Source: Sphingomonas sp. Leaf242
GTDB lineage: Bacteria > Pseudomonadota > Alphaproteobacteria > Sphingomonadales > Sphingomonadaceae
Length of the DNA: 64,000 nucleotides
NCBI RefSeq assembly: GCF_001422045.1
Contig: NZ_LMLW01000009.1
Span: 1 to 64,000 of the forward strand
Direction of reading: 5' to 3'
Under the pieces are notes generated by a model. The model saw only the letters and a program-made list of their open reading frames with translations, did no database searches and was not told where the DNA came from. Positions 1 to 64,000 of this stretch are shown in pieces. The translations under genes were made by a program, and so were the position numbers. Positions within the stretch are counted from its first letter, which is position 1; each line of letters opens with the position of its first letter.

Positions 1-100
1 GCATCGCTACCCGTTACGACAAGCTTGCGGCTAACTTCCTGTCAGCTGTCGCGCTCGCAACAGCGGTCGCCTTTTGGATGTGAATGAGTCTGAGCCCTAG
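1..100 (+). mobile_element. 3' end of an IS5-family insertion sequence (transposase C-terminus plus terminal repeat)
   Basis: Positions 3-83 read as the last 26 residues of a DDE transposase, beginning IATRYDKLAANFL and ending in FWM before a TGA. This matches the C-terminal RY-K-L-A-NFL signature common in IS5-family transposases. The next 17 bases, ending GAGCCCTAG at 100, look like the terminal inverted repeat, and the final CTAG is a plausible target-site duplication for the IS427 subgroup. The rest of the element lies left of the window, so its integrity cannot be judged. Family assignment rests on the short C-terminal match. Confidence 0.6.
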
Positions 101-120
101 TATCGCCCAATTGTAGACGA
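101..120. repeat. Short dispersed repeat copy next to the IS end; 121-257 otherwise empty
   Basis: The motif CGCCCAATTGT immediately follows the IS end. It recurs at about 1769-1780, and in a diverged form at 2534-2545. Nothing codes between here and 258. At 142-176 a stretch resembles the 5' half of a tRNA (AGCTTAGC, AGAGCG) but cannot fold further. Confidence 0.35.
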
Positions 121-257
121 TCATTGATCAAACCGGGCGAACGTCTGTAGCTTAGCTAGAGCGCTTGCCTTGCATTTCATGATATTGCAGAAAAACACTG
201 GCGCGCCGAAGAGAGAAGGGTCTCCGCTGGCCGACGGTGAGGAGGGGGGGGGCTGGA

Positions 258-905
258 ATGATCGTATTGCTCCTAGCCGGGGTGACGGACGTGGATTACC
301 CGCGTCCGCCTATCATTAGTCCGCTACGGCCGTCGCAAATGACCGGTCCTTTTCGCTATGGCTACGATTCGAAGGACGCAGGCGCCACAGCAAGACTCCT
401 CCTAACGGTTGATCCAACCGGAAGAATTATACATTGCGATGTCGTCGTTCCAAGCGGCCATCCCAAGTTGGACACAGCCGGTTGCAAGCTATACCTTGGT
501 ATCAAGGGGCAGCCGGCGCTTGGTGGTGATGGGAAACCGGCATACGGAACAATAAGCGCAGGAGTAACATTTTTCAAAGATGGAGGCCTGATTCCACCAT
601 CTGTTGATCTCCAGCTGGTAGTTGAGCGCTTGCCTGACCCAGGCGCTGTTTTCGCTAGGCGGTTTTCTTCACTGATCGTGGGTCTAACCGGCAAAGTGCT
701 CACGTGCAGGAACATGCTGTATGGCCGCGCGTCGCCCGATGCGCTCGACCGTGCCCTCTGCAAGGTCGCCGCGACTTCCGTCACCTTCAAACCAGTTTTA
801 GATGTTGCGAACAGACCGACTGAATCTGTCCAGGCTTTTGCCGTCGAGTTTTCCACGAAGGATGCGCCTGTTGTGCGACCGGGGCCCTCGCTGCCGCCTG
901 AATAG
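258..905 (+). CDS. Probable exported protein with two TonB-C-like repeats
   Basis: This is a 215-residue protein of unknown role. It starts at ATG 258 behind a strong AGGAGG-type ribosome binding site at about 240-250; a GTG at 237 is in frame but lies before that site. A short hydrophobic start (MIVLLLAG) suggests export or anchoring. Two similar units follow, at about residues 38-105 and 120-195. Each has the pattern G-(K/R)-(I/V)-x-x-C ... LD-x-x-x-C that I associate with TonB C-terminal-like domains of sphingomonads: Cys in IIHCDVV and DTAGCK, then VLTCRN and DRALCK. Such proteins are often annotated as energy transducer TonB. Here there is no proline-rich spanning region and no adjacent ExbBD, so energy transduction is doubtful. 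It lies alone beside an IS end. Confidence 0.6.
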   Translation: MIVLLLAGVTDVDYPRPPIISPLRPSQMTGPFRYGYDSKDAGATARLLLTVDPTGRIIHCDVVVPSGHPKLDTAGCKLYLGIKGQPALGGDGKPAYGTISAGVTFFKDGGLIPPSVDLQLVVERLPDPGAVFARRFSSLIVGLTGKVLTCRNMLYGRASPDALDRALCKVAATSVTFKPVLDVANRPTESVQAFAVEFSTKDAPVVRPGPSLPPE

Positions 906-954
906 CCGGGCCACATCAACCCTGCGCGTTAATGTCTGCTCCCGCCCACACTCG

Positions 955-1003
955 GACGTTACGGCTGCAACTTGCAGTTTCGAAAGCGGACATCCGTTCA
1001 TCA
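955..1003. repeat. Dispersed repeat, inverted copy
   Basis: Read on the minus strand this stretch contains GTCCGCTTTCG followed by GTTGCAG. It resembles the copies at 1755-1786 and 2520-2550. It lies between two small genes in a region (906-1146) with no other coding signal. Confidence 0.35.
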
Positions 1004-1028
1004 CGATGATGCCAGCTCGGCCGTGACG

Positions 1029-1056
1029 TGATGCAAAAATCAAAAGTTTTGCATCA
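1029..1056. repeat. Perfect 10-bp inverted repeat TGATGCAAAA / TTTTGCATCA
   Basis: The arms at 1029-1038 and 1047-1056 are perfectly complementary with an 8-base loop. A related, less perfect copy lies just past the next gene at 1601-1628, and a third TGATGC/GATGCAAAA cluster is at about 1661-1680. It may act as a terminator-like hairpin or as the end of a small non-autonomous element. Confidence 0.55.
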
Positions 1057-1146
1057 GGCCGGACAGTAGCGCGGCGGGCTTAAGAGGGTTGGAGGCAATC
1101 CGCCTTCGTTCAGTTAATCCTAACCCTTCAAGCGCATGCTTTGAGC

Positions 1147-1593
1147 ATGATACGCCTTCTCACGATCGTCACCGCGTCTGTAGCCCTCGCCAGCTGCGGC
1201 AGCGCGTCTGCACAGTGCGCTACTCACGATGCACAGGGCCTCGTTGCCTCGATGAAGCCGGCCGAGCAGTTCAGGTCGATACTGACCATGGCAGTTGGGC
1301 GAACCCAGACTGCTGCTATGGTCAAGGCACGGGACGGAGCTTCGGGTGACCAGAAGCTTGCGCAGGCAATCGACGCGGCCGTTAGGCGTCACAGCGCAGA
1401 GTGGGAGAAGAACTTGGTCAGTAGCTGGCAGTCGCTTAGCGCCACCGAGATTGGCCAAGCATGCGCCGCTATGCAGAAAAATGATCAAAGATCATTCATG
1501 CCCTTCGCTGAACGCGTCGGACCCCAAGTGCAGTTACGAAACGAACCCCTGCTACGCAGCGCTGCCACTGAGGTACTCAAGACCGTCTGGTAA
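1147..1593 (+). CDS. Small lipoprotein of unknown function
   Basis: This gene encodes a 148-residue protein beginning MIRLLTIVTASVALASCGS. The short charged start, hydrophobic core and LASC lipobox point to a lipoprotein processed at Cys17. ATG 1147 is preferred; an in-frame TTG sits at 1141. The mature part is mostly helical-looking with no motif I recognise. It contains an EIGQACAAMQKND segment similar in style to DUF2059-type helical proteins, but that is not enough to name it. It stands alone between two TGATGCAAAA hairpins (1029-1056 and 1601-1628), which raises the possibility that gene and flanks moved together. Confidence 0.6.
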   Translation: MIRLLTIVTASVALASCGSASAQCATHDAQGLVASMKPAEQFRSILTMAVGRTQTAAMVKARDGASGDQKLAQAIDAAVRRHSAEWEKNLVSSWQSLSATEIGQACAAMQKNDQRSFMPFAERVGPQVQLRNEPLLRSAATEVLKTVW

Positions 1594-1600
1594 TCCGATT

Positions 1601-1628
1601 TGATGCAAAACTCACCGATTTCGCATCG
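1601..1628. repeat. Imperfect copy of the TGATGCAAAA inverted repeat
   Basis: TGATGCAAAA at 1601-1610 pairs with TTTCGCATCG at 1619-1628 with mismatches. It begins 7 bases after the stop of the lipoprotein gene, so it could serve as its terminator. Confidence 0.45.
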
Positions 1629-1754
1629 GCCAGAGAACGGTTGGAAAGCTGGGTATCCGCCGATGCAAAAACCTGATGCATTTGGCGAGCGCATTCGATG
1701 GCAGGTTTACCCGGGTGCGGCCCCGAAAGCCGCCCGGACGCTTTCCTTCTCATT

Positions 1755-1786
1755 CCGGCCGTCCGCTTTCGCCCAATTGTCGCCGT
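1755..1786. repeat. Dispersed repeat copy (GTCCGCTTTCGCCCAATTG)
   Basis: The core GTCCGCTTTCGCCCAATTG at 1761-1779 is shared in part with 101-120 and 2525-2545, and inverted with 955-1003. It sits between convergent genes. Confidence 0.45.
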
Positions 1787-1794
1787 TAAACTAA

Positions 1795-2427
1795 TCAAAG
1801 ATCGACCCCATAAGCGCACTGCGCCTGGAGCATATCGTCCCTGACCGTTGGAACTGCCCCTTCAAGATACCGGTCGAGCGGCATTAGCATCGCATCCGAA
1901 ATCGCTTGATTAATGAACTTGGGATCAGTGGTCACATAAAGGTCGAGTGGCATTTCGCCTTGGTCAATAATTAACCGACTACCATCTGATCCAGTGAAAA
2001 GTAGGGCTTTGGCTACCAAGCAAGTGTGCTCCGCCCCGGCGGGAACTTGGCCGAAAAACCGATCCTTAGAGCTACTATACCATCCGTCTGGTAACGCTTC
2101 GACGGGGATGCTCCAGTCGTGTATCCATAGAACATCGACTCGCCACTCAAAAAATGGCCATTTTACCGCGCGACCTACGGCTTCCTGCTCGCCCTCCCGC
2201 AAAGTCGAATAAAGAGGTGCTTGGATCGCGAGAGTGAACACTTCGAATTTAAATACGATGTCGCGGCTATCGCTTGTAACCAGCAAGGGTGCTTGGCCAC
2301 TGCGCCACAGCCACAACGCAGATATGCGCCCATGATCGACAGAGATTGTGTAGCCGGTCAGAGCGGACGCCAAGGACCGAAGGTCGGCCGCCTCAGCCTT
2401 GATTGTCTCGGGTTTGGCGTCGATCAT
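1795..2427 (-). CDS. Hypothetical cytoplasmic protein
   Basis: This gene encodes a 210-residue protein starting at ATG 2427 ([16 protein letters not shown]). The open frame continues upstream to 2808, but that part is Arg/Pro-rich and runs through a dispersed repeat, so I do not count it as protein. There is no signal peptide or membrane segment. The sequence is acidic and tryptophan-rich ([28 protein letters not shown]), which is like a folded soluble domain, but I recognise no family. Codon use is less GC-biased than in the main gene clusters, and it sits among IS and repeat remnants, so acquisition by transfer is plausible. It is an orphan between the lipoprotein gene (plus) and trpC (plus). 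Confidence 0.6.
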
Positions 2428-2791
2428 GTCAACATCGTATCGCGCCTGCCACGAAGCGCAACATCCGCTATTCGCTCCGGACACACCAATAGCCGCCAGA
2501 CCGCTTTCCTCTCCATCTTGGCCATTCCGCTTACGCCCAGTTGCAGACATGGGCAACCTAGCCGTGATTTGGCGAATATGCCCTCGCCGAACCGCGCGTC
2601 CGGGCGGACAAAAGTGCGCCGGGCGCCCACCTCGGCCTCTAGCCAATCGCCGAGATGATCGAACGCTGCGATTAATGGCCGGTTCGGCCGGATGCGCGCC
2701 CGGTCGTTGCCCTGTAGAAGCCGTCCACCTGCACGCCTCCGGACGGCCGACGCCGTCTCTGGCAGCAGCGACCAAAGGAATTGCATCTGAC
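2428..2791. other. Gene-free stretch with a dispersed repeat
   Basis: No convincing gene lies in these 364 bases, although several frames stay open. A diverged copy of the CATTCCGC...CGCCCA-TTG repeat is at about 2520-2550. The part nearest trpC shows no clear terminator hairpin or leader peptide of the kind expected for attenuation. It may hold the trpC promoter, but I see no confident -35/-10 pair. Confidence 0.4.
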
Positions 2792-3607
2792 ATGACCAGC
2801 ATCCTCAAGAAAATCGAAGCCTATAAGCGCCAGGAAATAGAGGCCGCGAAAGCCACGGTATCGCTTGCCGACCTCCGGGCGATGCAAGCCGATCAGGAGG
2901 CTCCACGCGGCTTTCACAAGGCCCTGGTCGCCCGGCAAAGCGCCGGCCTGTTCGGGCTCATCGCGGAAATCAAGAAGGCCAGTCCATCGAAGGGCCTGAT
3001 CCGTTCGGATTTCGATCCACCCGCCCTCGCGCGCGCGTATGAAGCAGGCGGCGCGGCATGTCTTTCGGTGCTGACGGATGCGCCGAGCTTCCAAGGTGCG
3101 CCGGCGTTCCTCACCGCCGCTCGTGCGGCCTGCAGCCTGCCGGCGCTGCGCAAGGACTTCATGTTCGAAACCTATCAGGTGGACGAAGCCCGCGCCTGGG
3201 GTGCGGACTGCATCCTTCTGATCATGGCATCGCTGTCCGATGACGACGCGGTTCGCCTCCAGGACCGGGCTTTCGCGCTGGGCATGGACGTTCTGGTCGA
3301 GGTCCATGACGAACCGGAAATGGAGAGAGCGCTGAAACTGTCCTCGCCGCTGATCGGTATCAACAATCGGGATCTGCGGACCTTCGAAGTCAGCCTGACG
3401 AACAGCGAAAAGCTGGCGCCGATGGTACCCGACGATCGCCTGATCATCGGCGAAAGCGGCATTTTCACGCACGCTGACTGCCAGCGGCTCCAGGCTGCCG
3501 GCATCACGTCGTTCCTGGTCGGCGAAAGCCTCATGCGCAAAGACGATGTCGAGACCGCGACGCGCGTTCTATTGAAAGGCGAAGACGCAAGTTCGATCCA
3601 GGAATAA
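2792..3607 (+). CDS. trpC: Indole-3-glycerol-phosphate synthase
   Basis: TrpC closes the indole ring in tryptophan synthesis, converting carboxyphenylamino-deoxyribulose phosphate to indole-3-glycerol phosphate in the cytoplasm. The 271-residue protein has the family length and hallmark motifs: [10 protein letters not shown] at about 59-68, LRKDF at about 121, LVEVHDE at about 168, GINNRDL at about 190, and GESGI near the C-terminus. ATG 2792 gives a normal N-terminus ([20 protein letters not shown]). In most proteobacteria trpC follows trpD. Here it is alone, between a repeat-filled gap and a convergent lipoprotein gene, with a GC-rich hairpin after its stop. It could therefore be a second or relocated copy. 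Confidence 0.92.
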
Positions 3608-3648
3608 CCGCGAGCTGAATTCCGACGCGTCATCCGTGCCCTACTCGT

Positions 3649-3672
3649 GCCCTCCCCCGAAGGGGAGGGGGC
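3649..3672. terminator. GC-rich hairpin between convergent trpC and DUF1176 genes
   Basis: CCCTCCCC pairs with GGGGAGGG across a CGAA tetraloop. It lies between the trpC stop (3607) and the end of the minus-strand lipoprotein gene (3676). There is no T-tract, so it may be a repeat remnant that works as a bidirectional terminator. The same sequence style recurs at 56663-56810. Confidence 0.45.
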
Positions 3673-3675
3673 GGG

Positions 3676-4779
3676 TCAGGGCCGGATCACGCGGGCGCGC
3701 CAGGTGGTGATGAAGTCGGCGTTGCCGCGGCATTCGCGCATTTCCGACTGTTCGGAGAGGCGCAAGCGGGTGCCGTCCCAGACGAAGCTCTGATGGACGC
3801 CGCAGTCGCCCAGGCCGCGGCCCTTTGCGTCGCTGGTCAGGACGCCGTTTTCGAACGCGCCGTTTATGACGCTTTTGACGGGAGTGCCGGAGTCGGCACC
3901 GGTCGCCTCGAAGCCTGCCGGGGCGTCGAACTGGGCTGGGGTGATCCCGGCGCCGTCGACGATGAAGAGCGCGCTGATCAGATTGTAGGCACCGGTCGAG
4001 CAGGGGAATATGACCAGCGACTTGCCGCCGCCGAGCGCGTGCGTTTCGGGCGTGAAGCCCTCGGCGGTGCAGGTGGCGCGTTTGCGCAGCGTTGCGATCT
4101 GGGTGGCGGTAAGCTTGGCGGCAGTGCCCGACGGCGCGATCGTAGCGACGGCCGGGAGCGGCGGCGTGAGCGCGCGTGACGGGGCGGAGCCCTTGGCGAC
4201 GATCGCGTCGGTGCTGCCGACACGGCCTTGTTGCGCGTCGATGTAGCGGAGCGCGGCGGCGGCGCCTTTCAGCGACAGCGTCGTGAGTGTGCGATTATCC
4301 GCTCCGCGTACAGTCAACGTCGTGCCGTTCGCCATCGCCGCAGCGAGGCCAGCTGCGTCGCGTAACGCGGTGGGTTTGCCGTCGACCGCAAAGCTGGCGG
4401 GTTGCGCCGCCTGCGCGTTGTCCGTTGCGATCTTGACCGAGACTGCACCGGCGGGGCCGGGTTCGCGCGTGATGTTCAGTGTGATCGGCGATCCACTGCT
4501 TGTCGCAATGCCGGCTTCGGGCAGCAGCGCGGCGAGCGTGCACCGCAGGCCATTGTCACAGCCGACTGCCCAGTCGCCGAAGGTCTTCAGCACGCCCGGC
4601 GTCGGCTTCAAGTGGGTATCGGTGACGGCCTTGGGCGTGGCCGGTGTCGCGCGTGTCTCCGTAGGCGCCGGCGCGGTCGCGTTACGCGTTTCCGGCGCGG
4701 TGGGCTGGGAGGAGGGTGAGCAACCCGCCATCGCCGCGGCTATAATCGAGACGGGGAGCAGGGCCGAGTGTCGCATCAT
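3676..4779 (-). CDS. DUF1176 family lipoprotein
   Basis: This is a 367-residue exported protein. It starts with a signal peptide and lipobox (IIAAAMAGC, Cys at about residue 19), then a Ser/Thr/Pro-rich linker to about residue 60. The remainder fits DUF1176: a GDWAVGCDN segment near residue 67, a DGKPTALRDAAGL region, and a C-terminal GRGLGDCGVHQSFVWDGTRLRL segment followed by the typical MRECRG and WRA motifs. The family's function is unknown. Two adjacent ATGs (4779 and 4776) could both start it. It is just downstream of nagE on the same strand with a 71-base gap, so read-through is possible, but the content does not tie it to sugar uptake. Confidence 0.8.
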   Translation of the reverse strand: MMRHSALLPVSIIAAAMAGCSPSSQPTAPETRNATAPAPTETRATPATPKAVTDTHLKPTPGVLKTFGDWAVGCDNGLRCTLAALLPEAGIATSSGSPITLNITREPGPAGAVSVKIATDNAQAAQPASFAVDGKPTALRDAAGLAAAMANGTTLTVRGADNRTLTTLSLKGAAAALRYIDAQQGRVGSTDAIVAKGSAPSRALTPPLPAVATIAPSGTAAKLTATQIATLRKRATCTAEGFTPETHALGGGKSLVIFPCSTGAYNLISALFIVDGAGITPAQFDAPAGFEATGADSGTPVKSVINGAFENGVLTSDAKGRGLGDCGVHQSFVWDGTRLRLSEQSEMRECRGNADFITTWRARVIRP

Positions 4780-4850
4780 CTGTCGATCCTAGTATTTCAC
4801 CAGAGTGCCGAAAAGTCGTCGAGCAACCTTCCACCGGGGCCTGGCATCGC

Positions 4851-6560
4851 TCAGGTGACGATGAGCGACGCGGCGCGGTTGCCGTCGAACAGCAGGTGGA
4901 CGAGGCCGGGGGCGGGGCGGGCGACGGCGTGGACGCCGAGCGCTTCGAGCGACGATAGCGAGGTGCGGTCGGCGTCGTGCAGGCGGATGCGCAGTCGCGT
5001 GCCGTGGCGCGTGGCGGCCTCGATATTGTCGGTGCCGCCCAGTGCTGCGATCGTCGCGGCTGTCAGGCGAATGTCCGCCGGGACATCGGCGGCCGGTTCG
5101 GCGACGACCGGGGCTGGGCCACCGGCGGCGATCGCGTCGCGGATCTCGACCGCGACCGAATCGGCGATCGGGCCGAGCACGATCTGGAGCGCCTTGTCGG
5201 ACGGACGGATCAGGCCGCGAGCGCCGAGCGCTTTGAGCCGTGCCTCATCCACCGCGCCCTGGTCGACGACGATGAGGCGCAGGCGGGTGGTGCACGCGCC
5301 GACGCTGGTCAGGTTGGCGGCGCCGCCGAGCGCTTCGGCAAACGCGGCGCCACGCTCGCTCTTGGCGACGGTTGCAGCGGCGATGGGTGCGTCGCGCTCG
5401 CGGCCGGGGGTCGGCAGGTCGAGGCGCTTGATGACGGTGCGGAACAGCACGTAATAGATCGCGGCATAGGCGAGCCCGACCGGGATCAGCAGCAGCGGCT
5501 TGGTCGCTTTGCCATAGTTCAGCACATAGTCGAACAGCCCGGCGGAGAAGCCGAAGCCCAATTTCACGCCGAGCGCGTTCATCAGCGCCATCGATAGGCC
5601 GGTCAGCACCGCGTGGATCGCGTAGAGCACGGGTGCCAAGAACATGAAGCTGAACTCGATCGGCTCGGTCACGCCGGTCAGCGCCGAGGTGAGCGCGAGG
5701 CTGAGCAGCATGCCACCGACCGCCTTGCGACGCTCGGGCAGCGCCGAATGGTACATCGCGAGGCAGGCGGCGGGCAGGCCGAACATCATGACCGGGAAGA
5801 ACCCGGCCATGAAGGCACCGGCGGTCGGATCGCCGGCGAAGAAGCGGCGGAGGTCGCCCGTCGTGCCGTGGTAGTCGCCGGCGACGAACCAGACGATGTT
5901 GTTGAGCAGATGGTGCAGCCCGGTGACGAGCAACAGGCGATTGAGCAACCCGAACGCGAACAGGCCGAACCCGCCGGCGCCGCTGATCCCGTAGCTCAAG
6001 CCGTCGATGCCGGTGCTGAGCGCGCCGAAGCCGAGGCCGACGATGATGCCGAGTACGAGGCCCGCGACGCCGCTGACGATCGGCACGAACCGACGTCCGC
6101 CGAAGAAGGCGAGATATTCAGGGAGCGCGATGGCGGAGAAGCGGTTGTAGAAACTGCCGCCGATCAGCCCCGAAAGGATACCGATCGGGACGTCGAGCCG
6201 GGCGATCGCCTTGGCTTTCCAGGCGGCGGTGGCGAGTGCGATCGTGTCGCCGGTCAGTCCCTTGAGTGCGTCGGCGGGGACGGTCATCAGCGCTTGTGCG
6301 CCTTGCGTCGTCACGAGGTAGCAGACCACGCCCGCGAGACACGCGGCGCCGTTGCCGTCGCGCGCGAACCCGGTGGCGACGCCGATCGCGAACAGCAGGC
6401 CAAGGTGCGAGAAGATCGCGTCGCCGGCGGCGCTGAGCACCGCGATGTCGAGCATGTCGGGCTGGCCGAGCCGCAGCAACAGGCCGGCAACAGGCAGCAC
6501 CGCGATTGGCAGCATCAGTGCGCGGCCGAGCGGCTGGAGGGCTTCGAGCACGGACTTCAT
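4851..6560 (-). CDS. nagE: N-acetylglucosamine PTS permease, EIIC-EIIB with a degenerate second EIIB domain
   Basis: This inner-membrane PTS permease imports and phosphorylates N-acetylglucosamine. Residues 1-380 are the EIIC domain of the glucose family, with many hydrophobic segments, TGLHHLLNN at about 213 and GVTEPIEFSF at about 296. Residues 400-478 are EIIB with the phosphocysteine in GACTTRLRL (Cys423). After a short Pro/Ala linker, residues 496-569 repeat the EIIB pattern (LGGTDNIEAATRHGTRLRI), but the position matching Cys423 is His519, so this copy cannot form the usual phosphocysteine. No EIIA is present; that domain is on the adjacent fusion gene, whose stop overlaps this ATG (ATGA). 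NAG specificity is inferred from the operon with NagA and NagB. Confidence 0.9.
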   Translation of the reverse strand: MKSVLEALQPLGRALMLPIAVLPVAGLLLRLGQPDMLDIAVLSAAGDAIFSHLGLLFAIGVATGFARDGNGAACLAGVVCYLVTTQGAQALMTVPADALKGLTGDTIALATAAWKAKAIARLDVPIGILSGLIGGSFYNRFSAIALPEYLAFFGGRRFVPIVSGVAGLVLGIIVGLGFGALSTGIDGLSYGISGAGGFGLFAFGLLNRLLLVTGLHHLLNNIVWFVAGDYHGTTGDLRRFFAGDPTAGAFMAGFFPVMMFGLPAACLAMYHSALPERRKAVGGMLLSLALTSALTGVTEPIEFSFMFLAPVLYAIHAVLTGLSMALMNALGVKLGFGFSAGLFDYVLNYGKATKPLLLIPVGLAYAAIYYVLFRTVIKRLDLPTPGRERDAPIAAATVAKSERGAAFAEALGGAANLTSVGACTTRLRLIVVDQGAVDEARLKALGARGLIRPSDKALQIVLGPIADSVAVEIRDAIAAGGPAPVVAEPAADVPADIRLTAATIAALGGTDNIEAATRHGTRLRIRLHDADRTSLSSLEALGVHAVARPAPGLVHLLFDGNRAASLIVT

Positions 6561-9157
6561 GGGCGAAACTCCCGGGCGAGCGTTCGCACGTCCGCGGCTG
6601 AGATACAGTTCATGGCGGCTGCGGCATGCGCGCGGCAGGCGTCCATCGTGAGCGTCGCGACGAGCGCCTTGATTTCAGGCACGAGTGCCGGCGCGGACGA
6701 GAGTTCGGTGACGCCGAGCCCGATCAGGATCGGTACCGCGAGCGGATCGGAGGCGAGGCCGCCGCACACGCCGGTCCATTTGCCGTGGACCGCACCGCCT
6801 TCGCAGGTCCGCGCGATCAGGCGCAGAACGGCGGGATGGAGCCCGTCAAGGTCGCTCGCGACCGCCGGATTTCCGCGGTCCATCGCGAGCGCATATTGTG
6901 TCAGGTCGTTGGTGCCGATCGACAGGAAGTCGGCTTCGCTGGCCAGCAGGTCGGCGGTGACCGCGGCGGCGGGTGTCTCGATCATGATGCCAAGCGCGAC
7001 ATGCTCGGTATGCCCGGTCGCGGCGGCAGCGGCGTCAAGTGCGGTGCGGACGCTGCGGAGTTCGGCGAGGCTTGCGATCATCGGGACCATGATCCGGCAC
7101 TGGCCGGCGGGGCGGACCGCGAGGATCGCGCGCAACTGGGCGTCGAGCATCTCGGGATAGGCGAGACCGACGCGGATGCCGCGCAGGCCGAGTGCGGGGT
7201 TTTCTTCCGCGGCGATCGGCAGATAGGGCGCGGGCTTGTCGCCGCCGATGTCGAGCAGGCGGACGATCAGCGGGCGACCGTCGAGCGTGTCGGCGATGCG
7301 CTGGTAGTCGGCGGTCTGTTCCTCGACGCTGGGCGCGCTTTCGCGTTCGAGGAACAGGAATTCGGTGCGGAGCAGTCCGCAGCCTTCGGCGCCGTTGCGG
7401 ACGGCCGCGTCGGCGTCGTCGGCCGAGCCGAGATTGGCGAAGGCTTCGATCCTGACGCCGTCCTGCGTGCGGCATTCCTGCGCGGCGTTGGCAAGTGCGG
7501 CGCGGCGGCGTTCGGTCTGCGCGTCGAACGCGGTTTGCGCGGTCGCCTGCGTTTCGGCGTCCGGTGCGACGTGGAGCAGGCCGGCGCCGGCGTCGAGGAT
7601 CAGCGGCGTGCCCGCCGTGATCTCGGCGAGGGCGGGGCCGACTGCGACCAGGGCGGGCAGGCCCATCGTCGCGGCGAGGATCGCGACGTGCGAGGTCGGA
7701 CCGCCGCGCTCGACGCAGAAGCCGACGATCGACGCGGTGTCGAGGCCGAGCAGATGTGAGGGGAGCAGGTCGTCGGCGAGCAGGATCGTGCCGGGCGGGA
7801 AACTCAGGCGTTCGTCGAGGTCTTCGCCGGCGAGCGCGCGGAGCACCTGGCGTTCGAGATCGAGCATGTCGTCGGCGCGCTCGGCGAGGCGCGCGTCGCC
7901 GGTCGCTTTGAGCGCATCGGCTTGGCCGCGGATCGCGGTGCGCCACGCGTAGGCGGCGCTGTCGTCTTGCGTGATCGCGGCGTGGGCGTCTTCGGTCAGC
8001 GTCGGGTCGTCGAGCAACGCGGTATGCGCGGACAGGATCGCGCGCTCGGCGCCGGTTGCGGTGGCGGATTTGCTTGCGAGACGGGCCGCGACCAAGCCGA
8101 GCGCGGCGTCGAGTGCGGCGCGTTCGGTGGTTGCGCCTGCACCTTCGCGGGTCACCGCGATCTCGGCGAGGCGGAAGAGCCCGGCCTGGCCGATCGCGAT
8201 GCCGGGGGAGGCGGTTACGCCGGGCAGGCGGCCGTCGGCGGGGAGGGTTGTGGCAGGCTTTCGCGCTCCTTGTTCCCCCGCGGAGGCGGGGGCCCAGGAC
8301 CCAGCAGCGCCGTCGTTCGTGATTCCTGGGCCCCCGCCTTCGCGGGGGAACACGGAAGTGGGCGGTGATGCTGCCGGGGGCGTGGGGGCACCGGACCCGG
8401 CCTTCTCGCCCATACCGCCGAGGATCAGGTCGCCGATTGCGGCAAGCGCATCCGCAGCGTCCGGGCCGGTGGCGGCGAGCGTGATCTCATCGCCGAGCTT
8501 TACGCCGAGCGCCATCAGCGCGACCGGGCTGCGGACGTTGCCCTCGCGCTCATCCTTCGTGATTTTGACTTCAGACACGAATTTCCGCGCGATCTCGCCG
8601 ATCCGGGCTGCTGGCCGCGCGTGGATGCCGTGGACCAGTGGCACGACGATCGTGCGGCGGACCGTGTCGCCCTCGACCACCGCCACGTCGGCGGCATCGC
8701 GCGGTTCGAGCGTCATGATCGCCTCGCCTATGCCGACCAGCTTGCCGGTTTCGCGACGAACGATCGTGAAGCGCTCGGGGTTGGTGACGATCACCGGGGT
8801 GATGACCGCGCGCGCTTCGCAGACCAGCAGGTCGAGGTCGAAGCGGATCAGCGGGTCGAGCCGCTGGACGCTTGCGCCCTCGGTCACGCACGGGCTGAAC
8901 CCACGCCCGCCGAGCGCGACCGTGTCGAGCCCGATGTGCATCAGGATCTCGGCGCCCTCTGGCGTACGCAGCGTGATCGCGTGGCCGCTCGCATGGACGC
9001 TGAGCACGACCGCGTCGCACGGTGCGTGCAGGCAGTCGCCGGTCGGATCGACGGCGATCCCGTCGCCCATCATCCGTTCGGCGAAGACCGGGTCGGGGAC
9101 CGCCTCGAGAGGCGATGCCCAGCCCTGGAGGGGCGACGTCAGGATGATCGGCTTCAT
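6557..9157 (-). CDS. ptsP: Fused PTS phosphotransferase EIIA-HPr-EI (NagF type)
   Basis: This 866-residue cytoplasmic protein carries the whole phosphate relay from PEP to NagE. Residues 1-150 are EIIA of the glucose family, with the active His in ILMHIGLD (His74). Residues 168-250 are HPr with GIHARPAA (His179). Residues 313-866 are enzyme I: phospho-His in GGPTSHVAI (His490), then GLRTEFLFLER, DIGGDKPAPYL, SIGTNDLTQY and the C-terminal VCGGLASDP. Fused proteins of this layout serve NAG uptake in Caulobacter and Xanthomonas (nagF). The HPr-EI linker (about 252-312) is enlarged by an in-frame palindromic DNA repeat encoding residues 269-296. The gene starts 4 bases after nagA ends and overlaps nagE by ATGA. 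Confidence 0.92.
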   Translation of the reverse strand: MKPIILTSPLQGWASPLEAVPDPVFAERMMGDGIAVDPTGDCLHAPCDAVVLSVHASGHAITLRTPEGAEILMHIGLDTVALGGRGFSPCVTEGASVQRLDPLIRFDLDLLVCEARAVITPVIVTNPERFTIVRRETGKLVGIGEAIMTLEPRDAADVAVVEGDTVRRTIVVPLVHGIHARPAARIGEIARKFVSEVKITKDEREGNVRSPVALMALGVKLGDEITLAATGPDAADALAAIGDLILGGMGEKAGSGAPTPPAASPPTSVFPREGGGPGITNDGAAGSWAPASAGEQGARKPATTLPADGRLPGVTASPGIAIGQAGLFRLAEIAVTREGAGATTERAALDAALGLVAARLASKSATATGAERAILSAHTALLDDPTLTEDAHAAITQDDSAAYAWRTAIRGQADALKATGDARLAERADDMLDLERQVLRALAGEDLDERLSFPPGTILLADDLLPSHLLGLDTASIVGFCVERGGPTSHVAILAATMGLPALVAVGPALAEITAGTPLILDAGAGLLHVAPDAETQATAQTAFDAQTERRRAALANAAQECRTQDGVRIEAFANLGSADDADAAVRNGAEGCGLLRTEFLFLERESAPSVEEQTADYQRIADTLDGRPLIVRLLDIGGDKPAPYLPIAAEENPALGLRGIRVGLAYPEMLDAQLRAILAVRPAGQCRIMVPMIASLAELRSVRTALDAAAAATGHTEHVALGIMIETPAAAVTADLLASEADFLSIGTNDLTQYALAMDRGNPAVASDLDGLHPAVLRLIARTCEGGAVHGKWTGVCGGLASDPLAVPILIGLGVTELSSAPALVPEIKALVATLTMDACRAHAAAAMNCISAADVRTLAREFRP
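8271..8352. repeat. Palindromic element (GGGGGAAC family) in frame inside the EIIA-HPr-EI gene
   Basis: The arms begin TGTTCCCCCGC and end GCGGGGGAACA; inner arms are GGGGGCCCAGGA and TCCTGGGCCCCC. The element covers 82 bases of coding sequence without a stop in the used frame. A shorter member of the same family is intergenic at 63111-63165. Confidence 0.85.
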
Positions 9158-9161
9158 CGGT

Positions 9162-10355
9162 TCACGTCCTGCCCGCGACGAGTTGGCCGCCGATCCAGGT
9201 GCCCGCGGGCTTCAGATCGGCGGTGAGCGCGACCCAGTCGGCGCGCAGTCCAGGCGCGAGCGCACCGCGTTCGTGCGACAGGCCGAGGAAGGCGGCGGGG
9301 TTGGTCGCCGCCATCGCTGCCGCGGCAGGCACGTCCGCCTGCGTGCGTGCGACGAAGTTGCGGACCGCGCCGGCCATGTCGAGATCGGAGCCGGCGAGCG
9401 TCCCGTCCTCGCCGAAGCACTTGCCGTCCTCGACATGGATCAGCCGCCCCTGAAGGCGGAAATCCTTGTCGACCGCGCCGACCGACGGCATCGCGTCGCT
9501 GACCAGCATCAGCCGGTCGTGGGGGCGGGCATTGAGCGCGAGGCGGAGCGCGGCGTCGTGGACGTGCAGGCCGTCTGCGATCAGCCCGCAATAGACGTGG
9601 CGATCGTCGAGTGCCGCACCGACCACGCCCGGCGCACGGTGGAGCAGCGGCGACATCGCGTTGAACAGATGCGTGATGCCGGAGAGGCCTGCACCGACCG
9701 CGTCGATGATCGTCTCGTAATCCGCATCGGTATGGCCAGCGCTGACGATTACGCCACCGGCGACCAGCCGCGCGATCGACGCCGCATCGGTCAGTTCGGG
9801 GGCGAGCGTCACCATCACGCGACCCTTGCGCGGACGGATCAGCAGTTCGATCATCGCATCGTCGAGCAGCCGGAATTTGGCGGGATCATGGATGCCCTTG
9901 CGCGACGGGTTGATCCACGGACCTTCGATATGCGCGCCGACCACGCCGGGAACGCCCGCCTCGATCGCCGCGTCCATCGCGTCGAGCGTCGCCGCGATCA
10001 CCTCGGGCGTGTCGCTGATCAGCGTCGGCATGAACGCGGTCGTGCCGTACGGGACATGCGCGGCACCGATCGCGGCGATGCCGGCGACGGTCGGCTGGTC
10101 GTTGAGCAGCACGCCACCGCCACCGTTGACCTGCGTGTCGACGAAGCCGGGGACGAGCCAGCCGCCCCCCAGATCGACGACGCGATCGATCGCATCGGAC
10201 GGCGTACCATCGAGTGCGTCGATCGCGGCGATCCGGTCGCCGTCCACGGTGATCGTCGCGCCGTTCAGCAGCGCATCGCGCGTGACGATCGTACCGTTGA
10301 CGAAGTGCATCCGAAGACCGTTCCTACCGTCGTTGCTCATGGTCTCGCCGCTCAT
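9162..10355 (-). CDS. nagA: N-acetylglucosamine-6-phosphate deacetylase
   Basis: NagA removes acetate from GlcNAc-6-phosphate in the cytoplasm, the step after PTS uptake. The 397-residue protein is an amidohydrolase TIM barrel of normal length. Visible motifs are PGFVDTQVNGGGG near the start of the barrel, AHIEGPW (metal-binding Glu), SAGHTDA, THLFNAM and the catalytic Asp in LVSDAM. ATG 10355 is chosen because it overlaps the TGA of the upstream deaminase gene as ATGA, matching the tight spacing of the operon; in-frame ATGs at 10340 and 10310 are alternatives. It is co-transcribed with nagB, ptsP and nagE. Confidence 0.93.
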   Translation of the reverse strand: MSGETMSNDGRNGLRMHFVNGTIVTRDALLNGATITVDGDRIAAIDALDGTPSDAIDRVVDLGGGWLVPGFVDTQVNGGGGVLLNDQPTVAGIAAIGAAHVPYGTTAFMPTLISDTPEVIAATLDAMDAAIEAGVPGVVGAHIEGPWINPSRKGIHDPAKFRLLDDAMIELLIRPRKGRVMVTLAPELTDAASIARLVAGGVIVSAGHTDADYETIIDAVGAGLSGITHLFNAMSPLLHRAPGVVGAALDDRHVYCGLIADGLHVHDAALRLALNARPHDRLMLVSDAMPSVGAVDKDFRLQGRLIHVEDGKCFGEDGTLAGSDLDMAGAVRNFVARTQADVPAAAAMAATNPAAFLGLSHERGALAPGLRADWVALTADLKPAGTWIGGQLVAGRT

Positions 10356-11446
10356 ACCGTCCGCGTGACCTTGCTGAGATGAAGCGGTGCGTCGGGGTTC
10401 AGTCCGCGGCGAAGCGACAGCGCATTCGCCATCCGATAGAAGCTCTGGATCATCAGGATCGGCTCGATCGCCGGGTGCGCGGTCAGCGCGACCGGGGTGC
10501 CGTCGGCATCCGCCTTCGCATCCGCCAGGCAGACGACCGCACCGCGTGCGCGAAATTCCGCCGCCGCCTCGCGGACGCCGTCGCCCGCCGTGTCGGAGGT
10601 CGCGAAGGCGATCACCGGGAAGCCGTCGTTGACGATCGCCATCGGCCCGTGGCGGACTTCGGCGGCGCTGAACGCTTCGGCATGCAGTGCGCAGGTTTCC
10701 TTCAGCTTCAGCGCGGCTTCCTGGGCGATCCCGTAGCCATAGCCGCGGCCGATCACGAACAGGTTGTTGGCGTTCGCCAGCGCGTCGACGATCGGCGACC
10801 AGTCGGCGCCGAATGCGAGCGTCAGCATGTCCGGCAGCGTGTCGACTGCGTTCGCCAGCGCGTCGTTCTGCGACCACGCCGCGGTCAGGCCGGCGAATGC
10901 CGCGAGCGCGCAGATGTAGGATTTGGTCGCCGCGACCGACTTCTCCGGCCCGGCCTTCAGCGCGATCAGCGTGTCGGCCATTTCCGCGAGCGGCGACGTC
11001 TCGTCGTTGACGAACGCGACGACATAGGCGCCGGCATTCTGATACGCGGTGACGGTCGCCAGCAGATCGGGGCTGCGGCCGCTCTGCGATACCGCGATGA
11101 CGAGCGCGGTGCCGGGCGCCATCGGCGCGGCATAGACCGACGATACCGAGGGGGCGGCGGACGCGACGGGTACGCCGAGCAGCGTCTCGATCAGGTACTT
11201 GCCGTAGGTCGCGGCATGATCGGACGAGCCGCGCGCGCACGTCACGACCACGGCAGGCGGTGCGGCACGAAGCCGTTCGCCGAGCGCGGCGAACGCATCG
11301 CGGTTGGCGGACAACAGCCGCGCGACCGCATCGGCGGATTCGGCGGCCTCGCTGAACATCAGCGTCCGGGTTTCGTCGTGCAGCGTTTCGTTTTGAAGCG
11401 TGCCGTCTTGCAGAGTGGACGCGCGGTCCTGGATAGTCTCGTTCAC
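10352..11446 (-). CDS. nagB: Glucosamine-6-phosphate deaminase, NagB-II (SIS domain) type
   Basis: This protein probably converts glucosamine-6-phosphate to fructose-6-phosphate and ammonia. It contains two SIS domains like the isomerase half of GlmS (CARGSSDHAATYGKYL, SQSGRSPDLLATV, ATKSYICALAAF, ...GRGYGYGIAQEAALKLKET) but has no glutaminase domain. SIS proteins of this type next to nagA are the NagB-II deaminases that replace classical NagB. GTG 11446 is chosen because a G-rich ribosome binding site lies about 7 bases before it. ATG 11359 would remove an odd N-terminal extension built from a 15-bp tandem repeat (11370-11414). The stop overlaps the nagA start, and 34 bases separate it from the regulator gene. 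Confidence 0.88.
   Translation of the reverse strand: MNETIQDRASTLQDGTLQNETLHDETRTLMFSEAAESADAVARLLSANRDAFAALGERLRAAPPAVVVTCARGSSDHAATYGKYLIETLLGVPVASAAPSVSSVYAAPMAPGTALVIAVSQSGRSPDLLATVTAYQNAGAYVVAFVNDETSPLAEMADTLIALKAGPEKSVAATKSYICALAAFAGLTAAWSQNDALANAVDTLPDMLTLAFGADWSPIVDALANANNLFVIGRGYGYGIAQEAALKLKETCALHAEAFSAAEVRHGPMAIVNDGFPVIAFATSDTAGDGVREAAAEFRARGAVVCLADAKADADGTPVALTAHPAIEPILMIQSFYRMANALSLRRGLNPDAPLHLSKVTRTV
11370..11414. repeat. 15-bp tandem repeat, three units, at the 5' end of nagB
   Basis: The units start at 11370, 11385 and 11400 and share GT(T/G)(T/C)CGT-n2-TG-AG. In the coding frame they give three copies of a T-L-(Q/H)-(D/N)-(G/E) pentapeptide. Being a multiple of three, the copy number could change without a frameshift. 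Confidence 0.7.
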
Positions 11447-11480
11447 TTGATGCCCCCCGGCCGACGCGCGCGCGCCGACG

Positions 11481-12218
11481 TCAGATGTCGTTGAGTTCGG
11501 CGACGAGGTCGTACGCGTCGCCACGGTAATAGGATTGGGTGAATTCGGCCGCCCGCCCGTCGCGCAGGAACCCGCGGCGTTCGATAAACAGACCCGCATG
11601 CCCCGCATCGACGCCGAGCATCTTGGCGTGTTCGGCGCTGAAATGGACCGCGCGCAGGCGCTGCAACGCGCGCACCTGGCGATTGCCGGCCACTTCGAGC
11701 GCCTTGTACAGCGAGTCCTGCACCGCATCGATCGATGGCAGACAGTATCCCGCGATGGTGGTGTATTCGAGCGCCATCGGCACGTCGTCGGCATAGCGGA
11801 TACGCTGGAAGCGATAGACCGCCGAGCCCGGCGACAGGCCGAGCGAGAGCGACTCCTCGGGCGTGACCATTCCCATCGTCCGGCTAACCCAGGCGCTGCT
11901 CGGCGTGCGGCCGCGCGAGATCATGTCTTCCGAGAACGACGAGAGTTTCGAGAAGCTCTTTTCGACGCGGGTTGCGACGAACGTGCCGGCGCCGCGACGC
12001 CGCGTCAGCAAACCTTCCTCGACCAGCCCGCCGATCGCCTTGCGCACGGTGATGCGCGACACGTCATATTCTACCGCGAGATCGCGCTCGGCTGGAATGG
12101 CGTCGTCCTTCGCCAGCACGTTGCGGTTGATCGCGTCGCGGATCAGCTGCTGGAGCTGGACGTAGAGCGGGGCGGGGTTGCCGTCCCGGAATCGGCCGAT
12201 GCTTGTGGAAAAGGACAT
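11481..12218 (-). CDS. GntR/HutC-family regulator of the NAG locus
   Basis: This is a 245-residue transcription factor. Residues 10-75 are a GntR winged helix-turn-helix (PLYVQLQQLIRDAI, IPAERDLAVEYDVSRITVRKAI, GLLTRRRGAGTFV). Residues 90-240 form a UTRA effector domain. Known HutC-type NagR/DasR/YvoA regulators respond to amino-sugar phosphates, and its place inside the nag operon supports that role here. ATG 12218 (MSFSTSIGRF) is preferred; the frame is open upstream to 12272 but without family-like sequence. Candidate operators resembling TGGTAT/ACCA half-sites occur at 12295-12303 and in the divergent gap at 13157-13370. Confidence 0.9.
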   Translation of the reverse strand: MSFSTSIGRFRDGNPAPLYVQLQQLIRDAINRNVLAKDDAIPAERDLAVEYDVSRITVRKAIGGLVEEGLLTRRRGAGTFVATRVEKSFSKLSSFSEDMISRGRTPSSAWVSRTMGMVTPEESLSLGLSPGSAVYRFQRIRYADDVPMALEYTTIAGYCLPSIDAVQDSLYKALEVAGNRQVRALQRLRAVHFSAEHAKMLGVDAGHAGLFIERRGFLRDGRAAEFTQSYYRGDAYDLVAELNDI

Positions 12219-12304
12219 ATAGGCGACTTTCGCTGATGCCGGAGCGGGCCTCCGATAGATGCAGCCCGGCAACCGATCTGGGATACGTTATGTATTGGTA
12301 TTGT

Positions 12305-13081
12305 TCAAGCGGCTTGATGTAACACGTCTGTAAGAACCGCCTTGAGGGCGCGAACGCGGTCGATGTCGGTGCGGCGTCGCCCTGCGGTCGTGAAGCCGAA
12401 ACGGCGTTCGCGCGCCAGAGCCTCTGCATCGGCAACCTCGTCGAGATCGGATGCAATCGTACCGCACGAGGCGTGGATCTCGACGATCCCGACATCGAGA
12501 AACGCCGCGACATTGTCTGCGTCGATGCCGCTTCCCGCGAGGATGGCGATCCGCCCGCCTGCGCGGCGCTGCAAGGTGGCGAGCATATCGAGGCCGTCGA
12601 TCGCCTTCGGTGCGCCGCCGGACGTCAACACACGGTCGAACCCGAGCGCGATCGCGGCGTCGAGCGCGGCAGGCATGTCGGTGCACAGATCGATCGCGCG
12701 GTGGAGCGTCAGTGATAGTGGCGCGCGCCGCGCTGTGCCTGCCGATCGGGCATGCGCGACCAATGACGCCAGCGTTTCGGTGTCGAGCCTGTGATCTGTG
12801 TGGGTGGCACCGATGACGACGCCGGCAAGACCGGCTTCGGCTGCCGCGGTGATGTCGCCGGCGATCATCGCCAGCTCGCGCGCGGTATAGTGGAACCCGC
12901 CTTCGCGCGGTCTGGCGAGCAAATGGACCGGAATTGGCGCGCTTGCTGCCGCAGCGATCAGCGAAGGTGACGGCGTCAGGCCGCCTAGCGCCAGCGCGGC
13001 GCAGAGTTCGACCCGATCGGCGCCTCCGGCAATGGCGGCGTCCAATCCCGCGATATCGTCGACGCATATCTCCAGCGTCAT
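12305..13081 (-). CDS. cutC: CutC family TIM-barrel protein
   Basis: This 258-residue protein has the CutC signature throughout: LEICVDDIAGLDAAIAGGADRVELC at the N-terminus, then PVHLLARPREGGFHY, GVVIGATH, LHRAID, FDRVLTSGG, ILAGSGI and EIHASCG. CutC was named for copper tolerance in E. coli, but that role has been questioned and its chemistry is unknown. Here it is the first gene of the nag operon, 86 bases before the GntR regulator, which suggests a sugar-related job. ATG 13081 is the family-typical start; the frame continues open upstream without similarity. Confidence 0.88.
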   Translation of the reverse strand: MTLEICVDDIAGLDAAIAGGADRVELCAALALGGLTPSPSLIAAAASAPIPVHLLARPREGGFHYTARELAMIAGDITAAAEAGLAGVVIGATHTDHRLDTETLASLVAHARSAGTARRAPLSLTLHRAIDLCTDMPAALDAAIALGFDRVLTSGGAPKAIDGLDMLATLQRRAGGRIAILAGSGIDADNVAAFLDVGIVEIHASCGTIASDLDEVADAEALARERRFGFTTAGRRRTDIDRVRALKAVLTDVLHQAA

Positions 13082-13457
13082 GGATGCCCTCCCGATCGTC
13101 GTAATTATATTACGTTTGGCCGATCGAATCGCCGGGTTCAATCCCGAACCGCGAGTTTCTTGTAAGAAGTGGTATTACAAGAACTTGGCACCGCAGGCGC
13201 GCACGTGTGTCAAAACGATACGGCGGAATCCGCTAGGCTATTGATACGGCTATATATTATACGATCGCGTGGTTGGTGTCCTGGAGTGGTAACCAAACTG
13301 TAATTTCCGATGGATTCTGAAAATGAATTGGTTATACATTACGCCTGCCGGCCCACTCAAAGAGTAACCAAAACAGTACCAGGTGGCAGGTGATCGAAGC
13401 GACGCCGACAGCGTCGGGGGAAGGCGCTGCGGCGTCGATTAGGAAGGGGTTTCGACA
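13082..13457. promoter_or_regulatory. Divergent control region between the nag operon and the N-glycan operon
   Basis: This 376-base gap is much richer in A+T than its surroundings. It holds a perfect inverted repeat TTCTTGTAA-N9-TTACAAGAA at 13157-13183, and sites sharing a TGGT-A-ACCA style core: TGGTAACCA at 13287-13295, TTGGTTATACATTAC at 13328-13342 and GTAACCA at 13364-13370. An AT-rich patch at 13240-13262 contains TATAAT on the minus strand (13261-13256). The receptor gene's ribosome binding site (AGGAAGGGG) is at 13441-13449. I infer promoters for both operons and binding by the GntR regulator; no binding data are available. Confidence 0.6.
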
Positions 13458-16289
13458 ATGATTTTCCGGAAGCAGATTTTGTTGGCGTCGAGCGCAGCGG
13501 TATGCGTCGCGATCATTCCAGCGGCGTTCGCGCAGACCGATCCCGCGCCGTCGGCGACGCCGGTCGCACAGGATGCCGCCCCGTCGGCAACCCAGTCGCC
13601 CGCGCCATCAGTCGCGGCCCCATCCGCGCCATCCTCCGCAACCGGCGACGATATCGTCGTCACCGGCATCCGCGGCAGCCTGCGCAGCGCGATCGCGGTC
13701 AAGCGCAACGCCAACGCGGTCGTCGACGTGATCTCCGCCGAGGACATCGGCAAGTTCCCCGATCGCAACGTCGCAGAGTCGCTCTCGCATATCCCCGGCG
13801 TCAGCATCGATCGTCGCTTCGGCGAGGGCGAGAAGGTCGCGATCCTCGGTACCGATCCGGCACTGAACCGCATGCTGCTCGACGGCCACGGGCTCGCGTC
13901 GGCCGATTGGGGCGGCAACGACAACGATCCGTCGAGCCGCACCTTCAACTATTCGCTGCTCGCCCCCGAGCTCGTCGATCGCCTCGAGGTCTACAAGTCG
14001 CCCGAGCCGCGCATCGAGGAAGGCAGCCTCGGCGGCACCGTCATCGTCCGCACCCGCCGTCCGCTCGACCTGAAGGCCAATGCGGTCTTCGGCTCGGGCG
14101 GCTACACGTACAACGACCGGTCCGATAAGGGCAATTTCCGCGGCTCGGGCCTGTACAGCTGGAAGAACAAGGACGAGACGTTCGGCTTCCTCGTCGCGGC
14201 CACCTACGACAAGCAGAGCCTGACGCGCGCCGGCGTCGAGTTCTTCGGCTACGACAACGTCGCGCCGAACGCCGACGGCACCTACAACAGCCCGTTCGTC
14301 AACCGCGCCGCCGATGGCACGCTGAGCCTCAAGAGCCCCGGCGCGACGATCACCGGGGGGACGATTGCGGACCTCTACAAGGCGGCGTCGCCGTTCGGCA
14401 TCAACTACGCCTATTTCCAGCAGACCCGCGAGCGCAAGAGCGTGTCGGGTACGGTCCAGTATCGGCCGACGTCAGATCTGACGCTCACGCTCAACGGCCT
14501 GCACATCAACGGCAACTACAACAACTACAGCCAGTCGATGTACACGATCCCGGGTGCGTGGACCGGCGACGTGCTGCAATCGGCGAACATCAGCAACGGC
14601 GTCGTCAACGCCGCCTCGTTCGGCGCGGCGACCAACCAGGGCTCGCAGCTCGACACGCTGGTGCGCAAGACCAAGCTGAAGACCGACAACCTCAACTTCT
14701 TCGCCGACTACGAAGGCGACGGTGGCGCCAAGATCTCGTTCGCGGGTGGCTGGAGCAAGGCGAGCGGCGGGCGCGATCCCGAATATCTGTTCAACGTGCA
14801 GACCAAGCTGCCGTACAGCTATGCGTTCACCAACAACACCGCGACGGTGAACTTCGTCGGCGATCAGACCAACCCGGCGAATTATTTCACCAACCCGAAC
14901 AACAACCCGGCGCAGATCGAAGGGCGCCCGGTGATCGTCAACGGCGCGCAGCTGAACGCGGCGCAGATCGGTGGGCAGGACTTCAGCATCACCACCGATC
15001 GCGACATCTTCGGCGGCTATGACGCGACCATCCCGGTCGAGTTCGGACCGTTCAAGGAGATCCTGCTCGGCAGCCGCGCGACCGACCATATCAACCAGAT
15101 CGACGCGCGGGGTATCAACACGTACCTCCAGTCGTCGCAGACCATCGCCCAGCTCGGTGCGCCGGCGCTCGTCACGCCGAACGGCACGTTCGACGGCAGC
15201 GGTGGGCTCGGCAACGCGACGCAGTATCTGAACCTGCCGCAGCAGTCGGTGATCGATATCCTGTCGGGCGCGATCAACTCGCCGCTGGTGACCAAGATCG
15301 GCGCGTCGACCAAGGTCCACGAGACGGTCATCGCCTCTTATGCGCAGGCCAATTTCGATCAGGGCGGGTTCCGCGGCAATATCGGCGGTCGCGTCGTCTA
15401 TACCCGCGACGTCTCGAACTACGCGACCACGCCGAGCGCACAGGTCAACCCGCAGCCGGTGCCGACGCGGACCTCGACCGATTACCTGAAGTTCCTGCCG
15501 AGCCTCAACATCGCCTATTCGGTCTCGCCGACGGTGATCGTGCGTGGCGCGGTGGCCAAGGTGATCTCGCGGCCGCGCTATCAGGATCTGGCGGCAGCGA
15601 CCTCGCTCAACGACACGACGCTCGATGGCAATGGCGGCAATCCGAACCTGAAGCCGTATGAATCGACCAACTACGAACTGACCGCGGAATGGTATCCGCG
15701 TTCGGGCACGCTGCTGGCGGTCGAGCTGTTCCGTCGCGACATCAAGAACTACATCATCAGCTTCCGCCAGAACGTCGATTTCTTCAACGCGCTGCAGAAC
15801 CGCATCACGACCTACAACGTCAGCCAGCCGATCAACGGCGCCAAGGCCAAGGTCAACGGCGTGCTGGTATCGGGCCAGACCGAGATCTGGGGCGGGTTCG
15901 GCATCCAGGCGAACTATTCGTACCAGGACAGCGACACCTCGTCGGTCGACGTCAGCGGTGCGGCGCTCAACCTGCCGTATCTGTCGAAGCACACCGTCAA
16001 CGTGATCCCGTATTTCGAGAGCGGACCGTTTCAGGCCCGCCTGAGCTACAACTACCGCACCGCGTATTTCCGGACGATCGGTCGTCTCGGCTCGCGCGAG
16101 ATGGTGGCGCCGTACAACCAGCTCGATTTCTCGGCCGGGTTCAACGTGACGCCGGCGGTGACGCTGTCGGTCAACGCGCAGAACCTGCTCGACGAGACGT
16201 ATCTCCAGTATAACGCGACGCCGGATCGTCCGACCGCGTTCTACAAGAATGGCCGGACGTTCGCGGCATCGCTGTCGTTCAGGATGTAG
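13458..16289 (+). CDS. TonB-dependent receptor (Xanthomonas/Caulobacter type) for N-glycan or NAG oligosaccharides
   Basis: This 943-residue outer-membrane receptor imports its ligand using TonB energy. A signal peptide ends near AAFAQ (residue 26) and is followed by an Ala/Pro/Ser-rich stretch. The plug domain starts around DDIVVTGIRGSLRSAI (residues 68-83) and runs through DVISAEDIGKFPDRNVAESL and LEVYKSPE. The rest is a beta-barrel with many aromatic-ended strands, closing with FAASLSFRM. The DVISAEDIGKFPD sequence is typical of the TonB-Xanth-Caul subfamily used for carbohydrates. It is the first gene of an eight-gene operon of glycosidases, so it likely brings oligosaccharides to them. 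Ligand choice is inferred from neighbours. Confidence 0.92.
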   Translation: MIFRKQILLASSAAVCVAIIPAAFAQTDPAPSATPVAQDAAPSATQSPAPSVAAPSAPSSATGDDIVVTGIRGSLRSAIAVKRNANAVVDVISAEDIGKFPDRNVAESLSHIPGVSIDRRFGEGEKVAILGTDPALNRMLLDGHGLASADWGGNDNDPSSRTFNYSLLAPELVDRLEVYKSPEPRIEEGSLGGTVIVRTRRPLDLKANAVFGSGGYTYNDRSDKGNFRGSGLYSWKNKDETFGFLVAATYDKQSLTRAGVEFFGYDNVAPNADGTYNSPFVNRAADGTLSLKSPGATITGGTIADLYKAASPFGINYAYFQQTRERKSVSGTVQYRPTSDLTLTLNGLHINGNYNNYSQSMYTIPGAWTGDVLQSANISNGVVNAASFGAATNQGSQLDTLVRKTKLKTDNLNFFADYEGDGGAKISFAGGWSKASGGRDPEYLFNVQTKLPYSYAFTNNTATVNFVGDQTNPANYFTNPNNNPAQIEGRPVIVNGAQLNAAQIGGQDFSITTDRDIFGGYDATIPVEFGPFKEILLGSRATDHINQIDARGINTYLQSSQTIAQLGAPALVTPNGTFDGSGGLGNATQYLNLPQQSVIDILSGAINSPLVTKIGASTKVHETVIASYAQANFDQGGFRGNIGGRVVYTRDVSNYATTPSAQVNPQPVPTRTSTDYLKFLPSLNIAYSVSPTVIVRGAVAKVISRPRYQDLAAATSLNDTTLDGNGGNPNLKPYESTNYELTAEWYPRSGTLLAVELFRRDIKNYIISFRQNVDFFNALQNRITTYNVSQPINGAKAKVNGVLVSGQTEIWGGFGIQANYSYQDSDTSSVDVSGAALNLPYLSKHTVNVIPYFESGPFQARLSYNYRTAYFRTIGRLGSREMVAPYNQLDFSAGFNVTPAVTLSVNAQNLLDETYLQYNATPDRPTAFYKNGRTFAASLSFRM

Positions 16290-16354
16290 AATACACGGGT
16301 GGTGCGCCGGCATCGGTGCACCACCCAGCGCCAACGGAGGCACGATATCGCCGC

Positions 16355-18529
16355 ATGACATCGGAATGGATCAAGGCAGTGCGCAAGCGGATGGGGAATC
16401 TCGGTGTCCTGTCCGCGTTTCTCGTTCCGATGGGTCTGGCGACGCCGGCCGCGGCCGAGCGGATCGATCTGGATGCGGGGTGGACGTTCTGGCTGGCAAA
16501 GGACGCGCCGGCCGATCCGGCGTGGCTGAAGACAGATCCCGCGAAGGTCGAAAGCGTCAGCGTCCCGCATAGCTGGCCGCTGTCGCGCGGTGCCAATTCC
16601 GAAGGCGTCGGCTGGTACGCGCGGACGCTGGTGGTGCCCGAGGCGATCGTCGGCAAGCATCTCGAACTGCATTTCGACGCGGTGTTCTACGCGGCGCGCG
16701 TCTGGGTGAACGGGACGCTCGTCGGTCGCCACGAAGGCGGGCATACCGCGTTCGATATCGACGTGTCGAAGGTGTTGAAACCCGGCGCGAACCGGATCGT
16801 CGTCGCCGCCGACGACCGGCCCGGGTTCGTGACGATTCCAGGCTATGCGATGCGCCTCCAAGGCTCGGGGAACGTCTGGTATGATTGGTGGCACAGCGGC
16901 GGGATCACGCGCGACGTGTCGCTGCGGATCGCCGAGGGCGGGCTGATCCGCCGCCAGCGGATCCGGCAAGTCCTGAGGGCCGACAGCGCGACCGTCACGA
17001 GCGGCGTCGCGATCGAGAATGTCGATGCCAAGCCGCACACCTATTCCCTGACGTCCGTCGCGATCGATCCCGCTGGTCGCGAGGTCGCGCGCTGTGAAAA
17101 GAGCGTGACGGTGGCCGCGTCTGCCGCCGCGACGCCCGACGCCGCGCTGACGATCACGAAGCCGCAACTGTGGCAGATCGGCGCGGGCAAGCTCTACCGG
17201 ATCGTCGCCGAACTGCGCGACGAGAAGGGCGTGATGCTCGACCGGCGCGAGGACACCGTCGGTCTGCGCACGCTCGCGCTCCGTGACCGGAAACTCTACG
17301 TCAACGGCGTCGCGGTGCGGCTGACCGGGGTGACGCGGCATGAGGATTCGCCGTGGGAAGGTGCCGCGGAAACGCGCGGCACGATCCTCCACGACATGCG
17401 CGATCTGAACGCATTGCACGTCACGCTGACGCGGCCGGTGCATTACCCGCAGCCGCAGAGCGTGTTCGATGCCGCCGACCGCGCGGGGATGCTCCTCGTT
17501 CCCGAAATTCCGATCTGGCAGATGACCGCGGCGCAGCTGGGCGATCCCCGGCTGCTGGTGCGTGCCAAGGCGATGATGGCCGAGATGATCGCCGAAAGCG
17601 GCAATCATCCGAGCGTGCTTGCGTGGAGCGTGATGAACGAGAGCGAGGCCGCGACGCCGCAGGGGCTCGCGTTCGTGAAGGCGATGAAGGCGCATATCAA
17701 GGCAATCGATCCGGGCCGGTTCGTGACGTTCGCGGATTCGCAGATCGCGGAGCGCGCCGTACGCGTACCCGCCCTGGTCGAGGCGGACTTCGTGATGGCG
17801 AACGCCTATTTCGGGACCTGGAGCGGCGGTGCGGACAAAGTCGGGCCGTGGCTCGACGCGTTCGACAAGGCGTATCCCGACCGGATGCTGGTGATCTCCG
17901 AATTCGGCTGGCCGGGGCCGTTCTCGCACGATTCCGCGAGCGCGGACGTCGCGCGCACCGAAAACCTCAAGGACCAGCTCGCGGCGTTCGCGACGCGGCC
18001 CTGGGTCGGTGGCGCGATCTTCTGGAGCTATGCGGACTATCGCTCGAACAAGAACCTCTTCGCCGGCATGGCCGATGGCTATGTCGATCACGGCCTCGTC
18101 GATGCCGATCGCCAGCGCCGCCCGAGCTATTTCGCGTGGGAAGCCGCCAACCGCGACGTCTCCGCGAAGGTCGACCTGACGATGGCGGGCGAAACGCCGA
18201 CCGGCTTCACCGCGACCGTGATGGGCGCTGCGAAGGCTGCGTTGCCCTCCTATCCGCTGGTCGGCGCGCGGCTGCACTGGCGCGCGATCGGCGGCGATCG
18301 CGTCGTGCTCGGCGAGGGCGAACAGGCGCTTCCGGTCATCGCCCCCGGCGGCACCGCGACGGTGTCCGCGGCTTGGGCCGGTCGTCTTACGCCCGTCACT
18401 GTGACCGTCGATATCCTCACCGCGGAGGGTGCGCGCGCAGGCGGCGTCGTCCGCGACTACGAACCGTTCAAGGCCGGCTCCGCCGTCTATCCACCCGATC
18501 CAGCGCAATTGCCGAAGGACCCTAAATGA
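16355..18529 (+). CDS. GH2 glycoside hydrolase, beta-galactosidase/beta-glucuronidase-like, exported
   Basis: This is a periplasmic retaining hydrolase of about 724 residues. A signal peptide ends near ATPAAAE (residue 35). A jelly-roll sugar-binding domain follows (GVGWYARTLVVPE, WVNGTLVGRHEGGHTAFDID), then an Ig-like domain, then the TIM barrel. The likely acid/base is Glu429 in AWSVMNESEA and the nucleophile Glu516 in MLVISEFGW. GH2 specificity cannot be read directly; a beta-galactosidase role would fit terminal galactose on complex glycans. ATG 16355 follows a GGAGG at 16336-16340; ATG 16391 is an alternative with a shorter signal peptide. It is 65 bases after the receptor gene and overlaps the GH20 gene by ATGA. 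Confidence 0.85.
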   Translation: MTSEWIKAVRKRMGNLGVLSAFLVPMGLATPAAAERIDLDAGWTFWLAKDAPADPAWLKTDPAKVESVSVPHSWPLSRGANSEGVGWYARTLVVPEAIVGKHLELHFDAVFYAARVWVNGTLVGRHEGGHTAFDIDVSKVLKPGANRIVVAADDRPGFVTIPGYAMRLQGSGNVWYDWWHSGGITRDVSLRIAEGGLIRRQRIRQVLRADSATVTSGVAIENVDAKPHTYSLTSVAIDPAGREVARCEKSVTVAASAAATPDAALTITKPQLWQIGAGKLYRIVAELRDEKGVMLDRREDTVGLRTLALRDRKLYVNGVAVRLTGVTRHEDSPWEGAAETRGTILHDMRDLNALHVTLTRPVHYPQPQSVFDAADRAGMLLVPEIPIWQMTAAQLGDPRLLVRAKAMMAEMIAESGNHPSVLAWSVMNESEAATPQGLAFVKAMKAHIKAIDPGRFVTFADSQIAERAVRVPALVEADFVMANAYFGTWSGGADKVGPWLDAFDKAYPDRMLVISEFGWPGPFSHDSASADVARTENLKDQLAAFATRPWVGGAIFWSYADYRSNKNLFAGMADGYVDHGLVDADRQRRPSYFAWEAANRDVSAKVDLTMAGETPTGFTATVMGAAKAALPSYPLVGARLHWRAIGGDRVVLGEGEQALPVIAPGGTATVSAAWAGRLTPVTVTVDILTAEGARAGGVVRDYEPFKAGSAVYPPDPAQLPKDPK

Positions 18530-20814
18530 TCCGTTTCCGCCCTCTGGTGCTCGCGCTGCTGATGTCCTCGACCGCGGCGGTGGCCGAAGGGCCTAAGCTG
18601 ATTCCGATGCCCGCCTCGATCGAGACACACGCCGGCACGTTGACGATCGGCGAAGGTGCCGGGATCGTCGCGAGCGATGGAGGCGCGAAGACCGCGGCCA
18701 AGCTGCTCGCGCAACAGGTCAAGGTCGTGCGTGGGCTCTCGCTCGCAAGCGACGCCGGTACCGGCCCGATCCGCTTCGTGCGCGACGCGAGCGTGGCGGG
18801 TGACGAGGCCTATACGCTGACCGTCGATGCGAAGGGCGTGACGATCGCGGCGAGCGGCGATGCGGGCCTCGTCCACGGCGCGATGACGCTGGCGCAGTTG
18901 CTCAGCCCCGATGCGGCGGTCGGCAAGCCAGTGACGCTGGCGGCGATGACGATCCGCGATGCGCCGCGTTTCAAGTGGCGCGGGCTGATGATCGATCCGG
19001 CGCGGCATTTCGTGCCGATGCCGACGTTGTACGCTATGGTCGATCAGCTCGCCGCGCAGAAGATGAACGTGTTGCATCTCCATCTGACCGACGATCAGGG
19101 CTGGCGCGTCGAGATCAAGCGCTATCCCGACCTGACCCGGATCGGCGCGTGGCGGACACCGCCGTCTGCGGGTGGTGCGCCGGGCGAGAAGGTCGGCGGG
19201 TTCTACACGCAGGCCGAGCTGAAGGCGCTGGTCGCCTATGCGCAGGAGCGCGCGATCACGATCATGCCCGAGATCGACCTGCCCGGTCATGCGCAGGCGG
19301 CGGTCGCGTCGTATCCGGCCGAAGTCGGCGTGCTCGGCGATCGGCCTGCGGTCGGTCACGACTGGGGCGTGAACCCGTGGCTGTTCAGCCCGGAGGATCG
19401 CAGCATGACCTTCATCAAGCACGTGCTCGACGAGCTGATGGAGGTGTTCCCGTCGCAGTTCATCCATCTCGGCGGGGACGAGGCGGTCAAGGACCAGTGG
19501 GAGCGCTCGCCCGCGGTGCAGGCGAAGATGAAGGCGCTCGGGCTGAAGACCGAGATGCAGATGCAGAGCTGGATGATCGACCAGCTCGGCGAGTATCTGG
19601 CGAAGCACGGCCGCCGGCTGATCGGCTGGGACGAGATCCTCGAGGGTGGCTTGCCGCCATCGGCCTCGGTGATGTCGTGGCGTGGCGAGAAGGGGGCCGT
19701 CGATGCGGCGAACCAGGGGCATGACGTCGTGCTGAGCCCGGCGCCGATAATGTATCTCGACAGCCTGCAGAGCAATCGCAGCGACGAGCCGCCAGGCCGC
19801 ATCGCGAACGGCGATGCGATCGTGCCGCTCGCCCGGCTGTATGCGTACGAGCCCGAGCCGGCGGGGGTGGCGCCCGACAAGATGAAGCATGTGCTGGGCG
19901 CGCAGATCAACGCGTGGAGCGAGTATCTCGTGACACCCGAGCAGGTCGAACACGCGGTCTTCCCGCGGCTGTCGGCGCTTGCCGAGCGGACCTGGTCGCC
20001 GAAATCCGCGCGTAATTTCGATGACTTCGTGGCGCGGCTCGAGCCGCAGATGGGCCGCTATGCCCGCGCTGGTATCGCCGCGGCGGACAGCGCGTTCGCG
20101 GTCGACTTCGCGATTCAGGGCACGCGCGGCGATGCGCTGCGCCGCGGCAAGGTGCCCGTGACGCTCGCGACGCAGACGGGCTACGGCACGATCCGCTACA
20201 CGCTCGACGGCAAGGCGCCGACCGCGCGATCGAAGGCCTATGCCACGCCGTTGTCGGTGAAGCCGGGCGTCACCATCCGCGCCGCCGCCTTCACCAGCGA
20301 TGGTCGCCCGACCGCGGAGCCGCGTCTGTTCGAGACGAGCCGGGTCGCGCTGCTGCGCCGGTCGAGCTCGGAACTGGTCGCGTGCCCCGATGGCGCAATC
20401 GGGCTGCGCGTGCCGCTGACGTCGGAGGCGACGGGGAATACGCCGGTATTCAACGTCAACATCTTCGACACGTGCACGATGTATCCCGCCGCACCGCTGG
20501 ATGTGGCGCGCAGCTTCACCGTCGATGTCGCGCGGTTGCCGCGGCATTACGGGCTGGCGCATGACGAGAAGGCGTTGCGGCGGCATTACGCGGTGACGAC
20601 GCACGGCGAGCTCGTGGTCCGCACCGGCGGCTGCACTGGCACGATCGCGGCGACCTTCCCGCTACCGAACCCGGCGACGAGTCCGAACCGCATGAGCTTC
20701 CGCGGCACGCTGCCCGAGGGGAAGGGCGATGCGGATATCTGCCTGTTGTTCACGGCGTCGATGGAGTCGCCGTTCTACGCGGTCGAATCGATGCAGCTGT
20801 CGGAGAAGAAGTGA
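18526..20814 (+). CDS. GH20 beta-N-acetylhexosaminidase, exported
   Basis: This enzyme releases terminal GlcNAc or GalNAc from glycans in the periplasm. The 762-residue protein has a signal peptide (cleavage near AAVAEG, about residue 21), an N-terminal GH20b-type domain (to about 140), and the catalytic barrel (about 148-490) with FKWRGLMIDPARHF, HLHLTDDQGWRVEI and the catalytic pair Asp318-Glu319 in FIHLGGDEA. A chitobiase/hexosaminidase C-terminal type beta domain follows (YGTIRYTLDGKAPT at about 550), then an extra C-terminal beta-rich region of unknown role. The start overlaps the upstream stop as ATGA and the stop overlaps the next start. Free GlcNAc produced here is the obvious substrate of the divergent PTS. 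Confidence 0.93.
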   Translation: MIRFRPLVLALLMSSTAAVAEGPKLIPMPASIETHAGTLTIGEGAGIVASDGGAKTAAKLLAQQVKVVRGLSLASDAGTGPIRFVRDASVAGDEAYTLTVDAKGVTIAASGDAGLVHGAMTLAQLLSPDAAVGKPVTLAAMTIRDAPRFKWRGLMIDPARHFVPMPTLYAMVDQLAAQKMNVLHLHLTDDQGWRVEIKRYPDLTRIGAWRTPPSAGGAPGEKVGGFYTQAELKALVAYAQERAITIMPEIDLPGHAQAAVASYPAEVGVLGDRPAVGHDWGVNPWLFSPEDRSMTFIKHVLDELMEVFPSQFIHLGGDEAVKDQWERSPAVQAKMKALGLKTEMQMQSWMIDQLGEYLAKHGRRLIGWDEILEGGLPPSASVMSWRGEKGAVDAANQGHDVVLSPAPIMYLDSLQSNRSDEPPGRIANGDAIVPLARLYAYEPEPAGVAPDKMKHVLGAQINAWSEYLVTPEQVEHAVFPRLSALAERTWSPKSARNFDDFVARLEPQMGRYARAGIAAADSAFAVDFAIQGTRGDALRRGKVPVTLATQTGYGTIRYTLDGKAPTARSKAYATPLSVKPGVTIRAAAFTSDGRPTAEPRLFETSRVALLRRSSSELVACPDGAIGLRVPLTSEATGNTPVFNVNIFDTCTMYPAAPLDVARSFTVDVARLPRHYGLAHDEKALRRHYAVTTHGELVVRTGGCTGTIAATFPLPNPATSPNRMSFRGTLPEGKGDADICLLFTASMESPFYAVESMQLSEKK

Positions 20815-23426
20815 TGCGGCGCACGGCTCTTCTGCTGCTCGCCGCGATCGCTGCGACGCCCGCCTGGGCGGCACCCCGCACGAGCGTCGTGCTCGACAAG
20901 GGCTGGTCGATGCGGATCGACCCGACCGATACCGCTGCGGCCAAGGCGCATCCGAAGGCGGCCCGCTGGCTCCGCGCGACCGTGCCGGGCAGTGCGCAGA
21001 CCGACCTGATGGCCGCGAAGATCGTCCCCGATCCCTACAAGGGCCTGAACGAGGCGAAGATCCAGTGGGTGGGTCTGACCGACTGGCAATATCACACCGT
21101 CGTGCGGGCGACGCCCGAACTGCTGGCGCGCGATCATATCGACCTGGTGTTCGACGGGCTGGATACCTTCGCCGAGGTGCGGTTGAACGGGACCAAGCTG
21201 CTGGCGGCGGACAATGCGCATCGGCGCTGGCGCGTACCGGTCAAGGCGGTGCTGAAGCCGGGGGCGAACGAGTTGCTCGTCACGTTCCGCTCGCCGATCC
21301 GCACGTTGCAGCCGATGGTGCTGAAGGCGAAGAACCCGCTGCCCGGCGAATATGATTCGATCTACGGCGACGAGCCGATGGGCAAGCAGACCTCGCCCTA
21401 TATCCGCAAGCCGAAGTATCAGTATGGCTGGGACTGGGGCCCGCGGATCGTCACGCAGGGGATCTGGCGTCCGGCGCGGATCGAGGCGTGGGACGACGCG
21501 CGGATCGAGGCGTTTCGCGTGACGCAGGAAGCGCTGACCAAGTCCGAAGCGCGGCTGTCCGCGGAACTCGACGTGGTGGCGGGCCAGGAGCGGCCGGTCA
21601 CGGTGCAGGTCGCGGTCACTGGCCCCGACGGCCAAGTCACGCAGGCGGCGCGGACCGTCACCGTCGCGGCGGGCGCAAGCCACGTCGCGGTACCTGTGAG
21701 CGTCGTCAACCCACAGCGCTGGTTCCCCGCGGGATACGGTGCGCAACCGCTCTACACCGTGAAGGCGACGCTGACCGACGGAACCGCGACGATCGATACC
21801 GCGCAGCGCCGCACCGGCCTGCGCACCGTCGAACTGCGTCGCGACAAGGACGCGCAGGGGCGGGGATTCGCGTTCGTTGTCAACGGCATCCCGGTGTTCG
21901 CCAAGGGCGCGAACCTGATTCCGTTCGACATGTTTCCCGCGCGCGTGCCCGAGAGCCAGATCCGCACCGTCATGGCCGGCGCGCGCGACGCCAACATGAA
22001 CATGATCCGCGTGTGGGGCGGTGGCTATTATCTCGACGACGCGTTCTACGATCTCGCCGACCAGATGGGCTTGATGGTGTGGCAGGACTTCATGTTCGGC
22101 GGCGCCGTCACGCCGCCCGACCGCGAATTCCGCGAGACCGTCCGCATCGAAGCGGAGGAACAGGTCGACCGGCTCCAGGCGCATCCCTCGATCGTGCTGT
22201 GGTCGGGCAATAACGAGGTGCTCAGCGGCTGGGCCAACTGGTCCGACCGGATCGCCTTCAAGAAGGCGGTCGGCGCGGACGAGCAGGAGCGGATCGGCGT
22301 CGGCATGGCGGTGATCTTCGACCGCGTGCTGCGCGATGCCGCCGAACGCCGCGATCCCGATGCGGTCTATTGGCCGGGTTCGCCGAGCAACAATTACGAG
22401 GACAAGCCCGACATCGATTCCGATGGCGACCGGCATTACTGGGACGTCTGGGGCGGCAAGAAGCCGGTCGAGGCGTATCTCGACAGCTGCCCGCGCTTCA
22501 TGTCCGAATACGGCCTGCAATCGATGCCCGAGATGAAGACGATCCGGACGTTTGCGACCGACGCCGACTTCTCGCCGACCTCGCCGGTGATGAAGGCGCA
22601 CCAGAAGTTCCTGAAGGGCGAGGGCAACGACCGGCTGCTGTTCTACATCCGCGAGAAATACCGCGAGCCGCGCGACTTCGCCGAGTTCGTGTATCTGAGC
22701 CAGGTTATGCAGGCCGAGGGGATCGAACTCGCCGCGCTGCATCATCGTGCATGCCGACCGGTGACGATGGGGTCGCTGTTCTGGCAGATCAACGACGTCT
22801 GGCCGGGCGCGTCATGGGCCAGCATCGATTATTATGGTCGCTGGAAGGCGCTGCAATTCCGCGCCCGGCATTTCTACGCGCCGCTGGCGATCGCCGCCGA
22901 GCGCAAGGACGGGTCGACCAAGGTGAGCCTGATCTCCGACGCGATGGTGCCGACCGAGGCGAAGTGGCGGGTGCGGACGCTCGATGTCGACGGGAAGGTC
23001 ATCGCGACGCGCGAGGAGGCTGCGACGTTGGCGCCGTTGTCCGCAACGGCGGTGGCGACGCTGCCCGATGCGATGCTGTTCGCGGGCGGAGATCCGGCGC
23101 GGACGATCGCGGTGGCGGAGTTGCTGGTGGGTGACCGCGTAACGTCGCGCGTGCTGCTGTCGGCGGCGCCCAAGACGATGACGCTCCCCGATCCGGGACT
23201 CGCCGCGACGTGGGACGGCGATCGACTGACGCTGACTGCCACCAAGCTGGCGCGCGCAGTGTGGCTCGATTTTGGCACGGTCGAGGCGACGCCGTCGGAC
23301 AATACGTTCGATCTGCTGCCGGGGGAGAGTGTTACGGTGACTGTTGCTTCGAAGGCGTCGGCTGCGGCGCTGCGGCGTGCCTTGTCGGTCCGGACACTGG
23401 CCGGTGTAGCGGCGGTGAAGTCGTGA
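20814..23426 (+). CDS. GH2 beta-mannosidase-like hydrolase, exported
   Basis: This 870-residue enzyme matches the beta-mannosidase branch of GH2. It has a short signal peptide (AATPAWAAP), an N-terminal sugar-binding domain with VGLTDWQYHTVV and FDGLDTFAEVRLNG, and the hallmark QYGWDWGPRI (about residue 203). The acid/base is Glu468 in VLWSGNNEVLSGW and the nucleophile Glu565 in FMSEYGLQS. Such enzymes cleave the beta-1,4-mannose next to chitobiose in the N-glycan core, which fits this operon. ATG 20814 shares its A with the preceding TGA (TGATG); a GTG at 20811 is in frame. It is translationally coupled to both neighbours. Confidence 0.92.
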   Translation: MRRTALLLLAAIAATPAWAAPRTSVVLDKGWSMRIDPTDTAAAKAHPKAARWLRATVPGSAQTDLMAAKIVPDPYKGLNEAKIQWVGLTDWQYHTVVRATPELLARDHIDLVFDGLDTFAEVRLNGTKLLAADNAHRRWRVPVKAVLKPGANELLVTFRSPIRTLQPMVLKAKNPLPGEYDSIYGDEPMGKQTSPYIRKPKYQYGWDWGPRIVTQGIWRPARIEAWDDARIEAFRVTQEALTKSEARLSAELDVVAGQERPVTVQVAVTGPDGQVTQAARTVTVAAGASHVAVPVSVVNPQRWFPAGYGAQPLYTVKATLTDGTATIDTAQRRTGLRTVELRRDKDAQGRGFAFVVNGIPVFAKGANLIPFDMFPARVPESQIRTVMAGARDANMNMIRVWGGGYYLDDAFYDLADQMGLMVWQDFMFGGAVTPPDREFRETVRIEAEEQVDRLQAHPSIVLWSGNNEVLSGWANWSDRIAFKKAVGADEQERIGVGMAVIFDRVLRDAAERRDPDAVYWPGSPSNNYEDKPDIDSDGDRHYWDVWGGKKPVEAYLDSCPRFMSEYGLQSMPEMKTIRTFATDADFSPTSPVMKAHQKFLKGEGNDRLLFYIREKYREPRDFAEFVYLSQVMQAEGIELAALHHRACRPVTMGSLFWQINDVWPGASWASIDYYGRWKALQFRARHFYAPLAIAAERKDGSTKVSLISDAMVPTEAKWRVRTLDVDGKVIATREEAATLAPLSATAVATLPDAMLFAGGDPARTIAVAELLVGDRVTSRVLLSAAPKTMTLPDPGLAATWDGDRLTLTATKLARAVWLDFGTVEATPSDNTFDLLPGESVTVTVASKASAAALRRALSVRTLAGVAAVKS

Positions 23427-26149
23427 TGCGCGACCACGCCACCACCGCCTCGTCGGCCCAGAGAGTGCGCGAGCATACCACCCCGCCGTCATCCCAGCGA
23501 AAGCTGGGATCCAGAGTTACGGACGCCGCCGCTCGTGGCTCTGGATCCTGGGTCGAGCCCAGGATGACGGATGGGGGGAGGGGGCGCCTCTGGGCCAGGT
23601 TTGCCCGGCTCGCCTTCGTGCCGGGCCTGCTGCTCGCGTCTTCGGCGCTTGCGCAGACCGTCGATCCGGCTGTGAAGAGCATGACGCTCGACGAGAAGGC
23701 GGCGCAGCTGCAGAGCGTCGCGCCGGCGATCCCGCGGCTGAATTTGCCCGCCTATGATTACTGGAACGAGGGGCTGCACGGGCTCGCGCGCAACGGCGTG
23801 GCGACGGTGTTTCCGCAGGCGATCGGTCTCGCCGCGACGTGGGACGAGGCGCTGCTCCGGCGCGTCGGCGATGTCGTGTCGACCGAGGCGCGCGCGAAGT
23901 CGAACGCGCTGCCGGCGGGGGACCGCGAACGCTATCAGGGGCTGACGATCTGGTCGCCCAACATCAACATCTTCCGCGATCCGCGCTGGGGTCGTGGGCA
24001 GGAGACCTATGGCGAGGACCCGTATCTGACGGGGCGGCTCGGCGTCGCGTTCATCGGCGGGTTGCAGGGGCCGGACCTTGCGCACCCGAAGGTCATCGCC
24101 ACGCCGAAGCATCTCGCCGCGCATAGCGGGCCGGAGGCGGGGCGCGACGGGTTCGATGTCGATATCTCGCCGCATGATCGCGAGGCGACGTTCCTGCCTG
24201 CGTTCCGGCTTGCGCTGACCGAGGGCAAGGCGCTGTCGACGATGTGCGCGTACAACGCGATCCACGGCGTGCCGGTGTGCGCGTCGGAGCCGTTGCTGAC
24301 CGAGACGGTGCGGAAGCAATGGGGCTTCAAGGGGCTGATCGTGTCCGACTGCGATGCGGTAGGGAATATCTCGAACTACCATTATTATCGGCCCGACACT
24401 GCGAGCGGATCGGCGGCGGCGATTTCCGCTGGCATGGATTTCAATTGCGGGCGGACCTACGCCGCGCTCGGCGATGCGGTGCGGCGGGGGCTGGTGCCCG
24501 AGGCGACGCTTGACGCGAGCCTGACGCGGACGTTCGCGGTGCGGCGGATGCTCGGCGGCGCGTTCGGGGCGACCAGCCCTTGGGACAAGATCAAGCCGAC
24601 CGAGTTCGACACGCCTGCGCACCGCGCGCTGGCGCTGGAGGCGGCGCGGAAGGCGATGGTACTGGTCCAGAACAACGGCGTGCTGCCGCTGAAACCCTCG
24701 GCGAAGATCGCGGTGATCGGGCCGAATGCCGACAGCGTCGATGTGCTTGAGGCGAACTATCACGGTACCGCGGCGGCGCCGATCACGCCGTTGGCGGCGC
24801 TGCGGACGTCATTTGCGGGCGTGCGGTACGCGCAAGGGTCGAGCATCGCCGAGGGCGTGCCCGTGCCGGTGCCCGACACCGCGCTGTCACTGCGCGGCGA
24901 GTATTTCCGGGGGAGCGATTTCACGGGTACGTCGGTGGTGCGCGCCGACCGGCTGATCGACTTCGACTGGGATCGCACCGCGCCTGCGCCGGGGATCGAT
25001 CCGGCCGCGTTCTCGGTGCGCTGGACCGGCACGATCACCGCGCCGGCGGCGGGCGACTATGTGTTCCGGCTCGACGTGCCGCGCTGTTTCGACTGCAAGG
25101 GGCATGATCCTGCGCGGTTGTGGATCGACGACAAGCCGGTCGCGGACGACGATGGCAGCGGCAAGAATGTCGAGGCGGCGGTGACGCTGACCGCGGGCCC
25201 ACATGCGATCCGCGTCGAACTCGCACATAGCGGCGAGGATCAGGGGCTGCGGCTGACCTGGACCGCGCCTGCCGATGCGCAGGTCGCCGAGGCGGTTGCG
25301 TCCGCCAAGGATGCCGATGCGATCGTCGCGTTCGTCGGGCTGTCGCCCGCGGTCGAGGGCGAGGCGTTGCAGATCGAGGTGGCCGGGTTCTCAGGCGGCG
25401 ATCGGACGGATATCGGGTTGCCCGCCGCGCAGGTGCGGCTGCTGGAAGCGGCCAAGGCGACCGGCAAGCCGCTGGTGGTCGTGCTGATGACCGGCAGCGC
25501 GGTCGCGATGACCTGGGCGAAGGCGCATGCCGACGCGATCCTGGTCGGCTGGTATCCGGGGCAGGCTGGCGGGCAGGCGATCGCCGATACGCTGGTTGGC
25601 AGGAGCAATCCGGGCGGGCGACTGCCGGTGACGTTTTACGCGAAGACGCGCGATCTGCCCGCGTTCATCGACTACAATATGCGCGAGCGGACCTATCGAT
25701 ACTTCACCGGCACGCCGCTCTGGGGTTTCGGGCACGGGATGAGCTACACGCAGTTCGCTTATGCGGCGCCGAAACCCGCGCGCAGCACGATCGCGGCGGG
25801 GGAGAGCTTCACCGTCGAGGTGCCGGTGCGCAATACCGGCAAGGTTGCTGGCGACGAGGTGGTGCAGGCGTATCTCGTGCCGCCCGAGCCGGCCGTAAAG
25901 CCGCGCTTCAACGATCCCGTCCTCCAGCGTCAGCTCGTCGGGTTCAGGCGCCAGACAGTGAAGCCGGGCCAGACGGCACGCGTGGCATTTACGATCGATC
26001 CTCGCGGCATGAGCAGCGTCGATGCGGCGGGAACGCGCCGTGTCGTACCGGGCGAATACCGGCTGCATATCGGTGGCGGCCAGCCCGGCGACGGACCGGG
26101 TGTCGATACCGTCTTCACCGTGACGGGAACGCAGGATTTGCCGAAATGA
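23426..26149 (+). CDS. GH3 glycoside hydrolase with inserted PA14 domain, exported (beta-xylosidase/beta-glucosidase-like)
   Basis: This is a 907-residue retaining exo-hydrolase if started at ATG 23426, which overlaps the upstream stop like every junction in the operon. The N-terminal domain has YDYWNEGLHGLARNG, typical of the beta-xylosidase-like GH3 branch, GRGQETYGEDPY, and the nucleophile Asp308 in FKGLIVSDCDAVG. A PA14 carbohydrate-binding domain (about 486-620) interrupts the second domain, and a fibronectin-III-like domain ends the protein. Residues 21-49 are encoded by a palindromic DNA repeat lying before the signal peptide (LAFVPGLLLASSALAQ). Starting at ATG 23564 would avoid most of it and give a normal export signal. 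A role in removing core beta-1,2-xylose is possible but unproven. Confidence 0.88.
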   Translation: MRDHATTASSAQRVREHTTPPSSQRKLGSRVTDAAARGSGSWVEPRMTDGGRGRLWARFARLAFVPGLLLASSALAQTVDPAVKSMTLDEKAAQLQSVAPAIPRLNLPAYDYWNEGLHGLARNGVATVFPQAIGLAATWDEALLRRVGDVVSTEARAKSNALPAGDRERYQGLTIWSPNINIFRDPRWGRGQETYGEDPYLTGRLGVAFIGGLQGPDLAHPKVIATPKHLAAHSGPEAGRDGFDVDISPHDREATFLPAFRLALTEGKALSTMCAYNAIHGVPVCASEPLLTETVRKQWGFKGLIVSDCDAVGNISNYHYYRPDTASGSAAAISAGMDFNCGRTYAALGDAVRRGLVPEATLDASLTRTFAVRRMLGGAFGATSPWDKIKPTEFDTPAHRALALEAARKAMVLVQNNGVLPLKPSAKIAVIGPNADSVDVLEANYHGTAAAPITPLAALRTSFAGVRYAQGSSIAEGVPVPVPDTALSLRGEYFRGSDFTGTSVVRADRLIDFDWDRTAPAPGIDPAAFSVRWTGTITAPAAGDYVFRLDVPRCFDCKGHDPARLWIDDKPVADDDGSGKNVEAAVTLTAGPHAIRVELAHSGEDQGLRLTWTAPADAQVAEAVASAKDADAIVAFVGLSPAVEGEALQIEVAGFSGGDRTDIGLPAAQVRLLEAAKATGKPLVVVLMTGSAVAMTWAKAHADAILVGWYPGQAGGQAIADTLVGRSNPGGRLPVTFYAKTRDLPAFIDYNMRERTYRYFTGTPLWGFGHGMSYTQFAYAAPKPARSTIAAGESFTVEVPVRNTGKVAGDEVVQAYLVPPEPAVKPRFNDPVLQRQLVGFRRQTVKPGQTARVAFTIDPRGMSSVDAAGTRRVVPGEYRLHIGGGQPGDGPGVDTVFTVTGTQDLPK
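23486..23570. repeat. Palindromic element (CCGTCATCCCAGC family) in the 5' end of the GH3 gene
   Basis: The outer arms are CCGTCATCCCAGC and CCAGGATGACGG; inner arms carry GGGATCCAGAG and CTCTGGATCC. It reads through in frame, and its right end contains the alternative start ATG 23564. A second family member is intergenic at 51432-51514. Confidence 0.85.
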
Positions 26150-27579
26150 TCGACCGCCGTTCGCTGATTGCCGGTGCTGCGGCACTGGGGCTTGCGGGAC
26201 CGCTGCGGGCGGCCGCACCGTCGTTCGTCAGCAAGCGCCCGAAGCTTGGCGATCGTCGCTACACCAGTCGCGCGGTCGAGTCGGAGATCGCGCGCGTGTC
26301 GGCGAAGATCGGCGATTCCGAACTCGCGTGGATGTTCGGCAATTGCTACCCGAACACGCTCGATACGACGGTGTTCATGGGCGCGGTCGATGGCAATCCC
26401 GACGCGTTCGTCATCACCGGCGATATTGACTGCATGTGGCTCCGCGACAGCTCGGCGCAGGTCCATCCGTATTTGCCGCTGGCCAAGCGCGACCCCGCGT
26501 TGCGGACGCTGTTCCGCGGGCTGATCGCGCGGCAGGCGCGGTGCATCCTGATCGATCCGTACGCCAACGCGTTCATGCACGACCCCTCGGCGAAGACGAA
26601 CCTCAGCTGGTCGCTGACCGACGACACGGTGATGAAGCCGGGCGTCGGCGAGCGGAAGTGGGAGGTGGATTCGCTCTGCTACCCGATGTGGATCGCGCAC
26701 GCCTATTGGCAGGCGACCGGCGACGTCGCGCCGTTCGATGCGCTGTGGGCGGACGGGGCGCGGGCGTCGATCCGGACGTTCCGCGAGCAGCAGCGCAAGG
26801 ACGGGCCGGGGCCGTATCGCTTCCGCCGGTCGTCACCGATCGTCGGCGAAAGCATGGCGCTCGACGGCTATGGTCCGCCGTCGCGACCGGTCGGGCTAAT
26901 CCATTGCGGGTTCCGGCCTTCGGACGATGCGTGCGTGCTCCCGTTCCTGATCCCGTCGAACATCTTCGCGGTCCGCGCGCTGCGGCAGCTGGCGGAACTC
27001 GCGACGCGGGCTCGGCCCGACGCGGCGCTGGCGGCGGATGCGTCTGCGCTGGCGGACGAGGTCGAGGCGGCGTTGCGGCTCCACGGCATGACCAAGGGTG
27101 CGGACGGCCAGCCGGTCTGGGCGTATGAGGTCGATGGCTATGGCAACGCGATCTTCATGGACGACGCCAATGTGCCGAGCCTGTCGGGGCTGGCGTATCT
27201 CGGTGCGGTGAAGGCCGACGATCCGCTCTGGCGGCACACCGCGGCGCGCGCCTGGAGCAAGGACAACGCGTATTTCTTCACCGGCAAGGCGGCGGAGGGG
27301 ATCGGGAGTCCGCATACAGGCTTACGCGAGATCTGGCCGATGTCGATCGTGATGCATGCCCTGAACGCGCTCGAGACGGGTGACGACGCCACCGTCGCGC
27401 GGTCGCTCGCCGCGCTGAAGACGACGCATGGCGGCACCGGTTTCATGCACGAATCCTTCAACCAGGACGACGGCGCGAAATTTACCCGCGCCTGGTTCGC
27501 CTGGGCGAACGGGCTGTTCGGCGAACTGATCGTCGACATCGCCGCCAAACGTCCCGCCCTTCTCGGAGTCCGCGCATGA
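26146..27579 (+). CDS. GH125 exo-alpha-1,6-mannosidase, Tat-type signal
   Basis: This 477-residue protein belongs to GH125, inverting exo-alpha-1,6-mannosidases that trim N-glycan arms. The start has a twin-arginine style signal (MIDRRSLIAGAAALGLAG), suggesting folded export to the periplasm. Family features include CYPNTLDTTV, the TGDIDCMWLRDSSAQV block at about 91-106, DDTVMKPGVGERKWEVDSLCYP, and the C-terminal GFMHESFNQDD ... WFAWANGLFGELI. It overlaps both the GH3 and GH92 genes by ATGA. Substrate within the family is not decided by sequence alone, but with GH92 and the beta-mannosidase it forms a full mannose-trimming set. Confidence 0.92.
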   Translation: MIDRRSLIAGAAALGLAGPLRAAAPSFVSKRPKLGDRRYTSRAVESEIARVSAKIGDSELAWMFGNCYPNTLDTTVFMGAVDGNPDAFVITGDIDCMWLRDSSAQVHPYLPLAKRDPALRTLFRGLIARQARCILIDPYANAFMHDPSAKTNLSWSLTDDTVMKPGVGERKWEVDSLCYPMWIAHAYWQATGDVAPFDALWADGARASIRTFREQQRKDGPGPYRFRRSSPIVGESMALDGYGPPSRPVGLIHCGFRPSDDACVLPFLIPSNIFAVRALRQLAELATRARPDAALAADASALADEVEAALRLHGMTKGADGQPVWAYEVDGYGNAIFMDDANVPSLSGLAYLGAVKADDPLWRHTAARAWSKDNAYFFTGKAAEGIGSPHTGLREIWPMSIVMHALNALETGDDATVARSLAALKTTHGGTGFMHESFNQDDGAKFTRAWFAWANGLFGELIVDIAAKRPALLGVRA

Positions 27580-29885
27580 TCTCCCGCCGTATGCTCCTCG
27601 CCGGTAGCGGTGCGCTCGCGCTGACCGCGCGCGCGACGTTTGCCGCCTCGCCGCGCACGACCACCGCGCCCGATCTGTTCGTTGGCACGGGCGGCCACGG
27701 CCATACCTATCCGGGCGCGACGTTGCCGTTCGGGATGGTGCAGCTCAGCCCCGATACCGACGTCGAGCGCTGGGATGCGTGTTCGGGCTATCACCGCACC
27801 GACACGTCGATCATCGGGTTCAGCCACACGCATCTGTCGGGCACCGGGATCGGCGACATGCTCGACGTGCTGGTGGTGCCGACGCGCGGCCCGGTCCAGC
27901 TGACTCCGGGCACGCTCGAGGATCCCGGTGCGGGCTATCGCCAGAGGTTTTCCGATGAGCATGCGGAGCCCGGTTACTACCGTGTTGCCCTGGAAACGGG
28001 TGTCCGCGCGGAGCTCACCGTCACCGAGCGGACCGGCATTCAGCGGCATGTCTTCCCGCGCGGCGCGGGGCATGTCCTGATCGATATGTCGCACCTGATC
28101 CTCGACGAGTCCGACCGGGGCGTGCTGATCGACGAGGCGTCGCTGGCGATCGACGACAGCGGTACGCTGACCGGCAGCCGTCGCGTGTTCCGCTGGGCCA
28201 AGGGCCGCCGCATCCACTTCGCGATGCAGGTGTCGCGCAAGCCCGACCGCATCGTCTTCTACGGCGATGGCGACGTCGCGCAGGCGGACGGCGCACGCGG
28301 TGTCGCGGGCAAGCGGGTGAAGGCGGTGCTGCACTATGACGACGCCGGTGCCGCGCCGATCGTGATCCGCACCGGCATCTCCGGGGTCGACGTCGCCGGC
28401 GCGCGCGCGAACCTGGCCGCAGAGGCCCGGCACTGGGACTTCGACCGCTACCACGCGCAGGCCGCCAAGCGCTGGGCGCCGGCGCTCGCCGCGGTCACCG
28501 TCGAGGGCGGGACGCCGGCGCAGCGCACGATCATGGCAAGCGCGCTGTATCACGCGCAGCTTGCGCCGACGCTGTTCTCCGATGTCGACGGGCGGTATCT
28601 CGGCCTCGACAAACAGGTGCACAGGCTGTCGGGCAAGGATCGCGCGTACAGCACCTATTCGATGTGGGACACGTACCGCGCGCTGCATCCGCTGCTGACG
28701 TTGATCGAGCCCAAGCGGACCGCCGAACTGGTCGGCGACCTGATCCGCCAGACGCAGCAGAGCCGCTATGGCCCGCCGGTCTGGCCGCTCCAGGGGATCG
28801 AAACGGGGTGCATGATCGGCTGGCATTCGGTGTCGGTGATGGCGGAAGCCCGCGCGAAGGGCGTACGCGCCGATTATGCGGCGGCGTGGCCGAACGTGCG
28901 TCGGCGTTCGTTCGATTTCACGATGCCGGATCTCGACAACAGCCTCGGGATCGAACCCTATGATACGATCGGCTATGTTCCCGCCGACAAGGTGTTCGAG
29001 GGGGTCTCGCGTACGCTCGAATATGCGTATGACGATTACGCCTCGGCGCACCTGGCCGATGCGGCGGGAGCGACCGCCGATGCCGCACGACTGCGCAAGC
29101 GCAGCGGCAATTGGCGGAACGTGTTCGACAGCACGATCAACTTCGCACGACCCAAGCGCGAAGACGGGACATGGATCGAACCCTATGATCCCGTCGCGCT
29201 CGGCCATTCCGCGACGTGGCGCGACTATACCGAGAGCAATAGCTGGCAGGCGACGTTCCTCAACCAGCACGACGTCTACGGACTGATCGCGGCGATGGGC
29301 GGCGATGCGAAGTTCGAGGCCAAGCTCGATGCGTTGTTCACCGCGTCGTCGATCCTGCCGAAGGACGCGCCGCCCGACATCAGCGGGCTGGTCGGGCAAT
29401 ATGCGCACGGCAACGAACCCAGCCATCACGTCGCGTATATGTACGCGTATTGCGGCGCGGCGTGGAAGACGCAAGGCATGGTCCGGCGGCTGCTGACCGA
29501 GATGTACAAGGACGCGCCCGACGGCATCATCGGCAACGACGATTGCGGTCAGATGAGCGCGTGGTTCGTGCTGAGCGCGCTCGGGCTGTACCCGGTCGAT
29601 CCGGTGAGCGCGAACTATGTGCTCGGCTCGCCGCTGTTCGATCGCGCGGAGATGCGCGTCGGCAACGGCAGGACGCTGGTTGTCGAGGCACGCGGCAATG
29701 CGCCCGACCGCCCGTACGTCCAGTCGGTGACGTGGAACCGCAAGCCGTGGACGAAGAGCTGGATCGCACATGCCGATATCGTCCGCGGCGGGCGGCTCGT
29801 GTTCGAGATGAGCGACAAGCCCAACCGTAATTTTGGCCGCGCGCCTGCCGACCGGCCGCCAGCAACCACCGGAGTTTCGCGATGA
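27576..29885 (+). CDS. GH92 alpha-mannosidase (probably alpha-1,2), Tat-type signal
   Basis: This 769-residue protein is a calcium-dependent exo-alpha-mannosidase by family. The signal has twin arginines (MISRRMLLAGSGALAL). The N-terminal GH92 signature is strong: FVGTGGHGHTYPGATLPFGMVQ and SPDT, then GFSHTHLSGTG. The catalytic domain shows YSMWDTYRALHPL, GPPVWPLQG, GNEPSHHVAYMYAY near residue 612 and DDCGQMSAWFVLSALGLYPV. Most GH92 enzymes with this layout act on alpha-1,2 or alpha-1,3 mannose of high-mannose N-glycans; linkage is inferred. It overlaps GH125 upstream and GH29 downstream by ATGA. Confidence 0.93.
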   Translation: MISRRMLLAGSGALALTARATFAASPRTTTAPDLFVGTGGHGHTYPGATLPFGMVQLSPDTDVERWDACSGYHRTDTSIIGFSHTHLSGTGIGDMLDVLVVPTRGPVQLTPGTLEDPGAGYRQRFSDEHAEPGYYRVALETGVRAELTVTERTGIQRHVFPRGAGHVLIDMSHLILDESDRGVLIDEASLAIDDSGTLTGSRRVFRWAKGRRIHFAMQVSRKPDRIVFYGDGDVAQADGARGVAGKRVKAVLHYDDAGAAPIVIRTGISGVDVAGARANLAAEARHWDFDRYHAQAAKRWAPALAAVTVEGGTPAQRTIMASALYHAQLAPTLFSDVDGRYLGLDKQVHRLSGKDRAYSTYSMWDTYRALHPLLTLIEPKRTAELVGDLIRQTQQSRYGPPVWPLQGIETGCMIGWHSVSVMAEARAKGVRADYAAAWPNVRRRSFDFTMPDLDNSLGIEPYDTIGYVPADKVFEGVSRTLEYAYDDYASAHLADAAGATADAARLRKRSGNWRNVFDSTINFARPKREDGTWIEPYDPVALGHSATWRDYTESNSWQATFLNQHDVYGLIAAMGGDAKFEAKLDALFTASSILPKDAPPDISGLVGQYAHGNEPSHHVAYMYAYCGAAWKTQGMVRRLLTEMYKDAPDGIIGNDDCGQMSAWFVLSALGLYPVDPVSANYVLGSPLFDRAEMRVGNGRTLVVEARGNAPDRPYVQSVTWNRKPWTKSWIAHADIVRGGRLVFEMSDKPNRNFGRAPADRPPATTGVSR

Positions 29886-31873
29886 CGTTAGACCTGAACC
29901 GCCGCGCGTTGATCGCCGGCACGCTCGCTACCGCCGCGGCAGGCCGCGTGAACGCCGCTGCCCCGGTCGGTGCGCCAGCCCCGTGGGGCGCGACGCCGAG
30001 CGTCCGCCAGCTCGCGTGGCACAAGCGCGAGCGCTACGGCTTCGTCCACTTCACGCTGAACACCTGGACCGACAAGGAATGGGGCTATGGCGACGAAGAC
30101 CCGAAGCTGTTCGACCCGACCGCGTTCGATCCCGACCAGATCGTCGCGGCGGCGAAAAGCGCGGGGCTGACCGGGCTCGTCCTGACCGCCAAGCATCATG
30201 ACGGCTTCTGCCTCTGGCCCACAAAGCTCACCGAGCATTGCATCCGCAACAGCCCGTACAAGGGCGGCAAGGGCGATATCGTCCGCGAAATGGGCGACGC
30301 GTGCCGGCGCGGCGGGATTTCCTACGGGCTGTATCTGTCGCCGTGGGATCGCAACCGCGCCGATTACGGGAAACCGTCGTACGTCGAGTATTTCCGCGCC
30401 CAGCTGACCGATCTCTGCACCAATTACGGCGAGCTGTTCGAAGTGTGGTTCGACGGCGCGAACGGCGGCGACGGCTATTATGGCGGCGCGCGCGAGGCGC
30501 GGAAGATCGATGCGCCGAAATATTACAACTGGCCGTCGATCATCGCGCTGGTCCATAAATTGCAGCCGATGGCGTGCACCTTCGATCCGCTCGGTGCGGA
30601 TATCCGCTGGGTCGGCAACGAGGACGGTCACGCGGGCGATCCGTGCTGGCCGACGATGCCGAACCATCCCTATGTCCAGTCCGAGGGCAATTCGGGCGTG
30701 CGCGGTGCGCCGCTCTGGTGGCCGGCGGAGACCAACACGTCGATCCGTCCGGGCTGGTTCTATCATGCCGACGAGGATCTCCAGGTGAAGTCGCCGCAGC
30801 GGCTGATGCAGTTCCACGACGAGTCGGTCGGGCGCGGCACCAACATGATGCTCAACCTGCCGCCCGATCGCCGGGGTCTTATTGCGGAGCCCGATCTCGC
30901 GTCGTTGAAGTCGTTCGGCGATGCGTTGCGCGCGAGCTTCAAGACCGATCTGGCCAAGGGCGCGGTGGCGAGCGGCCCATCGCGCGGAGCCCGGTTCGCG
31001 CCGGCCAATGTGCTCGACGGCAATCGCGAGACGTATTGGAGTACGCCCGATGCGGTGAAGACGCCGTCGCTGGTGCTAGACCTGCCGCCGGGGCGCCGGT
31101 TCGACCTGATCCGGATCCGCGAGGCGCTCGACCTCGGTGTGCGCGTGACGAAGTTCGCGATCGATGTGGCGGATGCCAAGGGTGCGTGGCGTGAGGTTGC
31201 GGTGCATGAGTGCATCGGGGCGCAACGGATCATCCGCCTGCCCGAGCCGGTGACCGCGCGGCGCGTGCGGCTGCGCATCGTCGAGGCGCCGGCATGCCCG
31301 GCGATCACCGAACTCTCGCTGTTCCTGAGCGTCGCGCCGGTCGCGATCGCGGCATCGCAGGCGACGGGTAACAAGATCATCTCGAAGACCGGATGGACGA
31401 TCGTCAGCGCGATCCAGCACACTCTGGCGATGAAGGCGGGCAAGCCGGATTTCGCGGGCGAGAAATCGCTGGCGGGTGTGGTGAAGCCCGGATTGCCCGG
31501 CGCGGAGGCGGTGCTCGACGACGATCTCGCGACCGTCTGGACGACGCCAGCGCCGACCCCGACGAGCATCGTGATGCTGATGATCGACATGGGCAAGGTG
31601 GAGCAGGTCGCCGGGTTCAGCCTGACGCCGACGCGCCAAGCGCTGCCCGACGCAGGACCGCCGGGGCGCTACCGCGTCGAGACGAGCGAGGACGGCAGGA
31701 CCTGGACGCCGGCGGACGAGGGCGAGTTCGGCAACATCGCCTACGCCCGGGCGACGCAGCGCATCACCTTTGCTAAGGCTCGGCAGGCGCGGTACCTAAT
31801 GCTGGGGTTCACGACGGTGGCGACCGCGCAGCCGAAGATGGCGATTGCAGGGATCGGCGCGTTCCGGCCGTAA
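29882..31873 (+). CDS. GH29 alpha-L-fucosidase with C-terminal discoidin-like domains
   Basis: This 663-residue retaining fucosidase is the last gene of the N-glycan operon. A signal with MTLDLNRRALIAGTLA resembles a Tat signal. The catalytic domain has WHKRERYGFVHFTLNTW, LTAKHHDGFCLWPT, GISYGLYLSPWD and the nucleophile Asp191 in FEVWFDGANGG. From about residue 325 to the end lie two F5/8-type (discoidin-like) beta domains that probably bind carbohydrate. Family members remove alpha-1,3, -1,4 or -1,6 fucose; plant-type core or Lewis-a fucose would suit the neighbours. It overlaps the GH92 stop as ATGA and is followed by a 403-base repeat-filled gap. Confidence 0.93.
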   Translation: MTLDLNRRALIAGTLATAAAGRVNAAAPVGAPAPWGATPSVRQLAWHKRERYGFVHFTLNTWTDKEWGYGDEDPKLFDPTAFDPDQIVAAAKSAGLTGLVLTAKHHDGFCLWPTKLTEHCIRNSPYKGGKGDIVREMGDACRRGGISYGLYLSPWDRNRADYGKPSYVEYFRAQLTDLCTNYGELFEVWFDGANGGDGYYGGAREARKIDAPKYYNWPSIIALVHKLQPMACTFDPLGADIRWVGNEDGHAGDPCWPTMPNHPYVQSEGNSGVRGAPLWWPAETNTSIRPGWFYHADEDLQVKSPQRLMQFHDESVGRGTNMMLNLPPDRRGLIAEPDLASLKSFGDALRASFKTDLAKGAVASGPSRGARFAPANVLDGNRETYWSTPDAVKTPSLVLDLPPGRRFDLIRIREALDLGVRVTKFAIDVADAKGAWREVAVHECIGAQRIIRLPEPVTARRVRLRIVEAPACPAITELSLFLSVAPVAIAASQATGNKIISKTGWTIVSAIQHTLAMKAGKPDFAGEKSLAGVVKPGLPGAEAVLDDDLATVWTTPAPTPTSIVMLMIDMGKVEQVAGFSLTPTRQALPDAGPPGRYRVETSEDGRTWTPADEGEFGNIAYARATQRITFAKARQARYLMLGFTTVATAQPKMAIAGIGAFRP

Positions 31874-31897
31874 GACGGGGCGACTACAAGATAGGCT

Positions 31898-32000
31898 CCA
31901 CCCCGGCGAAGGCCTGGGCCCAATTGGGGGACGGTGATAACGGGGGGACGTGCATCGTCATGTCGACCTTGCCAATTGGGCCCCGGCCTCGCCGGGGTGG
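31898..32000. repeat. Palindromic element (CCACCCCGGCG / CCAATTGGGG family)
   Basis: The arms CCACCCCGGCGAAGG and CCTCGCCGGGGTGG enclose inner arms with CCCAATTGGG and CCAATTGGGCC. It starts 24 bases after the fucosidase stop and could terminate the operon. Related copies are at 54201-54304 and 62974-63078. The gap 31874-32276 holds three such elements and no gene. Confidence 0.8.
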
Positions 32001-32029
32001 GCATACTCGATCGAGATACACCTCATTGC

Positions 32030-32058
32030 CGTCACCCCAGACATGTTCCGGGGTGACG
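32030..32058. repeat. Short palindrome CGTCACCCC / GGGGTGACG
   Basis: A compact 29-base inverted repeat lies between two longer palindromic elements. Nine-base arms flank an 11-base loop. Confidence 0.6.
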
Positions 32059-32084
32059 TGGGACAGGGTGGTTTCTCCTCAGCC

Positions 32085-32167
32085 CCGTCATCCTGACGAA
32101 AGTCAGGATCCAGAGCCACAAGCGTGCCGACCGTTACTCTGGATCCTGACTTTCGTCAGGATGACGG
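32085..32167. repeat. Palindromic element (CCGTCATCCTGACG family)
   Basis: The outer arms CCGTCATCCTGACGAAAG and CTTTCGTCAGGATGACGG and inner arms GGATCCAGAG/CTCTGGATCC are nearly perfect. Other copies are at 37120-37203, 40136-40219 and 43934-44025. Confidence 0.85.
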
Positions 32168-32276
32168 AGTTTCGGGATGACAGGGGAGGAGGGCTGTGGC
32201 CGTCTCATCGCCAAGGGCTGGGCTAGCCGGCTCCGATCGGGCATGGCCTCCCGTGACACTGCGGGTGAGCAAATAG

Positions 32277-33671
32277 ATGGACCAATCAGCAACTATCGCG
32301 CGGATCGCGGGCCCCGAGGATCATGTCGTCGTGGTCGGCGGCGGCTTTTCGGGCGCGTTGTTCGCGGTCAATCTGATGCGGCACGAAGGCCCGCGCGTCA
32401 CGCTCATCGAGCGGCGCGACCGGCAGCTCGCGCGCGGCGTCGCGTATAGCGCGGCGCATCCCGACCACCTGCTCAACGTCCGCGCGGGCAACATGAGTGC
32501 GCTCCCCGACGATCCCGATCACTTCGTCCGCTGGCTCGACGCGCATGGCAAGGGCGACCGCAAGACCTTCGTCCCGCGCACCACCTATGGCGCATATCTG
32601 CGTGAGCTGCTCGACGCGGCGATCGCGGAATCGGACGGCCGGCTGGTGCATGTCGAAGGCGAGGTCTGCGCGATCGAGCCGGTGATCGGCGACGGCGTGA
32701 CGCTCAAGATGGCGGACGGGCGGACGATCGCCGCCGATACCGCGGTGCTCGCGCTCGGCAATCTGCCGCCGCACACCCCGCCGGGCCTAAAGCCCGACAC
32801 ACTGCCCGCAGGCGTGTATTGCGCCGATCCGTGGGCGGCCGATCTCGCGGAAGGACTGGGCGCGGATGACACGGTCGTGCTGGTCGGGACCGGGCTGACC
32901 GCGATCGACGCGGCGTTGCTGCTCGATGCCCAGGGGTTCGCGGGCCAGATCCTCGCCATGTCGCGTCGCGGTCTGTCGCCGCGCCGCCACGTCGACGGCG
33001 CCCCCGCGCATCGCGGTGTCGCCGACAAGCCGCAGGGCGGGCTGACCGATCTCGTCCGTCACGTCCGCGCGCGCGCCGCGGAGGAAGGCTGGCGCTGTGC
33101 GGTCGACGAGCTTCGCCCGGTCACGCAGATGCTGTGGTCCGCCGCCTCGCAGGAGGTGCGCGGGCGGTTCCTGCGTCATCTCCGCCCCTATTGGGACGTG
33201 CACCGTCACCGCCTCGCGCCGCGTGTCGCCGAGCGCGTCGAGGCACTCGTCGCCAGTGGGCAGCTGAAATTCGCGGCCGGCAAGATCGTTGCCGCCGACG
33301 CCGCTGGGAACGGCGCGAAACTGACCTGGCGACCGCGCGGCACCACCGAACCCGTCGTCACGCACGCCGCGCGGATCGTCAATTGTACCGGTCCGCAAGG
33401 CGACCTGTTGCGCTCGGAGGAACCGCTCGTGAAGCATCTGCTCGCGGCGGGTGCAATCAGGCCGGATCCGCTCCGGCTCGGCGTCGACGTCGACGCGCAG
33501 TCGCGCGCGATCCGCGCCGACGGCGTGCCCGACGATCGGATCCACTGCATAGGACCGATGACCCGCGGCGGGTTGTGGGAGGTCGTCGCGGTGCCCGATA
33601 TCCGCGTCCAGAGCTGGGATCTCGCGCGGCGCCTGTCGAACGCGCAATGGGTCGGCGGCGAGGGGCTCTGA
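32277..33671 (+). CDS. FAD/NAD(P)-binding protein (NAD_binding_9 type)
   Basis: This is a 464-residue cytoplasmic flavoprotein-like protein. An N-terminal Rossmann motif VVVVGGGFSGALFAVNL (about 17-33) binds a dinucleotide. Downstream LIERRDRQLARGVAYS, HPDHLLNVRAGNMSAL and a second nucleotide-binding region VVLVGTGLTAIDAALLL (about 200) fit the FAD-NAD(P)-binding family often annotated as hydroxyacylglutathione hydrolase-like or simply FAD/NAD(P)-binding protein. The substrate is unknown. It stands alone after the repeat-filled gap; the next gene, opgG, starts 128 bases later. It could be co-transcribed with opgGH, but nothing links them functionally. Confidence 0.8.
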   Translation: MDQSATIARIAGPEDHVVVVGGGFSGALFAVNLMRHEGPRVTLIERRDRQLARGVAYSAAHPDHLLNVRAGNMSALPDDPDHFVRWLDAHGKGDRKTFVPRTTYGAYLRELLDAAIAESDGRLVHVEGEVCAIEPVIGDGVTLKMADGRTIAADTAVLALGNLPPHTPPGLKPDTLPAGVYCADPWAADLAEGLGADDTVVLVGTGLTAIDAALLLDAQGFAGQILAMSRRGLSPRRHVDGAPAHRGVADKPQGGLTDLVRHVRARAAEEGWRCAVDELRPVTQMLWSAASQEVRGRFLRHLRPYWDVHRHRLAPRVAERVEALVASGQLKFAAGKIVAADAAGNGAKLTWRPRGTTEPVVTHAARIVNCTGPQGDLLRSEEPLVKHLLAAGAIRPDPLRLGVDVDAQSRAIRADGVPDDRIHCIGPMTRGGLWEVVAVPDIRVQSWDLARRLSNAQWVGGEGL

Positions 33672-33799
33672 GCGCCTGATACCTCCGCTGGGACCCCGGG
33701 GCGCGGCAGGGTGCGCCTCAACCACGGCCTGTCGACGCGCGCGCGCACCCGCTATATGTTACCGCGTCGCAACATGATGATTTTCAAGGGAGCCACGGC

Positions 33800-35296
33800 A
33801 TGATCGGTCGACGAGAAGTGATGACCGCGCTGGGTCTGTTGGGGTTCGCCCCGCAGGCGGCTGCCGCGATGGCGCGTACCGCCACGGGCAAGACCGAGCC
33901 GTTCTCTTGGGAGGCGCTGCAGGCCCGCGCTGCGACGCTCGCCACCAAGCCGTACCAGGCCCCCGCTAAGGTCGCCGCCGCCGCCGCGATCGATTACGAC
34001 AAGGTCGGCAGCATCCGTTTCCGCGCCGACAAGACGCTCGCCGGCGGCATCCGCCTGTTCCCGCTTGGCCGTTATGCGCCGATGCCGGTCGCGATCAACG
34101 TCGTCGAGGGCGGGCAAGCGCATCGCATCGAATTCTCGCGCGCACTGTTTGAGGCCGAAGAAGGCCACGCCGCTGCGCTTGGCATTGCCGGATTCCGCGC
34201 GATGGCGCCGGGCGGGACCAGCGACTGGATGGCGTTCCAGGGCGCCTCCTATTTCCGCACAGCGGGTGCGCAGGATCAATATGGCCTGTCCGCGCGCGGT
34301 CTCGCGATCAACACGGGGTTGCCCGGCCGCGAGGAATTCCCCGACTTCACCGAATTCTGGATCGAGCGGACCGGCGCGGACGCGTACACGATCTATGCGC
34401 TGATGGATGGCGCCAGCGTCACCGGCGCGTACCGCATCCAGTCGCGACACGTCGCCGGCGCGGGGGTCGAGCAGCAGGTTTCGTCCGTGCTCAACGTGCG
34501 CCGTGACATCGAACGGCTCGGCATCGCGCCTGCTACCAGCATGTTCTGGTACGGCGAAGGCAACCGCGCCGCGGCGGTCGACTGGCGTCCCGAGATCCAC
34601 GATTCGGACGGTCTTGCGCTGCTCACCGGCGCCGGCGAGCGTATCTGGCGGCCGCTCAACAATCCGCCGCACGATACGCTGGACAGTTTCGCGGACCAGG
34701 CGCCCAAGGGGTTCGGCCTGATCCAGCGCGACCGGAATTTCGATCACTACCAGGATGACGGTGCGTTCTATGATCGCCGGCCGAACCTGTGGGTCCAGCC
34801 GCAGGGCGACTGGGGCAAGGGTGCGGTGATGCTGTATGCGTTCCCGACCAACAGCGAGACGGTGGATAACGTCGTCTCGTTCTGGACGCCGGCCGCGCCT
34901 GCGAAAGCGGGGCAGCGGTTGCAGTTCGATTATATTCTCAGCTGGAAATCGGCCGATCCGACCGCTGTCGCCACCACCGCGCACGTCGTCGATTGCTGGC
35001 AGGGCGTGGCAGGGCGGCCGGGTGCGGAGCCGGTGAAGGGCGCACGCAAACTGGTAGTGGATTTCGTCGGAACCGGTCTGGCTGGGCTCGACCGGCAGAG
35101 TGGCGTGACGGCGAAGATTGATGTCGTCCGCGGGAAGGTGCTCGCCAATGCGGCCTATCCGGTGGTCGGCCAGAAGAATCGCTGGCGCGTCACCGCCGAC
35201 GTGGCGCCCGATGCGCAAGGACCCGCCGACGTCAGGCTGTTCCTCACGCGCGGCGGTCGTGCGCTCAGTGAAACCGTCCTGACGCCGATCTTCTGA
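33800..35296 (+). CDS. opgG: Periplasmic glucan biosynthesis protein OpgG/MdoG
   Basis: OpgG is a periplasmic protein needed to make osmoregulated periplasmic glucans. The 498-residue protein has a signal peptide (MIGRREVMTALGLLGFAPQAAAAM), then the family pattern: FSWEALQARAATLATKPYQAP, YDKVGSIRFRADKTL, GASYFRTAGAQDQYGLSARGLAI, PEFTEFW-like DFTEFWIERT, and the C-terminal all-beta domain. An AAGGGAG ribosome binding site precedes ATG 33800. Its TGA overlaps the opgH ATG (TGATG), so the pair is translationally coupled. Confidence 0.95.
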   Translation: MIGRREVMTALGLLGFAPQAAAAMARTATGKTEPFSWEALQARAATLATKPYQAPAKVAAAAAIDYDKVGSIRFRADKTLAGGIRLFPLGRYAPMPVAINVVEGGQAHRIEFSRALFEAEEGHAAALGIAGFRAMAPGGTSDWMAFQGASYFRTAGAQDQYGLSARGLAINTGLPGREEFPDFTEFWIERTGADAYTIYALMDGASVTGAYRIQSRHVAGAGVEQQVSSVLNVRRDIERLGIAPATSMFWYGEGNRAAAVDWRPEIHDSDGLALLTGAGERIWRPLNNPPHDTLDSFADQAPKGFGLIQRDRNFDHYQDDGAFYDRRPNLWVQPQGDWGKGAVMLYAFPTNSETVDNVVSFWTPAAPAKAGQRLQFDYILSWKSADPTAVATTAHVVDCWQGVAGRPGAEPVKGARKLVVDFVGTGLAGLDRQSGVTAKIDVVRGKVLANAAYPVVGQKNRWRVTADVAPDAQGPADVRLFLTRGGRALSETVLTPIF

Positions 35297-37131
35297 TGAC
35301 CGTGCTTCCCGCCGTGATGCCCCCCATGATGCCGGGCGAAACGCCGATCGAGATGCTCCCGCAGCGTTTTGACGGGCCGCCGCCGCCCTGGTCCGCACCC
35401 GAGCCGGGACCGGGGATGGTCGTGTCGTCGGACGACATGCTCGCGCGCCGGATCATCCTCGTGCTGATGACCGGCCTGCTGGCGACCGCGGCGTCGTCGG
35501 CGGTGCAGGAATCGCTGCTCGCGGATGGGCTGAGCTTCTGGGATGTGGCGTTGCTCGCGCTGTTCTTCCCGCTGTTCGCGTGGATTTCGTTCGGATTCAT
35601 GAACGCCGCGATCGGCTTCGTGCTGTTGATGACCGGCGGCCATCCGGGGTTCGTGCCGACCCCGCGACAATCGGAACCGCTCGAGGGGCGCACCGCGATC
35701 CTGATGCCGGTACACAACGAGGACATCGATGCGGTGTTCGAACGGATCGCCTGGATGGCGCGCGCGATCGCCGCCGGTGGCGTCGCCGACCGGTTCGACA
35801 TCTTCATCCTGAGCGATTCGGGCGAAGCGGCGGAGGCGGCCGAGGTCGCGGCGTGGGAGCGCCTCGCGCCGACGCTCGACTGCGCGCTCTATTACCGTCG
35901 CCGGACCGTAAACGTGGGGCGCAAGCCGGGCAACGTGGCGGACTGGATCCGCCGGTTCGGCGGCGGTTACCGCTACATGCTGATGCTCGACGCGGACAGT
36001 TTGATGGGCGGCAACACGATCATCGGCATGGCGCAAGTGCTCGAACGGCGGCCCGCAGTAGCGCTGCTTCAGACCGTGCCGGCGGTGATCAACGGCGTCA
36101 CCCTGTTCCAGCGCTGGATGCAGTTCGCCAGCCGCCTTTACGGCCCGATCTCGACCGCCGGCCTCGTCTGGTGGTCGGGTTCGGAGGCGACCTTCTGGGG
36201 GCATAACGCGCTGATCCGGATCGAGGCGTTCGCGGCGAGTTGCGGGCTACCCGACCTGCCAGGGCGCGCGCCGTTCGGCGGCGTCATCATGAGCCACGAC
36301 ATGGTCGAGGCGGCGCTGTTGCGGCGGCGCGGCTGGCGCGTCCACATGCTGATGACCGAGGAGACGTTCGAGGAATATCCGCCGACGCTGATCGACGCGG
36401 CGGTGCGCGACCGGCGCTGGGCACAGGGCAATATCCAGCATCTCAGCCTGCTGACGTCGTCGGGGTTCCACTGGGTCAGCCGGCTGCAACTGCTGATGGG
36501 CGCTTCGGCGTTCATCACCTCGCCGGTCTGGCTGTTGATGATCGCGACCAGCGTCGTGCAGGCGCTGATCGGCGAGCGCAACATCGTCGAGGCGCAGACC
36601 TCGCTGCAGGTGCTGTTCGTCACGCTGTTGCTGCTGTTCGGGCCGAAGCTGTTGAGCGTGATCTGGGCGTTCTCGAATGCGGAGCGTCGCGAGGGGTTCG
36701 GTGGACGACGCGGGATCGTCCGGTCGGTGCTGGTCGACGTGCCGTTCTCGATGCTGTCCGCGCCGGTGATCGCGTTGACACAGACGATCGACCTCGCGGG
36801 AATCCTGATGGGCCGGAAGTCGGGCTGGGCGCCGCAGAACCGCGATGCGCACGAACTGTCGCTGGCGGACGTGATGCCGCGCTATCGCTGGCATGTCGGG
36901 GTCGGGGTGGCGTTGCTGCTGGTGACGCCGTTCGCGCCGATCACCGCGGCGTGGCTCGCGCCGGTGACTCTGGGGCTGTTGCTCAGTCCGTTCCTGACGA
37001 TGCTGACGGCGAGCGAGAAGGCGGGGCGGTGGGCGCTGTCGCACGGGATGTTCGTCGAGCCGGGCGAACACGTTTCGGTGCTGTCGCGACCGTCGCTGCC
37101 GGCGCACACCAGCGAGCTCCCGTCATCCTGA
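35296..37131 (+). CDS. opgH: Glucans biosynthesis glucosyltransferase OpgH/MdoH
   Basis: OpgH is the inner-membrane glucosyltransferase that builds the beta-glucan backbone from UDP-glucose and moves it outward. The 611-residue protein has two N-terminal membrane segments (about 55-110), a cytoplasmic GT2 domain with TAILMPVHNED, YMLMLDADSLM (DxD motif) and DRRWAQGNIQHL (R-R-W type motif), then several C-terminal membrane segments. It is shorter than the E. coli protein (about 850 residues), mainly at the ends. The last codons and the TGA stop (37129-37131) fall inside a palindromic repeat, so the present C-terminus (SELPSS) was probably set by that insertion. Confidence 0.94.
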   Translation: MTVLPAVMPPMMPGETPIEMLPQRFDGPPPPWSAPEPGPGMVVSSDDMLARRIILVLMTGLLATAASSAVQESLLADGLSFWDVALLALFFPLFAWISFGFMNAAIGFVLLMTGGHPGFVPTPRQSEPLEGRTAILMPVHNEDIDAVFERIAWMARAIAAGGVADRFDIFILSDSGEAAEAAEVAAWERLAPTLDCALYYRRRTVNVGRKPGNVADWIRRFGGGYRYMLMLDADSLMGGNTIIGMAQVLERRPAVALLQTVPAVINGVTLFQRWMQFASRLYGPISTAGLVWWSGSEATFWGHNALIRIEAFAASCGLPDLPGRAPFGGVIMSHDMVEAALLRRRGWRVHMLMTEETFEEYPPTLIDAAVRDRRWAQGNIQHLSLLTSSGFHWVSRLQLLMGASAFITSPVWLLMIATSVVQALIGERNIVEAQTSLQVLFVTLLLLFGPKLLSVIWAFSNAERREGFGGRRGIVRSVLVDVPFSMLSAPVIALTQTIDLAGILMGRKSGWAPQNRDAHELSLADVMPRYRWHVGVGVALLLVTPFAPITAAWLAPVTLGLLLSPFLTMLTASEKAGRWALSHGMFVEPGEHVSVLSRPSLPAHTSELPSS

Positions 37132-37203
37132 CGAAAGTCAGGACCCAGAGTAACTGCGCGTTGCCCGTCTTGGCTCTGGATCCTGCTTTCGTCAGGATGA
37201 CGG
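37120..37203. repeat. Palindromic element (CCGTCATCCTGACG family) supplying the opgH stop codon
   Basis: The left arm CCGTCATCCTGACG contains the opgH TGA at 37129-37131. The right arm CGTCAGGATGACGG ends 4 bases before the convergent MFS gene ends. As a long hairpin between convergent genes it may also terminate both. Confidence 0.85.
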
Positions 37204-37207
37204 TGCG

Positions 37208-38707
37208 TTACGCCCTGTGCCCGCTCAGCTCCGCGCCGGCATCCACCGCGAAGCGGCGGTTCCAGATCGTCGCCGACGCGGACACCGCGGTCACCACCAG
37301 GAACGCCAGCGTGAAGTCCGCCAGAGCCGGCCTAGTCGCGCCGGTGCCGAGCATCCCGACATGCAGCGACGCCGCGCCGACGCAGATGCCGAGCGAGAGC
37401 ATCAGCTGCTGGAACGTCGCATAGAAACTCGTCGCGCTGCTCATGCGCGACGACGGGATCTCGTCGTACGCGATCGTGTTGTACGCCGAGAACTGGAACG
37501 ACATGAAGAACCCCGAGATCATCAGCACGCCGAAGATCACCGGGATCGGCCAGTCGGGGCGAAACAGCCCGGCGACCGCATAGCCCGAACTCGCGCAGAG
37601 TCCGCCGACGATCAGGCTGTTGCGGAACCCGAAGCGTCTGAGCACGCGCGGTGCGAGGCTCTTCATCATCAACGAGCCGATCGCCCCGGCGATCGTGATC
37701 GCGCCGCTCGCCGCCGCAGTCATGCCGAAGCCCAATTGGAGCATCATCGGCAGCAGGAACGGCTGCGCGCCCTGCGTGATGCGGGTCAGCGATCCGCCGA
37801 TCACCGACAGGCGGAAGGTGGGGATCCGCATCAGCGACAGATCGAGAATCGGATCGTTGCGGTGTTTCGCGTGGCGGATATACGCCACGCCCGCGACCAG
37901 CCCGCTCGCGATCAGCACGACGGCGCGCGACAATTCGCCGTTGCGGCTGGTCATCTCGAACCCGAACAACAGACAGCCGAGCGACACGCCCGACAGGATG
38001 AAGCCGGGCACGTCGAAGCGCGCCGGCTTGTCCTCGCGCACCTCGCCGATGAAGCGCGTCACCAGGATTACCCCGAGCAGGCCGATCGGCACGTTGAGGT
38101 AGAAGATCCAGCGCCAGTCGAGATACGTCACGATCGCGCCGCCGACCGGGGGCCCCAGGATCGGGCCGATCAATGCGGGCATGATCAGCCACGACATCGC
38201 CTGGACCATGTCCTCCTTGGCGACGCTGCGGAGCAGGACGAGGCGGCCGATCGGGATCATCATCGCGCCGCCGAGCCCTTGCAGGAAGCGCGCGAACATC
38301 ATGAACGGCAGGCTGGTCGCCTGGCCACACAGCATCGATCCGCCGACGAAGATGAGGATCGCCGCGCGGAAGATCGTGCGCGAGCCGAACCGGTCCGCGA
38401 GGCGCCCGCTAGCGGGGATGAAGATCGCGAGCGCCAGCAGGTATGAGGTCAGCGCCGAACTCATGCTGGTCGCGGGCACGCCGAAATCGCGCGCCATCGT
38501 CGGCAGCGCGGTCGCGAGAACGGTCGAGTCCATCTGCTCCATGAACAGCGCGCAGGCGATGATCAGCGCGGTGACGCGGTAGTTGCTCGGCGTGTGCAGC
38601 AACGCGTCGGGGTCCTTGGCGACGCGCGCGATGGTGTCTGCGGCGGGCATGATGCCGTCGCGGATTTCGCTGTTGATCGAGGCGAGCCCGCGCCGTCGGA
38701 GTCTCAT
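37208..38707 (-). CDS. DHA2-family MFS drug efflux transporter (EmrB/QacA type)
   Basis: This is an inner-membrane proton-driven exporter of about 499 residues with around fourteen hydrophobic segments. The TM1 signature LFMEQMDSTVLATALPTMARDFG and motif GRLADRFGSRTIFR are typical of DHA2 pumps, as is LGPPVGGAIVTYLDWRWIFYLNVPIG. ATG 38707 overlaps the NodT stop as ATGA; ATG 38650 (MPAADTIARV) would give a shorter cytoplasmic start. It is the last gene of the marR-led efflux operon and ends next to a palindromic repeat. EmrB normally pairs with an HlyD-type adaptor and an outer-membrane factor, both present upstream. Confidence 0.9.
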   Translation of the reverse strand: MRLRRRGLASINSEIRDGIMPAADTIARVAKDPDALLHTPSNYRVTALIIACALFMEQMDSTVLATALPTMARDFGVPATSMSSALTSYLLALAIFIPASGRLADRFGSRTIFRAAILIFVGGSMLCGQATSLPFMMFARFLQGLGGAMMIPIGRLVLLRSVAKEDMVQAMSWLIMPALIGPILGPPVGGAIVTYLDWRWIFYLNVPIGLLGVILVTRFIGEVREDKPARFDVPGFILSGVSLGCLLFGFEMTSRNGELSRAVVLIASGLVAGVAYIRHAKHRNDPILDLSLMRIPTFRLSVIGGSLTRITQGAQPFLLPMMLQLGFGMTAAASGAITIAGAIGSLMMKSLAPRVLRRFGFRNSLIVGGLCASSGYAVAGLFRPDWPIPVIFGVLMISGFFMSFQFSAYNTIAYDEIPSSRMSSATSFYATFQQLMLSLGICVGAASLHVGMLGTGATRPALADFTLAFLVVTAVSASATIWNRRFAVDAGAELSGHRA

Positions 38708-40251
38708 GCCTGCCACCCCCCGCCGAGCGCCTTGAAGACGTCGACCTGGCGATCGACCAGCAGCGCGTCGGACGCGGCGAGGTTGGCTTGGGCGGTGGTC
38801 AGCGCCGCCTGCGCGGTCAGCAGCGAGAGGAAGTCGGTGCGGCCGAAGCGGTAGAGCGTCCCGGCCTGATCCGCGGCGCGTGCGGCGCTGGATTGCGCGC
38901 GGCGCAGGGCTGCGTTGCGGTCGCCTTCGCGCGCATAGGCGGAGAGCGCGGTCTCGGTCTGGCGGAGGGCCTCGAGCGTGGTCGAATCGAACTGCGCGAG
39001 CGCCTGGTCGGCGGTGGCACCGGCCTGGGCGATCTGCGCGCGGATGACCGGGCGGTTGGGGAAGCTCCAGCTGATCAACGGCCCGAGCCCGAGATGGAAC
39101 GCGTTGGTCGAGCCGAGCGACGAGACCGGACCGGTAAAGCCGGCCGAGCCGCCGAGGCTGACCTGCGGATAGAGGTTGGCGGTGGCGACGCCGATCCGCG
39201 CGGTCGCGGCGGCAAGCGATCGCTCGGCCTGGCGGATGTCGGGACGGCGCTGAATCAGCGCGCTGCCATCGCCGATCGGCAATGGCCGGTTTAGCGCGGG
39301 TGGCTTGGCGCAGGCCTCGACTTCCTTGGGATAGTCGGCGGGCGCGCGACCCATCAGCGTGGCGAGCCGGTACAGCGCGGCGGTGCGCGTCGCGACCTGC
39401 GACGGGATCAACGCCTCGCTCTGGTCGACCGCGGTCCGCGCGCGCGTCACGTCGAACGCGGTACCGCGGCCGCCGCGTTGCAGGCGTTGCGTGACGTTGA
39501 GCGTCTGGCGTTGCAGTGCGAGGATGCGGTTGTTCGCGGCGAGCACCATGTTGGCCGTGCAGGCGGTGGCATAGCTGCGCGCGGTTTCGGCGGCGACCGT
39601 CACGCGGACGTTGTCGCGCGCGGCGGCGACGGCCTCGGCGTCGCCTTGTGCCGCCTCGATCGCGCGGCGGATGCGGCCGGACAGGTCGAGCGGATAGGCT
39701 AGCGTGATACCGAGGTTGTAGTCGAGCGTTCCGGGGAGGTTGCCACCGGTCGTGTAGGGGCGGTCGAGCGAGGTGCCGCCGCCGAGGACGGTCGACAGCG
39801 TGCGGCCTGCGGCGACTTCGGCGACGACTGCGTCGGCGCGGCGCAGGTTGGCGTCGGCGGCGCGGAGATCGGTGTTGGCGGCGAGCGCTTCGGTGACGAA
39901 CGCGTCGAGGCGGGCGTCGCCGTAGAGTTGCCACCAATGGTCGGGGAGGGGGGTGTCGGCGAACGCCTTCTCGTGGCCGCTGTCGAACGCGCCTTGGGCG
40001 GAGGGGCGGTTGACGACGGCGGACTCGGGGAGCGCGTAGTTCGGGCCGGCGGTGGTGCAGGCGGCGAGGGCTAGCGCGAGGACCGCTGGCGCGATGCTAC
40101 GATGACCGACGTGTGCCGAGCGATCACGCCTGCCCCCGTCATCCTGACGAAAGTCAGGATCCAGTGCCACGCAGGACATCGCTTGTAACCCTGGGCCCTG
40201 ACTTTCGTCAGGATGACGGCGGGGGGTGGGGCGGATGGTGGGGAACGTCAT
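38704..40251 (-). CDS. NodT-family outer-membrane efflux lipoprotein with repeat-derived N-terminus
   Basis: This outer-membrane factor forms the exit channel of a tripartite efflux pump. After a lipobox (LALALAAC, Cys65) come the NodT features: PLPDHWWQLYGDARLD, coiled-coil helices, GTAFDVTRARTAVDQSEA and IQRRPDIRQAERSLAAATARIG. The coupled ATG at 40251 overlaps the HlyD stop, but residues 11-39 are encoded by a palindromic DNA repeat placed between the start and the signal peptide. The only later Met before the signal is residue 25 (40179), itself inside the repeat. Whether the long leader still permits secretion is unclear; the open frame shows the insertion was tolerated. Confidence 0.88.
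   Translation of the reverse strand: MTFPTIRPTPRRHPDESQGPGLQAMSCVALDPDFRQDDGGRRDRSAHVGHRSIAPAVLALALAACTTAGPNYALPESAVVNRPSAQGAFDSGHEKAFADTPLPDHWWQLYGDARLDAFVTEALAANTDLRAADANLRRADAVVAEVAAGRTLSTVLGGGTSLDRPYTTGGNLPGTLDYNLGITLAYPLDLSGRIRRAIEAAQGDAEAVAAARDNVRVTVAAETARSYATACTANMVLAANNRILALQRQTLNVTQRLQRGGRGTAFDVTRARTAVDQSEALIPSQVATRTAALYRLATLMGRAPADYPKEVEACAKPPALNRPLPIGDGSALIQRRPDIRQAERSLAAATARIGVATANLYPQVSLGGSAGFTGPVSSLGSTNAFHLGLGPLISWSFPNRPVIRAQIAQAGATADQALAQFDSTTLEALRQTETALSAYAREGDRNAALRRAQSSAARAADQAGTLYRFGRTDFLSLLTAQAALTTAQANLAASDALLVDRQVDVFKALGGGWQA
40136..40219. repeat. Palindromic element (CCGTCATCCTGACG family) in frame in the nodT-like gene
   Basis: The outer arms are CCGTCATCCTGACGAAAG and CTTTCGTCAGGATGACGG. 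The spacer differs from other copies. It is read without a stop on the minus strand and contributes about 28 residues before the signal peptide. Confidence 0.85.
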
Positions 40252-41150
40252 GCCGTCGTCCCCGGTGCGACGCGCGGCTGGACCGTTACCGTCGCGGTGC
40301 GGCCCACGATCAGCTGCGTTCCCTTCGGTACCTGCGTCAGCTTCACCCGAACCGGGATGCGCTGCGCGAGGCGCACCCAGTTGAAGGTCGGGTTCACGTT
40401 CGGCAACAGGTTGGTCGTGTTGGTCCGCTCGCTGTCGTTGATCCCCGCGGCGATGCTGTCGACGCGGCCGTGGAGCGCCTGCGGTTCGCCCATCAGGTGG
40501 ACGACCACCGGATCGCCGACCCGGATGCTGCCGAGCTTGGTTTCCTCGAAATAGCCCTCGACGCGCAGCGAATCGGTGTCGACCAGCGCCATCGCCTGCG
40601 TTCCCGCCGCGATATAGTCGCCGGGATGCAGGTCGAGGTTGGTAACGATCCCGTGCACCGTCGCGCGCACCGTCGTCCGCGCAAGGTTGAGCGCCGCGGT
40701 CGAGCGTGCGCTCTGTGCCTGGGCGAGTGCGGCCGACGCGGTGGCGACGCGCGCGACGTTCTGCTCGTGCGTTTCCTTGGCAACCAGGTCGCCCAAGGCA
40801 AGATCACGCTGTGCCTCGCGCCTCGCCTGCAATAGCGTCGCACGCGCGCTCGCGATCGATGCGTCGGACTGCGCCAGCGTCAGCTGGAAGCGGGGGCGGT
40901 CGACCACGAACAGGATATCCCCCGGCTTCACCGCCTGGTTGTCGTGCACCGCGACCTGCGTCACCAAACCCGCGACGTCGGGCGTCACGCGGACGATATC
41001 GGCGCGGATCTTCCCGTCGCGCGTCCACGGATCGGTCTCGTAGTGCTTCCACAGCCAGATCCCGACGAGCACCGCCAGCAGGACGATCACCAGCGTGACG
41101 GCGGAACGGCCGAGCGGCGCGAGCAGCGATTTGAAACGGGAAGCGGTCAT
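40248..41150 (-). CDS. HlyD/AaeA-type membrane-fusion (adaptor) protein
   Basis: This 300-residue periplasmic adaptor links an inner-membrane pump to the outer-membrane factor. One N-terminal membrane segment (about 17-33, VTLVIVLLAVLVGIWLW) is followed by HYETDPWTRDGKIRAD, the DPWT(R/Q)DG motif typical of AaeA-like adaptors. A lipoyl/barrel-sandwich region (VAVHDNQAVKPGDILFVVD) and a short coiled-coil hairpin come next. Its ATG overlaps the DUF1656 stop and its stop overlaps the NodT start, so translation is coupled on both sides. It could serve the FUSC pump, the MFS pump or both. Confidence 0.92.
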   Translation of the reverse strand: MTASRFKSLLAPLGRSAVTLVIVLLAVLVGIWLWKHYETDPWTRDGKIRADIVRVTPDVAGLVTQVAVHDNQAVKPGDILFVVDRPRFQLTLAQSDASIASARATLLQARREAQRDLALGDLVAKETHEQNVARVATASAALAQAQSARSTAALNLARTTVRATVHGIVTNLDLHPGDYIAAGTQAMALVDTDSLRVEGYFEETKLGSIRVGDPVVVHLMGEPQALHGRVDSIAAGINDSERTNTTNLLPNVNPTFNWVRLAQRIPVRVKLTQVPKGTQLIVGRTATVTVQPRVAPGTTA

Positions 41151-41353
41151 GCGGAAGGTCCGGTGAGCAGGGCGAGCAGCCCGAGGATGAGGATGAACAG
41201 CGCGAGATCGACGAGCGGGCGATAGGTCACCACGCGGTAGAAGCCGGCGAAGGCGAGCAATCGCGTCGCCAGTCCGGTGAGCAGGACGGCGGCGACCGCG
41301 AGCAGCAGGATGCTCGGCAGGAAGACGCCGCCGATCGAGATTTCGCCGGTCAT
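41147..41353 (-). CDS. DUF1656 (AaeX-like) small membrane protein
   Basis: This 68-residue protein has two hydrophobic segments (about 12-30 and 46-64) and begins MTGEISIGGVFLPSILLLAV, the usual look of DUF1656. These proteins sit between FUSC/AaeB pumps and their HlyD adaptors; their exact role is unknown. It overlaps both neighbours by ATGA. Confidence 0.88.
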   Translation of the reverse strand: MTGEISIGGVFLPSILLLAVAAVLLTGLATRLLAFAGFYRVVTYRPLVDLALFILILGLLALLTGPSA

Positions 41354-43392
41354 GGGGTTGCTCCGTACGCGGGCGCCTGGGGGAACAGGTTGCGCCGGAG
41401 CGAGGTCAAAGCCAAGACGCCGGTACGGTGGCGATCCGGCGTGCTGGTCGCGAACCCCGCCATCGCGGTGTCGATCCCCGCGAGCAGATCGGGCTCGGGC
41501 GGGGCCGGCCTGTCGGGGCGCAACGCGCGGTAATGCCTGCCGACTCCGCGCAGCACCGGGGTGATCGCCGCAGCCTCGCCGGGCGTGCCGTCGAGCCGCA
41601 ACTGCTTGAGTTCGCCGACCGCGACGCCGACGCGCAGATCGGTCAGCGCGTCGAGCAGCGGCTTGCCCGGATCCTCGCCCTGCGCTGCGAGCCGTGGTGC
41701 CAGCAGCCCGATCCGGTCGAGCATCCGCGCGATCCAGCCGGCGGCGTCGGGACGGCCGGGCGAGTCGCTCCGCGTCGCCAGTTCGCGCCAGCCCGCGCGA
41801 ATCAACCGCCGCGCGCTGGTGTCCGCGCCGATCGTCTGGAACAGCCCGACCGTGACGACCGCGAACAACGTGCCGACCAGCTGCGCGATGCCGCCGTTGA
41901 TGAACGCGCTGAAATCGCTGGCGAAGCGGTCGTTCAGCCCGACCGTGTTCAACCCGCCGAGCAGCGCGCCGAGCGTCACCAGCAGGGTCGCGGGGCGCGC
42001 GAGGTACATCCCGCCGATTAGCATCGGGGGGGCGAGCACCGCCATCAGCGTGACGAAATCGGTGACCCGCGGCAGGATGGCGAAGGCGTAGACCGCGGAG
42101 ATGACGAGGCCGATGATCGTGCCGTAGAAGAACGCCATGATCGACGGCGCCGGATCGTCGCTGTTGCCGAACAGCGCGCAGCACACGCCGGCGATCAGCA
42201 CCGCGCCCGCGCCGTCCGCCCAGCCGGTGCCGATCCAGAAGATGCAGCCGAGCAGGATCGTCGCGATCGTGCCGAGCGCCGCCCGGAGCGCGATGCCGCG
42301 GTCGCGGTGGAGCGGGCGCTTGGTCGTGCGCGCCAGCAACCGGGTCACGGCGGGCGTGACGGGCGTGCGCGACGGCGAGCGCATCTGGTCGCGCAGGTCG
42401 CGCGCGTTGCGATGCGCGTCGATCAACTCGGCCAGCCGGGCGAGAAGACTGAGCCGCAACGCGTCGCGCCAGATCAGCGTGTCGCCGACCGGCGGCTCGA
42501 GCGCCCTGGCACGGGCGATCAGCGCGTCGGCGGTCTCGCCGCGCTCCGCCAGCGGCAGCGGATCGCGCAGCCAGTCGCGGACGTCCTCGATCAGCGCGAT
42601 CGCTTCGGGGCGGGGGGCGTCTGCACCGCGTCGCAGCTCGACGATCCGGTCGTCGACCGCGCTCGCCAGCGGGAGCAGCATCGACAGCTCGGCCTGGAGC
42701 GCGCGGAGCGTCCTGACCCGCGGCAACAGGCGGGCGGTGTCGAACGGCAGATGGATGGAGAGCTGATGCAGTTCGTTGATGTCGAGCGCCAGCCGGCGGC
42801 GGTCGCGGCTCAGGGCCGCATCCGACTCGCCAGCGAGCGAATCGCGCGACCAGCGCTCGGCGTCGCCGAGGATCGCGTCAATCCGTCCGAGCAGTACCGC
42901 GGTCACGGTCTGCGGAAAGACGAAGCCGTGGATCAGGCTGCCGCAGAGGATCCCGATCGTGATCTCCTGGACGCGCAACGCCGCCGTCGTGAACACCGCG
43001 CCGGGCGCCTCGACCGACGGGAAGCCGATGATGCTCGCGGTATAGCCCGCCAGCAGGAACAGATACGCGCGGGGGGTGCGGTCGAGCAGCGAGATGTAGA
43101 GGCACAGGCCGAGCCACAGCGCGAGGCCGAGCGACAGCAGTTCGGGCGCGTTGACCAGATTGGGCACCAGCACCACCGCCGCGACTGCGCCGAGCACGGT
43201 TCCGGCGACGCGGAACACCGCCTTCGATAGCACCGCGCCCGCCAGCGGCTGCGCGACGATGTACGAGGTCGTGACCGCCCAATAGGGCCGCGTCAGGCCG
43301 ATCTTGAGCGCGATGTAATAGGCCAGCATCGCCGCGACGAAGCATTTGACCGTGAACAGCGCCTCCGTGCTGCCGAACCGCGTGAGGATCAT
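41350..43392 (-). CDS. FUSC-family (AaeB-like) aromatic acid efflux pump
   Basis: This is an inner-membrane transporter of about 680 residues with two blocks of membrane segments: residues about 10-150 (FTVKCFVAAMLAYYIALKIGLTRPYWA is the FUSC opening signature) and about 345-490, separated by a soluble region. The AaeB family exports hydroxylated aromatic acids and similar compounds with an AaeA adaptor. ATG 43392 overlaps the MarR stop; an open frame upstream to 43740 is antisense noise from marR. The C-terminal soluble domain carries an LRVGVAVGELKQLR segment common in the family. Confidence 0.9.
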   Translation of the reverse strand: MILTRFGSTEALFTVKCFVAAMLAYYIALKIGLTRPYWAVTTSYIVAQPLAGAVLSKAVFRVAGTVLGAVAAVVLVPNLVNAPELLSLGLALWLGLCLYISLLDRTPRAYLFLLAGYTASIIGFPSVEAPGAVFTTAALRVQEITIGILCGSLIHGFVFPQTVTAVLLGRIDAILGDAERWSRDSLAGESDAALSRDRRRLALDINELHQLSIHLPFDTARLLPRVRTLRALQAELSMLLPLASAVDDRIVELRRGADAPRPEAIALIEDVRDWLRDPLPLAERGETADALIARARALEPPVGDTLIWRDALRLSLLARLAELIDAHRNARDLRDQMRSPSRTPVTPAVTRLLARTTKRPLHRDRGIALRAALGTIATILLGCIFWIGTGWADGAGAVLIAGVCCALFGNSDDPAPSIMAFFYGTIIGLVISAVYAFAILPRVTDFVTLMAVLAPPMLIGGMYLARPATLLVTLGALLGGLNTVGLNDRFASDFSAFINGGIAQLVGTLFAVVTVGLFQTIGADTSARRLIRAGWRELATRSDSPGRPDAAGWIARMLDRIGLLAPRLAAQGEDPGKPLLDALTDLRVGVAVGELKQLRLDGTPGEAAAITPVLRGVGRHYRALRPDRPAPPEPDLLAGIDTAMAGFATSTPDRHRTGVLALTSLRRNLFPQAPAYGATP

Positions 43393-43841
43393 CGCGCGCG
43401 ATCCGCCTGGAAGCGCGCACCGAGCCGTTCGGCGACGCGCAGCGCGATGGCGAGGTCGTCGTCGGACACGCCGTCGAGCATCGCGTGGCGCAAGGTCGCG
43501 AACTTCGACTCGATCGTGGTGACGAGCGTCCGGCCGCGGTCGGTGAGGCGGATGCGACTGACTCGCGCGTCGTCGGGGTCGCGGTGGCGTTCGACCAGTC
43601 CGGCGGCGGTCATCTGGTCGATCGAGCGGACCAGCGAGGCCTGCGTCACGTCGAGTTCGCTCGCGAGATCGGTCTGGCGGACGTCGTCGCCGAGCCGCCC
43701 CACCTGGACCAGCGCCCAGCCGGTGGACGCCGAGACGCACATGTCGCTGAGCGCACGATCCGCCGCCTGCCGCCAGAGACGCGCGAGCGGCATCAGCGTG
43801 CGGGCATAGGAGGCTTCGAGACGGGCGCGGGCGGAAGTCAT
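43389..43841 (-). CDS. MarR-family regulator of the efflux operon
   Basis: This is a 150-residue winged-helix regulator. The helix-turn-helix lies at about residues 55-85 (RQTDLASELDVTQASLVRSIDQM), followed by the wing with the family motif RHRDPDDARVSRIRLTDRG. MarR proteins usually repress their own operon and release DNA on binding aromatic compounds. ATG 43841 is preferred because the palindrome TTAGC-GT-GCTAA begins at that codon, a typical autorepression position; starting at 43877 would bury it in the gene. The stop overlaps the FUSC start. Confidence 0.88.
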   Translation of the reverse strand: MTSARARLEASYARTLMPLARLWRQAADRALSDMCVSASTGWALVQVGRLGDDVRQTDLASELDVTQASLVRSIDQMTAAGLVERHRDPDDARVSRIRLTDRGRTLVTTIESKFATLRHAMLDGVSDDDLAIALRVAERLGARFQADRAR

Positions 43842-43858
43842 TAGCGTGCTAAGTAATG
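43839..43858. promoter_or_regulatory. Candidate MarR operator overlapping the marR start codon
   Basis: The sequence contains TTAGC-GT-GCTAA (43841-43852), with CATTA and TAATG outside it. Five-base perfect arms with a 2-base centre fit the short palindromes bound by MarR proteins. Assignment is by position only. Confidence 0.5.
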
Positions 43859-43933
43859 ACGTTTGCCGATGCTGCAATGCGGAAATTCGCGACCGGAAGG
43901 AAAAAACGTGGTGGCGCGTGGGTTTACACGACC

Positions 43934-44025
43934 AACTCCGTCATCCTGACGAAAGTCAGGATCCAGGGTAACGAGCGATATCCTGTGTAACTCTGGATCC
44001 TGACTTTCGTCAGGATGACGGAGTT
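43934..44025. repeat. Palindromic element (CCGTCATCCTGACG family) between marR and tmk
   Basis: This is the most complete copy, with arms extended to AACTCCGTCATCC and GGATGACGGAGTT. Its last base touches the tmk stop codon (44025-44027), so it probably acts as the tmk terminator. Confidence 0.85.
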
Positions 44026-44684
44026 TAGTTCAACAGCGCGACGATTTCCGCGGCGATCTCTGCCGGCAATCGCGACGCGCCGGCCTCAACCGTCGACACC
44101 GTCGCCCAGCGTCCAAGCAACCCGGCCTGCGCCATCGCCGCGTAGTTGGTCCGGACGCGGTCCTGCAGTCCGGTATCCGCTTCGTACGCGTCGAACGCAT
44201 CGTCGGTGTACGACCGTTTGCGCTTCTTCAGGATCAACCCGCGGGCGATTGCGGCGGGGGTATCGAGATATACCGACAGATCGGGGGTCGGCAGCGCGAA
44301 CGATCCTGTCTCGAGGTCGGCGATCCACGTCATCATCGCATCGGCCTCGTCCGCCGGCACCTGCGCCGCCTGGTACGCCATGTTGGAGGCGATGTAGCGA
44401 TCGAACACGACGACGTCGTTCGCCGCCATCGTCGCGAGCAGGTGATCGCGCGATTCCATCCGGTCGAGCGCGTAGAGCACCGCCGCTGCCTTGGGCGAGG
44501 TGCCGCGCGGCAAATTGCCCGCAAGCATCGCACCGAGCGCCCAGCCACCGACCGTCTCGGTATAGCGCGGGAACGACACGACCTCGGCGGTGCGGCCGGT
44601 GGCGCGCAACTGCTCAACCACCAATGCGGAAGCGGTGGCCTTGCCCGCGCCGTCGGCGCCTTCGATCGCGAGGAGAAAACTCAT
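44025..44684 (-). CDS. tmk: Thymidylate kinase (dTMP kinase), actinobacterial-like type
   Basis: This enzyme phosphorylates dTMP to dTDP in the cytoplasm. The 219-residue protein opens with the P-loop AIEGADGAGKATAS (residues 6-19), followed by VSFPRYTETVGGWALGAML, LYALDRMESRDHL, VVVFDRYIASNMAYQ and a LID-like LILKKRKRSYTDD. The P-loop variant and SFPRY order recall the Mycobacterium-type enzyme rather than the E. coli type, so a second canonical tmk may exist elsewhere. It is 19 bases downstream of mprF on the same strand, an unusual setting. The stop abuts a palindromic repeat. Confidence 0.85.
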   Translation of the reverse strand: MSFLLAIEGADGAGKATASALVVEQLRATGRTAEVVSFPRYTETVGGWALGAMLAGNLPRGTSPKAAAVLYALDRMESRDHLLATMAANDVVVFDRYIASNMAYQAAQVPADEADAMMTWIADLETGSFALPTPDLSVYLDTPAAIARGLILKKRKRSYTDDAFDAYEADTGLQDRVRTNYAAMAQAGLLGRWATVSTVEAGASRLPAEIAAEIVALLN

Positions 44685-44703
44685 AGGCGGGCCCTAGCAA
44701 GCC

Positions 44704-47277
44704 TTACCGACTCACCAAAGCCTGCAAATCGATCAGCCCGCGCAGCAGCGACGTGCCGCCCGGCGAGGCGATGTAGCGCGGCGTCCAGTTCGGCCTGAAC
44801 TTCTCCTTGTACGCGCGCAGGCCCGCGAACCCGTAGAATCGCTCGCCGTGGCGGAACAGGAACGCGGCCACCTTCGACCAGGTCGGCGACAGCCGTCGCG
44901 CCTCGATCCCCGACAGCGGTGCCATCCCGAGCGAGAAATTGCGATAGCCGTGCTCGTGGCCCCACAGCATCAGCCGGGTGAACAGGAAGTCCATGCCCCC
45001 CTGCGGCATGTCCTCTGCGTGACGCATCAGGTCGACCGACAATTCCTGGCCGTTCGGGGTCGCCCAGATATTGGCGAAGGCGACGATCCGCCCCTCGATC
45101 CGCACCACCGCGCAATCGAACGTCGTCAGATAGCCAGGTTCGAACCGGCCGACGCTGAAGCTCTTCTCGGCGTGATCCTTGTCGGCCAGCCACCAGTCCG
45201 AGATCGCCTGCAATTCGGGGAGGATCGCGGGCATGTCGGCGGCCCGCACGACTGCGAACTCGGCGCCGGCGCGCTCGGCGACCCGGCTTGCCTTGCGCAC
45301 GCTGCGCATATCGGGCGTTTCCAGCGTGAAGCTGCCGAGTTCGACGGTCGCCTCCTCGCCGTATTTGACGAGCTTCAGCCCCATCTCGATCGCGATCGGG
45401 ACGATGCGCAGGCCGATCTGGTACAGCAGCAGCCGCCCTTGCGCGGCATCGGCACGCGCGCGGATCGCCCAGAGCAGCTCGGACCACGCCTCGGCCGGGC
45501 CGACGGGATCGCCGATCACGATCCAGCTCGCGCCCTTGACCTGGTACATCAGGAACGCGTCGCGGCTGTCAGATACCAGGAAGCGCTTGTCGCCGGTGAA
45601 GGCGAGCATCGCGTCGGTCCGGTCGGCATGCGCGAGCGCGGCCTCCGCCACGTCGTCGGGCAGCACGTCGTGGACGAGCGGCACGGGCGCCGCCGCGAAC
45701 AGCCGCCAGATCGCCACGCCGATCAACAGCAGCCCGACCGCCAGGCTGGTGCGCAGGAACCGCGAGGCGTTGGCGTTGGTCTCGAACTCCCACCACAGAT
45801 TGCTCGAATAGCCGACGCGGTGGTACGCGAAGAACCCGATCAGCACCGACAGGCCGATCGCCGCGCCGACCCCGACCAGCCATTCGGGTGACAACGGCTC
45901 AGCGGTCAGCCGCGTCCGCCGGTAGAAGGCGCCGCGCGTCCATTGCAGCGCGGCGGCGGTCAGCAACAGGACGGTCGCTTCCTCGTAATCCAGGCCCTTG
46001 GCGATCGACAGCAGCGCGCCGGCGATGAGCAGCGTCCGGGCTGCCCAGAACGCACCGTCGAGCCGGCGGTAGAGCCCTAGCGCCACGAACAGCAGCATGA
46101 CGCCGACGAGGCTGGCCGCGACATGCGCCATCTCGCTGATCGGCAACGGCAGGATCGTCGCCAGCGCGTTCATCCGGCCGGGCGCGGCGGGCAGCGCGCC
46201 CGAGACCAGCAGCATCGCGCCGCTCATGAACACGAGCACGCCGAGCAGCAGCGGCGCCAACGGCAGCGCGATCGTCAGCGGATCGGTGCCGCGGCCGTCC
46301 TGATCCGCGGTGCGCGCGCGGCGACGCCATTGCCGGCCCTCGTGGAACGCGAGCAGCACCGCCGCCAGGATCAGCGGCGCGACGTAATAGATGATCCGGT
46401 AGGCGAGCAGCGCGGCGAGGATGGTCGCGTTGTTCTGCGGCATCGTCGCGATGATCACCGCCTCGAACACGCCGAGCCCGCCCGGCACATGGCTGATCAG
46501 CGCGACGACGATCGCCACCGCATAGCCGAGGAACAGCACCGGATAGAGGTCGGGGGAGGCGTTCGGGAGCAGCACGAACAGCGCTGCGCTCGCCGCTGCG
46601 AGATCGACGGTCGACACCAGCAGCAGCGCGAGCGCCTGGCGCGCGTCGGGCAGCGGCAGGCGCCAGCCTAGCAGCCCGATCGAACCGCCCTGACGATAGC
46701 GCAGGACGATCGCCAGCATCGCCAGCGGAATGCCGATCCCGATCGCCCGCTCCAGCAGCGGCGGCAGCGTCCAGTGGACGATCGGCAGCATGCCCGGATG
46801 GATCGCCATCGATAGGCACGCGACGCTGATCACCCCCGCCCAGAACGTCACTCCCGCGATCAGGACGACGCGCGCCACCCCCGCTTCGTCCAGCCCGGCG
46901 CGACTGTAGACGCGGTAGCGCGCCGATCCGCCGGTCAGCATCGCAAGCCCGAGATTGTGGCTGATCGTGTAGCTGGTGAACGACGCGACGGCGGCGGTCC
47001 GCCAGGGTAGCGGATGACCGATCACTCTGAGTGCGATCGTGTCGTAGAAGGTCAGCGCGATGTAGCTGACGACGGTCAGGCCGATCGACGCCGACAGCGC
47101 GGGCCAGCCGAGCGCGGCGAACGCCGTACGCACCTCGGACAGGCGGATTTCCGCGGTCAGCTTGTGGATCGCGGCAAAGCCGAGCACCGCGACGAGCAGC
47201 ACCGCGAGCGCGATCAGCGTGCCGCGGCGATGCGCGATCCAGTCGCGGATCCGGACGAGCGTGGGTCGCGTCGTCAT
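44704..47277 (-). CDS. mprF: Bifunctional lysylphosphatidylglycerol synthase/flippase MprF
   Basis: MprF attaches an amino acid, usually lysine from Lys-tRNA, to phosphatidylglycerol and flips the product outward, lowering surface negative charge. The 857-residue protein has a long membrane part (about 15-520, with SYIALTFYDTIALRVIGHPLPW and SHNLGLAMLTGGSARYRVYS typical of the flippase) and a C-terminal DUF2156/GNAT-like synthase (about 540-857) with GDPVGP, YGEEATVELGSF and PQGGMDFLFTRLMLWG ... YRNFSLGMAPLSG. It follows a VirJ/AcvB-like gene by 105 bases and precedes tmk, all on the minus strand. Amino-acid specificity cannot be read from the sequence. Confidence 0.93.
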   Translation of the reverse strand: MTTRPTLVRIRDWIAHRRGTLIALAVLLVAVLGFAAIHKLTAEIRLSEVRTAFAALGWPALSASIGLTVVSYIALTFYDTIALRVIGHPLPWRTAAVASFTSYTISHNLGLAMLTGGSARYRVYSRAGLDEAGVARVVLIAGVTFWAGVISVACLSMAIHPGMLPIVHWTLPPLLERAIGIGIPLAMLAIVLRYRQGGSIGLLGWRLPLPDARQALALLLVSTVDLAAASAALFVLLPNASPDLYPVLFLGYAVAIVVALISHVPGGLGVFEAVIIATMPQNNATILAALLAYRIIYYVAPLILAAVLLAFHEGRQWRRRARTADQDGRGTDPLTIALPLAPLLLGVLVFMSGAMLLVSGALPAAPGRMNALATILPLPISEMAHVAASLVGVMLLFVALGLYRRLDGAFWAARTLLIAGALLSIAKGLDYEEATVLLLTAAALQWTRGAFYRRTRLTAEPLSPEWLVGVGAAIGLSVLIGFFAYHRVGYSSNLWWEFETNANASRFLRTSLAVGLLLIGVAIWRLFAAAPVPLVHDVLPDDVAEAALAHADRTDAMLAFTGDKRFLVSDSRDAFLMYQVKGASWIVIGDPVGPAEAWSELLWAIRARADAAQGRLLLYQIGLRIVPIAIEMGLKLVKYGEEATVELGSFTLETPDMRSVRKASRVAERAGAEFAVVRAADMPAILPELQAISDWWLADKDHAEKSFSVGRFEPGYLTTFDCAVVRIEGRIVAFANIWATPNGQELSVDLMRHAEDMPQGGMDFLFTRLMLWGHEHGYRNFSLGMAPLSGIEARRLSPTWSKVAAFLFRHGERFYGFAGLRAYKEKFRPNWTPRYIASPGGTSLLRGLIDLQALVSR

Positions 47278-47382
47278 GACCTGCGCAAACCGTGTTTCCG
47301 AACCCGAGTCCCGCCATGAGGCGGACGTGTCTGTTCCCCGGCCCCGATAGTGTCCGGCATTGGCAAGCTCATCGACGACCCC

Positions 47383-48099
47383 TCAGCGCGCGAACACGAA
47401 CCGCGCGAGGACATCGTAGAGCGCATCGGCGTCGCGGTGAAGCGGATGTCCGCCGGGCAACGCCACGTTTTGCACATTGGGCTGTGTCAGCAAGGGGCAC
47501 AGGCTGCCAATTTCCTCCTGGCCGTGCACGCACAGCAGCGGCACCCAGGTCAATCGCCGCGCAGTCGGCAGGGCATCGATCGTCGGCGTCCAGAGATCGA
47601 AGATCTCGCTGGGCGAGGCGCGGAACTGGACGTTGTCCTCGGGCACGATCAGCGCCACCCGCACGATCTTCGCGCGCAGGTCGGCGGGCAGGTCGATCAG
47701 CCCGACGTGCAGCATGTCCGCGCCGAACGACTGGCCGATCAGCACGACCTTGTCGGTCTGGCCCAGTCGCATTGCGCGGCGTTCGGCATCCGCGATCAAT
47801 CGCGTGATGTCCGCGGGCGTCCGGGTCTTGCGCAGATACGTCAGCGTGTTGACCGCGACCACCGGCACGCCGTCCGCCGCCAGCCGCTGCGCGATTTCTC
47901 GCGCCATGCCGATCCGGTAGCCGACATCGCTGGTCAGCAGCACCGCGGCGAACGGGCGCTTAGCAGTGGTGGGGGACGCATTGGTCGCGGGGACGTCCGT
48001 GAACACCGGGCCGCCGAAATAGCCGAGCCAACCCATGAACCCCGTCGCGATCACCGCCAGGACCACGAGTCCGATCAGAGCACGCCGAAGACCCGTCAT
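47383..48099 (-). CDS. VirJ/AcvB-domain periplasmic hydrolase
   Basis: This is a 238-residue alpha/beta-hydrolase of the bacterial virulence protein VirJ family. An N-terminal hydrophobic stretch (about 7-28) anchors or exports it. Family motifs include AAVLLTSDVGYR, VNTLTYLRKTRTPADI, the nucleophile elbow VLIGQSFGADML, and the catalytic His in LPGGHPLHRDAD. In Agrobacterium and Rhizobium the AcvB/AtvA protein is encoded with the lysyl-PG synthase LpiA and hydrolyses lysyl-PG in the periplasm. The gene's position upstream of mprF on the same strand suggests the same pairing. This copy has only the single catalytic domain. Confidence 0.85.
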   Translation of the reverse strand: MTGLRRALIGLVVLAVIATGFMGWLGYFGGPVFTDVPATNASPTTAKRPFAAVLLTSDVGYRIGMAREIAQRLAADGVPVVAVNTLTYLRKTRTPADITRLIADAERRAMRLGQTDKVVLIGQSFGADMLHVGLIDLPADLRAKIVRVALIVPEDNVQFRASPSEIFDLWTPTIDALPTARRLTWVPLLCVHGQEEIGSLCPLLTQPNVQNVALPGGHPLHRDADALYDVLARFVFAR

Positions 48100-48212
48100 C
48101 GCCGCCGCCCTACCGAGAACGAGATGATCGCGAGATGGAGCAGCCGTGACGATTCCGTCACGTCGCGCCTGACGACCGTCGCGGGTAGACTGGCCGGCGA
48201 AGCGGGCGCGGT

Positions 48213-48500
48213 TCAGGCGGGATCGTGCGCAAGCTGTTCGTGGTGACGGATGACCTCGTCGATAATGAAGCGCAGGAATTTTTCCGAGAATTCCGGATCG
48301 AGCTGTGCCTCCGACGCGAGATGCCGCAACCGCGCGATCTGGCGCTCCTCGCGGCCGGGATCGGCGGCGGGCAGGCCGTGGGTCGCCTTGTGCCGTCCCA
48401 CCGCCTGCGTCACCTTGAACCGTTCGGCGAGCATGTGGATGAGGGCCGCATCGATATTGTCGATGCTCTGGCGATATCCGGTCAACAGGTCGTCAGCCAC
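48213..48500 (-). CDS. Chorismate mutase (AroQ type, monofunctional)
   Basis: This enzyme rearranges chorismate to prephenate for Phe/Tyr synthesis. The 95-residue all-helical protein aligns with the E. coli AroQ pattern: Arg10 in LTGYRQSIDNIDAALIHML, Arg27 in ERFKV, Lys38 in GRHK, Asp47-Arg50-Glu51 in ADPGREE, and Gln89 in HHEQLA. There is no dehydratase or dehydrogenase fusion. It is 113 bases upstream of the VirJ-like gene and divergent from the polyprenyl synthase gene. Confidence 0.92.
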   Translation of the reverse strand: MADDLLTGYRQSIDNIDAALIHMLAERFKVTQAVGRHKATHGLPAADPGREERQIARLRHLASEAQLDPEFSEKFLRFIIDEVIRHHEQLAHDPA

Positions 48501-48642
48501 CTAAAAACACCCTTTCGTTGGTTCGGCGCGCCTTTTGGGAGGATACGGCCGGATCGGCAAGATGTCCGCGGGGCGGGCCGGGGTGAGCCGAGGGTCGGCA
48601 AGGGTTGCTTTGCAGGGGCATAGGCGGCAGAGGCTCGGGGAG

Positions 48643-49671
48643 ATGAGCGCCACCGTCCACCGCCTCGAAACCGTACGTCCCAATCCCGAGTCCCAGCCGT
48701 CGCTGGACCCGATGGTCAAACTCGTCACCGGCGACATGGACCAGGTCAATGCGGTGATCCGCGGCCGGATGCAGTCCGAGATCCCGCTGATCCCCGAACT
48801 CGCGGGTCACCTGATCGCCGGCGGCGGCAAGCGGATGCGGCCGATGCTGACGCTCGCGAGTGCGCAACTGATCGGTTATTCGGGGACGCAGCACCACCTG
48901 CTGGCCGCTGCGGTCGAGTTCATCCATACCGCGACGCTGCTGCACGACGACGTCGTCGACGGCTCGGACCTGCGCCGGGGCAAGCGCACCGCCAACATCA
49001 TCTGGGGCAACCCGGCCAGCGTGCTGGTCGGCGATTTCCTGTTCAGCCGCAGCTTCGAGCTGATGGTCGAGGCGGGCAGCCTGAAGGCGCTCAAGATCCT
49101 GTCGTCGACGAGCGCGGTGATCGCCGAGGGCGAGGTCAATCAGTTGACCGCCGCGCGCCGCGTCGATCTCGGCGAGGAGCGCTATCTCGACATCATCGGC
49201 GCCAAGACCGCGGCGCTGTTCGCGGCCGCGTGCCGGATTTCAGCGGTGGTCGCCGAGCGCCCCGAGGCGGAAGAGGCTGCGCTCGACGCGTATGGCCGCA
49301 ACCTGGGCATCGCCTTCCAGCTGGTCGACGACGCGATCGACTATGTCTCGGACGCGGACACGATGGGCAAGGACGCGGGCGACGATTTCCGCGAGGGGAA
49401 GATGACGCTTCCGGTGATCCTGGCGTATGCGCGCGGCTCGGAAGAGGATCTCGCGTTCTGGAAGGACGCCGTCGAAGGCCGCCGGGACAGCGACGCCGAT
49501 CTCCAGCATGCGATCCGCCTGATCCGCTCGACCCGTGCGATCGACGATACGTTTGCAAGGGCGCGTCACTACGGCCAGCGCGCGATCGATTCGATCGGTG
49601 GCTTTGCGAACGGTGCCGCCAAGGACGCGATGATCGAAGCCGTCGAATTCGCGGTCGCTCGCGCGTACTAG
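48643..49671 (+). CDS. Polyprenyl diphosphate synthase (octaprenyl/decaprenyl type)
   Basis: This enzyme adds isopentenyl units to make the long isoprenoid tail of ubiquinone. The 342-residue protein carries both Asp-rich motifs: DDVVD at residues 102-106 (HTATLLHDDVVDGS) and DDAID at 229-233 (AFQLVDDAIDY), plus GGGKRMRPML for IPP binding. The residues before the first motif are small or aliphatic, which fits a long product. In sphingomonads the quinone is usually Q-10, so decaprenyl is likely, but chain length is inferred. ATG 48643 has a GGGGAG ribosome binding site; the frame is open further upstream without similarity. Confidence 0.93.
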   Translation: MSATVHRLETVRPNPESQPSLDPMVKLVTGDMDQVNAVIRGRMQSEIPLIPELAGHLIAGGGKRMRPMLTLASAQLIGYSGTQHHLLAAAVEFIHTATLLHDDVVDGSDLRRGKRTANIIWGNPASVLVGDFLFSRSFELMVEAGSLKALKILSSTSAVIAEGEVNQLTAARRVDLGEERYLDIIGAKTAALFAAACRISAVVAERPEAEEAALDAYGRNLGIAFQLVDDAIDYVSDADTMGKDAGDDFREGKMTLPVILAYARGSEEDLAFWKDAVEGRRDSDADLQHAIRLIRSTRAIDDTFARARHYGQRAIDSIGGFANGAAKDAMIEAVEFAVARAY

Positions 49672-49676
49672 ACCCT

Positions 49677-49748
49677 TCCGTTCACCCTGAGCGAAGTCGA
49701 AGGGTCTGACCAAAGCGCAGGTGCTTCGACTTCGCTCAGCACGAACGG
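49677..49748. repeat. Palindromic element (TTCGACTTCGCTCA family)
   Basis: CCGTTCACCCTGAGCGAAG and CTTCGCTCAGCACGAACGG pair around inner AGTCGAAGG segments. It lies just past the polyprenyl synthase stop. It is the only copy of this family seen in the window. Confidence 0.75.
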
Positions 49749-49770
49749 CACGTTGCGCAGACACAAAAAC

Positions 49771-49792
49771 GGCGGCCGATCGCTCGGCCGCC
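49771..49792. terminator. Bidirectional rho-independent terminator
   Basis: GGCGGCCGA and TCGGCCGCC form a 9-bp stem with a TCGC loop. On the minus strand it is followed by GTTTTTGTG, giving a proper T-tract for the glycine-zipper gene. On the plus strand the tail is weaker (GTCGTCGTTT). It separates convergent genes. Confidence 0.8.
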
Positions 49793-49819
49793 GTCGTCGT
49801 TTCTAGCGTCGGCTAAAGC

Positions 49820-50266
49820 TCAACGGCACTTCACGTTGCCGCGGTCGACCGAGCGGCCGAGCAGTGCGCCACCACCGGCACCCGCCAGCGTGCCGAGCGT
49901 CCCGCCACCGATCAGGTTCGCGAGCACGCCGCCGCCGAGCGCACCGATCACCAGCCCGGTAGAACCGTCGTTGCGCTTGCAATAGGCGCGACCGTCGCGA
50001 CCACGATAGATCCGGTCGTTGCGGCCGAGGCGGCGCTCGCGGTACTTGCCGTCCTGATAGCTGCGCGACGGATCCCAGTTGCGGTCGTCGCCACGCCAGT
50101 TGCGATCGTTACCGCGGCGGTCGTTGTTGAAACGGCGATCGTCACGATCGCGACGATCGTTGTTGTCGCGGCGATCGTCGTAACGCTGCGCGGTCACGGC
50201 GGTCGGCAGCATGGCGGGCGCCGCGACGGCGACCGACATCAACGCTGCGATAAGATGCTTCTTCAT
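49820..50266 (-). CDS. Exported glycine-zipper protein with an Arg/Asp-rich repeat region
   Basis: This is a 148-residue exported protein. The signal peptide begins MKKHLIAALMSVAVAAPAM and ends near VTAQ (about residue 27). A highly charged low-complexity stretch of DRR, NDRR and RDDR units spans about 28-70. The C-terminal half holds RNDRIYRGRDGRAYCKRNDG and a glycine zipper (GLVIGALGGGVLANLIGGG), the pattern of glycine-zipper 2TM / YmgG-like envelope proteins. Cys in YCK and VKCR could form a disulfide. The function is unknown; a cell-envelope or stress role is usual for the class. ATG 50266 is used. Confidence 0.82.
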   Translation of the reverse strand: MKKHLIAALMSVAVAAPAMLPTAVTAQRYDDRRDNNDRRDRDDRRFNNDRRGNDRNWRGDDRNWDPSRSYQDGKYRERRLGRNDRIYRGRDGRAYCKRNDGSTGLVIGALGGGVLANLIGGGTLGTLAGAGGGALLGRSVDRGNVKCR

Positions 50267-50373
50267 GAACTTTGCTCCTGATGCGTGACAGAGTAACCCG
50301 TGCGGCACCGGAAAAGTTCAAACAGCTCGGTTTGGAATCCCAAGTTCAGACGCCGAAGTTCCAACGGCGGAAT

Positions 50374-51333
50374 TCAAACAGTCGCCGAGTCCGCCATCGA
50401 ACAGTCGTGGCCGTTGCCTGTCTCGACCTGCAACGTCGCGTGGCCGATCCCGAATTTATCGTGAAGCATCGTCCTGGCATCGCTCAGGAACCGGTCGCCT
50501 GGGTGGCCGGCGGGCATCACCAGGTGCGCGGTGAGGACGGGTTCGGTGGTGCTCATCGGCCAGATATGGAGATCGTGGATCTCGGTAACGCCGGGCAGGC
50601 CGCGGAGAGCGTCGTCGACATGGTCGAACTCGATCCCGCGGGGGACGGCGGACAGCGACATCTCGACGGTCTCGCGGAGCAGGCCCCAGGTCTGCCAGAA
50701 GATCAGGACCGCGATGACGATGCTCACAGCGGGGTCGATCCAGGTGAGGCCGGTGCGCCAGATCACGAAGCCGGCGATCACCACGCCCGCCGACACCAGC
50801 GCGTCGGCGGCCATGTGGAGGTACGCGCCGCGGATGTTGACGTCGCCCTTGCGGCCGCGCGCGAACATCCACGCGGTGAACGCGTTGACGGCGATGCCGA
50901 TGCCCGCGACCATCGACACGGTCAGGCCGGCGGTCGGGGCGGGATCGGAGAAGCGCTGCGATGCCTCCAGCACGATCGCGCCGAGTGCGACCAGCAGCAG
51001 CAAGGCGTTGGCCAGCGCGGCGAGGATCGTCGAGCCCTTCAGCCCGTAGGTGTAGCGCTTGGTCGGTGCCGTGCGTGCGAGCATCGTGCCGCCCCAGGCG
51101 ACGACGAGGCCGAGCACGTCGCACAGATTGTGGCCGGCGTCGGCGAGCAGCGCGACCGAGTCGATGCGCAGGCCGACGATCGCCTCGACGACGACGAAGA
51201 CGATGTTGAGGCCGATGCCGATCGCGAACGCGCGGTCGAACGAGGCCGGGGCGTGGCTATGGCCGCCGTGCGCGTGGCCGCCGCCGTGCGAGTGACCATG
51301 CGAATGGTCATGTCCGTGATGATGTCCGCCCAA
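50374..51333 (-). CDS. Cation diffusion facilitator (zinc/cobalt/cadmium efflux)
   Basis: This 319-residue inner-membrane metal/proton antiporter is of the CzcD/ZitB kind. The N-terminus is His-rich (HHHGHDHSHGHSHGGG, about 4-26), a metal-sensing tail. Six hydrophobic segments follow. Metal-site residues are visible in ADAGHNLCDVLG (TM2, His and Asp) and HMAADALVSAG (TM5, His and Asp). A short cytoplasmic C-terminal domain has HDLHIWPMSTTEP and ends with HDCSMAD. The metal is most likely Zn(II) but is not fixed by the sequence. Confidence 0.92.
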   Translation of the reverse strand: MGGHHHGHDHSHGHSHGGGHAHGGHSHAPASFDRAFAIGIGLNIVFVVVEAIVGLRIDSVALLADAGHNLCDVLGLVVAWGGTMLARTAPTKRYTYGLKGSTILAALANALLLLVALGAIVLEASQRFSDPAPTAGLTVSMVAGIGIAVNAFTAWMFARGRKGDVNIRGAYLHMAADALVSAGVVIAGFVIWRTGLTWIDPAVSIVIAVLIFWQTWGLLRETVEMSLSAVPRGIEFDHVDDALRGLPGVTEIHDLHIWPMSTTEPVLTAHLVMPAGHPGDRFLSDARTMLHDKFGIGHATLQVETGNGHDCSMADSATV

Positions 51334-51431
51334 AGCCCGCGCTCCGCTAAATTCGGCCGCCGCCTAGCATCGACGTATCGTGAGATACTAGGACGCGGGA
51401 TCAAGAACCTACGCTCTGGCTATTCCCGTGT

Positions 51432-51514
51432 CGTCATCCCAGCGAACGCTGGGATCCAGAGCCGCGAACCGCAACATTCTTGGCTCTGGATCCTGGGTCG
51501 AGCCCAGGATGACG
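51432..51514. repeat. Palindromic element (CGTCATCCCAGC family)
   Basis: The outer arms CGTCATCCCAGCG and CCCAGGATGACG and inner GGATCCAGAG/CTCTGGATCC match the copy inside the GH3 gene (23486-23570). It is intergenic, between the CDF gene start and the mutS end. Confidence 0.85.
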
Positions 51515-51532
51515 GTGTGGGCGGGGCGGGGG

Positions 51533-54172
<2,640 letters not shown>

Positions 54173-54200
54173 CCGATTGGACGGCTTCCTTGTCCTGGTA

Positions 54201-54304
54201 CCACCCCGGCGAAGGCCGGGGCCCAATTGGGGGACGGTAATAACGGAGCGCAGCGCGCTGTTACGACTACCTTTCCATTTGGACCCCGGCCTTCGCCGGG
54301 GTGG
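54201..54304. repeat. Palindromic element (CCACCCCGGCG family) between mutS and maeB
   Basis: The outer arms CCACCCCGGCGAAGGCC and GGCCTTCGCCGGGGTGG are perfect; inner arms include CCCAATTGG and CCATTTGG. It occupies most of the divergent gap between mutS and maeB, so promoters for both must fit around it. Confidence 0.85.
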
Positions 54305-54399
54305 TGCTGTGAGGGGATGGGCGAAGTGTCCGGGGTGACGGATGTAGATCGCCTGCCTAGAAGGTGCCTTAATCCCAACGACCGTGCGAGGCCCCGCCC

Positions 54400-56655
54400 A
54401 TGTCCGACGAAACGCTGCAATTCTCCGAACGCGAAGCTTTGCTCTTCCATTCGGAAGGTCGTCCGGGGAAGATCGAGATCATTGCGTCGAAGCCGATGGC
54501 GACGCAGCGCGATCTCGCGCTCGCCTATTCGCCCGGCGTCGCGGTGCCGGTGCAGGCGATCTACGACGATCCCGCCACCGTCTACGACTATACCGCCAAG
54601 GGTAACCTCGTTGCGGTGATCTCGAACGGCACCGCGATCCTCGGCATGGGCAATCTCGGGCCGCTCGCCAGCAAGCCGGTGATGGAAGGCAAGGCGGTGC
54701 TGTTCAAGCGCTTCGCCGACGTCGACGCGATCGATATCGAGCTGAAGACCGAGGACGTGAACCGCTTCATCGACGCGGTCGAGCTGATGGAGCCGACGTT
54801 CGGCGGCATCAACCTCGAGGACATCAAGGCGCCCGAATGCTTCATCATCGAGCAGGCCCTGCGCGAACGGATGAACATTCCGGTTTTCCATGACGACCAG
54901 CACGGCACCGCGATCATCACCGCCGCCGGCCTGATCAACGCGTGCCTGCTGACCGGGCGGAAGCTGTCCGAGGTCAAGATCGTCGTCAACGGCGCCGGCG
55001 CCGCGGCGATCGCCTGCACCGAGCTCGTGAAAGCAATGGGCGTGCGCGGCGACAACGTCATCCTGTGCGACCGGAAAGGCGTGATCTACCAGGGCCGCGA
55101 AGGCGTCGACCAGTGGAAGTCCGCCCACGCCGCGATCACTGAGACACGCACCTTGACCGAGGCACTGGTCGGCGCCGACGTGTTCCTGGGGCTCTCTGCG
55201 GCGGGCTCGCTGACGCCGGAGATGGTCAAGGACATGGCCCCCGCGCCGATCATCTTCGCGATGGCCAACCCCGAGCCCGAAATCCGCCCCGAACTGGCGA
55301 TGGCCGCGCGCCCCGATGCGATCGTCGCGACCGGCCGCTCGGATTATCCGAACCAGGTCAACAACGTGCTCGGTTTCCCGTTCATCTTCCGCGGTGCGTT
55401 GGACGTCCGCGCGACCGGCATCAACGACGCGATGAAGATCGCCGCCGCCAACGCCATCGCCGAACTCGCGCGCGAACGGGTGCCCGAGGAAGTCGCCGCG
55501 GCGTACGGCGTCAGCCACAGCTTCGGCCCGGCGTACATCATCCCCGCGCCGTTCGATCCGCGGCTGATGGAAGTCGTCCCCGTCGCGGTCGCCAAGGCGG
55601 CGATGGCCTCGGGCGTCGCGACCAAGCCGATCCTCGACATCGAAGCGTATCGGCACTCGCTCCGCGCACGCCTCAATCCGACCACCTCGGTCCTGTCAAT
55701 GGCGTACGAAGGCGCGCGCGCGCACCCCAAGCGCGTGATCTTCGCGGAAGGCGAGGAAGAGGTCGTCCTGCGCGCTGCTATCGCGTTCAAGGAAGGCGGC
55801 TACGGCACGCCGGTGCTGGTCGGCCGCGACGACGTACCCGACCGGTTGCGCGCACTCGGCGTCACCGATCCCGAGAGCTTCGAACTCCACAACAGCCGCG
55901 TCTCGCCGCTCGTCCCGCGGATGGTCGACTTCCTGTATTCGCGGCTCCAGCGTCGCGGGTACCTGCGCCGCGATTGCGAGCGGATGGTCAACCAGGACCG
56001 CAACATCTTCGGCGCGCTGCTGCTCCAGCTCGGCGAAGGCGATGCGATGATCACGGGCATCACGCGCACCTATGGCGAGACGATGCGCCAGATTTATCGC
56101 GTGATCGATCCGGCGGCGGGGAAGACGCCGTTCGGTATCCACCTGCTCGTCGGGCAGAGCCACACGGTGTTCATCGCTGACACCACCGTCAACGAACGCC
56201 CGACCGCCGAGCAGTTGGCCGATTTTGCCGAGCAAACGGCGGCGGTTGCGCGGCGGATGGGGCACGAACCCCGCGTGGCGTTCCTCAGCTACTCGAATTT
56301 CGGCAATCCGAAGGGCGAATGGCTCGACAACATTCGCGATGCGGTGACGGTGCTCGACGGGCGCAAGGTCGGGTTCGAGTATGAGGGCGAGATGGCGCCC
56401 GACGTCGCGCTGAACCCGAAGCAGCTGGCGAACTATCCGTTTGCGCGGCTCTCGGGACCGGCGAACGTGCTGATCATGCCGGGCCTCCAGTCCGCGCATA
56501 TCTCGGCGAAGCTGCTACGAGAGCTCGGCGGGGATTCGGTTATCGGTCCGATGTTGATCGGCATGGAAAAGCCAGTCCAGGTCGCGCCGATGACGTCGAC
56601 CGCGAGCGAACTGGTGACGCTGGCCGTTCTCGCGGCAGGTGGCATAGCCCGCTAA
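54400..56655 (+). CDS. maeB: NADP-dependent malic enzyme with phosphotransacetylase-like C-terminus
   Basis: This enzyme converts malate to pyruvate and CO2, making NADPH. The 751-residue protein has the MaeB layout: malic enzyme N-terminal and NAD-binding domains (about 1-430; YSPGVAVPVQAIY, VFHDDQHGTAIITAAGL, VVNGAGAAAIACTELV) and a phosphotransacetylase-type domain (about 440-751; RVIFAEGEEEVVLRAA, ANVLIMPGLQSAHISAKLL), which is regulatory rather than catalytic in known MaeB proteins. ATG 54400 is the family start. It is monocistronic, ending before a long palindromic repeat that separates it from a convergent SDR gene. Confidence 0.94.
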   Translation: MSDETLQFSEREALLFHSEGRPGKIEIIASKPMATQRDLALAYSPGVAVPVQAIYDDPATVYDYTAKGNLVAVISNGTAILGMGNLGPLASKPVMEGKAVLFKRFADVDAIDIELKTEDVNRFIDAVELMEPTFGGINLEDIKAPECFIIEQALRERMNIPVFHDDQHGTAIITAAGLINACLLTGRKLSEVKIVVNGAGAAAIACTELVKAMGVRGDNVILCDRKGVIYQGREGVDQWKSAHAAITETRTLTEALVGADVFLGLSAAGSLTPEMVKDMAPAPIIFAMANPEPEIRPELAMAARPDAIVATGRSDYPNQVNNVLGFPFIFRGALDVRATGINDAMKIAAANAIAELARERVPEEVAAAYGVSHSFGPAYIIPAPFDPRLMEVVPVAVAKAAMASGVATKPILDIEAYRHSLRARLNPTTSVLSMAYEGARAHPKRVIFAEGEEEVVLRAAIAFKEGGYGTPVLVGRDDVPDRLRALGVTDPESFELHNSRVSPLVPRMVDFLYSRLQRRGYLRRDCERMVNQDRNIFGALLLQLGEGDAMITGITRTYGETMRQIYRVIDPAAGKTPFGIHLLVGQSHTVFIADTTVNERPTAEQLADFAEQTAAVARRMGHEPRVAFLSYSNFGNPKGEWLDNIRDAVTVLDGRKVGFEYEGEMAPDVALNPKQLANYPFARLSGPANVLIMPGLQSAHISAKLLRELGGDSVIGPMLIGMEKPVQVAPMTSTASELVTLAVLAAGGIAR

Positions 56656-56662
56656 CTAAAAG

Positions 56663-56810
56663 TCCCTCGCCCCTCCGGGGAGAGGGAAGGGGCCCGCGGC
56701 ACTTGCCGTGGGAAGGGAGAGGGGCGTGAGGCTCGGGACGGTTCATCCCAACGCCCCTCTCCCTTCCGTTGCAAGTGCTCCTCCCTCCCTCTCCCCGGAG
56801 GGGCGAGGGA
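56663..56810. repeat. Long palindromic element (CCCTCGCCCCTCCGGGGAG family)
   Basis: A 148-base imperfect inverted repeat has outer arms TCCCTCGCCCCTCCGGGGAG and CTCCCCGGAGGGGCGAGGGA and inner arms around GGGAGAGGGGCG/CGCCCCTCTCCC. It fills the gap between the convergent maeB and SDR genes and likely terminates both. Confidence 0.85.
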
Positions 56811-56816
56811 ATTGGC

Positions 56817-57605
56817 TCAGGCGTCTATGCTTGTGCCCAGCGAAGCATGCACCAGACCGCCGTCGACCGTGATCGTCTCCCCAATCACATAATCCCCAGC
56901 TCGGCTCGCCAGATAGATCGCCGCGCCTGCCATATCCTCGTCCACACCCACGCGCTTCGCCGGAATCCCCTGCGCCACCGCATCCCCATGATCGCGCGCC
57001 GCCTTGTTCATGTCGCTCGCAAACGCCCCCGGCGCGATCGACGTCACGTTGATCGAATCCGTCACCAGCCGCGCCGCCATCCGCTTCGTCAGGTAGATCA
57101 GCGCCGACTTCGACGCATGATAGCTGTACGTCTCCCACGGGTTCAGCCGCTGGCCGTCGATCGACGTGATGTTGATCACCTTCGCCGGCTTCTCCCGCGA
57201 TCCCGAAGCCTTCAGCGCAGCATGCAGCGCCTGCGTCAGGAAGAACGGCGACTTCACGTTGAGGTCCATGACCTTGTCCCAGCCGACCTCCGAAAACTCC
57301 TCGAACGGCACGCCCCACGCCGCGCCCGCGTTGTTTACGAGGATATCGAGCTTCGACTCATGCTCGGCGAACTGCGCGGCCAAAGCCTTGCACCCCGCCA
57401 CGGTCGAGACATCCTGCGGCAACGCGATGCAGTTCGGCCCGAGTTCCGCGGCCGCCGCCTCGCACACATCGGCTTTCCGCGACGAGATATACACCTTGGC
57501 CCCCTGCGCGATGAACCCTGCGGCAATCATCTTGCCGATCCCACGGCTGCCGCCGGTGATCAGCGCAACGCGGCCGTCGAGCCGGAACAGGTTGGTCGTA
57601 TCCAT
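56817..57605 (-). CDS. Short-chain dehydrogenase/reductase (SDR)
   Basis: This is a 262-residue NAD(P)-dependent oxidoreductase of the classical SDR type. Motifs are ITGGSRGIG (about 17-25) for the cofactor, LVNNAGAAWG, and the catalytic Ser-Tyr-Lys in ITSIDGQRLNPWETYSYHASKSA. Arg in YISSRKAD after beta-2 suggests NADP preference. The C-terminus DYVIGETITVDGGLVHA is typical. The N-terminal FRLDGRVALITGG and overall style resemble gluconate- or 3-oxoacyl-type reductases, but the substrate is unknown. ATG 57605 is used; GTG 57608 is in frame. It is divergent from a second SDR gene. Confidence 0.88.
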   Translation of the reverse strand: MDTTNLFRLDGRVALITGGSRGIGKMIAAGFIAQGAKVYISSRKADVCEAAAAELGPNCIALPQDVSTVAGCKALAAQFAEHESKLDILVNNAGAAWGVPFEEFSEVGWDKVMDLNVKSPFFLTQALHAALKASGSREKPAKVINITSIDGQRLNPWETYSYHASKSALIYLTKRMAARLVTDSINVTSIAPGAFASDMNKAARDHGDAVAQGIPAKRVGVDEDMAGAAIYLASRAGDYVIGETITVDGGLVHASLGTSIDA

Positions 57606-57684
57606 CACGCATCCTCCGAATGTTTGCCCGCTTGGTATCGCCGAGCGCCGCCCGCCGCAAACCCGTTTTTCGAACGAGCCGTCA

Positions 57685-57712
57685 TTGACGAGTGTAAAGG
57701 CCGTACTATGCT
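57685..57712 (+). promoter_or_regulatory. Candidate sigma-70 promoter for the SDR-transporter operon
   Basis: TTGACG (57685-57690) and TATGCT (57707-57712) are separated by 16 bases. They lie 40 bases before the GTG start at 57752. The match is fair and untested. Confidence 0.45.
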
Positions 57713-57751
57713 TGCAAAAATGGGCTCGCCAAAAAGAGCAGGAGAGAGCGT

Positions 57752-58579
57752 GTGAGGTTTTCAGGCAAGCGTGCCGTCATAACCGGCGGCGCGTCCGGCA
57801 TCGGCCGGGCGACCGCACTCCGACTCGCCGACGAAGGCGCGACCGTCCTGATCGGCGACATCGATGAGACCGGCGGCCACGCGATCGCCGACGCATCCGG
57901 CGGCCGTATCCTGTTCCAGCGCACCGACGTGCTCCAGGCCGACGATATCGAGGCGCTGATGCAGACCGCCGACGATGCGGGCGGGCTCGACATCCTGTTC
58001 AACAACGCCGGCGCAGGCGGCTCGCGCGACCCGATCGGCGAGATTTCCCCCGAGGATTGGGACCGCACGCAGGCGCTGCTCCTCCGCTCGGTCGCGCTCG
58101 GCATCCGCTACGCAGCACCCTTGATGGCGAAACGCGGCGGCGGCGCGATCGTCAACACCTCGTCGGTGTCCGCGCTCGGCACCGGCTATGCGCCGACCGC
58201 CTATTCCACCGCCAAGGCCGGCGTCCTCCACCTCACCAAGCAGGCCGCTGCCGATCTCGCGCAGCACAAGATCCGCGTGAACGCCGTCGTGCCCGGCTTC
58301 ATCGTCACCAACATCTTCACGCGCACGCTCGAACTCGACGCCGCCAAGACGACGCAGGCCGATGCGATGATTGCGCATATCGCCGCGGACGCGCAGCCGA
58401 TCCGCCGCCCCGGCACCAGCGAGGACATCGCCGCCGCGGTCGCGTTCCTGGTGAGCGACGATGCGAGCTTCATCACCGGCACGCACATCCTCGTGGACGG
58501 CGGCATGACGATCGGCACGCGGCCGAGCTGGGACCCCGCGCAACCCTCGCTGTTCGCGCTGCTCGACAAACTGAAATGA
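57752..58579 (+). CDS. Short-chain dehydrogenase/reductase (SDR)
   Basis: This is a 275-residue classical SDR starting at GTG 57752 after a GGAGAGAG ribosome binding site. Motifs are VITGGASGIGRAT, IGDIDETGG (acidic residue after beta-2, suggesting NAD), LFNNAGAGG, NTSSVSALGTGYAPTAYSTAKAG with the catalytic Ser, Tyr and Lys, and a C-terminal GTHILVDGGMTIG. It resembles the large group of SDRs annotated as acting on hydroxysteroids, terpenoid alcohols or sugars; I cannot choose. The stop overlaps the start of the transporter gene (ATGA), so the two are coupled and probably share a substrate. Confidence 0.88.
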   Translation: MRFSGKRAVITGGASGIGRATALRLADEGATVLIGDIDETGGHAIADASGGRILFQRTDVLQADDIEALMQTADDAGGLDILFNNAGAGGSRDPIGEISPEDWDRTQALLLRSVALGIRYAAPLMAKRGGGAIVNTSSVSALGTGYAPTAYSTAKAGVLHLTKQAAADLAQHKIRVNAVVPGFIVTNIFTRTLELDAAKTTQADAMIAHIAADAQPIRRPGTSEDIAAAVAFLVSDDASFITGTHILVDGGMTIGTRPSWDPAQPSLFALLDKLK

Positions 58580-60009
58580 CGGCACCCGCCCGCCGCCTCT
58601 CCAACGGCACGATGGCGAGCTACGGCTTCGGCGCGGTCGCGTATGGGGTGAAGGACGCCGGGTTCGGCACGTTCCTGCTGCTGTTCTACAACCAGGTCGT
58701 CGGGCTGCCGTCCGCCACCGTCGGGCTCGTCATCATGATGGCGCTGCTGATCGACGCGTTCGTCGATCCGGCGGTGGGCTTCTTCTCCGATCGCACGCGC
58801 ACGCGGTGGGGCCGGCGGCATCCGTGGATGTACGCGTCTGCGCTGCCGATCATGATCGGCTGGCTGCTGCTGTGGAACCCGCCCTCGGTGATGTCGGAGC
58901 CGCAGACGCTGATCTGGCTGTTCGTCATGGCGGTGATCGTGCGTAGCGCGGTGAGTTGCTACGAGGTGCCGTCGGTCGCGCTGACCCCCGAGCTGACGTC
59001 GGGGTATGACGAGCGCACGCGGATCATGGCCTATCGCTATCTGTTCGGTTGGGTCGGCGGGCTGCTGATGTTGCTGTCGGCGTACCAGTATTTCCTCGCG
59101 CCCACCGCGGCGTTCCCGAACGGCCTGCTCAACCGCGCCGGTTACGGCGGCTTCGCGCTGGCGGGCGCGCTGTTCATCCGCGTAGCGATTCTCGTCTCCG
59201 CGCTCGGCACGCACCACGAGATCAGGCATCTCCCGAACCCGCCGATCGCCAAGCAGACCTTGCGCGAGTCCTTCGCCGAACTCCGCCAGACCGTGAAGAA
59301 CCGCGCCTTCGCGATCCTGATGGCCGCGGGTGTCTGCGCGTACACGATCCAGGGCATCAGCTATGCGATGTCGAACTACCTCTACACCTATGTCTGGGGC
59401 TTCAAGGGGCCGGTGTTCGTCTACCTGACGATCGCGCTGTTCTCGGGCGTGTTCCTCGCGTTTCTCGCCGCGCCCCGGCTCGGCAGGACGGGGAGCAAGC
59501 CCAAGGCGGCGATGGGCGCGGTGCTGCTGGGTGCGGCGCTCAATACCTCGCCGTGCTGGGTGCGGATGCTCGGCGTGTTTCCCGACGTCGGCGATCCCAC
59601 GCTGCTGCCGATGTTGTTCGGCTTCTTCATCCTCGGCACCGCGTCGAACGTCACCGGGTTCATCCTCGGCGCGTCGATGATGGCCGACGTGGTCGAGGAT
59701 TCGGAAGCGAAGACCGGCCGGCGGTCCGAAGGCGTGTTCTTCGCGGGCTCGTTCTTCGTCCAGAAATGCACCAGCGGGATCGGCATCTTTTCCGCGGGGA
59801 TGATCCTCGCGGTGGCGGGGTTCCCGGCCAAGGCTATGCCGGGGACGGTCCCGGTGGGAACGATCGATCGCCTCACGCTGATCTACGCCGGCCTCTACAT
59901 CGCGCTGGCGTGCGTCTCGGCGTTCTTCTTCTCCCGCTTTCCGTTCGGCCGCGTCGAGCACGAGGCGCGGTTGGCGCGACTGGCAACGAACACAGTTCAC
60001 GAGAGCTAG
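58576..60009 (+). CDS. GPH-family (MelB-like) MFS transporter
   Basis: This is a 477-residue inner-membrane symporter with about twelve hydrophobic segments. The GPH signature is clear: GFGAVAYGVKDAGFGTFLLLFYNQVVGL, DAFVDPAVGFFSDRTRTRWGRRHPWM, and YEVPSVALTPELTSGYDERTRI. GPH transporters carry sugars, glycosides or, in sphingomonads, various other compounds. Translational coupling to the upstream SDR suggests it imports that enzyme's substrate. A GTASNVTGFILGASMMADVVEDSEAKTGRRSEG stretch near residue 360 is the usual second GPH motif. Confidence 0.88.
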   Translation: MTAPARRLSNGTMASYGFGAVAYGVKDAGFGTFLLLFYNQVVGLPSATVGLVIMMALLIDAFVDPAVGFFSDRTRTRWGRRHPWMYASALPIMIGWLLLWNPPSVMSEPQTLIWLFVMAVIVRSAVSCYEVPSVALTPELTSGYDERTRIMAYRYLFGWVGGLLMLLSAYQYFLAPTAAFPNGLLNRAGYGGFALAGALFIRVAILVSALGTHHEIRHLPNPPIAKQTLRESFAELRQTVKNRAFAILMAAGVCAYTIQGISYAMSNYLYTYVWGFKGPVFVYLTIALFSGVFLAFLAAPRLGRTGSKPKAAMGAVLLGAALNTSPCWVRMLGVFPDVGDPTLLPMLFGFFILGTASNVTGFILGASMMADVVEDSEAKTGRRSEGVFFAGSFFVQKCTSGIGIFSAGMILAVAGFPAKAMPGTVPVGTIDRLTLIYAGLYIALACVSAFFFSRFPFGRVEHEARLARLATNTVHES

Positions 60010-60027
60010 GAGCCACGGCTTCCGATG

Positions 60028-60149
60028 ATCCTCCCCCGCCAGGGGGAGGTGGCTGGCCCTTGCCAGACGGAGGGGGAGGCATGCGAAACGTGCGTTCCGG
60101 ATCCTCCCTCCGTTACCTTCGACGACACCTCCCCCTTGCGGGGGAGGAT
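60028..60149. repeat. Palindromic element (ATCCTCCCCCGC / GGAGGTGGC family)
   Basis: The outer arms ATCCTCCCCCGCCAGGGGGAG and CTCCCCCTTGCGGGGGAGGAT are each near-palindromic, and inner parts contain CGGAGGGGGAGG and CCTCCCTCCG. It lies between the transporter and the peptidase gene. It is a single copy here. Confidence 0.8.
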
Positions 60150-60249
60150 GCAAAACCGCGATCGTCTCACCCTTCCAGCAACGGGACCCGCACGTTAGGA
60201 CCCAAGCTTGGCCGTCCCGATATCGAGGAACGGCGACATCGGAGTTCCC

Positions 60250-62127
60250 ATGCGCATCCCCGCTCTAGCCACCGCCCTCGGTCTCGTCCTCGCATCCCCC
60301 GCCGTCGCGCAGACGATCGCCCCCGTCCTCACCACCCCCGACGCGCACGACCCACACAGCTACGCCCGCCCCGCCGAGGCCCGCGTCACGCACGTCGCGC
60401 TCGATCTAGCCGCCGACTTCGACACCCACGTCATCCGCGGCATCGCCACGCTCGACGTCCTGGCGAAACCAGGCGCGAAACTTGTCCTCGACGACAACGG
60501 CCTCAAGATCGTCAACATCACCGACGCCGCCGGCAAACCGCTCCCCTACTCGGTCGGCACAGTCGACAAGATCCACGGCGCGCCGCTGACCGTCACGCTC
60601 AACGGCGCCAGGAAAATCCGCATCGCCTACGCCTCCTCACCCGACGCGAAGGCGCTGCAATGGCTCACCCCTGCGCAGACCGCGGGCAAGAAACAGCCGT
60701 TCCTGTTCAGCCAGGGCGAGGCGATCCTCAACCGCAGCTGGATCCCGACGCAGGACTCCCCCGGCATCCGCCAGACCTGGGAGGCCAAGATCGCCGTCCC
60801 CAAGCAACTCACCGCGGTGATGAGCGGGCTCGCGACCGGCAAGCCGACCTGCGCTGCCGATCGCTGCACGTTCCAGTACAAGATGGACAAGCCCGTCGCG
60901 CCGTATTTGATCGCGCTCGCGGTCGGCGACATCGCGTTCAAGTCGACCGGCCCGCGCACCGGCATCTGGGCCGAACCCGCGACCTTGCCCAAGGCCGCGT
61001 ACGAGTTCGGCGAGCTCGAGAAGTTCGTCGCCGCCGCCGAGGGGCTGTACGGCCCGTATCGCTGGGGCCGCTACGACGTGCTGGTCCTGCCGCCGTCGTT
61101 CCCGTTCGGCGGCATGGAGAACCCGACGCTGACCTTCGCCACGCCGACCGCGATCGCCGGTGACCGCAGCCTCGTCTCGCTGATCGCGCACGAACTCGCG
61201 CACAGCTGGTCGGGCAACCTCGTCACCAACGCGACCTGGGACGATTTCTGGCTCAACGAAGGCTTTACCAGCTATTTCGAGAACCGGATCATGGAAGCGC
61301 TCTACGGCAAGCGCCGCGCCGACATGGAGGCCGACCTCGCCTGGACCGACATGCTCGCCGCGGTGAAGGAGGCCGGTGGCCCCGCCGCAAAGGACACGCA
61401 GCTCCACCTCGATCTCGACGCCGCGCGCGATCCCGACGACGGCATGACTCAGATCGCCTACGACAAGGGCGCGGCGTTCCTCCGCACGATCGAGAAACAG
61501 GTCGGACGCGCACGGTGGGATGCGTATCTCCGCAGCTATTTCGACCGCCACGCCTTCCAGCCGCAGACCAGCGCAGGCTTCCTCGCCGACCTCAAGTCGA
61601 AGCTGCTGACGCCCGCCGAAGCCAAGACGATCGGCGTCGATACGTGGGTTTACAGCCCCGGCATCCCCGCGAACGCGGTGCATGTGACGTCCGCGGCGTT
61701 CCCGGCGGTCGATGCGGCGGCCAAGGCGTATGCGGCTGGCGGTCCCGTCTCGGGCGTGCCCGGCAAGGCGACTACGCAGGAGATCACGCGGTTCATCACG
61801 CAGTTGCCGCGCAAGCTCCCGGCCGAGCGGTTGAAGACGCTCGACACGGCGTTCGGCTGGAACACGACGGGCAACTCCGAGATCCGCTTCGCCTGGCTGC
61901 AACTCGCGCTCGCCAATCACTATGCGCCCGCCGACGCCTCGGCCGAGCAGTTCCTGACTTCGCAGGGCCGGCGGAAGTTCGTCGCGCCGCTGTTCCAGCA
62001 GATGATGGACTCGGGCGACTGGGGCCACAAGCTGGCGATGGAGATCTACGGCAAGGCGCGGCCGGGCTATCACGCGGTCACGCAGGTCACGGTCGACCGC
62101 ATAACCGGTTGGAAACTCATGAACTGA
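60250..62127 (+). CDS. M1-family metallopeptidase (aminopeptidase), exported
   Basis: This 625-residue zinc aminopeptidase is of the LTA4 hydrolase-like M1 branch. The signal peptide starts MRIPALATALGLVLASPAVAQ. The exopeptidase motif GGMEN is at about 287-291, and the zinc site HELAH at 314-318 has the third ligand Glu337 in LNEGF. A helical C-terminal domain of the LTA4H type ends the protein. ATG 60250 gives the signal peptide; an ATG at 60208 is in frame but adds polar residues before it. It likely trims peptides in the periplasm. It stands alone between two small hairpins. Confidence 0.93.
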   Translation: MRIPALATALGLVLASPAVAQTIAPVLTTPDAHDPHSYARPAEARVTHVALDLAADFDTHVIRGIATLDVLAKPGAKLVLDDNGLKIVNITDAAGKPLPYSVGTVDKIHGAPLTVTLNGARKIRIAYASSPDAKALQWLTPAQTAGKKQPFLFSQGEAILNRSWIPTQDSPGIRQTWEAKIAVPKQLTAVMSGLATGKPTCAADRCTFQYKMDKPVAPYLIALAVGDIAFKSTGPRTGIWAEPATLPKAAYEFGELEKFVAAAEGLYGPYRWGRYDVLVLPPSFPFGGMENPTLTFATPTAIAGDRSLVSLIAHELAHSWSGNLVTNATWDDFWLNEGFTSYFENRIMEALYGKRRADMEADLAWTDMLAAVKEAGGPAAKDTQLHLDLDAARDPDDGMTQIAYDKGAAFLRTIEKQVGRARWDAYLRSYFDRHAFQPQTSAGFLADLKSKLLTPAEAKTIGVDTWVYSPGIPANAVHVTSAAFPAVDAAAKAYAAGGPVSGVPGKATTQEITRFITQLPRKLPAERLKTLDTAFGWNTTGNSEIRFAWLQLALANHYAPADASAEQFLTSQGRRKFVAPLFQQMMDSGDWGHKLAMEIYGKARPGYHAVTQVTVDRITGWKLMN

Positions 62128-62136
62128 GCTGCCCTG

Positions 62137-62155
62137 AGCGCCCGTTCGGGGCGTT
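62137..62155 (+). terminator. Small hairpin after the M1 peptidase gene
   Basis: CGCCC and GGGCG pair across GTTCG, extendable by two weaker pairs. It begins 10 bases past the stop. There is no T-tract, so its strength is uncertain. Confidence 0.35.
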
Positions 62156-62264
62156 GGTCGGCGCGGTAACACGCTTCGTCGGATATGGTTCCCGCACGGG
62201 TTCCAATTAAATCGAACCTCCCGTAGCCAGACTGCGACAAACGGGTTTTGGCCGGGGGGTCTCG

Positions 62265-62882
62265 ATGAATTTCAAGGCGTTAGCAGCGCGTTTTGCGCTG
62301 GTGGTATCGTGTGGCCTGATGACGGCCACCCCTGCTGCGGCTCAGTTCTGGCAGTGCGTGACGTTCGCTCGCTCGGTGTCGGGCATCGAAATCCGCGGCA
62401 ACGCCAACACCTGGTGGAGCCAGGCCGAGGGTCGCTACGAGCGTGGCCACACCCCGAAGGCCGGCTCGGTCCTCGCCTTCTCGCCGACCTCGCGGATGCG
62501 CGTCGGCCATGTCGCGATGGTCTCGAAGGTCGTCAGCGACCGCGAAGTCCTCCTTACGCATGCAAACTGGTCGCGCCCCGGCGCCATCGAGACCAACGTC
62601 CGCGCGGTCGACGTCTCCGCCGCCGGTGACTGGAGCATGGTCAAGGTGTGGTACGGCCCGCAGGGCGACCTCGGTACCTCGGCCTATCCGACCAAGGGCT
62701 TCATCTATTCGGGCCATGCGCCTGCTGGCGATACGTTCGATGCGCCAGCGCAGCCTTCGTTCCAGATGGCGAGCCGCACTGTCTCCGCAACTCAGCGCGC
62801 CAACGCTACGCAGCTTGCGACGATCCAGCACGGGCCGACCGACCCCCGCGGCATCTTCACGCTGGTGAACGAGGCGAACTGA
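62265..62882 (+). CDS. Exported CHAP-domain protein (putative amidase/peptidoglycan hydrolase)
   Basis: This is a 205-residue exported protein. The signal peptide ends near TPAAAQ (residue 27). The CHAP domain follows at once: Cys31 in FWQCVTFARSVSG, the WW and PKAGSVLAFSPT segment, His82 in RVGHVAMVSKV and Asn101 in LLTHANWS form the Cys-His-Asn triad of NlpC/P60-like amidases. The C-terminal 60 residues are low-complexity and of unknown role. CHAP proteins cleave peptidoglycan or glutathionylspermidine amides; a cell-wall role is likeliest for an exported one. It is monocistronic, with a convergent msrB. Confidence 0.88.
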   Translation: MNFKALAARFALVVSCGLMTATPAAAQFWQCVTFARSVSGIEIRGNANTWWSQAEGRYERGHTPKAGSVLAFSPTSRMRVGHVAMVSKVVSDREVLLTHANWSRPGAIETNVRAVDVSAAGDWSMVKVWYGPQGDLGTSAYPTKGFIYSGHAPAGDTFDAPAQPSFQMASRTVSATQRANATQLATIQHGPTDPRGIFTLVNEAN

Positions 62883-62973
62883 GGTTTGTCTGGGCGTGGT
62901 GGCGGTTGCGTCAGTCCGCGCTCTACATCCAAAGTTTCGCTACTGATCGCTCCCCGACGGTCCAATTAGGCAA

Positions 62974-63078
62974 CCACCCCGGCGAAGGCCGGGACCCAGT
63001 TGGAAAGGTCGCAGTAACAGCTCGCCACCTTCGTTAGCGACGCCGCCCAACTGGACCCCGGCCTCCGCCGGGGAGGTG
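62974..63078. repeat. Palindromic element (CCACCCCGGCG family)
   Basis: The outer arms are CCACCCCGGCGAAGGCCGG and CCGGCCTCCGCCGGGGAGG, with inner GGACCCAGTTGG and CCAACTGGACC. It shares the 332-base convergent gap 62883-63214 with a second element at 63111; no gene is seen in that gap. Confidence 0.8.
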
Positions 63079-63110
63079 CCATAAGGCCGAGCACTGATCT
63101 GCTAGCTTCT

Positions 63111-63165
63111 TGTTCTCCCGCGAAGGCGGGAGCCCAGTCTGGACCTCCGCCTTCGCGGGGGAACA
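63111..63165. repeat. Short palindromic element (GGGGGAAC family)
   Basis: The arms TGTTCTCCCGCGAAGGCGGG and CCGCCTTCGCGGGGGAACA match the outer arms of the element embedded in the EIIA-HPr-EI gene. The loop is reduced compared with that copy. Confidence 0.8.
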
Positions 63166-63214
63166 CTCTACCTGTTCAACAGCGTAACGCGCCGCACACG
63201 TTCAATGAACGCCC

Positions 63215-63703
63215 TCAAGCAGCTTTGAACGTCAGCGCATCGCCATTCATGCAGTACCGCTTCCCCGTCGGCTTCGGCCCGTCATCGAACACGTGCCCAA
63301 GATGCCCGCCGCACCGCCGGCAATGCACCTCGGTCCGCGCCATCCCCATCGTCGAGTCCACCCGCGTCCGCACCGCATTCGGCAAGGGCTGCCAGAAGCT
63401 CGGCCAGCCGGTGCCGCTCTCGAACTTGGTCTTCGACAAATAGTTCGGCAATGCACACCCGGCGCAGGAGAAAATTCCCGCGCGATGCTCGCCGTTGAGC
63501 GGACTGGAATAGGGCACTTCCGTCGCTTCCTTGCGCAACGTGTTGTACGCGTCGGGCGACAGCTTCTTCCGCCACTGCGCGTCGGTTAGGGTCACCTCGA
63601 ACCGCTCGGCAGCCTGCGCGGGTTGAGACGAGCACCCCCAGAGCGCGAAGCCGGCGACGCCTGCTCCGGCGAGCGTGAGGAAAGCGCGGCGGTCCTGGGT
63701 CAT
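63215..63703 (-). CDS. msrB: Peptide-methionine (R)-S-oxide reductase, exported lipoprotein form
   Basis: MsrB reduces methionine-R-sulfoxide in proteins. The 162-residue protein has an N-terminal signal with twin arginines and a lipobox (MTQDRRAFLTLAGAG ... ALWGC, Cys24), so it probably works in the periplasm. The domain has zinc Cys pairs Cys80/Cys83 (SCAGC) and Cys128/Cys131 (CRRCGG), SGTGWPSF, GHLGHVFDDG, and the catalytic Cys151 in RYCMNGDAL, where many relatives have RYCINS. ATG 63703 is chosen for the GGAG 6-7 bases upstream; ATG 63715 is in frame. Confidence 0.92.
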   Translation of the reverse strand: MTQDRRAFLTLAGAGVAGFALWGCSSQPAQAAERFEVTLTDAQWRKKLSPDAYNTLRKEATEVPYSSPLNGEHRAGIFSCAGCALPNYLSKTKFESGTGWPSFWQPLPNAVRTRVDSTMGMARTEVHCRRCGGHLGHVFDDGPKPTGKRYCMNGDALTFKAA

Positions 63704-63764
63704 GTTCGTCTCCATGGTTCGGATATAGGTACGGCCGAACCACCCGATAAGGTTAAGCCAAGCC

Positions 63765-64000
63765 TTAGTATTGACTGATTTCCACCGGTAATGTTCGATA
63801 GCCGTGGACGAAGCACGCGGCGACGCGCGTCGGTTCGGCGAGCACGTTGATGCGCATGCGGCGGGCGGCCATTTCCTCCAGCAGGATCGCAATCTGCATC
63901 TCCGCCAGCCGCGCGCCGACGCAGCGGTGGATCCCGTGCCCGAACGCCAGATGCCGCCGCGCATTCGGCCGATCGACCACGATCGCGTCCGCATCGTCGC
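63765..64000 (-). CDS. Cytochrome P450, C-terminal end (cut by the window edge)
   Basis: The visible 77 codons encode the last part of a P450 monooxygenase. The heme-binding loop is intact: HLAFGHGIHRCVGARLAEMQ holds the F-G-x-G-x-H-x-C-x-G pattern with the heme-ligand Cys. The C-terminus ends PVEISQY. The rest lies beyond 64000, so substrate class cannot be judged. Confidence 0.9.
   Translation of the reverse strand, partial: DDADAIVVDRPNARRHLAFGHGIHRCVGARLAEMQIAILLEEMAARRMRINVLAEPTRVAACFVHGYRTLPVEISQY

Follow-up and report, generated by a model that had tools for sequence, protein, structure and literature searches.

The window analysed here, a stretch of 64,000 nucleotides from Sphingomonas sp. 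Leaf242, carries a ptsP gene whose product is a fusion of EIIA, HPr and enzyme I (EI) (Table 1). Pfam places the EIIA domain of this protein at residues 6–129, HPr at 167–245 and EI-N at 313–427, followed by the mobile domain at 453–526 and the PEP-binding domain at 559–836. H59, H74, H179 and H490, which would include the catalytic histidines, lie in invariant columns of a 25-row alignment. The AlphaFold2 model of the product has a mean pLDDT of 79.3 and a pTM of 0.53, with most blocks above 70, and the longest of its four segments with a pLDDT below 50 runs from residue 250 to residue 302, where the HPr–EI linker is predicted to be disordered.

Within this linker the coding sequence contains an 82-bp inverted repeat with 29-bp arms and a 24-nt loop, beginning with TGTTCC at 8271 and ending with GGAACA at 8352. 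The original prediction had given the palindrome these same limits, 8271–8352, and had read it as an in-frame addition of residues 269–296 at a permissive site; the arm and loop read-out, the ORF with the Pfam domain limits and the low pLDDT of the linker agree with it on each of these points in turn. It had also described the arms as perfect, which needs a small correction, as 28 of the 29 positions pair and the single mismatch sets GCGGAGGC against GCCTTCGC. The arm hairpin, CCCCCGC-GAAG-GCGGGGG, consists of a 7-bp GC stem and a loop of 4, with the tail CCCAG. Folding of positions 8251–8372 as RNA gives a z-score of −8.5 and folding of the element as DNA one of −8.2, none of 200 shuffles being equally stable in either case, and five of the six reading frames of the element are open. 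An Rfam scan of the window returned no family at gathering score.

Table 1. Coordinates of the ptsP gene, its palindromic element, the other palindromes of the window and the LigA loci compared
Feature	Position	Strand	Remarks
EIIA-HPr-enzyme I fusion gene (ptsP), element carrier, 866 aa	6557..9157	-	ORF and Pfam
Palindromic element, type B	8271..8352	-	in-frame residues 269-296 of the EIIA-HPr-EI fusion
EI-side arm of ptsP element	8271..8299	.	coding strand gives about WAPASAGEQ
Loop of ptsP element, 24 nt	8300..8323	.	similar to other type B loops; reversed in the Sphingomonas sp. UV9 (L079) orthologue
HPr-side arm of ptsP element	8324..8352	.	coding strand gives about VFPREGGGPG
Type C palindrome	31898..32000	.	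79 bp of interior absent in relative G034, short hairpin left
CGTC-headed palindrome	32085..32167	.	
CGTC-headed palindrome	37120..37203	.	
CGTC-headed palindrome	40133..40222	.	
CGTC-headed palindrome	43934..44025	.	loop exactly inverted in relative G034
Type C palindrome	54200..54305	.	
Type C palindrome, GGCGAAGGCCGGG arms	62973..63077	.	adjoins type A copy
Type A palindrome, about 57 bp, 1-nt centre	63111..63165	.	ptsP arm family; no spanning coding ORF found
LigA loci of insert comparison	L160:2-2053; L234, L264-L275, L235	- (L160)	19-codon palindromic insertion, present in 7 of 14 genomes

The element belongs to a dispersed family, as had been proposed: the arm pattern CCCGCGAARGCGGGNGCCCAG, with up to two mismatches, matches the genome 275 times (141 + 134), and the same pattern read backwards, used as a control, matches it nowhere. 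From the window and 115 stretches chosen by pattern match, a sample that is not a genome census, 177 units were sorted into 83 of type A (about 57 bp, with arms joined at a single central base), 27 of type B (looped and about 82 bp long, the form present in ptsP), 56 of type C (with GGCGAAGGCCGGG arms and a longer loop) and 11 halves. Copies are often adjacent, 19 of the 99 clusters in a first sample having four alternating arms, and at many places (L033, L038, L041 and others) a type A palindrome has one of type C next to it, about 30 bp away. The ptsP loop resembles 18 of 26 other type B loops at a shuffle p of 0.02 or less, in a comparison that included conserved arm-edge bases, which favour a match. 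The Y1 transposase domain PF01797, present in 8 of the 37 genomes searched, gave no match in the genome itself, and mobilisation by a resident RAYT (REPtron) is therefore not supported.

Six of the 177 units lie in genes, as judged by a codon-usage filter and Pfam. Besides ptsP, the hosts are ligA, which encodes the NAD-dependent DNA ligase and has the element inside its adenylation domain, two acyl-CoA ligase genes (the second of them exosortase-associated), a flavin amine oxidase gene and the gene for the bifunctional NAD(P)H-hydrate enzyme NnrDE; the ptsP element falls between Pfam domains and the other five are each spanned by one. The loose filter passed 18 ORF rows, of which 14 were tested in Pfam (five domain-spanned), ptsP was tested apart, and three were left out, namely an antisense ptsP ORF, a short second ligA ORF and a 58-aa ORF; as it can overlook weakly coding genes, 6 of 177 is no census. 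Ten of the twelve in-gene arms are read in the phase that gives FPREGG or WAPAFAGE, the remaining two give SPADAGAQ or GPPP, and none uses the arginine-rich phase, a bias that is the pattern expected from a protein-level filter. Type C copies in two relatives (L343 and L344) do use the arginine-rich phase, giving PRRRPG.

Comparable elements have been described before. CGTC-tagged REP dimers are, in the available part of the account of Di Nocera et al. (2013, PMC3733652), high-copy inverted hairpin dimers found mostly in Alphaproteobacteria, apparently without a dedicated transposase, whose units have a CGTC (or TGTC/CCTC) head, a stem of 8–9 bp with AT in the first two positions, a loop of 4–5 and the tail CCA. 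They are mostly intergenic, with some lying in genes of several species, among them the DNA ligase gene of O. terrae, where dimers or groups encode 20–30 aa (PMC3733652). The Sphingomonas elements share with them the high copy number, the inverted dimeric form and the mostly intergenic location with some intragenic copies (six of 177), and the arm loop of 4 and the tail CCCAG also fit this partial description, but the 7-bp all-GC stem does not, having no AT pairs at its foot, and types A and B start with TTGTTC or TGTTC and not with the CGTC head; we term them REP-like because both the head and the stem differ. The window also holds a related palindrome family that does have the CGTC head of published REPs (CCGTCATCC...), represented by 43934–44025 and three others. 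Rickettsia palindromic elements (RPEs), as described in the available parts of PMC2229807 and PMC3733652, are 105–146 bp long and translated in frame inside conserved proteins, and RPE-4 and RPE-6 of R. conorii are CGTC REPs (PMC3733652). The likeness to RPEs that the original prediction had drawn holds to the extent that both are dispersed palindromes in frame in several conserved genes, the ptsP copy, at 82 bp in Sphingomonas, lying in a permissive linker; RPEs were compared by description only, and the 30-aa element peptide has no match among NCBIfam models at E values up to 1.

Among relatives, the element stands at the same site, in frame, with its palindrome intact and always 82 bp long in all 12 close ptsP genes (at least 91% identity), that is, in the window and in 11 named Sphingomonas genomes including S. 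faeni, S. aurantiaca and S. albertensis; the linker around it and the gene as a whole vary by whole codons in this set. It is absent from all 19 same-genus homologues at 52–71% identity and from all eight further homologues, making 27 distant homologues in all, each at most 71% identical; in a second set, 19 of 71 loci were aligned, 11 with the element and eight without. Close relatives had been expected to lack exactly this segment; all 12 carry it instead, the insertion being old and inherited. Because the element-free homologues that align are at most 71% identical, ptsP offers no exact empty site. Nor does any of the 12 carriers have the linker peptide without the palindrome, the pattern that ordinary protein sequence would show. 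In two genomes (G018 and G024; L003 and L004) LigA is 96–97% identical to the group and ptsP merely 70–71%, which suggests gene replacement on one side, and at this ptsP identity they were rejected as a close empty-site control. The fusion gene of Brevundimonas abyssalis (L112:1501-3989) has an apparent frameshift, with 10 stops in a length that does not divide by three.

We lean, with a little better than even confidence, towards the explanation that a REP-dimer-like insertion was tolerated in the linker and has since been kept palindromic, and sometimes flipped, by template switching during replication. In this view two REP-like hairpins in inverted orientation, together making an 82-bp unit of type B from a large Sphingomonas family whose initial spread we infer, would have entered the HPr–EI linker of ptsP long ago. 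The host was probably ancestral to the S. faeni/aurantiaca group, and the insert would have been translated ever since. Two things would have let it persist: the flexible linker, and a reading phase that stays open on both strands of the palindrome and so would give nearly the same Gly/Pro/Ala-rich arm peptides in either orientation. After insertion the element would have acted more as a DNA palindrome than as a selected peptide, and both the likeness of the arms and the occasional reversal of the loop are probably due to the DNA polymerase switching template from one arm to the other (quasipalindrome correction).

The low third-position divergence of the arms and the lack of a codon pattern in the loop speak for this explanation. 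In the ptsP arms, third positions differ by 0.042 per sequence pair when counted by nucleotide, or 0.084 when counted by whole codons, against 0.222 in the rest of the gene, and second positions by 0.111 or 0.069, respectively, against 0.024. Of 789 gene windows, 16 have third positions as low as the arms, and in none is the ratio of third to second positions as low; a point against is that 78 have second positions as high. The ptsP loop diverges by 0.22, 0.28 and 0.21 at positions 1, 2 and 3, or by 0.20, 0.20 and 0.18 without the one reversed sequence, which is the pattern expected in the absence of any amino-acid constraint except that of frame. Third positions are likewise quiet in the arms of the first acyl-CoA ligase (as low in 1 of 455 windows) and of NnrDE (0 of 416), where all three positions are quiet and constraint on the DNA is not distinguished from constraint on the protein; in the ligA arms the signal is weak (64 of 617). 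It also tells against the explanation that the low divergence of arms made of G and C only could partly come from composition or from selection on RNA, and that the same unrepaired arm mismatch is present in 7 of the 12 ptsP sequences.

Reversed loops occur in several of these palindromes. In a comparison of the genome with its relative G034, the CGTC-headed intergenic palindrome at 43934–44025 scores 90 in inverted orientation versus 66 in direct over 92 bases, and reading the alignment confirmed that the loop is exactly reversed. This comparison was automatic and covered 123 palindromes with loops of at least 12, of which 38 gave rows with both flanks matched (four of these without a co-linear flank pair and several others, the ptsP row included, misplaced by indels); two rows were marked as reversed, 43934 alone being checked by reading, and three other window palindromes were not located. 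In NnrDE, the 32-base loop is reversed in three genomes, with 28 inverted versus 8 direct matches in L294, 24 versus 11 in L290 and 22 versus 11 in L293, and in the exosortase-associated acyl-CoA ligase the loop of L337 is reversed relative to that of L341 (20/25 inverted versus 9/25 direct) and of L200 (15 versus 9). At these three loci, intergenic, NnrDE and second acyl-CoA ligase, the arms and flanks are in place around the reversed loop. The ptsP loop of Sphingomonas sp. UV9 (L079) matches at 19/24 positions inverted versus 13/24 direct (shuffle p 0.0005). The reversed coding loops that were read are free of stops.

A possible, if somewhat less likely, explanation is that ectopic gene conversion, or repeated insertion at permissive sites, keeps arms alike and changes the orientation or the family of loops. 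The sister insertions speak for such exchange in several ways. In NnrDE a palindrome is present in all 14 sequences at the same codon site, and it is of type C in L299, the 13 others having type B. For the exosortase-associated acyl-CoA ligase, ten sequences have type B or its relics, L343 and L344 have type C, and L346 and L347 have none. A swap of family at one site, seen in these two genes, is not explained by switching within one palindrome and suggests that ectopic exchange or reinsertion has also played a part. Half of the 14 group genomes, seven, have the LigA insert, and in the remaining seven the gene is shorter by exactly 57 bp, or 19 codons, so that for this sister insertion there are empty sites differing by the exact length of the element; residues neighbouring the insert also differ between carriers and non-carriers. 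Its presence and absence take six changes on the 14-genome tree, at least four of them on supported branches, and trees of the 360 bp on each side of the site have no supported branch and do not tell recombination from repeated gain and loss. In a wider LigA set, 26 of the 27 loci read are without the insert, three of 30 having been dropped from motif extraction. The UV9 ptsP loop, too, is matched by the intergenic type B loop L151 at 19/24 positions, equal to its match with the reversed window loop, and therefore may have come from elsewhere. Two of the reversals are easier to understand as flips in place, since 43934–44025 keeps exactly the same loop, reversed, and NnrDE of L294 retains 28 of 32 loop bases in reverse.

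We consider it unlikely that the element is a selected mRNA or DNA hairpin, acting for example to slow translation between HPr and EI or to protect the mRNA, even though its retention in all 12 close ptsP genes and its very stable fold are what such a role would lead one to expect. In the first acyl-CoA ligase, where the element is present in 14 of 14 sequences, one pair in each arm hairpin toggles between C-G and T-A (11 cells with a double change, a number reached in none of 500 shuffles), which would also fit selection on the hairpin and which may reflect mere subfamily types. From one arm to the other, compensatory change does not clearly exceed chance in any of three genes: ptsP gave one such cell (138 of 500 shuffles), the first acyl-CoA ligase nine (62 of 500) and ligA six (37 of 500). 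These results count against the template-switching explanation too, and that for ptsP speaks against a selected hairpin. So do the occurrence of the same elements in unrelated genes at unrelated positions, the seven LigA sequences without an insert and the amine oxidase: of 13 sequences of the latter, including the window genome's own copy and leaving aside the truncated locus L334, 11 keep the palindrome, some of them worn, and two (L331 and L333) have a segment of the insert's length without it. Matches with an in-frame stop in the aligned span were retained in these comparisons (3 of 13 for NnrDE and 1 of 13 for the amine oxidase).

That the inserted residues serve the PTS fusion as a selected spacer or binding segment seems to us improbable. 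Frame and element length are kept in all 12 close genes and the arm residues are similar across species, as a functional peptide would have it, but the ptsP loop changes equally at its three codon positions and is reversed in one species, the region is predicted to be disordered, and homologues of the same family do without the insert. An ordinary linker that is palindromic by chance was rejected, as the fold z-scores below −8, the 275 genomic arm matches against none for the control and the likeness of the loop to other type B copies leave it practically no room.

In the intragenic invertons of bacteria, a segment between inverted repeats inverts within a gene. Template switching within a REP-like dimer, the explanation preferred here, differs in that it invokes no recombinase, and in that both orientations are open in the same phase. 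Template switching between inverted repeats is described, in the available part of Abraham and Hazkani-Covo (2021, PMC8604942), as homogenising arms and inverting spacers, also in coding genes of yeast, and likewise for RNA genes in that of PMC8794818. The yeast spacer inversions caused substitutions of 2–5 bp, whereas the loops here are of 24–32 nt and belong to dispersed repeats of bacteria, which have themselves been inserted. The available part of PMC3733652 does not mention reversed loops for CGTC REP dimers, and among the papers listed by a literature search on spacer inversion by template switching, with most subscription journals outside its coverage, none deals with bacterial REP dimers to judge by its title or the opening of its abstract. 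On these partial sources, intragenic REP dimers and Rickettsia RPEs are already known, and the flipping of coding loops in REP dimers seems to be new.

A bolder reading, about which we are rather doubtful, is that REP-dimer insertions in core genes are spontaneous invertible cassettes that need no recombinase. With one and the same phase open on either strand of the palindrome, a flip would swap the loop peptide and leave the gene intact, and the PTS fusion and NnrDE might then exist in two interchangeable versions, possibly within one population.

The usual explanations for palindromes in conserved genes are selfish DNA and selected hairpins. The bacterial group studied here supplies sets of orthologues in which empty sites, swaps of family and reversed loops are found in the same genes, and such sets help to tell the needs of the protein, namely length and frame, from the behaviour of the DNA by itself, namely keeping its palindrome and flipping its loop. 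The case also warns against taking every conserved hairpin within a coding sequence as a sign of selection.
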